A stretch of DNA of 28,199 bases, taken from positions 1 through 28,199 of IMG/VR virus record IMGVR_UViG_3300003891_000011. One strand, 5' to 3'. This DNA comes from a virus. A program made the translations under genes and the position numbers. This document shows positions 1 to 28,199 of this stretch, piece by piece. Under the pieces are notes generated by a model. That model was not told the DNA's origin. It was given only the letters and a program-made list of their open reading frames with translations, and ran no database searches. The first letter of the stretch is position 1, and the number at the start of each line of letters is the position of its first letter.

Positions 1-14
1 ATAATTTTTGCCTA

Positions 15-43
15 TTGACAAATTTATTTTTATCTGATATAAT
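15..43 (+). promoter_or_regulatory. Consensus sigma-70 promoter with extended -10
   Basis: TTGACA at 15-20 and TATAAT at 38-43 are separated by exactly 17 nt, and TG at 35-36 adds an extended -10. Every base of both hexamers matches consensus. Transcription would start near 50 and read into the recombination module, about 50 nt before the first start codon. It is by far the best promoter in the window, so it probably drives an early operon through host RNA polymerase; the early timing is inference. Confidence 0.9.
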
Positions 44-99
44 ATGGTTAAAGAAATGGAGATAGGAGTAAGGATGGGAAAAGCGAAAGGAGGATGATG

Positions 100-1020
100 A
101 TGAATCTGGAAGATGTGAAAAAATCGGTTATGAGTCAGGTGGAGGGGTGCAGGGACTTTTACGAGGTCGGGAAGAACCTCAAGACCAAATCTTGCCAGGA
201 TAACACCGATCTAGTGATGAATGGCGAAATCTATCGGTTAACTGACTGGTCGGGATGGCAACTTTGCAGGAAGATTGATGTTCCATGGTCGTATGCCAAG
301 CGATGCCCTGCAGATCTTCGTGACGAGAACATAAATTACTGGCTGGGTAGGGCCGAGAAGGAATTCCTAGTTCGAACTCGGGAAGTAAATGTAAAGTATG
401 TTCGGGCTGTTTTGTCGAATAGTTACTATGTGGTGAATAACTGCGATCTGCTGGATTCGATCAGTCCAGCACTTGCGAAGGCTCTGGAATACAGAGTTTA
501 TGATTTTAATGTTGATGATGACTATTTTCATCTATTTTATCAGGGAGAGAATATCAAAGATGGGGTTAAGATCGGTTTCATGCTGGAAAATTCTGAAACC
601 GGCAAGCGTGCGTTGGTAATTCAATCTGTCATTTACGAGGGTGGGCGAAATATGATACTCCCGCAAGGGCTTGGTAGTTATACTCACCGACATCTGGGAA
701 TAGATATTGATGAGGTGAAATCTGCACTTGAGATCATTGTGTCCAGTAAAGATATTAGGCAGAAAGTTCGCGAGATTGTGGATAGTGCCCAGATGGTAAT
801 TAGTGAAAGTCGGTTTGAAGAGGCAGTGGAAAAAATTGCCGAGATTAAGGGGGAAAAAGTTGCCGAGGAGTTTAAGGAGAAATTTGCGGGAAAATCTCCG
901 ACGGTGTGGGAGGTGGCAATCTCGGTTTCCGATCTGGCATGCGAGGATGGTGATAAGAACGAAAAGGTTGATATTCAGAGAATTGCTGGAGGGGTTCTTC
1001 TGGGGGTATATAGGAGATAG
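100..1020 (+). CDS. DUF932-like phage/plasmid protein
   Basis: This 306-aa protein resembles the DUF932 family (phage/plasmid-like proteins of unknown biochemical role). The recognisable part is the segment around VRAVLSNSYYVVNNCDLLDSI, where family members have a conserved 'RA-LS--Y---DN-DLL' pattern, followed by a central beta-rich region and a GLGSYTHRHLG segment. The C-terminal third is Lys/Glu-rich and probably helical. Three ATG codons stand in tandem at 94, 97 and 100. GGAGG at 89-93 touches the first but is 6 nt from the third, so the start at 100 is preferred. It is the first gene after the promoter at 15-43 and leads the recombination module, so a role in DNA metabolism is likely but not shown. 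Confidence 0.7.
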   Translation: MNLEDVKKSVMSQVEGCRDFYEVGKNLKTKSCQDNTDLVMNGEIYRLTDWSGWQLCRKIDVPWSYAKRCPADLRDENINYWLGRAEKEFLVRTREVNVKYVRAVLSNSYYVVNNCDLLDSISPALAKALEYRVYDFNVDDDYFHLFYQGENIKDGVKIGFMLENSETGKRALVIQSVIYEGGRNMILPQGLGSYTHRHLGIDIDEVKSALEIIVSSKDIRQKVREIVDSAQMVISESRFEEAVEKIAEIKGEKVAEEFKEKFAGKSPTVWEVAISVSDLACEDGDKNEKVDIQRIAGGVLLGVYRR

Positions 1021-1047
1021 GAAGTTGGAGAAAAAAAGGAGGGAAAA

Positions 1048-1695
1048 ATGGCAGAGGAAAAATCATCTTGGTATGAAATCGGCTTTGGCGGGTTACCGAA
1101 AGCTGAAGCCGAGGCCACGAAGCGTGGCATTCGGTCATTTTTTGTGCCTAGGGGGGAATCGAGAGAAGTTATTTTTCTAGACAAAGATCCATTTTGTTTT
1201 TATGAACATTCAATTAAGATCGGGGAAAGTTATGGCAACAATTTCGTTTGTCTTCAAGGTATTTCTCCCCGATGTCCGTTTTGCGAGAAGGACCCCCGTA
1301 GCCGGCATTATGTCGGCTACTGGACAGTTCTCGATCTGACTGGATTTATCGGAAAGGATGGGAAGAAGTATAGGAACATGCGTTTGCTCTTCCAGGCAAA
1401 ACCGCAGGTGCTGAAAAAGTTAAAATTGAAAATCGAGAACAGACTTGGGGGAGATATTAGCAGAGCAAAATTCTTGATTTCGCGATCCGACGATCCGAAG
1501 GCGCCTCGGGTTGGTGATGATTTCGAGTTTATTGAAAAGGTGCCGGAAGAAAAATTGGTAGACAAAGATGGTAAGCCACTGAAGGCTTTCGATTATAAAA
1601 CCATTTTCGTTCCGCTCACACTCGAGCAAGCAATAGCGACACTTGAGGACGAGATGGAATTGAGTGATAGTCCTGAAGAGGAAATCGCATACTAG
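1048..1695 (+). CDS. Putative gp32-like single-stranded DNA-binding protein
   Basis: This 215-aa protein matches the pattern of phage ssDNA-binding proteins of the gp32-like type: an N-terminal region with RSFFVPRGESREVIFLD, then PFCFYEH, a Cys-bearing segment with a CPFC pair that could bind zinc, then a beta-rich YWTVLDLTGFIGKDGKKY core and a strongly acidic tail (EDEMELSDSPEEE) as expected for an SSB. The start follows a strong AAAGGAGG at 1037-1043. It lies between the DUF932-like gene and a helicase, and upstream of recA, consistent with coating ssDNA during recombination or replication. A separate OB-fold SSB is encoded at 7370. The assignment rests on overall pattern, not on an invariant motif. 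Confidence 0.55.
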   Translation: MAEEKSSWYEIGFGGLPKAEAEATKRGIRSFFVPRGESREVIFLDKDPFCFYEHSIKIGESYGNNFVCLQGISPRCPFCEKDPRSRHYVGYWTVLDLTGFIGKDGKKYRNMRLLFQAKPQVLKKLKLKIENRLGGDISRAKFLISRSDDPKAPRVGDDFEFIEKVPEEKLVDKDGKPLKAFDYKTIFVPLTLEQAIATLEDEMELSDSPEEEIAY

Positions 1696-1702
1696 TCAGC
1701 TA

Positions 1703-1747
1703 CCCGCCCCCTGAATGGGACGGGTTTCCGCGCCCGAATAATCTATG
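1703..1747 (+). promoter_or_regulatory. Leader element with two mutually exclusive hairpins, copy 1
   Basis: Between the SSB-like stop and the helicase ATG lies a GC-rich leader. CCCG 1703-1706 plus CCC 1708-1710 can pair with GGG 1717-1719 plus CGGG 1721-1724. The same CGGG can instead pair with CCCG 1733-1736 around a TTCCGC loop, extended by a T-G wobble. The two hairpins exclude each other. The last 40 nt (1708-1747) match 9453-9492 at 33 of 40 positions without gaps, ending on the start codon in both. No normal ribosome binding site precedes this ATG, so translational control is a reasonable inference. Confidence 0.6.
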
Positions 1748-3079
1748 GAAAAAATGGTTTATGTTTCCGGTTGGGCTCGGGTGTCTGGGCTTGACCAGGA
1801 TCTCCGAAATCGGTGGATAGATCTGCTTCGAATTAACCAGAAGCCGACTTCGGAGTTTTCAGAGCCACAAGTTATCCGTCTTTTCGAGGAGCACCCGGAT
1901 GGGTCTTTCTGCGTTCCTCGGCAATTTCCGCAACTCAGTATTCTGCGAGCAAGAGGATATGAATTTTGTAGGAAACTAAAGTGTGGGGAAAAGCAGGATA
2001 GGTTGCGAAAGTCAGGGGAGGCTATTCGGCTCAGGGATGAACAAGGAGAGGCCCTCCGGGTGTTTCTCAGAGATGAAGAGTCGGGGAGTTTGGGAGGGAT
2101 TTTATCGGCTCCTGCTGGATGGGGAAAGACCGTCTGGGCTTTGAAATTGATTTCAATGATTGGCGAGAGGACTTTGATTTTAGTCCACAAGGAATTTTTG
2201 GTTAATCAATGGCGTGAGCGGATTGCACAATTTTTGCCGGGGGTATCGGTTGGATTAATTCAGCAGGATGAATGCGATGTAAATCAAGATATTGTTTTAG
2301 GGATGATTCAATCGCTTTCAAGTCGGGAATATCCAGAGTGGGTTTATAGACACTTTCCAATTTTGTTTTCAGATGAGGTGCACCGCGTTTCGGCGCCTAC
2401 ATGGTCAGTCGTGGTCCCAAAATTTGATTCCAGATATAGGGTGGGAATATCGGCTACTCCATACCGAAAAGATGGCACTGCCAGCGTTTTCCAATGGCAT
2501 ATAGGAGATATTTTATTCAGGGCTAGGGAACAGAGGCTTATCCCGAAGATTAAGTGGGTTAAAACCAATTTTAGAATGATTCGGACTCCTGGGTTTAATC
2601 CGGATGATTTGCCCCGATTTGTTTTATTGAGGAAGATAGTTGAGAACGAGGCTAGAAATAGGTTAATAGTAGATGAGTTAACAAAGGCTGTTCAGGCAGG
2701 GAGAAAGATAATCCTGTTTTCGGAGAGGATAAAACATCTTGAGGATATTTTCAAAAGATTCAAAAAACAACCCGGAATGTCGGAAGTGGTGGTGGATTAT
2801 TATATTGGGAGTCGGTCAGAAGTAGAGTTGAAACTGGCGGAGAAAGCTCAGGTAATTCTAGCGACTTATCAGATGGCGTCTGAAGGATTGGATATTCCTT
2901 CGATTGATACGGTGTTTCTCGCCACGCCGAAGGCTGATATCAAGCAGCCAGTCGGTAGAATACTCAGGCCATTTGAGGGAAAAAAGGAGCCAATTATTGT
3001 GGATTTTGTAGACGATGTTCCGTTTTTGAGTGATTTGGGGAAGATAAGGGAAAGATATTACCGGAGCTTGACAAGTTAA
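1745..3079 (+). CDS. Superfamily 2 DNA helicase (UvsW/XPB-like)
   Basis: This 444-aa protein has the full set of SF2 helicase motifs: Walker A APAGWGKT (residues 122-129), the DEVH box at 210-213, the SATPYRKDG motif III region from 236, and a C-terminal RecA-like domain with a motif V-like segment (ATYQMASEGLDIPS) and motif VI QPVGRILRP. The layout fits compact SF2 translocases such as T4 UvsW or XPB-like helicases, which remodel branched DNA in recombination-dependent replication and repair. The ATG at 1745 has no Shine-Dalgarno and sits at the end of the leader hairpin element; ATG 1754 is an in-frame alternative. A copy of the 16-bp palindrome lies within the gene at 2141-2156. The neighbouring SSB and recA support a recombination role. 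Confidence 0.9.
   Translation: MEKMVYVSGWARVSGLDQDLRNRWIDLLRINQKPTSEFSEPQVIRLFEEHPDGSFCVPRQFPQLSILRARGYEFCRKLKCGEKQDRLRKSGEAIRLRDEQGEALRVFLRDEESGSLGGILSAPAGWGKTVWALKLISMIGERTLILVHKEFLVNQWRERIAQFLPGVSVGLIQQDECDVNQDIVLGMIQSLSSREYPEWVYRHFPILFSDEVHRVSAPTWSVVVPKFDSRYRVGISATPYRKDGTASVFQWHIGDILFRAREQRLIPKIKWVKTNFRMIRTPGFNPDDLPRFVLLRKIVENEARNRLIVDELTKAVQAGRKIILFSERIKHLEDIFKRFKKQPGMSEVVVDYYIGSRSEVELKLAEKAQVILATYQMASEGLDIPSIDTVFLATPKADIKQPVGRILRPFEGKKEPIIVDFVDDVPFLSDLGKIRERYYRSLTS
2141..2156. repeat. 16-bp palindrome TTGAAATTGATTTCAA, copy 1 (in helicase)
   Basis: Arms TTGAAAT and ATTTCAA flank a 2-bp centre. The site lies inside the helicase coding sequence, over the codons just after Walker A. It is identical over 16 bp to the copy at 3451-3466. 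Because coding also explains these bases, a regulatory role at this copy is uncertain. Confidence 0.6.
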
Positions 3080-3098
3080 TTTTAATTGTTAAAATTAA
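3076..3098. promoter_or_regulatory. Perfect 10-bp inverted repeat before the MerR-like gene
   Basis: TTAATTTTAA (3076-3085) and TTAAAATTAA (3089-3098) are exact inverted repeats around a 3-nt TTG centre. The repeat overlaps the helicase stop codon and ends just before the ribosome binding site of the MerR-like gene. No T-tract follows and the arms are all A/T, so it makes a poor terminator. An operator for the adjacent regulator is the simplest inference. Confidence 0.6.
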
Positions 3099-3115
3099 GT
3101 AAGGGGGTGACAAGT

Positions 3116-3454
3116 ATGAGAGAACGGAAGATCAGGTTGCCTCGGTACAAAAAGCCAAAGGTGGCGGAAATTGGCGGAAAGGAGACTGTGCTTTTTACTT
3201 CAGGGATTATGGCGGCGGTGATTCATAGGACTCCTCAAGTGGTGAGACTTTGGGAAAGGACAGGGATTTTGCCGGAGACTCCGTTTCGGAACGAATTGGG
3301 GCATAGGTATTATACTCGGGAAATGATTGATGTGGTTAAGGAATCGGTATCGGGGTTCGCTACGGCAGGGAAGGTTGGGGGCGTATTGAAGCACAAGGAT
3401 CAAATTTACGCCAGTATAAAAGAGGGATGGAATCGGCTCGGAATAAATGTTTGA
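3116..3454 (+). CDS. MerR-like helix-turn-helix DNA-binding protein
   Basis: This 112-aa protein has a central MerR-type winged HTH signature: a helix-turn-helix around FTSGIMAAVIHRTPQVVRLWERTGILPETPF, then the wing-like GHRYYTREMI. In MerR and excisionase families the same order appears as '(I)-(V)-T---LRYWE--GLL-P-R---G-R-YT---'. There is no clear C-terminal effector domain, so it may be a simple phage regulator or excisionase-like protein. The start at 3116 is chosen because AAGGGGGTGA (3101-3110) precedes it; an upstream ATG at 3086 lacks such a site. It is flanked by a perfect 10-bp inverted repeat before the gene and by the 16-bp palindrome over its stop codon, both plausible binding sites. 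Confidence 0.7.
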   Translation: MRERKIRLPRYKKPKVAEIGGKETVLFTSGIMAAVIHRTPQVVRLWERTGILPETPFRNELGHRYYTREMIDVVKESVSGFATAGKVGGVLKHKDQIYASIKEGWNRLGINV

Positions 3455-3474
3455 AATTGATTTCAAGATATAAT
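3451..3474 (+). promoter_or_regulatory. Palindrome TTGAAATTGATTTCAA abutting a TATAAT box, copy 2
   Basis: The palindrome (3451-3466) is followed after 2 nt by TATAAT (3469-3474). No good -35 hexamer stands 16-19 nt upstream of the TATAAT, so a promoter here would probably depend on a bound activator, or be weak. The next gene starts at 3513. A palindrome just upstream of the -10 is the position used by MerR-family operators, and the gene ending here encodes a MerR-like protein; that link is inference. A looser half-match, TTGTGGTTAATTTCAA, follows at 3482-3497. Confidence 0.5.
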
Positions 3475-3512
3475 AGAATAATTGTGGTTAATTTCAAAAA
3501 AAGGAGGGTCAG

Positions 3513-3917
3513 ATGGTAGGCTATGGGAAAGAATTGGCAAGGGCGATGAGATTGGCGGGGAAAGAAAAAAAGCTCAAAGCGAAGAAACTCAAAAGAGCGG
3601 AAAAGGTAATTGTCCAAAACGGGATAATTTCTGTAACCAAGCAATGGGGTAAAAACGGCTCTGGCGGGGAGGAGGTAGACGAGCAGATTCTTCAGATTCA
3701 TCAGTTTCAGACCGAGCCCGCTACCGTGAGGGTTAACTATGGGCTGACGATCAATCTTGGAAATTTCCAGACCGCTCGGGTTGATGTTAGTGTTCAGGTG
3801 CCCTGCTATAAAGAAGAGTTGGCAGATGCCTATGACTGGGCGGTGGCTTTCACCCAGGAACGGGTGAATAGAGAGGCCGAGCAAATTAAGGGGTATAGGA
3901 ATGGTTCACAAGGATAA
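3513..3917 (+). CDS. Conserved phage protein next to recA
   Basis: This 134-aa protein has a very basic N-terminus (residues 1-32, many Lys and Arg) and a compact C-terminal domain with VRVNYGLTINLGNFQTARVDVSVQVP followed by a helical stretch ending in REAEQIKGY. The 'YG-T-NLGN--(S/T)ARVDV' pattern recalls small conserved proteins found beside recombination genes in several phages, but I cannot attach a function. The start follows an AAAGGAGGG site (3498-3506). The gene overlaps recA by 17 nt, which suggests coupled translation and perhaps a shared role in recombination. Confidence 0.7.
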   Translation: MVGYGKELARAMRLAGKEKKLKAKKLKRAEKVIVQNGIISVTKQWGKNGSGGEEVDEQILQIHQFQTEPATVRVNYGLTINLGNFQTARVDVSVQVPCYKEELADAYDWAVAFTQERVNREAEQIKGYRNGSQG

Positions 3918-5001
3918 TCCCCCGGACGAAAGGATTGATCGCCTAAAGGAACTTGCCGAGAAACTCGGCAAGGGAGCTTTGGGGATTGCTTCCGAGATAA
4001 AATATCCGAAAGTGAAACGGATACCTACGGGTATTTTCTCGTGGGATTTCGCCTTGGGGGGCGGAATCCCAGCAGGGCGAATAAATGAAGTGTGGGGGCC
4101 AAAATCTTCCTGTAAAACTACGATGGCACTCAAGTTGATCGCAAGTGCCCAGAAAATCTGTTTTTCCTGCTTCAAAAGTCTTGAGGAATGCGAATGCCGA
4201 AAAAAGAGAACTTGTGTTTCAGCGTGGATTGACGCTGAGGGGGTTTGGGACGAAAAGTGGGCCTTGATAAACGGTGTTGATCTCGAAAGGACTTTTTTGT
4301 CGAGGCCGGAAACCAGCGAGGAGTCGGTTGACATACTGGTGAATCTCATTCAGTCAGGGGATTTGGATTTGGCGGTTTTTGATTCTCTTGCCGCCTTGTC
4401 TCCGATAGCAGAAATGGAGAAGGCAACCGAAGAATGGCAACAAGGTCTTTCGGCTCGCGTCTACAATAAGGGGTGGAGGAAGATTATTGGGGTCTTCAAT
4501 CAGCTCGCCAAGGCAGGTAAACCGCTTCCAACCCTTCTAGTGATCAATCAAATGAGGATGAAAGTAGGAGTGATGTATGGAAACCCCGAAACTAGGCCGG
4601 GCGGGATGGGTCAGGAATTTGTTACTTCGACTGAAACCAAAACCTTCACTGGGAAGTATGAGATGGATAAAGAGTCGGGGAAGCCATTGTCGGTTGAATT
4701 TACCTTCCGAGTGGATAAAAACAAAGTGGCTCCAGCGAAGATCGAGGGAGCTTTCACAATGATTCTCAGCGATACCGAAAAGCGGAAAATCGGCTCGTTG
4801 CTGGAGGAGCCATATTTGGTTGAAACTGGGCTGAGATTCGGGCTTATTGCTCAAAATGGAGAAAACTATTCTACTGGCGGAAGGAGTTTTACCGGGAAGA
4901 TCACCGAGGTAAAAAAGAATATCATTAATTTTTGGTTGGAAAATCGGGATGAGTTTTGCAAATTCAAGGCTCAGCTTTTGGATTTAATGTTGAGGGCGTA
5001 A
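3901..5001 (+). CDS. recA: RecA-family recombinase with Cys-rich insertion
   Basis: This 366-aa protein is a RecA-type strand-exchange ATPase. It has the PTG/ALGGG-PAGR entry region (residues 42-60), a Walker A at 66-73, the catalytic glutamate in DAEG (E113), Walker B ending in D161 (LAVFDSLAAL), and the loop 2 region with INQMRMKVGVMYGNPETRPGG (from 216). Two things are odd. Walker A reads GPKSSCKT, so the invariant glycine before Lys is Cys71 (codon TGT at 4111-4113, one base from GGT). A five-Cys insertion (C87, C90, C97, C99, C105) follows the P-loop helix and may bind zinc. The 3' end overlaps the next gene as TAATG. It fills the role of T4 UvsX here. Confidence 0.93.
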   Translation: MVHKDNPPDERIDRLKELAEKLGKGALGIASEIKYPKVKRIPTGIFSWDFALGGGIPAGRINEVWGPKSSCKTTMALKLIASAQKICFSCFKSLEECECRKKRTCVSAWIDAEGVWDEKWALINGVDLERTFLSRPETSEESVDILVNLIQSGDLDLAVFDSLAALSPIAEMEKATEEWQQGLSARVYNKGWRKIIGVFNQLAKAGKPLPTLLVINQMRMKVGVMYGNPETRPGGMGQEFVTSTETKTFTGKYEMDKESGKPLSVEFTFRVDKNKVAPAKIEGAFTMILSDTEKRKIGSLLEEPYLVETGLRFGLIAQNGENYSTGGRSFTGKITEVKKNIINFWLENRDEFCKFKAQLLDLMLRA

Positions 5002-5342
5002 TGCCAGCTTTGCTTCATATAAGGCCGATGGTTTTGTGCCCACGATATTCGATGGTGGAAGCGAGGGATTGTCGGAATTGCCCAGATCATGAAGCAATAA
5101 ACTGGAAGAAGGGAGAGATACTCTGTAATTTTGATGGGAAGTTGAACCAGTTTGAGTTTGAATTTGAAGGAATGAAGAACTCGGAATTGGAAGTTTGTAG
5201 GTGCGATATTTGTGGTAGGCAATTTATGGGAGATCCGGAGGTAATTCCACCCGTTTGTGATAATGTGATTTGCAGGATGAAAAGTTTGGGAATAGACCCT
5301 TTTCGGAAGAAAAATGAAAAACCTAATATTGGGAAACCGTGA
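5001..5342 (+). CDS. Small zinc-finger protein
   Basis: This 113-aa protein has two Cys clusters. The first is LCPRYS...DCRNCPDH near the N-terminus with an LCNF following it; the second is CRCDICGRQF...PVCDNVIC in the C-terminal half, a typical CxxC...CxxxxC zinc ribbon. The start at 5001 overlaps the recA stop as TAATG and follows GAGGG; an in-frame ATG at 4956 lies inside recA and lacks a ribosome site. The 3' end overlaps the next gene by 29 nt. The function is unknown; a DNA-binding or protein-bridging role within the recombination operon is inference from context. Confidence 0.7.
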   Translation: MPALLHIRPMVLCPRYSMVEARDCRNCPDHEAINWKKGEILCNFDGKLNQFEFEFEGMKNSELEVCRCDICGRQFMGDPEVIPPVCDNVICRMKSLGIDPFRKKNEKPNIGKP

Positions 5343-5676
5343 AAAGATAATTTACGAAAGCAGAATCCTTTCCCAAAAGGTTTCCTTAAAGGAGCTTGCT
5401 TCCCGGTTTCGTATTCCGATCAAAGAAGTATTGAATATGGAGCAAAGGGTCAAATTCAAGGTGGGAAAGGCAAAGAATATTTCTGTTTTCTGTAATGTCG
5501 ATGAGATTCGTGTCGGTAAGCCTTTGCCTGTTAAGAAATTTTTGGAAATGGCGGGATTTCCAGCAGGAACTCATATCTTTGAGATTTTAAAAGGAATGGA
5601 AATCAGATTGACTGCAAATGATATGGTTATTCCTGGCCATAGGTATTATACAATCACAAATTATTTCCGTGAATAG
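5314..5676 (+). CDS. HTH protein with sigma region 4-like N-terminal half
   Basis: In this 120-aa protein residues 24-50 (VSLKELASRFRIPIKEVLNMEQ) follow the pattern of the sigma-70 region 4 helix-turn-helix, 'TL-ELA-RFGVS-E-V-QLE', and are followed by basic residues. The C-terminal half (PVKKFLEMAGFPAGTHIFEILKG...PGHRYYTI) contains a second possible HTH and a wing-like GHRYYT, which also occurs in the protein at 3116. It could be a small transcription factor or a sigma-like protein; regions 1 to 3 of a sigma factor are absent. It overlaps its upstream and downstream neighbours, so it is part of the same operon. Confidence 0.6.
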   Translation: MKNLILGNREKIIYESRILSQKVSLKELASRFRIPIKEVLNMEQRVKFKVGKAKNISVFCNVDEIRVGKPLPVKKFLEMAGFPAGTHIFEILKGMEIRLTANDMVIPGHRYYTITNYFRE

Positions 5677-6013
5677 AGTCAGAAATCAGGAAAATAGATT
5701 TGCTAATGCTATTGGGGGGAAAAGAAAACCCTTTAGTGGGGCTTCGCCGGGTAGCCGGTTTATGAGGGGATCTTTAATCGGCAAAGGTATTGATGTGGAG
5801 TCAGATCAGGTGGTTGGTGAGGCAAAGAGGACGGATAAAAAGAGCATGTCAATAAAGGCGGAGTGGTTGGAACAACTTGATCGGCAAGCGATGTCTAAGG
5901 GGAAAATTCCTGCACTTCAAATCGAATTGGCGTCGGTAAAAAGTCCTTGGCAAAAGGATTGGGTTATGATACCATTGGATGCATTCAAGAGATTGATTGA
6001 GCTATTAAGGTAA
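5669..6013 (+). CDS. Small PD-(D/E)XK nuclease, resolvase-like
   Basis: This 114-aa protein resembles compact phage and archaeal Holliday junction resolvases of the PD-(D/E)XK fold. The visible core is an N-terminal Glu (E8), a GASPGSRFMRG segment, D42 in GIDVESD, the E51-x-K53 motif in VVGEAKRT, then KSMSIKAEWLEQL and a DWVMIPL strand. I chose the GTG at 5669, which overlaps the previous stop region; an ATG at 5618 in the same frame would add 17 hydrophobic residues read from inside the upstream gene. It ends as TAATG with the next gene. Substrate specificity (four-way junction or other branched DNA) is inference. Confidence 0.65.
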   Translation: MNRVRNQENRFANAIGGKRKPFSGASPGSRFMRGSLIGKGIDVESDQVVGEAKRTDKKSMSIKAEWLEQLDRQAMSKGKIPALQIELASVKSPWQKDWVMIPLDAFKRLIELLR

Positions 6014-6864
6014 TGGTATTCGCAGATTCGATAAAAGGATTGATGAAGCCAGCCGGGATAGTTTCCGCCATGAACGATATTGGCGAGAGGCAGGAAATCC
6101 CGTTTCTCACCAGGGAAATAATTGAGAAGAAAGAGCAATTTTTCAGATGCTCGAAGGTTCATAATATTTGCCCGCGAGAAGAAGTTTTGTGTGCTTTTCA
6201 CCGAGTCAGAAGGCAGGAGATTATCAGTTCTTCTAACCAGTTTACCTTTGATATTGGAAGGAAGATTCACGATTTAGTTAGGATCAATTATTTGGGGCCA
6301 AGGGGCATTTTGCTCGGAAAGTGGCTTTGCCCGAAGTGTGGGGCTGAATTTGGAGATTACGATATACCGGAATTTAAGAAAATTGTCCAGATGCCTAAGG
6401 AATGTCAATGCGGATATTCGAGAATGAAGATAGTAGAGCCGGAGTTTTACGATGAAGATTACTTACTGGGCGGCCATACGGACGGCATAATCATAACTCC
6501 GTCGAGAAAAGATTACGGAATCCTCGAAATCAAAAGCCAGAAAAAGGAATATTATGACAAGTATTCCGGCCCCACCTCCCCTGATATTACTCAAATAAAT
6601 CTTTACATGTGGCAAGCCCAGTTAAAATGGGGGGAGCTTTTTTATATAAATAAGAACGATTCTACTTGGAAGGTTCATTTTGTTGAATATGATCCTTCGG
6701 TTATTGAGGAAATTAAGCAACGAATTACCAAGGTGATTTCTGCAGTCAGTAGTATAAACGAAGGAATGCAGAATCCGAAGGATATTTTGCCGGATCGAAT
6801 GTGTCAGAACAGGAGTTTTTGGAGGGCGGCTAACTGCCAAGTGAGGGATTTATGCTTCCAGTAG
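6013..6864 (+). CDS. Cas4/RecB-like PD-(D/E)XK exonuclease with Fe-S cluster
   Basis: This 283-aa protein has a RecB-family nuclease core: H86 (GRKIHD), D157 in GGHTDGII, E172-x-K174 in ILEIKSQ, and a QINLYMWQAQL helix corresponding to motif QxxxY. One Cys near the N-terminus (C53 or C60) plus three at the C-terminus (MCQNR..., NCQVRDLCF) form the spaced arrangement that binds a 4Fe-4S cluster in Cas4 and AddB. A zinc-ribbon-like pair of motifs (CPKC at 106, CQC at 131) lies between. The gene overlaps the resolvase before and the RuvC-like gene after it. A DNA end-processing exonuclease for recombination is the likely role. No CRISPR array or other cas genes are present. Confidence 0.8.
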   Translation: MVFADSIKGLMKPAGIVSAMNDIGERQEIPFLTREIIEKKEQFFRCSKVHNICPREEVLCAFHRVRRQEIISSSNQFTFDIGRKIHDLVRINYLGPRGILLGKWLCPKCGAEFGDYDIPEFKKIVQMPKECQCGYSRMKIVEPEFYDEDYLLGGHTDGIIITPSRKDYGILEIKSQKKEYYDKYSGPTSPDITQINLYMWQAQLKWGELFYINKNDSTWKVHFVEYDPSVIEEIKQRITKVISAVSSINEGMQNPKDILPDRMCQNRSFWRAANCQVRDLCFQ

Positions 6865-7373
6865 CAGGACTAGATTTAAGTTTGAGGGGAACTGGTATTT
6901 GTATTCTCACCGAGGGGGTAAGTAAGCCAATCACCACCCTTTTTGGGTATGGATTAGCAAAGAGGGCCACCGAGGAAGAAAAGATTGTTAGGATGATCAG
7001 GATTGCGAAGGCGGTGGTAGATGAGATGACCAAATACAAAATTAGGCATATTGGCATAGAAGGCTATGCTTTCGGCAAGGTTTATGGAGGAGAGTATTTG
7101 GGGGAACTGGTAGGGGTGATCAAAAGCCAACTATATCTAGTTTGCGAAGTTTCCCCAATGGTAATTCCGACTAAAACTGCACGGAAGTATCTTTCTGGGG
7201 ATGGCGGAATGAAAAAGAAGCAAGTAAAAAAGTATCTCTCGCAAAAAGGGATTTTATTTGGGAGCGATGATGAAATGGATGCGTTTGTGATTGCTAATTA
7301 TGTTTGGTATATGATAAACGGAGAAGAAGGGAGTATGTGTGCAGAGCCTACTTTATGGAGGAGGCAGACATGA
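6852..7373 (+). CDS. RuvC-like Holliday junction resolvase
   Basis: This 173-aa protein has the RNase H-fold catalytic set of RuvC: D8 in VAGLDLSLRGTG, E70 in HIGIEGYAFG, and the D140/D143 pair in GSDDEMDAFVIANYVW. The length equals that of cellular RuvC. A TGAGGGA ribosome site lies just before the ATG at 6852, which is inside the end of the nuclease gene (13-nt overlap). It ends as ATGA with the SSB gene. It would resolve branched DNA made by the RecA and helicase pathway before packaging. The window therefore has two candidate resolvases, this one and the PD-(D/E)XK protein at 5669. Confidence 0.85.
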   Translation: MLPVAGLDLSLRGTGICILTEGVSKPITTLFGYGLAKRATEEEKIVRMIRIAKAVVDEMTKYKIRHIGIEGYAFGKVYGGEYLGELVGVIKSQLYLVCEVSPMVIPTKTARKYLSGDGGMKKKQVKKYLSQKGILFGSDDEMDAFVIANYVWYMINGEEGSMCAEPTLWRRQT

Positions 7374-7756
7374 GTAAGGGGATAAACAAGTGCTTTCTGG
7401 CGGGAAATTTGGCAGGGAAAATCACCTACGGAGAGACCAGACGGGGGGATAAGGCGATTTCGTTTTGGATTGTGTCGGATGATCGGGATGATTCGGTATG
7501 GATCAAGGTCAATGCCTTTGGGGTATTGGCGGAGATTTGCGAAAGGAGATTGAAAAAGGGGATGTATGTGATAGTGTCTGGTGCGTTAATGAATCGAAGG
7601 ACTGAAGGAGATCGAAGAATTATCGAAGTGAAGGCTCAAGAAGTGGTTTTTCCCAAAGAAGGGGAGGTAAAGAACGATGGCGAAAAAGAAGGAGTTTCAG
7701 GGATTGGCGACGGTAGAGGGGAGGATCATAACTCCAGCTCAGGAGATCAGAAATAA
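7370..7756 (+). CDS. ssb: Single-stranded DNA-binding protein, OB-fold
   Basis: This 128-aa protein has a bacterial-type SSB OB-fold: NKCFLAGNLAGKI, KAISFWIVSDD, VWIKVNAFGVLAEICERRLKKGMYVIVSGAL and the last strand IIEVKAQEVVF. The start at 7370 follows GGAGGAGGCA and overlaps the RuvC-like stop as ATGA. The tail is unusual: it lacks the acidic DDDIPF-like tip that recruits partners, and its last 27 codons (7677-7756) are read in a second frame that overlaps the start of the next gene by 80 nt. The tail may thus have been gained by reading past an ancestral stop. It is distinct from the gp32-like protein at 1048. Confidence 0.88.
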   Translation: MSKGINKCFLAGNLAGKITYGETRRGDKAISFWIVSDDRDDSVWIKVNAFGVLAEICERRLKKGMYVIVSGALMNRRTEGDRRIIEVKAQEVVFPKEGEVKNDGEKEGVSGIGDGRGEDHNSSSGDQK

Positions 7757-8459
7757 AATTCAAGAGATAAAAATCAAACTTCAGGAAGGATTTTTCGATC
7801 TTGGGCCTCTTTTACATGAGGTCTGGAAAGAAAAATATTGGCAAGAATGGGGATACCACTCTTGGCAAGAGGCGGTGGAAAAAGAGGTTGGAATCAGTTA
7901 TCGGGTCGCTCAATATTTGATTAGTATTTGGGTTTGGTGTGCTTATAAAAAGAATTCTCCTGAGCTCTACAATAAGCTGAAGGAGATTGGGTGGACAAAG
8001 GCGAAGGAACTTGCTGGATTTATCACCCCCGAAAATGCTGATGAATGGATTAAAAGGGCGAAAGAATCTACCGCTATCAAATTGGCGATGGATGTGCGGA
8101 CATTGGCCAAGCCTCCGGCTCAGGGGGAAGAGGAATCCCGAGAACCGCTTTCGAGGTATCTCACAGTCAAACTTTCTGACTCGATGTATCAGAATGTTTT
8201 GCTTGCCATTCAGAGGGCAGGAGAATTGATTGGGTCAGATGAGGATAAGGCAATCGGGCACAAGATTGATCTAATCTGTTCTGATTTTCTGGCTACGAAT
8301 TCGTTTATGTCTTCTGGGCGAGAGAACATGGTGTTCTTTTTCCAAAAATTTGAGTCGCTTTTGGGGATAAAACTTATTGCCGTGGACATGAAGGAGAAAA
8401 GGATTATATGGGGATCTGAATTAATAGATCAATTAAACCAGGAGGATAAAAATGGCTAA
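7677..8459 (+). CDS. Unassigned phage DNA-metabolism protein
   Basis: I do not recognise this 260-aa protein with certainty. The N-terminal part has a helical segment LGPLLHEVWKEKYWQEWGYHSWQEAVEKEVGISYRVAQYLISIW that looks like a helix-turn-helix DNA-binding region. The middle (TPENADEWIKRAKESTAIKLAMDVRTLAK) is also helical, and the C-terminal domain (RYLTVKLSDSMYQNVLLAIQRA) is mixed. The start follows GGGGAGGT at 7663-7670 and lies 80 nt inside ssb, an unusually long overlap. It ends 8 nt into the next gene. The position after ssb suggests a role in DNA processing or regulation; no catalytic motif is visible. Confidence 0.65.
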   Translation: MAKKKEFQGLATVEGRIITPAQEIRNKIQEIKIKLQEGFFDLGPLLHEVWKEKYWQEWGYHSWQEAVEKEVGISYRVAQYLISIWVWCAYKKNSPELYNKLKEIGWTKAKELAGFITPENADEWIKRAKESTAIKLAMDVRTLAKPPAQGEEESREPLSRYLTVKLSDSMYQNVLLAIQRAGELIGSDEDKAIGHKIDLICSDFLATNSFMSSGRENMVFFFQKFESLLGIKLIAVDMKEKRIIWGSELIDQLNQEDKNG

Positions 8460-8712
8460 GAATCCGAAGTGTCCATTCGGGGGAAGGTGTCTTCAGTCCA
8501 ACAAGGGTGAAAAGGGATGTCAAATATGGGTGAACATGATTAATCGTGAAACGGGGAATGTGGTTGGGAATTGCGGATTTTCATGGATTTCGGTCTTGGT
8601 AGCCGAGCACAAAGATATGGTGGAAAGGGCAATTTCATGTATTGATTCTCTTGTCCTTGTTTTGCGGGATATTCTTGAGGAAGTGAAAAAAAACAGAGGG
8701 GAGGGTGAATGA
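8452..8712 (+). CDS. Small Cys-rich conserved phage protein
   Basis: This 86-aa protein has four or more Cys in its first half (CPFGGRCLQ, GCQIWVN, NCGFSWI), followed by a helical C-terminus with one further Cys. The pattern 'NPKC----C---GC-LW------C' recurs in small phage proteins of unknown function and suggests a metal site, but I cannot name the metal or the role. The start follows CCAGGAGG. It overlaps the gene before by 8 nt and the small membrane protein after it as ATGA. Confidence 0.65.
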   Translation: MAKNPKCPFGGRCLQSNKGEKGCQIWVNMINRETGNVVGNCGFSWISVLVAEHKDMVERAISCIDSLVLVLRDILEEVKKNRGEGE

Positions 8713-8867
8713 TGGATGCCGTGATTCATTTCCTTAATTGGGCGGCTGTGGTTTTTATTGCCTCAATCTGGTTGATAGTGCTGTCATATTTTGTTCCCTT
8801 TATGTGGTATACCGGAATTATTGATGCTAGGAAAAAAGAAAGATTGGATAAAAATGGACAAAAATAA
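8709..8867 (+). CDS. Small membrane protein, one transmembrane helix
   Basis: A 52-aa ORF begins at ATG 8709, overlapping the previous stop (ATGA), with GAGGGTG as ribosome site at 8701-8707. Residues 10-34 (around WAAVVFIASIWLIVLSYFVP) form one clear transmembrane helix, and the C-terminus is highly charged (DARKKERLDKNGQK). The size, single helix and basic tail, and the place directly before a membrane-anchored lytic transglycosylase, fit a holin- or spanin-like accessory lysis protein, but the evidence is only composition and context. It overlaps the next CDS by 14 nt. Confidence 0.6.
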   Translation: MMDAVIHFLNWAAVVFIASIWLIVLSYFVPFMWYTGIIDARKKERLDKNGQK

Positions 8868-9459
8868 CTATTCTGATTTTATCCTCGTTAATCGCAGAAA
8901 TAATAAGGGGTGGAAACAGAACACAATACTTTGGTTTTTTGTAGGGGCTCTAATTGGGGGAGTGATAAGTATTTTGGTGCTGTCTTTAACTACTAAAAAT
9001 AATAAAGCAGAGATCGCAGAAGTTTTGCCTCAAGTTACTCCCGGATATATCAAGGCCAAGAGTTACATTTTATCATTCAAGCCTCCGTTGAACGACCGGC
9101 AGGTGGATGAGATAATCCGTGAAAGCGCAACTTGTGCTGATATTGCCGGAATATCACCTAATCTATTTTTGGTTTTGATGGCGAAGGAAAGCGGATTTGA
9201 TCCGCTCGCGATGAGCGACGCGTTCGCGATCGGGCTTACTCAGGTGAATTTGGGTGATTGGAGCGATGCCTCCTTTGAAATTGGTTTCAATGTTAGGTCA
9301 GGTTGCCGAAAACTGATTTATTATCTGACCGAATCCCACGGGAATGTAAAAAAGGCCCTAGCTTGGTATAATGGGACAAAGAGAAGGCCGTCGGAAAAAT
9401 TTGCAAAAGATGTTTTGGATTCTTACATAAGGTTGGAAAGGTCAACTATTAACCCCTAA
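8854..9459 (+). CDS. Membrane-anchored lytic transglycosylase (SLT domain)
   Basis: In this 201-aa protein a positively charged N-terminus is followed by a transmembrane helix (residues 25-47). A soluble-lytic-transglycosylase domain follows: catalytic E112 in LMAKESGFDP, the GLTQVN motif at 127-132, and AWYNG at 170-174. It would cut the glycan strands of peptidoglycan, from the cytoplasmic membrane if it acts in lysis, or as part of a virion-associated ejection device. The start at 8854 gives the natural N-in anchor; an upstream in-frame ATG at 8791 would add residues read through the small membrane gene. A copy of the 16-bp palindrome lies at 9275-9290. Confidence 0.85.
   Translation: MDKNNYSDFILVNRRNNKGWKQNTILWFFVGALIGGVISILVLSLTTKNNKAEIAEVLPQVTPGYIKAKSYILSFKPPLNDRQVDEIIRESATCADIAGISPNLFLVLMAKESGFDPLAMSDAFAIGLTQVNLGDWSDASFEIGFNVRSGCRKLIYYLTESHGNVKKALAWYNGTKRRPSEKFAKDVLDSYIRLERSTINP
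9275..9290. repeat. 16-bp palindrome TTGAAATTGGTTTCAA, copy 3 (in SLT gene)
   Basis: Arms TTGAAA and TTTCAA flank a 4-bp centre. The 16 bp are identical to the copy at 23328-23343, right before the prohead protease start. The site lies within the transglycosylase coding sequence, over codons for FEIGFN. Confidence 0.6.
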
Positions 9460-9492
9460 AGGAGGCGGGCTTCCACGCCCGAATATTCTATG
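9453..9492 (+). promoter_or_regulatory. Leader element with hairpin, copy 2
   Basis: This is the second copy of the 40-nt element seen at 1708-1747. CGGGC (9466-9470) pairs with GCCCG (9477-9481) around loop TTCCAC. An alternative pairing of 9453-9456 with 9461-9465 would compete with a GGAGG that is here sequestered 24 nt before the ATG. The element overlaps the transglycosylase stop and ends on the ATG at 9490. The loop change TTCCGC to TTCCAC and a closing-pair change from T-G to C-G keep the hairpin, which suggests selection on RNA structure. Confidence 0.6.
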
Positions 9493-9687
9493 AAGGTGAA
9501 GTTAATGCCAAAGAAAATTACTAGAGATTGGAAGAAAGTTTTAGAAAGGCCTTTTAGCGATGTGCGAGGAAGGCGTTTTACAATGCCTATTTGGAATCCT
9601 AGCAAAAAGATTTTGAATAGCATTGCCCGAAGTGAAGGGTTGGTTGAAAAAAAGAAGAAAGAAAAAAGGCGCGTTTTACCCGAATAG
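9490..9687 (+). CDS. Small basic protein
   Basis: This 65-aa ORF is rich in Lys and Arg (KKKKEKRR near the end) with no recognisable domain. The ATG at 9490 terminates the leader element; ATG 9505 is preceded by AAGGTGA and would give 60 residues, and is equally plausible as the true start. It has the same layout as the helicase gene, whose ATG also ends the element. A nucleic-acid-binding role is possible from charge alone. The function is unknown. Confidence 0.5.
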   Translation: MKVKLMPKKITRDWKKVLERPFSDVRGRRFTMPIWNPSKKILNSIARSEGLVEKKKKEKRRVLPE

Positions 9688-9688
9688 T

Positions 9689-10078
9689 ATGTCAATGAGC
9701 CAGATTAAAGATCGTCCTGATGTTCTCCCGTCAAAAACTTACAGGGTGGAACTTGGGTGCAGGGAGAATCCTGCGGATGAGAATAGCCCAAATTTGACTA
9801 TGTATGTAATAGTATCTGTCGATGAAAATGGAAATCCTTTTGAGGTATTTACTTCGGTCGGCAAGGGTGGTCGGTGTGAGATGGCCGTAATGGAGGGATT
9901 GTGCCGGGCGGTTTCAGTTGGGCTTAGGGCTGGGATTGATCCTCAAGTTTTTATTAAACAACTTCAAGGTATTCGTTGTCCGAGTCCTGTTTTATGGGGC
10001 AAGTCGGAAGTAAAACCTTTATCCTGTGCTGATGGAATAGCTAAGGTTTTGAGAAAAGTTCTTGAAGAATGTGGCTGA
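9689..10078 (+). CDS. Stand-alone TSCPD-domain protein
   Basis: This 129-aa protein consists almost wholly of a TSCPD domain, the C-terminal domain of adenosylcobalamin-dependent (class II) ribonucleotide reductases. Recognisable parts are the TYRVELGC strand, FEVFTSVGKGGRCEMAVMEGLCRAVSVGLRAGIDPQ and IKQLQGIRCPSPV, then LSCADGIAKVL. The spaced Cys residues fit a metal site. There is no reductase catalytic domain in the window, so it either acts on a reductase encoded elsewhere or has its own role. ATG 9689 starts 2 nt after the previous stop with no clear ribosome site; ATG 9695 is the alternative. It is followed by the structured non-coding stretch. Confidence 0.8.
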   Translation: MSMSQIKDRPDVLPSKTYRVELGCRENPADENSPNLTMYVIVSVDENGNPFEVFTSVGKGGRCEMAVMEGLCRAVSVGLRAGIDPQVFIKQLQGIRCPSPVLWGKSEVKPLSCADGIAKVLRKVLEECG

Positions 10079-10103
10079 TCGAAAAGTACTGGAAATGGTC
10101 AAA

Positions 10104-10252
10104 ACAAGGCCTCCGGCAGGGCTGGCCTCCTGTCGAGCCTTGTGCCCGGTGAAAGCGGGCTTCCGCCCCCGGAGATAAAGATGATAATGTAGGGCAACAG
10201 TCCCGCGCCGAAAAACGGCAGCATTATCATTACTAAACCGGGGGCCATTTTT
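10104..10252 (+). ncRNA. Candidate structured RNA between TSCPD and HTH genes
   Basis: The 193-nt gap at 10079-10271 is packed with complementary segments. A: ACAAGGC 10104-10110 pairs with GCCTTGT 10137-10143, enclosing CGGCAGG 10114-10120 with CCTGTCG 10129-10135. B: GCCCG 10144-10148 pairs with CGGGC 10156-10160 around GTGAAAG. C: GCCCCCGG 10165-10172 pairs with CCGGGGGC 10238-10245. D, inside C: ATGATAATG 10181-10189 pairs with CATTATCAT 10222-10230. Inside D are GGG/CCC (10192-10194, 10202-10204) and GCCG-A5-CGGC (10207-10219). Stem C is followed by ATTTTT at 10247-10252, like an intrinsic terminator. It could be an independent RNA or the leader of the HTH gene at 10272. I could not match it to a known RNA family. 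Confidence 0.6.
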
Positions 10253-10271
10253 AGAAACAAGAAAGAAGAAA

Positions 10272-10556
10272 ATGAGAATCAGCAAATTCGGACAAAAATC
10301 TAATACCCTAGCGGAATGGTTTGCCCGCAACAAAGGGATGTCATTCAAGATTGATTCCGGAAAGACTTTCTACTCGACCCTGGAAAAAATCGCTAGAGAT
10401 TCGGGAGTATCTATTAGTTTCGTCGCTGATTACCTATCCATTGACCACAGGAAAGTCTGGAAATATAAATCAGGATCGTTTCCTCGGAAAAAACTATTGG
10501 ACAGGATATCGGAAGAGTCGGGTATTAATTTTGATTATACCAAGAGAAAGTCATAA
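10272..10556 (+). CDS. Small HTH DNA-binding protein
   Basis: This 94-aa protein has an N-terminal basic stretch and a central Cro/C1-like helix-turn-helix pattern: TLEKIARDSGVSISFVADYLSIDHRKVWKYKSGSFPRKKLLDRI. In such regulators the recognition helix is followed by 'xRKVxxYxxGxxxP', as here. It is likely a phage regulator, or a silencing or timing protein for the nearby accessory genes. The start follows AAGAAAGAAGA, a weak ribosome site. It directly follows the structured RNA candidate and precedes the methyltransferase fragment. Confidence 0.65.
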   Translation: MRISKFGQKSNTLAEWFARNKGMSFKIDSGKTFYSTLEKIARDSGVSISFVADYLSIDHRKVWKYKSGSFPRKKLLDRISEESGINFDYTKRKS

Positions 10557-10566
10557 AAGGTGAAAG

Positions 10567-10842
10567 ATGAAAACAAATGAAGAAGGAGATATGGTTTTAG
10601 ACCCGTTTTTAGGTTCAGGCCAAGTAGCGATCATTAGCAAAATGCTTAAACGCCAATATATAGGATTTGAAGTGGTGAAAGAATATTACGAATTTGCCAA
10701 AGAGAGACTGGAAAAAGATATTTATCGGATTAAGAGCAATCTTAAAGAAAATATTTCTCATCCTACCCGGGGAGCCAGTCAATCCTATCCACTGCACCCA
10801 GAGTGGTTAACAGTGCAGGGGAGTTTAGATATACTTTGGTAA
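10567..10842 (+). pseudogene. C-terminal fragment of a DNA methyltransferase
   Basis: This 91-aa ORF starts directly at the SAM-binding motif of a beta-class DNA methyltransferase (GDMVLDPFLGSG), followed by the expected FEVVKEYYEFAKERL helix. The catalytic (D/S/N)PPY half and target recognition region that should precede it are absent. The last 30 residues (HPTRGASQSYPLHPEW...) are unrelated to the family. AAAGGTG precedes the ATG, so it may still be translated. The intact methyltransferase next door has a diverged equivalent of the same segment (GDIVLDPFVGSG). It is most likely a remnant of a deleted or displaced methyltransferase gene; complementation with another half is possible but unsupported. 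Confidence 0.65.
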
Positions 10843-10866
10843 TAATATGAGAAGAGAAGAAAAATC

Positions 10867-11628
10867 ATGATTTGGCCTGATGATTTTGTCGGCAAGATTA
10901 TTTGTGGTGATTGCATTAGGGTTATGGGGGGAATTCCTAATAATTCAATAGATTTAATTGTTACTAGTCCGCCCTATAACTGTGGAGTAGATTACGATGT
11001 TCATAACGATTCAATGCCTTGGAAAGATTATTTAATATGGTGCGAAGGATGGATGTCGGAATGCCGACGAATTCTCAAGCCTGATGGGAGAATATGCATA
11101 AATGTATTGCTTGAGATGGGCATAGAGGATAACAAGAAAAGAATTAGCCCTTTCGCCCACTTTTATCAACTTTTTCAAAAGTGTAAAATAAACTTCTTCG
11201 GATGTCCTGTTTGGGCTGATTCGCACAGGGTAAAATACACGGCTTGGGGGAGCTGGATGAGCGCTAAGTCCCCATATATTTATTGCCCATACGAGGTGGT
11301 GATTATTGGCTATAAAGAGAGGTGGAGAAAAGACAAATCAGGAGAGTCAACTATTAGCAAGGAGCAGTTTATGGAGGGTTGCTCCGGAGTTTGGAAAATC
11401 AAACCTCAAACATCGCAATTTACAAAGGCTAATTTTCCTCTAACTCTACCCGCTATGTGTATTAATCTTTTATCATTTGAGGGAGATATTGTTCTTGATC
11501 CCTTTGTCGGATCAGGGACAACTGCTGTGGTTGCCAAATCCTTGGGTCGAAATTTTGTTGGTATTGAAATCAGTAAAGAATATTGTAAAATAGCAAAGGA
11601 TCGATTAAAGCAGGAAGTGTTGTTGTAA
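10867..11628 (+). CDS. DNA N4-cytosine/N6-adenine methyltransferase, beta class
   Basis: In this 253-aa protein motif IV TSPPYN at residues 33-38 comes before motif I DPFVGSG at 211-217, the beta-class order, followed by NFVGIEISKEYCKIAKDRL, where Glu contacts the SAM ribose. TSPPY favours N4-cytosine but does not prove it. It methylates host or phage DNA at a site that cannot be read from sequence. No restriction endonuclease is adjacent, so it is probably an orphan methyltransferase that shields phage DNA from host restriction or marks it for other processes. The start has a GAGAAGAAAA upstream stretch. A fragment of a related enzyme precedes it. Confidence 0.88.
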   Translation: MIWPDDFVGKIICGDCIRVMGGIPNNSIDLIVTSPPYNCGVDYDVHNDSMPWKDYLIWCEGWMSECRRILKPDGRICINVLLEMGIEDNKKRISPFAHFYQLFQKCKINFFGCPVWADSHRVKYTAWGSWMSAKSPYIYCPYEVVIIGYKERWRKDKSGESTISKEQFMEGCSGVWKIKPQTSQFTKANFPLTLPAMCINLLSFEGDIVLDPFVGSGTTAVVAKSLGRNFVGIEISKEYCKIAKDRLKQEVLL

Positions 11629-11638
11629 GGATAGGGTT

Positions 11639-11707
11639 ATGGATACTAATATAATGCTTAAAAAGTGGATGCTCAGACCAGTTGCCCATTGTCGGTCTGG
11701 GTGTTGA
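11639..11707 (+). CDS. Possible 22-aa leader peptide
   Basis: A short ORF with AAGGA 7 nt before its ATG reads MDTNIMLKKWMLRPVAHCRS plus GC and stop. Its last third overlaps the hairpin at 11671-11702, so a translating ribosome would open that hairpin. That arrangement resembles a leader peptide, but the size makes chance likely. Confidence 0.25.
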   Translation: MDTNIMLKKWMLRPVAHCRSGC

Positions 11708-11728
11708 ATTGGCTGGAATAGTTCCGGC
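11671..11728 (+). promoter_or_regulatory. Two consecutive leader hairpins before the holin-like gene
   Basis: In the 112-nt gap after the methyltransferase, 11671-11679 pairs with 11694-11702 (9 bp, core CAGACC/GGTCTG, including wobble pairs). Then 11712-11718 pairs with 11722-11728 (GCTGGAA/TTCCGGC, loop TAG). The second ends directly before the ribosome site AAGGAGGT at 11729-11736. No T-tract follows either, so translational control or RNA processing fits better than termination. Confidence 0.5.
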
Positions 11729-11740
11729 AAGGAGGTGGAT

Positions 11741-11899
11741 ATGTTTTGGGAAATACTAGGAGCTATTTTTTCTGCTTTGGTGGTGGCCATGGGATTTTTA
11801 ATCTTGGTTTTTACGGAACACGGATGGGTTGAAATTGTGTCAGGAATAGTCATAATAGCATTTGGAATTTTTGTTTTCGTGACAGGAGTAAAAAAGTGA
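11741..11899 (+). CDS. Holin-like two-helix membrane protein
   Basis: This 52-aa ORF follows an excellent AAGGAGGT ribosome site. It has two hydrophobic segments, about residues 5-25 (GAIFSALVVAMGFLILVF region) and 31-49 (IVSGIVIIAFGIFVFVTG region), joined by a short polar turn TEHGWVE, with a KK end. Two short helices with a tight turn and a basic tail match class II holins and similar small phage membrane proteins. The stop overlaps the GTG of the next gene, another membrane protein, so the pair is probably translated together. The lysis role is inference. Confidence 0.6.
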   Translation: MFWEILGAIFSALVVAMGFLILVFTEHGWVEIVSGIVIIAFGIFVFVTGVKK

Positions 11900-12237
11900 A
11901 ATTATTAATTTTTTCGCTTTTAGTTTGGGGAAGTTTTGTTATTGGACAAAGTAAGATTTTTGAGGGGTGGAGAGATTTTTTAGATAAACTTCCTTGGGAT
12001 TGGCCTGCCTATCTTTGGGATTGCCCTACCTGTTATGGATTTTGGGCGAGTATATTTTGGACATTAGTTACGAGTTCCGAGCCATATATTGCTCCGGTGA
12101 TGGAGGTCAGCAATTGGCTGGATCTGCTGGAGATCGGCCTTTACTTGATGACGAATGGGGTGATTGGTTCGGCGTTATGCACTCTATTGGAAGTTGGATT
12201 TAGGTATTTAAATGATAAGTTATCCAAACCGCTTTAG
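11896..12237 (+). CDS. Multi-helix membrane protein with CPTCYGFW motif
   Basis: This 113-aa protein begins with GTG at 11896 (ribosome site AGGAG at 11884-11888) and overlaps the previous stop. It has a hydrophobic N-terminal helix (LLIFSLLVWGSFVIG), a second around DCPTCYGFWASIFWTLV, and a third around GLYLMTNGVIGSALCTLLEV. The 'CP-C-GFW' signature in a membrane helix recalls DUF1360-type small phage or sporulation membrane proteins, whose function is unknown. With the preceding holin-like gene it may form a lysis or membrane-modifying pair. Confidence 0.6.
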   Translation: MKLLIFSLLVWGSFVIGQSKIFEGWRDFLDKLPWDWPAYLWDCPTCYGFWASIFWTLVTSSEPYIAPVMEVSNWLDLLEIGLYLMTNGVIGSALCTLLEVGFRYLNDKLSKPL

Positions 12238-12257
12238 ATAATTGAAAAGGAGGTTAA

Positions 12258-13046
12258 GTGGCGGAGAATCTGAAAATTGAGTATATCCCAGTTAATCAGC
12301 TCGAGAGGAATCCGTGGAATCCGAATATTATGGACGATGAAACGATGGAAAGACTAAAGAAAGAGATTGAGGAAAACGGGATTATTGACCCGATTCAGGT
12401 GGTTAAGATCGAGGAGGGAAAATACCGGGTAATCGGAGGAGAACACCGATGGCAAATTGTGAAGGCGCTAGGGCACGAAACAATCCCTTGTGTGGTGCTT
12501 GGGGAGAGGTTCAAAGATGAAGATTTGCAAAAATTTGTTACGGTTAGGCTTAATGTCATTAGGGGGCGTATTAGCCCAGAAAAATTTATTCAGCTTTATG
12601 AGGAAATGTCTGAAAAGTATGGGGCGGATCAACTTCGGGAACTGATGGGGGTAGTGGATGAAACTGAATGGGAAAGGCTTACAAAGGGGGTTAGGCAAGC
12701 GCTCAAGGACTCTGGGGTGCCTCAAGAATTGGTGAATAGGTTCGACAGCACTGTAAGGGAAGCCCAGACTGTTGATGATGTGAGCAATATTCTGAATAAC
12801 TTGTTTTCCGAGTATGGTCAAGATTTGAAATATAATTTTATGTGTTTTTCGCTGGGAAAGAATGTTCTTTATATTCGATGTTCAGATGATTTATTTAATA
12901 AAGTTAGGAGAATGGTGGAATTTGCGAAAAAGCATAAGGTGGCGGCTAGTTCTATTTTTGATGTTATGATAGCAGATTGGGAGTCAATTGATATTGACAG
13001 TCTTCCTAAAATAGGTGAAGATGAAGAGGAAGAGTTTGGATACTGA
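12258..13046 (+). CDS. ParB/Srx-like nuclease-domain protein
   Basis: This 262-aa protein starts with GTG at 12258 after AAGGAGGT. Its N-terminus is a ParB/sulfiredoxin fold domain: EYIPVNQLERNPWNPN, LKKEIEENGIIDPIQVVKI and the signature YRVIGGEHRWQIVKALG. The middle is helical and the C-terminus acidic (DEEEEFGY). Such proteins often stand just before terminase genes in phages, where they are thought to bind or nick DNA in packaging or regulation; here too it precedes the putative small terminase. ParB-type CTP-binding and centromere functions cannot be inferred, since no parA or parS site is seen. Confidence 0.8.
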   Translation: MAENLKIEYIPVNQLERNPWNPNIMDDETMERLKKEIEENGIIDPIQVVKIEEGKYRVIGGEHRWQIVKALGHETIPCVVLGERFKDEDLQKFVTVRLNVIRGRISPEKFIQLYEEMSEKYGADQLRELMGVVDETEWERLTKGVRQALKDSGVPQELVNRFDSTVREAQTVDDVSNILNNLFSEYGQDLKYNFMCFSLGKNVLYIRCSDDLFNKVRRMVEFAKKHKVAASSIFDVMIADWESIDIDSLPKIGEDEEEEFGY

Positions 13047-13047
13047 T

Positions 13048-13063
13048 TTGAAATCAATTTCAG
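13048..13063 (+). promoter_or_regulatory. 16-bp palindrome TTGAAATCAATTTCAG at a start codon, copy 4
   Basis: The palindrome ends at the base before ATG 13064 and occupies the place where a ribosome binding site should be; none is visible. It is the reverse-complement form of copies 1 and 2 with one end mismatch (G for A), which as RNA would be a U-G closing pair. Bound protein or an RNA hairpin here could control the start of the packaging operon. Confidence 0.55.
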
Positions 13064-13777
13064 ATGGCAGGAAACATTAGAGAAAGGACAACGCCAGAGG
13101 GGAAGCCTTCAAGGTTTAAAAGGTTGAGGGAACTTACTTGTTTCCCTGAGGTTGATGCCAGAATCAGGAAAGGTTGGCCTCTCCGTAGTTTGGCAATTTA
13201 CATTCAGGAAGAATGCGGTGAATATACTGATATTACCTTCCAGTCTCTAATAACGACTCTAAACGATTACAGAAAATCATTGCCTCCGGCAGAATTAGTT
13301 AAGGACACAATGCCGGAGATATATGCCGAGGCCGAGAGGAAGATGCGAGAAGGCCTTGACGAAATAGAAGAATACGAGGATTTGTATTGGCTTCAAAGGG
13401 ACAGGATTGCCATTGATTATGCTTCGGAAAAGAAGATAAATAAACTTTTCAAAACTACCGTGCGGGAGGTGGTTGCCGCCGCAGAAATCCTCAAAATGTC
13501 AGCCGATTTGAAAATGGATTTAGGGATTAACCAGCGGCAACTTGGGAAACTTAACATTGATGCAAATCTGATGGCGGAAGTGAGAAATAAATATGGAAAA
13601 TCTCCGATTATAAATGTTATTAATAACCCGTCTTCCAGAAGGAAAATTGAAAATATCCTTGAAAAGGCATTGAGTAAATCAGGAGGGTTGGATCTTCTGA
13701 AGCAGAAGATCGGCTGGAAGCCTGCCGAGGATAGAGTGGTTCTCCCGGTATCTGCACATGAGGTCAAGTCGGAATGA
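13064..13777 (+). CDS. Putative small terminase subunit
   Basis: This 237-aa protein lies immediately upstream of the large terminase gene and overlaps it by 4 nt (ATGA). The N-terminal third (GWPLRSLAIYIQEECGEYTDITFQSLITTLNDYRKSLPP) resembles a DNA-binding helix-turn-helix, the middle is a long charged helical stretch (EIYAEAERKMREGLDEIEEYEDLYWLQRDRI), and the C-terminal half is helical and basic. This layout (HTH, oligomerisation helices) and the position fit a TerS that recognises phage DNA and regulates the packaging motor. There is no single defining motif, so the call is contextual. The ATG directly follows a 16-bp palindrome and lacks a ribosome binding site. Confidence 0.55.
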   Translation: MAGNIRERTTPEGKPSRFKRLRELTCFPEVDARIRKGWPLRSLAIYIQEECGEYTDITFQSLITTLNDYRKSLPPAELVKDTMPEIYAEAERKMREGLDEIEEYEDLYWLQRDRIAIDYASEKKINKLFKTTVREVVAAAEILKMSADLKMDLGINQRQLGKLNIDANLMAEVRNKYGKSPIINVINNPSSRRKIENILEKALSKSGGLDLLKQKIGWKPAEDRVVLPVSAHEVKSE

Positions 13778-16700
13778 TCATAGAAAAAGAAGGTAAGAAT
13801 AAAAGCGTTCTTACCGACGAGGAATTTCTTAAGATTTTCAACGAAGACTTGGAAGCCCTCTCGCCTGAAGACAGAATTGTCCTTCAGCATATTATTGACG
13901 AAATTGAGGAAAAAGAGTCGGAGGAAGAGCCGAAAGATGGTCTTTCTTTGGTTGGCATAATGTCGGAGTTTGATTATGAATATCCTCGAGTAGGAATGAG
14001 GGAGTGGCTGGAGAATGAGTATTATTTTGGGGATATAGGGAAAGAAATATGGCCTCAACTTAAGGAGGACCTGATCACTCTTTTTGAAGGTGATTACCAA
14101 GAGGTGATTTTCGGTGGGGGAATCGGTTGGGGTAAGTGTGTTAGGAAGGATACTGAAATATATGATGTTTTGGCTGGGCGAAGAATTCTGATTGGAGATT
14201 GTAAGGAAGAACCTGTAGTTCAGGGTATAAATCATAATAATGGACTTTCAGAGATAAGAAAGGCGTCATTTGTAGGCAGGACTGGTGTGAAGAAGGTTTG
14301 CGTTCTTAAGTTATCTAGTGGGAAGAAAATAGGTATAAGTCTAGATCATCCTTTATTGACAAAAGATGGGTGGAAGGAAGTAAGGTTATTAAAGGCAGGA
14401 GATTTGATTGCTACTCCAAGGAGGGTGCCTCCTCCTATAAATCCTCTAATTATTTCTAATAGCGAGGTAAAATTCGTAGCTTACATGCTTTCCAAGAAAT
14501 GTGGAGTTAGCGGGACATTTACTAATACTAATGCCGAGATTTTGAGGGAATTCAAAAAAGTTTCTTTGGATATTTGTGATGTTTTGAAGATTAAGCCGTC
14601 AGAGTTTTCTAAAAGAGTTCCGGCCGAGTTCTATGGATTGAGTGATCCCCAACTGGCATTATTTTTGAATAGAATATTTGCTTGTGAAGGCAATATTTAT
14701 TCTGAAGACCTTGCCAAGATAGAAATTTGCTTGTTGAGCGAGAAATTCATAGATGATATACAGTTTTTGCTCTTAAGGTTTGGGATTCATTCAAGAAAAA
14801 TAAAGTTTAAGAAGTTTTATAAGAAGATAGGTGGAAAGAAGAAATGCTTTGATGCATGGATGTTGTCTATAACAGGTGGGGATGAGGTAGTCACTTTTTT
14901 GAAAAACATAGGGTATATCTTCGGCAAGGAAAAGCAGTGCGACGAAATTTTGAGTAAAGTATTGTTAGTAAAAGGGAATACAAATGTTGATATAGCTCCT
15001 ATTGGTAAGGGGTTTTGCTGTAATGTTGGTGTCGATAATAAGTGGGAATGGATATGTTCCGAAGATATTTTCTGGGATGAGGTAGAATCGATTAGAGAAG
15101 AAGGTTTTGAAGATGTTTATGATTTGACCGTTCCAGAAATAGAGTCTTTTGTGGCTAATGGAATTTATTGCCATAATACGCTACTTGCGTCCGTAGGAAT
15201 GTGCCGAATGATTTATGAGGTTTCTTGCCTTCGGAATCCTCAAAATTATTATGGGCTAGCAACCGATTCGAGAATTTCATTTGTCAATGTCAGCATTTCG
15301 CAAAAACTGGCAAAAGAGGTAATTTTCGAATCAATAGTCAACAAATTGGAGAGAAGCCCGTATTTTAAGGAGAGGTTTCCATTTAGTGCCACTCAGTCTG
15401 AAGTAAGGTTTCCGAAAAATGTCTGGATTGCTCCGGCTTCAAGCCAAGACACGAATGTGCTTGGTCTTAATATATTTGGGGGAATCATAGACGAAACAAA
15501 CTTTATGCCCGCGATTAGTCAGCAACAGAGGGCGGTTAATTTTCGATGGCGGCACTTCGATAAGGCAGAATTGCTCTATGGATCAATTCTTCGCAGGATA
15601 AAAAGCCGGTTTATGAAGGGGGGGAGAATACCGGGGAAACTATTCTTAATTTCCTCGAAGAAGGGAACGACTGATTTCACTGAAAGGCGTATTCAAGAAG
15701 CCAAAACTAATCCCCATGTTTTTGTGAGGGAGTATGCAGTTTGGGATGTTGCCCCGCCTGGGACTTACTCGGAAGAAAAGTTTTGGGTGGTAGTGGGGAA
15801 CCAACAGATAGGGCCGAAGATGTTTACTCGCCAAGAGGAGGTCGCTCAATTTGTTGATCAGGAGGATGTAAAAGTTGTAGGAGTTCCGATAGACTTTTTG
15901 AGGGAATTTGAGCTTGACTTAGAAGGGTCTATTAGAGAGACAGCCGGGATTGCTACCCATACTATTTCTCTGTTTTTGCCTCGGCGAGATAAAATCGAGG
16001 CAATGTTTGATAGAGAAAGAAAGCATCCCTTTAGTCGGGAGGAATGGTCAACTAATTATCCATTGCAGTTTGATTGGGCTTCGATGGTGAAGAGGAACCA
16101 GATGGGGGAAATCTGTCCTATTATTAATCCTTCGGCAACTAGACATATCCACATGGATTTAAGCCGGAAAAACGATGCTACCGGATTTTGTATGGCTCAT
16201 ATTGGAGGATTGGTGGATGTAATTCGTGGGACTGGTCCAAATTCCAAGATAGAAAAGAAGCCCCTGATTATCATTGATTTTGTTCTTCGGATTGTGCCTC
16301 CACCGGGAGATGAGATTTACTTGCCAGAGGTCAGAACCTTGATCTATGAACTGGCTGAGCATGGATACCGGATTGGGATGGTAACGATGGATAGGTTCGG
16401 GTCGGATGAGTGTGTTCAACAGCTCAAGGCGAAAGGATACAGGGCTTTCGTTTCGAGTGTGGATATTAATCCCGTTCCTTATGAAGATCTGAAAAATGCG
16501 ATAAACGATGAGCGAATAAAGTGTTATTACTATGCTCCGCTCGAATATGAACTCCTAAATTTGATTAAGGGTAGGGAAACTGGAAAAGTTGACCATCCAG
16601 ACGGAGGATGTAAGGATGTAGCAGATGCGGTAGCCGGAGTGGTTTATTCTCTGGAAAATAAGAAGGTGTTTATGGCTCGGCAAGTTTTGCCTCCGCCAAT

Positions 16701-16914
16701 GATCGGAATCAGCGAGCCCTTCGAAGACGAAGATGAATCGGTAAAGGTTAATAGTGGAATAAACAGAGCGGTTATTCTTCCGCCGATGCTTGGCGGGCCA
16801 GATCCCAAAACTTATAATGGGCCAAGATATACTCGGTATAAAGAGGGTATTACGAAAGATTTAGGAGACACTTATTTGCCTTTTGTTGGGGGGAGAATCC
16901 ATGAAGAAGATTAA
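13774..16914 (+). CDS. terL: Terminase large subunit with intein
   Basis: The precursor is 1046 aa; excision of the intein (residues 122-468) leaves 699 aa. The packaging ATPase shows Walker A GGGIGWGK at 114-121, continuing with T469 after the intein, and Walker B GGIIDE with D573 and E574. The C-terminal RNase H-like nuclease shows D795 (HMDLSRKND), D873 (VTMDRFGSD) and D948/D951 (KDVADAV). It powers DNA translocation into the prohead and cuts the concatemer. It is longer than most TerL proteins, with an acidic N-terminal extension of about 95 residues. It precedes the portal gene as in many phages. Splicing is required for an intact P-loop, so unspliced precursor should be inactive. Confidence 0.95.
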   Translation: MIIEKEGKNKSVLTDEEFLKIFNEDLEALSPEDRIVLQHIIDEIEEKESEEEPKDGLSLVGIMSEFDYEYPRVGMREWLENEYYFGDIGKEIWPQLKEDLITLFEGDYQEVIFGGGIGWGKCVRKDTEIYDVLAGRRILIGDCKEEPVVQGINHNNGLSEIRKASFVGRTGVKKVCVLKLSSGKKIGISLDHPLLTKDGWKEVRLLKAGDLIATPRRVPPPINPLIISNSEVKFVAYMLSKKCGVSGTFTNTNAEILREFKKVSLDICDVLKIKPSEFSKRVPAEFYGLSDPQLALFLNRIFACEGNIYSEDLAKIEICLLSEKFIDDIQFLLLRFGIHSRKIKFKKFYKKIGGKKKCFDAWMLSITGGDEVVTFLKNIGYIFGKEKQCDEILSKVLLVKGNTNVDIAPIGKGFCCNVGVDNKWEWICSEDIFWDEVESIREEGFEDVYDLTVPEIESFVANGIYCHNTLLASVGMCRMIYEVSCLRNPQNYYGLATDSRISFVNVSISQKLAKEVIFESIVNKLERSPYFKERFPFSATQSEVRFPKNVWIAPASSQDTNVLGLNIFGGIIDETNFMPAISQQQRAVNFRWRHFDKAELLYGSILRRIKSRFMKGGRIPGKLFLISSKKGTTDFTERRIQEAKTNPHVFVREYAVWDVAPPGTYSEEKFWVVVGNQQIGPKMFTRQEEVAQFVDQEDVKVVGVPIDFLREFELDLEGSIRETAGIATHTISLFLPRRDKIEAMFDRERKHPFSREEWSTNYPLQFDWASMVKRNQMGEICPIINPSATRHIHMDLSRKNDATGFCMAHIGGLVDVIRGTGPNSKIEKKPLIIIDFVLRIVPPPGDEIYLPEVRTLIYELAEHGYRIGMVTMDRFGSDECVQQLKAKGYRAFVSSVDINPVPYEDLKNAINDERIKCYYYAPLEYELLNLIKGRETGKVDHPDGGCKDVADAVAGVVYSLENKKVFMARQVLPPPMIGISEPFEDEDESVKVNSGINRAVILPPMLGGPDPKTYNGPRYTRYKEGITKDLGDTYLPFVGGRIHEED
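14137..15177 (+). other. Intein in TerL, LAGLIDADG type, degenerate endonuclease
   Basis: The intein is 347 aa. It starts with Cys (CVRKDTEIY) directly after Walker A Lys121 and ends with YCHN before Thr469. Block B is GISLDHPLLT with the conserved His; blocks F and G are GFEDVYDLTVPEIESFVANG then HN. The middle resembles a LAGLIDADG homing endonuclease (QFLLLRFGIHSRK pattern), but the first motif reads VAYMLSKKCGV without its Asp and the second reads RIFACEGN with Glu for Asp. Splicing residues look intact while the nuclease looks dead. The insert appears more A/T-rich and uses more AGA/AGG arginine codons than the exteins. Confidence 0.92.
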
Positions 16915-17266
16915 GAAAGACATGTGGGAAAATATGATGGGGGATGGTTCGGTTGGTGGAGGGGTTCCGGTGAACGGGAAAGCATGTCCGGTTTTGCCTT
17001 CAGGGAAGAGATGTCCAGACGATAGGATTGCCGTTACTTATGGGATGCCGGTGTGGTTCGAGGAGTTGATGGGCAAGAGGAAAAACGATGATGCGATTAG
17101 GATTTTGCTTCAGGTAGATACGATGCTGAATATGGTGATAGATATTCTGGTGGAAAACGATGTAGTTCCGATGGTTGATAAAGCTTCGGAAATAGTAAAA
17201 AAGCAGATAGAAGTTTTGAGATCAATCGAATCAGCAAAACATCCGAAGATTTCAAAAGGCGGGTAA
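16901..17266 (+). CDS. Hypothetical protein between terL and portal
   Basis: This 121-aa protein starts at ATG 16901 with GGGGGGAGA as ribosome site and overlaps the end of terL by 14 nt. An N-terminal glycine- and proline-rich part with two Cys (KACPVLPSGKRCPDD) is followed by a helical C-terminal region (DDAIRILLQVDTMLNMVIDILVEND...VDKASEIVKKQIEVLRSIE). I do not recognise the family. The position between terminase and portal suggests a packaging or portal-associated role. Confidence 0.6.
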   Translation: MKKIKKDMWENMMGDGSVGGGVPVNGKACPVLPSGKRCPDDRIAVTYGMPVWFEELMGKRKNDDAIRILLQVDTMLNMVIDILVENDVVPMVDKASEIVKKQIEVLRSIESAKHPKISKGG

Positions 17267-17269
17267 GCG

Positions 17270-20200
17270 ATGGAACATGAACTTTTTGAGCAAAATCCTT
17301 CTGCTGCGGCTCAGCCAATAACTGAGCCGAAGACCGGTGGAATTCAACTGGTGAAGCCTTTTCTTGGCCTTTCTAACCGGGTCAAGAACTTTATCAGTTC
17401 AATTTTCCAAAGAGAAAAAGAGCCGCGAACGGAGATAAAAGGCAAGTGGCTTCAGGATTATTCGCTATTTGCCGCTTATGGGTATCAGGATATTGCGGAA
17501 TATCTACGGCTCGAATGGGATTTACAGAGTCGCTATATCGACTACGAGGATATGGAGGACATCCCGGAAATATCCTGCTTAACCGGAGATAGTTTGATTC
17601 ATACAATAAACGGGCCCATCTCGATTAAGGAGATGGCCGACTCTGGCAAAGACTACCTTGTTTATTCTTACGATTTTGATTTGAGAACTGTTGTTTTGGC
17701 TAAAGGGAAAAATGCCAGAAAGACGGGAAAAAGGGTTGAGATTTGGAGAGTGGTGTTGGATGATGGTCGGGTGATTAGGGGGACAAAAGAGCATTTATTT
17801 TTGATGAGAAGCGGAGATTATGTTGAACTTGGAAAGCTAAAACCCGGTGATTCTATAATGCCGTTTCTGACCAGACTCGGGCTGAAAGGATATTTAGAAG
17901 TGTTTCAGCCGGGGTGGGAATCTTCCGGGAAAAGAAAGAGATGGGAACCTAATTATCGAATTGTTGGGAGATTTTTATTTGGGAGAGATTTTGATAAAAA
18001 TCTGTTTATTCACCATAAGGATTTTGATAAACTAAACGATTCCCCTGAAAATCTTGAGCTATTAACCAAAGAAGATCATTTGTCCAGACACGAAGAAGTA
18101 GTGGTTAAGTGTGCTGATGGACATAGAATTTCTAAAGATGTTATGGAAAAAATTAGAAATTTGAGGGACGAAGGTTTATGTCCTGCTGATATAGCAAAGG
18201 CAGTTGGGTGTTCTTGGTCAACAGCCAAAAGATATTCAGAAAGTAAAGGATATTATAATCTGGATAGATTTTTGGTAAACCACAAGGTTTTGAAGGTTGA
18301 GCCTGCCGGTTATGAAGATGTTTACGATTTCGAGGTTCCTGAATATCACAATTTTGCGGTCAATGGGGTTTTTGTTCATAATTCAGCACTCGACCTGACT
18401 GCAGATGACGCCACCCAGCCAGATCCAAATACCGGACTTTCAATTTGGGTAGATGCTCAAGATGGGGAAATAAAGAAAGAATTGAACTTAATGCTACACC
18501 GAAATCTCAGGATTGAAGAGGAGATTTGGGAAATTGTTAGAACTTTAGTAAAGTATGGGAATGAGTATGAGGAATTGCTTGTCACCGATTCTGGAGTAGT
18601 TGGATTGAATTTTCTTCCCCCGCCTACTGTTAGGAGGGTCGAAAAAGACAAGGGGGTATTGCTAGGCTTTATTCAAAGCGTTACGGGGGCAGGATTCAAT
18701 ATTACCGCGGAACAGTTTGAGGATTACCTGAAGAACCCCACAAAAATTAATGTTACCACCGATTCTATTTTTGAGGATTGGATGGTAATGCACATAAGGC
18801 TCAGGTCAAAGCAGAGGAGGTCGAAGTATGGTTATTCTTTGTTGGAGTCCGCTCGATGGATTTGGAAAAGACTGGTGATGTTGGAAGATGCGGCCCTAAT
18901 TTATAAATTATGCCTTCGTGGTGATTCGCCTATTTGGACAACTTCGGGATATAAGAAGATTAAGGATTTGGTGGAAGGAGAGGAAATATATTCTTTTGGG
19001 GTAGATGGGAAGTTGAAAAAGACGAAAGTAGTTTATAAAAAATATAATGGTCAAGATAAGATATTTAGGGTTTATAGTAAGCACCGGGAAATTTTTGCGA
19101 ATAAAACTCATCCTATTTTAGTTGAGATTGTTGATAGGTTTGGAAAAGGAAGAAAGAGAGTTAAAAGACTTGAATATGTTGAGGTGCAAAATTTGATTCC
19201 TGGCTATCATAGATTTGTGATGCCGAAAAGAGACGAGAACGATTACGAAGAGATTAAACTTATGTTTCCTCAAGTGGGAACTAAGGCAAGATTATCTAAA
19301 GATGCTATAAAGTCCGGAATTAAGATGATGAAGGGGATAAAATATTTACAAGATAATTGTGGAATGCAAGATAATTTAATCAAGATGTTTTTTGATGGTG
19401 ATTATGAGGTAGTAGGAAATACTGTTATTAAGGTAATGAATGAGAATGGAAATGATTCTGATTGTCTTGATTTTAGGGAAGATTGGGGTGGGGTTAAATC
19501 TGTTAATCTTCCAAGAGTTGTTGATGAAGATTTTGCTCGGTGGTTTGGTTTTATGATTGGTGATGGATTTATAGCGGAGCGTCATCTTGGCTTTGCTTTG
19601 GGTGACAATGAGATTATCAATGAAAGATATAAGAGATTATTTGAGAAATTTGTTGGAGAGGTTAGTTTTAGTGGGGAGGATGAAAGTGGAAGATTTGGAA
19701 GTTATTATGTTTATTCCAAAAAGTTTGTTGAATTTATGATTATGAACGGATTTATCCCAGGTGCTCATAATAAAAGAGTCCCCGAGTGGGTATATAGGGC
19801 AAAGAATTCTATTAAGCTTGCTTTTCTTGAAGGGTTTATAGATGCAGATGGACACAGGAGGACAAGAAACGAATCCGGTGGGGTTAGAAATGATATTGAG
19901 GTATGTAATAAAGTTTTGCTTGAAGATATTAGGCAGTTGTGCATGCAGTTGGGAGTTTCGGTTGGGAAGATTAGCGAGAGAGTCAGAGAAGGGCATTTGC
20001 TTAACGGAAGAATGATTTCCAGAACCGTATCCTATGGATTAACTTTTTCTTTAGATAATTTTGCCGAAAGAAGTGAACCGATTTTGGGAATTGAAGAGGT
20101 TGGAGCTGACGATATTTGGGATATTGGGGTTGATTCTGATGAACATAATTTTGTTGATGATGGAGTTGTGGTTCATAATACCAGAGCCCCGGCTCGTTAT

Positions 20201-21154
20201 GCTTTTTATGTGGATGTGGGAGAATTGCCTCCGCAGGAAGCGATTGCCTATGTAGAAAAGGTTAGGCAATTCTATAAAAAGAAGAAGGTGATCGACCCTC
20301 AAACAAACAGGTTGGACACCCGGTTTAACGTCCTTAGCTCAGACGAAGACTTTTTTGTACCCACTCGAAAAGGTAAGGAAGGATCAAAGATTGATGTTCT
20401 GGAGGGGCCGAGTTGGCAGGGTATCGAAGAACTGGAATATTTTAGAAATAAGTTATTTTCAGCCCTGAAAATCCCGAAGGCTTATCTTGGGTATGAGGAA
20501 AGCATAAATGCAAAGGCGACTTTGGCTCAAGAGGATATTCGGTGGGCTCGGTCAATTTTGCGGATTCAGAGGGAGATTAGGCAGGGATTTGCTCATATTT
20601 GTCGAGTGCATTTGGCGGCGCGGAATATTGATCCGGAAGTAGTGGAGTTTGATGTCGAAATGACCGTTCCTTCGGCTGTTTTTGAGATGGCAAAACTGGA
20701 AGTGGAGACTGCTCGGGCGGAATTGGCGGAAAAGATGGGGGAATATGTTAGCCGAGGATGGATAATGAGGAACATATTTGGATTCTCCGATGAAGAAGTT
20801 GAGGTTATCGCAAAGGAAAAAGCCAAAGAAGAAGGAGGCGGTGAAGAAGAAGGGGCGGCGGGGGAGTCTGCCGAATATCCTAGGCGGGCTTACGGATATG
20901 TGAAGCCGGGAATTGGACTACGGAAATTGGCTAAAAAATATCCACTTGCTACCTCTTCTCCTTTGGTTGGGGATAAAAATCAGCAAGTTCCACTTGAGAT
21001 TTATCTTTCCGAAGGCAATAAAGATATGGAGAAATACATAGAGGATAATTTTCAGAAAATAGCTAGGGGAAACCGGGATTTGATGTCGAGATTGAACGAG
21101 ATTCGAAGTTTTATGACCGAACTGAAATATGTTATTGCGTCTCGACGGGCATGA
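17270..21154 (+). CDS. Portal protein with two inteins (gp20-like)
   Basis: The precursor is 1294 aa; removal of inteins at residues 103-371 and 548-970 leaves 602 aa. Exteins carry portal signatures: LRLEWDLQSRYIDYEDMEDIPEIS-SALDLTADDATQPD, NLRIEEEIWEIVRTLVKYGNEYEE, and the T4 gp20-type motif KL-TRAPARYAFYVDVGELPPQEA followed by IPKAYLGYEE and the C-terminal clip and wing helices. The last 90 residues include a Glu/Gly-rich linker and a basic end. The portal forms the dodecameric DNA channel at the head vertex. Both inteins interrupt highly conserved segments. The stop overlaps the next ATG as ATGA. Confidence 0.93.
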   Translation: MEHELFEQNPSAAAQPITEPKTGGIQLVKPFLGLSNRVKNFISSIFQREKEPRTEIKGKWLQDYSLFAAYGYQDIAEYLRLEWDLQSRYIDYEDMEDIPEISCLTGDSLIHTINGPISIKEMADSGKDYLVYSYDFDLRTVVLAKGKNARKTGKRVEIWRVVLDDGRVIRGTKEHLFLMRSGDYVELGKLKPGDSIMPFLTRLGLKGYLEVFQPGWESSGKRKRWEPNYRIVGRFLFGRDFDKNLFIHHKDFDKLNDSPENLELLTKEDHLSRHEEVVVKCADGHRISKDVMEKIRNLRDEGLCPADIAKAVGCSWSTAKRYSESKGYYNLDRFLVNHKVLKVEPAGYEDVYDFEVPEYHNFAVNGVFVHNSALDLTADDATQPDPNTGLSIWVDAQDGEIKKELNLMLHRNLRIEEEIWEIVRTLVKYGNEYEELLVTDSGVVGLNFLPPPTVRRVEKDKGVLLGFIQSVTGAGFNITAEQFEDYLKNPTKINVTTDSIFEDWMVMHIRLRSKQRRSKYGYSLLESARWIWKRLVMLEDAALIYKLCLRGDSPIWTTSGYKKIKDLVEGEEIYSFGVDGKLKKTKVVYKKYNGQDKIFRVYSKHREIFANKTHPILVEIVDRFGKGRKRVKRLEYVEVQNLIPGYHRFVMPKRDENDYEEIKLMFPQVGTKARLSKDAIKSGIKMMKGIKYLQDNCGMQDNLIKMFFDGDYEVVGNTVIKVMNENGNDSDCLDFREDWGGVKSVNLPRVVDEDFARWFGFMIGDGFIAERHLGFALGDNEIINERYKRLFEKFVGEVSFSGEDESGRFGSYYVYSKKFVEFMIMNGFIPGAHNKRVPEWVYRAKNSIKLAFLEGFIDADGHRRTRNESGGVRNDIEVCNKVLLEDIRQLCMQLGVSVGKISERVREGHLLNGRMISRTVSYGLTFSLDNFAERSEPILGIEEVGADDIWDIGVDSDEHNFVDDGVVVHNTRAPARYAFYVDVGELPPQEAIAYVEKVRQFYKKKKVIDPQTNRLDTRFNVLSSDEDFFVPTRKGKEGSKIDVLEGPSWQGIEELEYFRNKLFSALKIPKAYLGYEESINAKATLAQEDIRWARSILRIQREIRQGFAHICRVHLAARNIDPEVVEFDVEMTVPSAVFEMAKLEVETARAELAEKMGEYVSRGWIMRNIFGFSDEEVEVIAKEKAKEEGGGEEEGAAGESAEYPRRAYGYVKPGIGLRKLAKKYPLATSSPLVGDKNQQVPLEIYLSEGNKDMEKYIEDNFQKIARGNRDLMSRLNEIRSFMTELKYVIASRRA
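17576..18382 (+). other. Portal intein 1, HNH homing endonuclease type
   Basis: This 269-aa intein starts CLTGDSLI (block A), has block B GTKEHLFL, and ends YHNFAVNGVFVHN before Ser (residue 372). Between the splicing blocks is an HNH nuclease motif: FIHHKDFDKLNDSPENLELL then EDHLSRH, with His, Asn and His all present. A helix-turn-helix follows (CPADIAKAVGCSWSTAKRY), a typical DNA-binding accessory of such endonucleases. All splicing and nuclease residues look intact, so both activities may be live. Confidence 0.93.
18911..20179 (+). other. Portal intein 2, LAGLIDADG type with intact motifs
   Basis: This 423-aa intein starts CLRGDSPIW and ends EHNFVDDGVVVHN before Thr (residue 971). Block B is FANKTHPIL. 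The endonuclease has both LAGLIDADG motifs with their acidic residues: FGFMIGDGF and LAFLEGFIDADG. The insertion splits the portal motif KL-TRAPARYAFYVDVG. The region is visibly A/T-rich and uses AGA for many arginines, unlike the flanking exteins, consistent with transfer from another genome. Confidence 0.94.
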
Positions 21155-21366
21155 ACTTCAGTAATAGGAAAAAAAGAGGGAAGAAAAAATTTTTCTACAC
21201 CTATTCTGATATTGGAAGGATATTAGGTGTAACTGATCGAACTGCCAGAAATTATGCTTGTCTTGGTTATTATAATCCTCGAAAAATTGATTCTGTGATA
21301 GAGTATGCGGTGATAAGCCAAAGGAAATTCATATTAAAACTATTGCCGGGGAAATATATTAAGTGA
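21151..21366 (+). CDS. Small HTH protein after the portal gene
   Basis: This 71-aa protein has a very basic N-terminus (SNRKKRGKKKF) and then a clear helix-turn-helix, YTYSDIGRILGVTDRTARNYACLGYYNPRKI, of the MerR/Xis or phage Cox-like type. Its start overlaps the portal stop as ATGA. It could regulate the head genes or be a freestanding partner related to the mobile elements in the portal gene; the HTH in intein 1 has a broadly similar layout, but I cannot show they are homologous. Confidence 0.6.
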   Translation: MNFSNRKKRGKKKFFYTYSDIGRILGVTDRTARNYACLGYYNPRKIDSVIEYAVISQRKFILKLLPGKYIK

Positions 21367-21385
21367 CATTTGTGGCGACATTTGT
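21365..21385 (+). repeat. Tandem GACATTTGT direct repeat
   Basis: GACATTTGT occurs at 21365-21373 and again at 21377-21385 with a 3-nt spacer (12-nt period), within the intergenic gap upstream of the promoter at 21400-21429. A spacing near one helical turn is typical of activator or repressor binding sites. An alternative reading is a weak TGACA/TGTCA hairpin with T6 after it. Confidence 0.45.
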
Positions 21386-21399
21386 CATTTTTTAGGATA

Positions 21400-21429
21400 T
21401 TGATTTTGCAATCTCTTATTTTGTAGAAT
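21400..21429 (+). promoter_or_regulatory. Predicted promoter giving a near-leaderless mRNA
   Basis: TTGATT (21400-21405) and TAGAAT (21424-21429) are 18 nt apart. The ATG of the next gene is at 21441, so the expected transcription start near 21436 would leave a leader of only about 5 nt, and no ribosome site is present. This suggests leaderless translation for the 297-aa protein, or else translation from longer upstream transcripts. Confidence 0.55.
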
Positions 21430-21440
21430 ATCATTGTAAT

Positions 21441-22334
21441 ATGGAAAAGCTTGTCCCAACGCAATTTTTAAGATCCCTTATTAAGGATTCTCAAGAAGAA
21501 ATGATAGAATCTGTCCGATTGGCTGTTCAAGAAGAAAAATCAAAATTTGTTGGAGAAAATACAGACTTACAAATTAGACCAATCGCCACATTTTCTTCTG
21601 GTTTAGTAAGGGTAATGGATTCTTCGGGGAAATTTTATGAGGCTAAATTTGAGAATAGGAATGGGAAGATAAAGTTTTCAGAGATAAAAAATATTGATGT
21701 GCCTATTTATGATTCCGAAGAAGTTGTAGATAAATTAATTGAGGGAGTGATAGATGGTCTTTTTAATAAGGATATGCAATCGGTTCGTCCTCTCTTGAAT
21801 GACCTTGTTGGTAAGGTTGCAATCTCGCCGTCGGTAACTCTCGAAAGTGCTATTGATTTTTCAGAAAAGTTAATGAGGGAGTCTCCTTGGATGAAGTATT
21901 TTCTCACCCACCGGGATAAGATAGCGGGGATTGTTCACGAGGACAGTAAATTCTATGAGCCAAAATACGGAAGGTTGATAAGTGGGGAGGTCAGGGAAGA
22001 TGATTTGGAAGTTTACAGTGCGGCGGTAGGGGATGATCTGAAGAATCTTCTGGTAGTGCTTAACGATGTGGCAATCAAAGCGAAAGATGCCTTGGAAAAG
22101 ATAAATGATAGGCAACCTCAATTAATGAGGGTTGATGATGATATAAGTATGGGAAATTTAAAGAAATTTGCAGAGGATTTTAACGAGGAGGTGTGGAACG
22201 CATTATCCGTAGGAAAACAGGTAAATTCTAGTAGCGACTGCGTGCTTTGCAAGGCGGTCGTTCATGATGCTTTAGCTGTGCGGTTGAATGACTACTCTAC
22301 CGTAGGCAGAATGTTGGAAAAGGTAACCAGTTAG
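21441..22334 (+). CDS. Hypothetical head-module protein, 297 aa
   Basis: I do not recognise a family. The protein is mixed helical: an N-terminal helical part (FLRSLIKDSQEEMIESVRLAVQEEKS), a small beta-rich domain (RPIATFSSGLVRVMDSSGKFYEAKF), a long helical middle (VDKLIEGVIDGLFNKDMQSVRPLLNDLVG) and a CVLCKAV Cys pair near the end. It sits between portal and prohead core genes, where T4 has gp67 and gp68, and may be a core or structural protein. It has no ribosome site and a probable promoter almost touching its ATG. The 3' end is 8 nt before the next gene. Confidence 0.6.
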   Translation: MEKLVPTQFLRSLIKDSQEEMIESVRLAVQEEKSKFVGENTDLQIRPIATFSSGLVRVMDSSGKFYEAKFENRNGKIKFSEIKNIDVPIYDSEEVVDKLIEGVIDGLFNKDMQSVRPLLNDLVGKVAISPSVTLESAIDFSEKLMRESPWMKYFLTHRDKIAGIVHEDSKFYEPKYGRLISGEVREDDLEVYSAAVGDDLKNLLVVLNDVAIKAKDALEKINDRQPQLMRVDDDISMGNLKKFAEDFNEEVWNALSVGKQVNSSSDCVLCKAVVHDALAVRLNDYSTVGRMLEKVTS

Positions 22335-22342
22335 GAGGTTAT

Positions 22343-23152
22343 ATGGGTAAAGAAATCAAACTCTCCAGCCTTCAGGAAGACTTCCAGAAGATCGGCCTCG
22401 AGGTTGAGGGGATAACTGAGACTCGGCAAGTTCCCCGACTGAGAAGTGCTGAAATGGCTCGGAGGTTCACTTCCCGTTTAGCTGAAGAGGAACATAAGAA
22501 GGAGAGAAAAATGGAAGCAAGAGGAGCAATCAGGCGTTTAGATGAAACCCGGCGGGAGTTTTCTCGGAGAGTGCGGCGGCTAGGGAGGCTGTCTGAAGAT
22601 CGACGGCTTCGGTTGGAGCGGTTCCGAAGGGGAAGAGACTCGGGTATCCCTGCCACCGAGCAACTTCTGGAAGAACTGAAGTCTTTGCGCCGGATGATTT
22701 CCGAGCAGGATGACAGTTTTACTCAGGGGTATCGGCAATCCATGTTACCGACCAAGCGTCCGATTGGGGCTGGTTATACCGAGGTGTCAGGGGAAGTTGC
22801 TCGTGCATTTCGGAATGTTGCCACCCTAGCGGATATTCTTGCGGCTCGTTTAGAGGATATTTCCACTGATCTGAGTGAGCCGGAGAAGAAAGAGGTCGAA
22901 GATGTGATTGAATCCCTCGGTGAAATTTCCGAGCAGGCCGAGAAGATTGCTGGGGAAGATCCTGTGGAGAAGAAACCGGCCAAAGTGGCTTCTGAAGATG
23001 AGGAGGAAGAGCCCAAGCCCAAGGAAGAGCCGAAGAAAGAGCCGGTGGGTGAGAGCCGTTTCCTGAATCATCATTTGAAGCGGACTTTGGTTAGTATGGT
23101 GGAAGATTTGACTAAGGTGACCGATTACTTCCTCAAGGTTTCCAAGCGGTAA
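22343..23152 (+). CDS. Charged coiled-coil protein, putative prohead core
   Basis: This 269-aa protein has a very high Arg/Glu content. Residues 50-105 are arginine-rich helix (RRLDETRREFSRRVRRLGRLSEDRRLRLERFRR), residues 150-205 an acidic helical region, then a Glu/Lys/Pro-rich linker (EDEEEEPKPKEEPKKEP) and a C-terminal helix. The start follows GGAGGT (22335-22340). The composition and the position before the prohead protease fit a core or internal head protein that is degraded or packaged during maturation, as T4 gp67/gp68 are. No sequence motif confirms this. Confidence 0.6.
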   Translation: MGKEIKLSSLQEDFQKIGLEVEGITETRQVPRLRSAEMARRFTSRLAEEEHKKERKMEARGAIRRLDETRREFSRRVRRLGRLSEDRRLRLERFRRGRDSGIPATEQLLEELKSLRRMISEQDDSFTQGYRQSMLPTKRPIGAGYTEVSGEVARAFRNVATLADILAARLEDISTDLSEPEKKEVEDVIESLGEISEQAEKIAGEDPVEKKPAKVASEDEEEEPKPKEEPKKEPVGESRFLNHHLKRTLVSMVEDLTKVTDYFLKVSKR

Positions 23153-23153
23153 G

Positions 23154-23372
23154 ATGTTAGACGAGGCGAGGCGCCATCATACTTACTACCGGAAGCGAAG
23201 GAAGCCGTCATTGTCGAGGCGTGTTGAAGATCGGAAGAAGGCAAGGCGGGGAATGAGACGATATAGGTCAAGAACTGGGATTACCAGCGATATTGATTAT
23301 CAATCGTTGAGTTTCCTAAACGAAGAATTGAAATTGGTTTCAAAGCAGATATGCCGAAACGAGAACTTTTAA
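23154..23372 (+). CDS. Small basic protein, possible gp68-like core protein
   Basis: This 72-aa protein starts one base after the previous stop; its N-terminal half is almost wholly Arg/Lys/His-rich (RRHHTYYRKRRKPSLSRRVEDRKKARRGMRRYRSR). It overlaps the protease start by 22 nt and contains, near its end, the palindrome at 23328-23343. Small basic proteins in this position are core components in T4-like phages. The function here is inferred from charge and context alone. Confidence 0.5.
   Translation: MLDEARRHHTYYRKRRKPSLSRRVEDRKKARRGMRRYRSRTGITSDIDYQSLSFLNEELKLVSKQICRNENF
23328..23343 (+). promoter_or_regulatory. 16-bp palindrome TTGAAATTGGTTTCAA before the protease gene, copy 5
   Basis: The palindrome ends 7 nt before ATG 23351 of the protease-scaffold gene and takes the place of a ribosome site, which is absent. 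It is identical over 16 bp to the copy in the transglycosylase gene. As RNA it would form a 6-bp stem with a UUGG tetraloop next to the start codon. Confidence 0.55.
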
Positions 23373-24904
23373 TTGATACGCGGGCATTTGCCCCTGTTCT
23401 TCTTGAAAGCAAGGAAAATGGCAAAATGATTGCCCGGGGTGAGTTTGCGGTTGCAGACCAGCCGACGGACAATCGCCGAATCTACCCCGCCAAGATTTGG
23501 GAGCGTGAGATAGCAAAGCTCATGCCTCAGATTAAGGAGAGGAAGGTTTACGGAGAAATTGACCATCCTGCTGACGGGAAGACCAGACTTCAAAATGTAT
23601 CCCATCTGATTACCGACTTGCAGATGAATGAGAATGGTCAAATCATTGGTGAAGCCGAGATTATGAATACCGGTAAGGGATTAGACCTTCAGGCAATTCA
23701 GCAAGCTGGTGGTAAGGTAGGGGTAAGTTCTCGGGGATTTGGTTCGGTAGTAACCAACGAAGAGGGGATGCAGGTAGTTCAAGATGATTATCAGTTGATG
23801 ACTTTTGATTTTGTGGCGCTTCCGGCTGTCGAAACATCGTATCCGAAGTTTGTGCAGGAAGATAAAAACCTAGAGGAGGACGATATGGTTGATAAGGAAA
23901 AAGAAAAAGGGGCAGAAGAGCCCAAGGAAATCAAGACCACCGAAGATCTCAAGGAGAAGTTCCCAAAACTGGTATCCGCCATCGAGAAGGAAGCGGAAGT
24001 GTTTGCCGCCAAAAAGCTGAAAGAGCAAATCGAGGCGGAGCTGGAGAAGGAAAAGGAAGCCAAACTTGAGGCGGCTAGGACTGAGCTAAAAGAGCAGTTC
24101 AAGTCCGAACTCATGAAGGCTGTTGCCTCTAAAGAGGAAGAGATTAAACGAAAGATCGAATCCGAAATGGAGGAATCTCGGAAGGCCGGTGATGGGAAAT
24201 TCGCAGAGATCATCGAGGGAAAGGACAGGGAAATTGCCGACCTGAAGCGCCAGATCGCCGAGCAAGAGGAAAAGCTTAGGGTTCAGGAGCGTCAGGTGAG
24301 CGAGGCGGTCGGATTTGCCAAAGAACTCGGTAACCATTTGGCTCTCGAAAAGGCCATTGGTGAGAGCGAGGATCGGAAGCTAATCAGGACTCTCGTAGGT
24401 GATCTTTCCCAGTATAAGAGCCCGGAGGAGATTAAGACAAAGGTAAATGTCATCCGGGAGGAACTGGAAAAGAAGGGCGCTTCCCTGAGAAAGGAAAGGG
24501 AACGGGCGGAGGAAGAAATAAGACGAATCCAGAGGAGTTATCAGAAGCAACTTGAGGAGATGAAGGTTGAGGTAGGGCAACTTCGAGAGGCTCTTGATGA
24601 GTCGCTTCAGATTGCCAAAGGATTCGGCACTGCCGCCTATGTGGCAAGGGCTTCTGCTGACAGACCCCGGGGAAGCCGGATCAGGGATTTGGTTCGGAAA
24701 ACGGGGGCTTCCAGTCGGGAAGCCATTGACGCAATCACGGAGGAGGTGGAAAAAGAAGGGGTATCTGAAGATTTCCGCCGAATCCGGGATAAGGTTAGGG
24801 GTCGTGAGCATCTCTTGAACGAGGAAGGAATTCCGAGTAGTGGCCGGGTTGTAATGGGTCAAGATTTAGATGAGATGCGGCGACTTGCCGGTGAAGCAGA
24901 ATGA
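23351..24904 (+). CDS. Prohead protease-scaffold fusion (gp21/gp22-like)
   Basis: In this 517-aa protein residues 1-175 form a T4 gp21-type prohead serine protease: H72 in GEIDHPADG, S126/S127 in VGVSSRG, and D153 in MTFDFVALP fit a Ser-His-Asp triad. Residues from 179 are a long Lys/Glu-rich coiled coil (PKEIKTTEDLKEKF to QLEEMKVEVGQLREAL) as in scaffold proteins, ending in a compact domain SSREAIDAITEEVEKEG. In T4, gp21 and gp22 are separate genes; here they are joined. An internal in-frame start at 23885 could yield free scaffold. The start lacks a ribosome site and follows the palindrome. The major capsid gene comes 57 nt after the stop. Confidence 0.9.
   Translation: MPKRELLIDTRAFAPVLLESKENGKMIARGEFAVADQPTDNRRIYPAKIWEREIAKLMPQIKERKVYGEIDHPADGKTRLQNVSHLITDLQMNENGQIIGEAEIMNTGKGLDLQAIQQAGGKVGVSSRGFGSVVTNEEGMQVVQDDYQLMTFDFVALPAVETSYPKFVQEDKNLEEDDMVDKEKEKGAEEPKEIKTTEDLKEKFPKLVSAIEKEAEVFAAKKLKEQIEAELEKEKEAKLEAARTELKEQFKSELMKAVASKEEEIKRKIESEMEESRKAGDGKFAEIIEGKDREIADLKRQIAEQEEKLRVQERQVSEAVGFAKELGNHLALEKAIGESEDRKLIRTLVGDLSQYKSPEEIKTKVNVIREELEKKGASLRKERERAEEEIRRIQRSYQKQLEEMKVEVGQLREALDESLQIAKGFGTAAYVARASADRPRGSRIRDLVRKTGASSREAIDAITEEVEKEGVSEDFRRIRDKVRGREHLLNEEGIPSSGRVVMGQDLDEMRRLAGEAE
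23874..24904 (+). CDS. Nested scaffold protein from internal start
   Basis: AGGAGG at 23874-23879 stands 5 nt before ATG 23885, in frame with the protease gene at codon 179. This is exactly the junction between the protease domain and the coiled-coil scaffold. Translation from it would give a 339-aa scaffold beginning MVDKEKEKG (CDS 23885-24904), alongside full-length protease-scaffold. This is the arrangement known in lambda C/Nu3. The main gene start lacks a comparable site, so the internal product may be more abundant. Expression is predicted, not shown. Confidence 0.65.
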
Positions 24905-24916
24905 CGCCGAAAGGCG
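24905..24916 (+). promoter_or_regulatory. GNRA tetraloop hairpin before the capsid gene
   Basis: CGCC-GAAA-GGCG begins at the base after the protease stop. GAAA is a stable GNRA loop. It lies 45 nt before the capsid ATG and may protect or process the capsid mRNA. It is too short to act as a terminator and has no T-tract. Confidence 0.4.
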
Positions 24917-24961
24917 ATAGGTTAAGGTAAAACAACAAATTGCATAAGCAAGGAGGCTGTA

Positions 24962-26374
24962 ATGGAAGCAAGGAGAATGTTAGTAGAGGAAAGAAAGGGT
25001 TCAATCATGGATGATTCTTTCGTGAAGAAATGCGAACGAAAGTGGCTTCCCCTTATCGGTAAGATAAAAGATCCTTATCGCCGGGGGGTTACCGCTGTCC
25101 TGATGGAAAATCAGGCTCAACACCTCCAGTCATTGACGGAGGAAACTCGGTCGGCTAATGTCGGGGAATTTACCAAATTCATTTTCCCGATTATCCGGCG
25201 GGTATGGCCCAATCTAATCGCCAACAACTTGTGTTCGGTTCAACCTATGACTGCTCCGGTCGGTGCCATCTTCTACTTCGAATATAAGAAGGGCACGACC
25301 AAGGGCTCTTCTACTGCCGGGGAGAATTTGATTGAGAGTATGGATAGGTTTTACTCCTCGGAGTATGTAAAGGGCGAGAAGGTGGCTACTGGAACTGGCG
25401 CAAATCCGGTAACCGGGACTCTTCAGTTTAAGGCAGTTATTCCGGGATCTATTTCGATCACGGATGGGACTGAAACCTTTACTGATGATGGAGTGGGGAA
25501 TTTGGTTGGAAGTGCTGGTGGCACTGGAACGGTGAATTACATTACTGGCGCGGTTAGTATGACTTTTAATGTGGCTCCGGCTCTTGGCGTAGCGGTTATC
25601 GGGAACTACAAATACAATATGGAAAACAACCCCACTGTTCCGCAAGTCAACATTGACATTTCAATGGCTGAAGTGCGGGCGGAAAGTAGGAAACTCAAAG
25701 CGTTGTGGTCTTCCGAGGCCGCTGACGACCTGCGGGCGTTCCATGGGATTGATGCCGAGGCTGAACTAGTCTCTGGTATCGCTTCCGAAATCGCTCTCGA
25801 ACTTGATCGGAGTATCGTGATGGATATTCTGGATAATGCCACCGAGACTACCGATACTTGGTCGGCAAAACTTCCTGGTGGAATTCCGGAAGTGGATCAT
25901 ATTCGGTCAATGTTGACCAAGATCGCTACGATTTCGATGCTTATTCATCAGAAAACCCTGCGTGGTCCGGCGAACTGGATTGTTACCAGCCCGGAGGTCT
26001 CGGCGCTGTTAACTCAACTCTCCACTCACGGCGATTTCCGGCCTGTATTTGCCCCCGAGGGGGCTCCGCTCTATGCCTCTCCGGTGGAACAGCCGGGAGT
26101 GCCGGGATACGGAATGTATCGGTTGGGAGTTCTGGCGAATCGGTGGACGGTGTATGTAGACCCGTATATGACTAGGAATAAAATGTTGATTGGGTTAAAG
26201 GGCGCCAGTTTCTTGGATACTGGGTATGTCTACGCACCGTATATCCCGTTACAAGTTACGCCGACCTTCCTCGATCCTAACGATTTCAGCTTCAAAAAAG
26301 GATTGAGGACTCGGTATGCCAAGCGCCTCATTAACCGCAAGTTCTTCGGGACTTTGACCATTACCGACTTTTAA
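24962..26374 (+). CDS. Major capsid protein (T4 gp23-like)
   Basis: This 470-aa protein has the HK97-fold capsid pattern of T4 gp23: FIFPIIRRVWPNLIANNLCSVQPMTAPVGAIFYFEYKKGTT near residue 75, VNIDISMAEVRAESRKLKALWSSEAADDLRAFHGIDAEAEL, NWIVTSPEVSALL, and the C-terminal KRLINRKFFGTLTITDF. Residues 138-220 (about ATGTGANPVTGTLQF to VIGNYKYNM) form a beta-rich, glycine-rich insertion that resembles an Ig-like or decoration domain. It has a GGAGG ribosome site (24951-24955) and a strong terminator after it. A short N-terminal extension precedes the capsid fold and could be trimmed by the protease; LVE at residues 7-9 is a possible gp21-type site. Confidence 0.95.
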   Translation: MEARRMLVEERKGSIMDDSFVKKCERKWLPLIGKIKDPYRRGVTAVLMENQAQHLQSLTEETRSANVGEFTKFIFPIIRRVWPNLIANNLCSVQPMTAPVGAIFYFEYKKGTTKGSSTAGENLIESMDRFYSSEYVKGEKVATGTGANPVTGTLQFKAVIPGSISITDGTETFTDDGVGNLVGSAGGTGTVNYITGAVSMTFNVAPALGVAVIGNYKYNMENNPTVPQVNIDISMAEVRAESRKLKALWSSEAADDLRAFHGIDAEAELVSGIASEIALELDRSIVMDILDNATETTDTWSAKLPGGIPEVDHIRSMLTKIATISMLIHQKTLRGPANWIVTSPEVSALLTQLSTHGDFRPVFAPEGAPLYASPVEQPGVPGYGMYRLGVLANRWTVYVDPYMTRNKMLIGLKGASFLDTGYVYAPYIPLQVTPTFLDPNDFSFKKGLRTRYAKRLINRKFFGTLTITDF

Positions 26375-26389
26375 TCCTTAAAGGATTAA
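26371..26389 (+). promoter_or_regulatory. Small hairpin over the capsid stop codon
   Basis: TTAATCC (26371-26377) and GGATTAA (26383-26389) pair around TTAAA, starting inside the capsid stop codon. It lies 25 nt upstream of the large terminator. It may trim or protect the 3' end of the capsid mRNA. Confidence 0.4.
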
Positions 26390-26414
26390 GAGAGGGTGGT
26401 ATGAAGGAATGGGA

Positions 26415-26458
26415 GACAGGGGGGTCACCTCAAAAATGACCCCCCTGTCCTCGTTTTT
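26415..26458 (+). terminator. Strong intrinsic terminator after the capsid gene
   Basis: A perfect 13-bp stem, GACAGGGGGGTCA (26415-26427) with TGACCCCCCTGTC (26437-26449), loop CCTCAAAAA, is followed by CTCG and T5. It is the clearest terminator in the window and separates high-level capsid expression from the downstream neck genes. Confidence 0.9.
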
Positions 26459-26498
26459 AGGGGTAAAGTCACGCAAGAGAAGTTTTTGAGGATAATTG

Positions 26499-26960
26499 AT
26501 GGATAAAATTAGGCAACTTATTGAAGAATTTTGGCTTCTCCGTGAACAGGAGGAAGAGACTCCGAAGGAACCGAAGAAGGAAAAAACCGTCAAGCAGAAA
26601 TACGCTGTGGTGGTAGCAGAGGTGGTTCGAGGCAAATCATTCGGTCCGGAGGGTTACAAGAAGTTTAAACCGTATGCCTATCGAGATCCTGAAAATGTCC
26701 ATCAGATAGTTTTTGCCAAAGTTTTCGAGGCTTCAACTGATGCCGAAGCAAAATCGGAATGGAAAAGTGCTCGGTCGCAAATGGAGAAACTAAAGGACAA
26801 TGGATATGGGGGAGGATTTATTCGGAATTATGGGGTAGTTTTACACAATATAACTCGGGATGAGCCGGTTGAGGTTGGAGAGCAACTGGCAGACGAGGGT
26901 TACCTTTTCGATGGAGTTTATTCGGACAATGAACTCCTGAGAAGGTGGGGGATAATTTAA
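26499..26960 (+). CDS. Hypothetical structural-module protein, 153 aa
   Basis: The N-terminus is charged and helical (IRQLIEEFWLLREQEEETPKEPKKEKTVK); a mixed domain follows with KYAVVVAEVVRGKSFGPEGYKKFKPYAYRDPENVHQIVFAKVFEAST and EGYLFDGVYSDNELLRRWGII. I know of no assignable family. TTG at 26496 directly before ATG 26499 is the alternative start; GAGGATA is the ribosome site. It is the first gene after the capsid terminator, so a decoration or connector-module role is possible. Confidence 0.6.
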   Translation: MDKIRQLIEEFWLLREQEEETPKEPKKEKTVKQKYAVVVAEVVRGKSFGPEGYKKFKPYAYRDPENVHQIVFAKVFEASTDAEAKSEWKSARSQMEKLKDNGYGGGFIRNYGVVLHNITRDEPVEVGEQLADEGYLFDGVYSDNELLRRWGII

Positions 26961-26976
26961 AGGTAAGGAGGAGAAA

Positions 26977-27393
26977 ATGGCCAATGAAATTAGTGAACTT
27001 CAAGAAATAAAGGCTCAATTTCAGGGGCTACTGGAAGAGCCGGTGAAAGAGGAAAAGGAGAAGATTGAGGAAGAAACTCAACCTTCCGAAGAAAAAGCGG
27101 AGAAGGTGGAAGAAAAAAAGAATGAAGTTAATTTCAAAAGGATGGAGGAATTTATCCGATGGGCTGAAACGGTGTCTGGAGGGGAATTGGTAGTGGAGGT
27201 TGTGAATTCAGTGTTGGATGGGCTGACGAAATATTGGGAGTATTATGGTGGCCCCGGCATTGAGGAAGCCAGTGCAGAGGTCAGAAAAGCCCTTATTGGG
27301 TCAGTTATTTGTAAGATGGTGTCGGGAGATATGATGAAAAATCTAGTGAGTGAAGCCCTTGATGTTGACGAATTAGCGGAAAAGGAGGAATAG
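26977..27393 (+). CDS. Hypothetical acidic protein, 138 aa
   Basis: The first 50 residues are a Glu/Lys-rich coiled-coil segment (EEPVKEEKEKIEEETQPSEEKAEKVEEKK). The rest is a helical domain with VNFKRMEEFIRWAETVSGGELVVEVVNSVLDGLTKYW and an acidic end (DVDELAEKEE). The start follows GGTAAGGAGG. It ends one base before the next ATG. No family is recognised; it lies in the head completion cluster. Confidence 0.6.
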   Translation: MANEISELQEIKAQFQGLLEEPVKEEKEKIEEETQPSEEKAEKVEEKKNEVNFKRMEEFIRWAETVSGGELVVEVVNSVLDGLTKYWEYYGGPGIEEASAEVRKALIGSVICKMVSGDMMKNLVSEALDVDELAEKEE

Positions 27394-27714
27394 ATGGGGA
27401 TAAGATTAAGGAATAGGGTAACATACAGATTAAAAGATGGATTAAAGCAAATCACTTTGAACGGGAGAAATATTGTTAAGGGTGATATTTTAGTGGGGAA
27501 TAGATGGGATTATTTTGTTCCAGAATTTTTGGTGAAAGTTCCTCCTTCTGTCCCAATACAGAGTTCAGGAGTAGTCACCAAGACTACTCTTAAAGAAAAG
27601 GTAGCGGAAGTTAAGAAAAAGATTGCTCCGAAAAAAGAGGAGAAAAAACCCAAAAAATCGGAAGGTAAAACTTCAATCAAAGAGGATAAAAAATCAAAAA
27701 AGGGGAAAAGATAA
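27394..27714 (+). CDS. Small protein with Lys-rich tail
   Basis: In this 106-aa protein residues 1-55 form a beta-rich domain (RVTYRLKDGLKQITLNGRNIVKGDILVGNRWDYFVPEFLVKV) like small phage adaptor or stopper domains. Residues 68-106 are mostly Lys, Ser and Glu, ending in KKSKKGKR, likely disordered and DNA-binding. The ribosome site is AAAAGGAGG at 27380-27388. Head completion or DNA retention is a plausible role but is inference. Confidence 0.55.
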   Translation: MGIRLRNRVTYRLKDGLKQITLNGRNIVKGDILVGNRWDYFVPEFLVKVPPSVPIQSSGVVTKTTLKEKVAEVKKKIAPKKEEKKPKKSEGKTSIKEDKKSKKGKR

Positions 27715-27727
27715 AGCACCTTAAAAA

Positions 27728-28199
27728 ATGGGTCAGAATCATACGGAAATTATTGAATATATTAAACGGCGGTTGGGGGCTCCCACCTTAGGAGTTGAAC
27801 TTGATCCTCTTCAGCTGGAGGACTGTATTGGGAATGCGATGGTTTGGTTCTCGGCAAAGAAGGGTTTAATTTTTAGGACAACTCTCTATTCGATTAAAGA
27901 TCAATCGGAATATATTCTGCCCGATTATGTAGAGGAAGTAATTTGGGTATATTTTATGGCAAAGGATTGGTTGTTAAGGGATGACTTTGGGTTTGCTCTT
28001 TACGGGATTCCTTACTTTGGTGGAATGTTTATGGGGGCAACGCCTCGGGTGAGAGGCCAACTTTTTTCTTATTCGAGTTTAGTTCAGTGGCTTCAGTATA
28101 TCGAGATGGGGAAGCGGGTTTTGGGGGTGGATCGAGGATGGGAATTTAACCGAATGACCCGAACACTTTATCTGCTTCCTAAACCATCTCAAAGCGAAT
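27728..28199 (+). CDS. T4 gp13-like neck protein (partial, runs off the window)
   Basis: The open frame runs from ATG 27728 to the window edge (157 codons, no stop). The N-terminus reads EIIEYIKRRLGAPTLGVELDPLQLEDCIGNAM, which parallels the start of T4 gp13 ('ILRRLGAP-I-VELTP-QI-DCI--AL'). The next region (YILPDYVEEVIWVYFMAKDW...GGMFMGATPRVRGQLFSY) also fits a head completion or neck protein. It would sit between the portal and the tail and so implies a contractile-tailed virion. There is no strong ribosome site. Confidence 0.75.
   Translation, partial: MGQNHTEIIEYIKRRLGAPTLGVELDPLQLEDCIGNAMVWFSAKKGLIFRTTLYSIKDQSEYILPDYVEEVIWVYFMAKDWLLRDDFGFALYGIPYFGGMFMGATPRVRGQLFSYSSLVQWLQYIEMGKRVLGVDRGWEFNRMTRTLYLLPKPSQSE

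Follow-up and report, generated by a model that had tools for sequence, protein, structure and literature searches.

Genomic context of the folded gap

The window, meaning the whole stretch of DNA analysed here (28,199 nt), makes up the opening 28.2 kb of an IMG/VR virus contig that is 55.5 kb long and carries nearly all of its genes on the + strand. The source is an uncultured T4-like phage. Its major capsid protein is T4 gp23-like, with 35.6% identity to the 595-kb phage LR756511, followed by matches to Bacillus phage SP-15 and then Listeria phage LIS04, and the capsid alignment comprised 80 T4-like relatives at 39-55% identity. Because the closest capsid relatives found in IMG/VR were only ~55% identical, the phage appears to represent a lone lineage in the collections searched.

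Within this genome, a gap of 193 nt between a TSCPD gene and a small gene on the same strand with a predicted helix-turn-helix (HTH) fold is filled by an element that would fold as RNA (Table 1). B12-dependent ribonucleotide reductases have a C-terminal part to which the TSCPD domain is related. The 94-aa protein encoded downstream has no Pfam, PHROG or NCBIfam match; its single-sequence structural model (pLDDT 78.5) gave weak Foldseek matches to HipB, SinR and the C proteins of restriction-modification systems (best E 0.1), which tentatively suggests an XRE-like HTH regulator. The HTH gene proposed in the initial annotation is retained as a predicted fold with weak matches and no profile match, while the TSCPD gene and the broken methyltransferase named with it were borne out by Pfam. 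The methyltransferase fragment is roughly half identical, over 47 residues, to the C-terminus of its complete neighbour, which suggests a past rearrangement. A 35-codon frame at 10071-10178 was rejected as a gene, being in our judgement no more than expected for GC-rich DNA.

Table 1. Positions, strand and supporting evidence for features in and around the folded gap.
Feature	Positions	Strand	Evidence
Upstream gene, stand-alone TSCPD domain	9689-10078	+	Pfam PF12637, E 7e-20
Possible outer stem, 9 bp (10089-10097/10246-10254)	10089-10254	+	gain -8.0 kcal/mol
Structured intercistronic RNA (predicted), whole	10104-10252	+	MFE -71.2 kcal/mol, z -5.0, 0/2000 shuffles
Domain 1: 15-pair hairpin, 7 + 8 bp around a 3x1 internal loop	10104-10143	+	MFE -21.4, z -2.8
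Domain 2: GCCCG-GUGAAAG-CGGGC hairpin, directly abutting domain 1	10144-10160	+	probability 0.98-1.0, z -2.1
Domain 3: 8-bp GC-only stem, 7x6 internal loop, 11-bp A/U-rich stem, three-way junction	10165-10245	+	
T5 run, two bases past closing stem	10248-10252	+	sequence
Downstream gene, 94 aa, predicted XRE-like HTH fold	10272-10556	+	single-sequence model, Foldseek
C-terminal fragment, N6/N4 DNA methyltransferase	10567-10842	+	PF01555, positions 180-221 of 221 only
Full-length N6/N4 DNA methyltransferase	10867-11628	+	PF01555, E 3e-43

Predicted fold and its stability

All stems named in the initial annotation are present in the sequence, two of them slightly longer than described: the 14-bp hairpin said to precede the main structure has 15 pairs, and the 9-bp A/T-rich stem (10181-10189/10222-10230) extends to 11 bp (10180-10190/10221-10231). 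The closing stem of domain 3 was found as claimed (10165-10172/10238-10245), its 8 pairs all G-C, with pairing probabilities of 0.95-1.0 except in the outermost pair, where the value is 0.65. The same holds for the T5 run that follows it and for the two small hairpins inside the A/T-rich stem, which are held in the three-way junction; one of these (10192-10195/10200-10203) has a probability of ~0.72 and an alternative slipped by one base, and the other (10207-10210/10216-10219) a probability of ~1.0. The stem of domain 2 pairs 10144-10148 with 10156-10160. A tiny open reading frame, ATG ATA ATG TAG, lies inside domain 3 at 10181-10192.

The predicted minimum free energy of the whole element compares with ~-50.8 +/- 4.1 kcal/mol for dinucleotide shuffles, and domain 3 with its tail (10165-10252) deviates even more strongly when folded alone (MFE -39.0, z -6.1), again with none of 2000 shuffles as stable. 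The - strand of the whole element folds less well (z -2.8). Only two intergenic regions in the 55.5-kb contig reach z <= -4.8, the folded gap being one, and in a sliding scan of both strands in 150-nt windows the element ranked second of ~1,120, beside the capsid-gene terminator region. The nested arrangement, in which an 8-bp stem of G-C pairs only closes around an uninterrupted stem of 9 bp or more, appears a single time on the contig's + strand, in 0 of 200 shuffled contigs and in 0 of 20,000 shuffled gaps, counts that are descriptive because the motif was defined after being seen. The fold is real and strongly non-random, and computation likewise establishes its strand bias and its position in the gap. 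We do not claim the outer 9-bp stem, which would close the fold into a four-way junction, because shuffled flanks pair as well in 187 of 2000 trials (9%) and genomic flanks in 1536 of 2000 (77%).

Alternative pairings and transcription signals

The initial annotation had also held that segment 10155-10172 can pair in three mutually exclusive ways, as in a riboswitch. This is overstated, since two of the pairings (10144-48/10156-60 and 10165-72/10238-45) are both formed in the best fold. Exclusive local hairpins do exist, and forming those at 10157-60/10165-68 or 10155-58/10163-66 carries a penalty of ~5.5 kcal/mol once the transcript is complete. A third, at 10161-65/10170-74, is predicted only in transcripts ending before ~10245; when growing transcripts were folded, it lasted until position 10245 was made and was then displaced by the closing stem.

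From 9116 to 10694 the + strand shows no sigma70-like promoter, and a terminator scan of the gap, covering loops of 3-8 only, returned no site. A terminator was defined as a compact GC-rich hairpin with a U-tract and a positive d'Aubenton-Carafa score. Because domain 3 with the T5 run scores -4.4, below threshold, against +15.2 for the hairpin after the capsid gene, it is not considered a canonical terminator. In the predicted fold, the nucleotides immediately before the HTH start codon are also left unpaired. With its pairings partly compatible, the start of the HTH gene open and the terminator score below threshold, the riboswitch-like behaviour first proposed for the element seems unlikely.

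Two further signals were observed elsewhere in the window. A strong intrinsic terminator, a long GC hairpin followed by TTTTT, lies at 26412-26458 just after the gp23-like capsid gene, and hairpins occur at the same post-capsid position in several related phages. At the left end of the contig, a textbook sigma70 promoter (TTGACA-N17-TATAAT, 15-50) is the only one with perfect hexamers on the + strand.

Search for homologues and known RNA families

No Rfam 15 family reached its gathering score in the window, and nothing meaningful appeared at E up to 5, the only permissive hit being toga_FSE on the - strand (14.7 bits, E 3.2); the element itself matches no Rfam 15 family. ARAGORN found 0 tRNA or tmRNA genes. 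An HDV-like or hammerhead ribozyme was weighed by visual inspection alone and dropped, and Rfam supports neither. Searches with blastn against phages, plasmids and E. coli gave chance-level matches only; a 19-nt match to Manatee Spring phage MW202512 was discounted as confined to domain 2.

Relatives were sought through a protein-guided search with the HTH, TSCPD, ParB-like and capsid proteins as queries; in the 80 T4-like phages of the capsid alignment the RNA model gave no meaningful match. Across 88 loci, a covariance model built from the single sequence recovered the window itself only, plus one 12-bit match to the domain 2 hairpin. The model had no match in 50 related virus records, nothing beyond one 11-bit match (E 0.9) in the upstream regions examined, and no match in ~800 bacterial genomes, which came from two phyla picked without knowledge of the host. 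Four exact-pattern scans of IMG/VR and GTDB led to coding or unrelated DNA with no meaningful covariance-model match, 39 loci of one scan being checked by alignment only, and the context of loci from the first three scans was no more similar than shuffled flanks. The covariance-model search in related phages thus yielded no homologue among the collections searched. A model built on one sequence has little power for distant relatives, and the bacterial genomes were chosen blind to the host, which makes the negative result a lack of evidence and not evidence that homologues are absent. Judged by these comparisons, the element appears to be an orphan outside any known family. What stands of the "new phage structured RNA" originally proposed is a strand-biased, strongly folded non-coding stretch with no Rfam match; the search for homologues gave that proposal no support.

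A putative cis-acting element between two genes

Our tentative first choice, which we place just short of probable, is a cis-acting intercistronic mRNA structure within a polycistronic phage transcript. As RNA polymerase leaves the TSCPD gene, the 5' hairpins of domains 1 and 2 would form first and the branched domain 3 after them. The folded block may then act as a boundary that keeps exonucleases from attacking the upstream message at its 3' end, and/or as a point of processing or partial termination, and it would insulate the HTH and methyltransferase genes, the first of which begins 20 nt further on with a start region expected to stay unpaired. Such a role is consistent with a fold that deviates more from shuffles on the coding strand (z -5 to -6) than on the opposite one (z -2.8), with same-strand genes on both sides, and with a gap holding no sigma70-like promoter or terminator-like site. 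Stable helices are predicted between the same-strand genes, and we infer that the element is transcribed, that it shares a transcript with its neighbours and that it serves as a boundary or processing site. Two features fit less well: a simple barrier would not call for anything as elaborate as the three-way junction, and the T5 tail is rightly placed for true termination or for a discrete RNA. A cis-acting structure nevertheless seems the most economical reading of its putative function.

The same T5 run, two bases past the closing stem of a compact branched fold, is what a discrete phage non-coding RNA would be expected to have if it acted in trans or bound a protein and was released at that point by termination or processing; the folded stretch also has 58% G+C against 43% for the window, and the possible outer stem would pair its 5' flank with the T5 run. 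We nonetheless regard this as unlikely, given that the promoter scan found no promoter-like site, the terminator score is below threshold, the outer stem is not above chance and no collection searched held a homologue. That the element represents a phage structured RNA of a class not seen before, whether a discrete non-coding RNA or a riboswitch, controlling a cassette of an XRE-like regulator and a DNA methyltransferase, we rate lower again, as quite unlikely.

Function at the level of DNA is less probable still. The 11-bp inverted repeat can be read as two half-sites, and the adjacent HTH protein resembles the autoregulating HipB and C proteins, as would suit an operator for an XRE-like regulator, but the arms are 30 nt apart and the nested GC stems are unlike the usual HTH operator. 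Hairpins left behind by a recombination or mobile element that also truncated the methyltransferase would agree with the past rearrangement suggested by its fragment; however, the contig holds no second copy and none was found in the public collections searched, whereas a mobile element would be expected to have further copies. The strand asymmetry of the fold favours RNA over either version.

We give slightly less credence to the idea that the leader of the HTH and methyltransferase genes contains a riboswitch or attenuator, in which domain 3 with the T5 run would stop transcription and a hairpin taking 10161-10174 would permit read-through. The transient hairpin 10161-10165/10170-10174 predicted for the growing transcript speaks for such a switch, and GGAG lies six bases before the tiny reading frame within domain 3, so that ribosome binding could break the closing stem. 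Against this, the alternatives tested carry a cost of ~5.5 kcal/mol in the full transcript, the terminator score is negative and the HTH start is not sequestered; for a riboswitch in particular, there is no Rfam riboswitch match and a conserved aptamer core is not recognisable from one sequence. Least probable is that base composition and chance pairing account for a functionless fold, as might be argued from a conservation that could not be shown and from the position of the element in one of the few long gaps, of high G+C, in a compact contig, since no dinucleotide shuffle in 2000 was as stable and the nested arrangement was missing from 200 shuffled contigs.

Comparison with known systems

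RNase III processing takes place between genes of T7. In T4, intercistronic RNA structures with regulatory roles are documented (PMC3014915), and by analogy we infer that the element may work like such known phage structures. As in the T-even phages and T7, a stable RNA fold lies between co-directional genes and would be expected to act in cis on the message, whereas the element in the gap is larger and branched compared with the structures of T4 genes 38 and 25 and the T7 RNase III sites. Unlike the split ribosome-binding sites of T4 genes 38 and 25, it does not lie between a Shine-Dalgarno sequence and its start codon. With the Rho-independent terminator at 26412-26458 it shares a GC-rich stem followed by T5 and AG, but it differs in being an 81-nt branched hairpin with a negative rather than a strongly positive terminator score. 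Strong intercistronic folds are ordinary in this group, since related phages have other strongly folded gaps, for the most part plain hairpins of terminator type, many located directly behind the capsid gene.

Comparative genomics has yielded candidate structured RNAs in the neighbourhood of phage genes (PMC8040213, PMC2864571), and like them the element is an apparently orphan folded intergenic stretch near phage-type genes; those candidates have many covarying homologues, in contrast to the single sequence here. Phage structured RNAs are under-surveyed and often orphan. Without a homologue the element alters no current view. Its clear, strongly non-random fold, lying beside a regulator gene and a methyltransferase gene, makes it a reasonable target for transcript mapping.

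Other features of the window

At 9458-9492, a strong Shine-Dalgarno sequence, AAAGGAGG, is set apart from the ATG at 9490 by a CGGGC-UUCCAC-GCCCG hairpin; with the hairpin folded out, the spacing from AAAGGAGG to this ATG would be 8 nt. The arrangement resembles the split ribosome-binding sites of T4 genes 38 and 25 (PMC3014915). It is only a candidate, because the predicted fold of 9456-9500 also pairs part of the Shine-Dalgarno sequence and because there is an alternative start at 9505 with a Shine-Dalgarno sequence of its own, AAGGTGA. Further downstream, reading the sequence alone, a terminase-like gene (13774-16914) apparently carries one intein-like insertion and a portal-like gene (17270-21154) apparently carries two.
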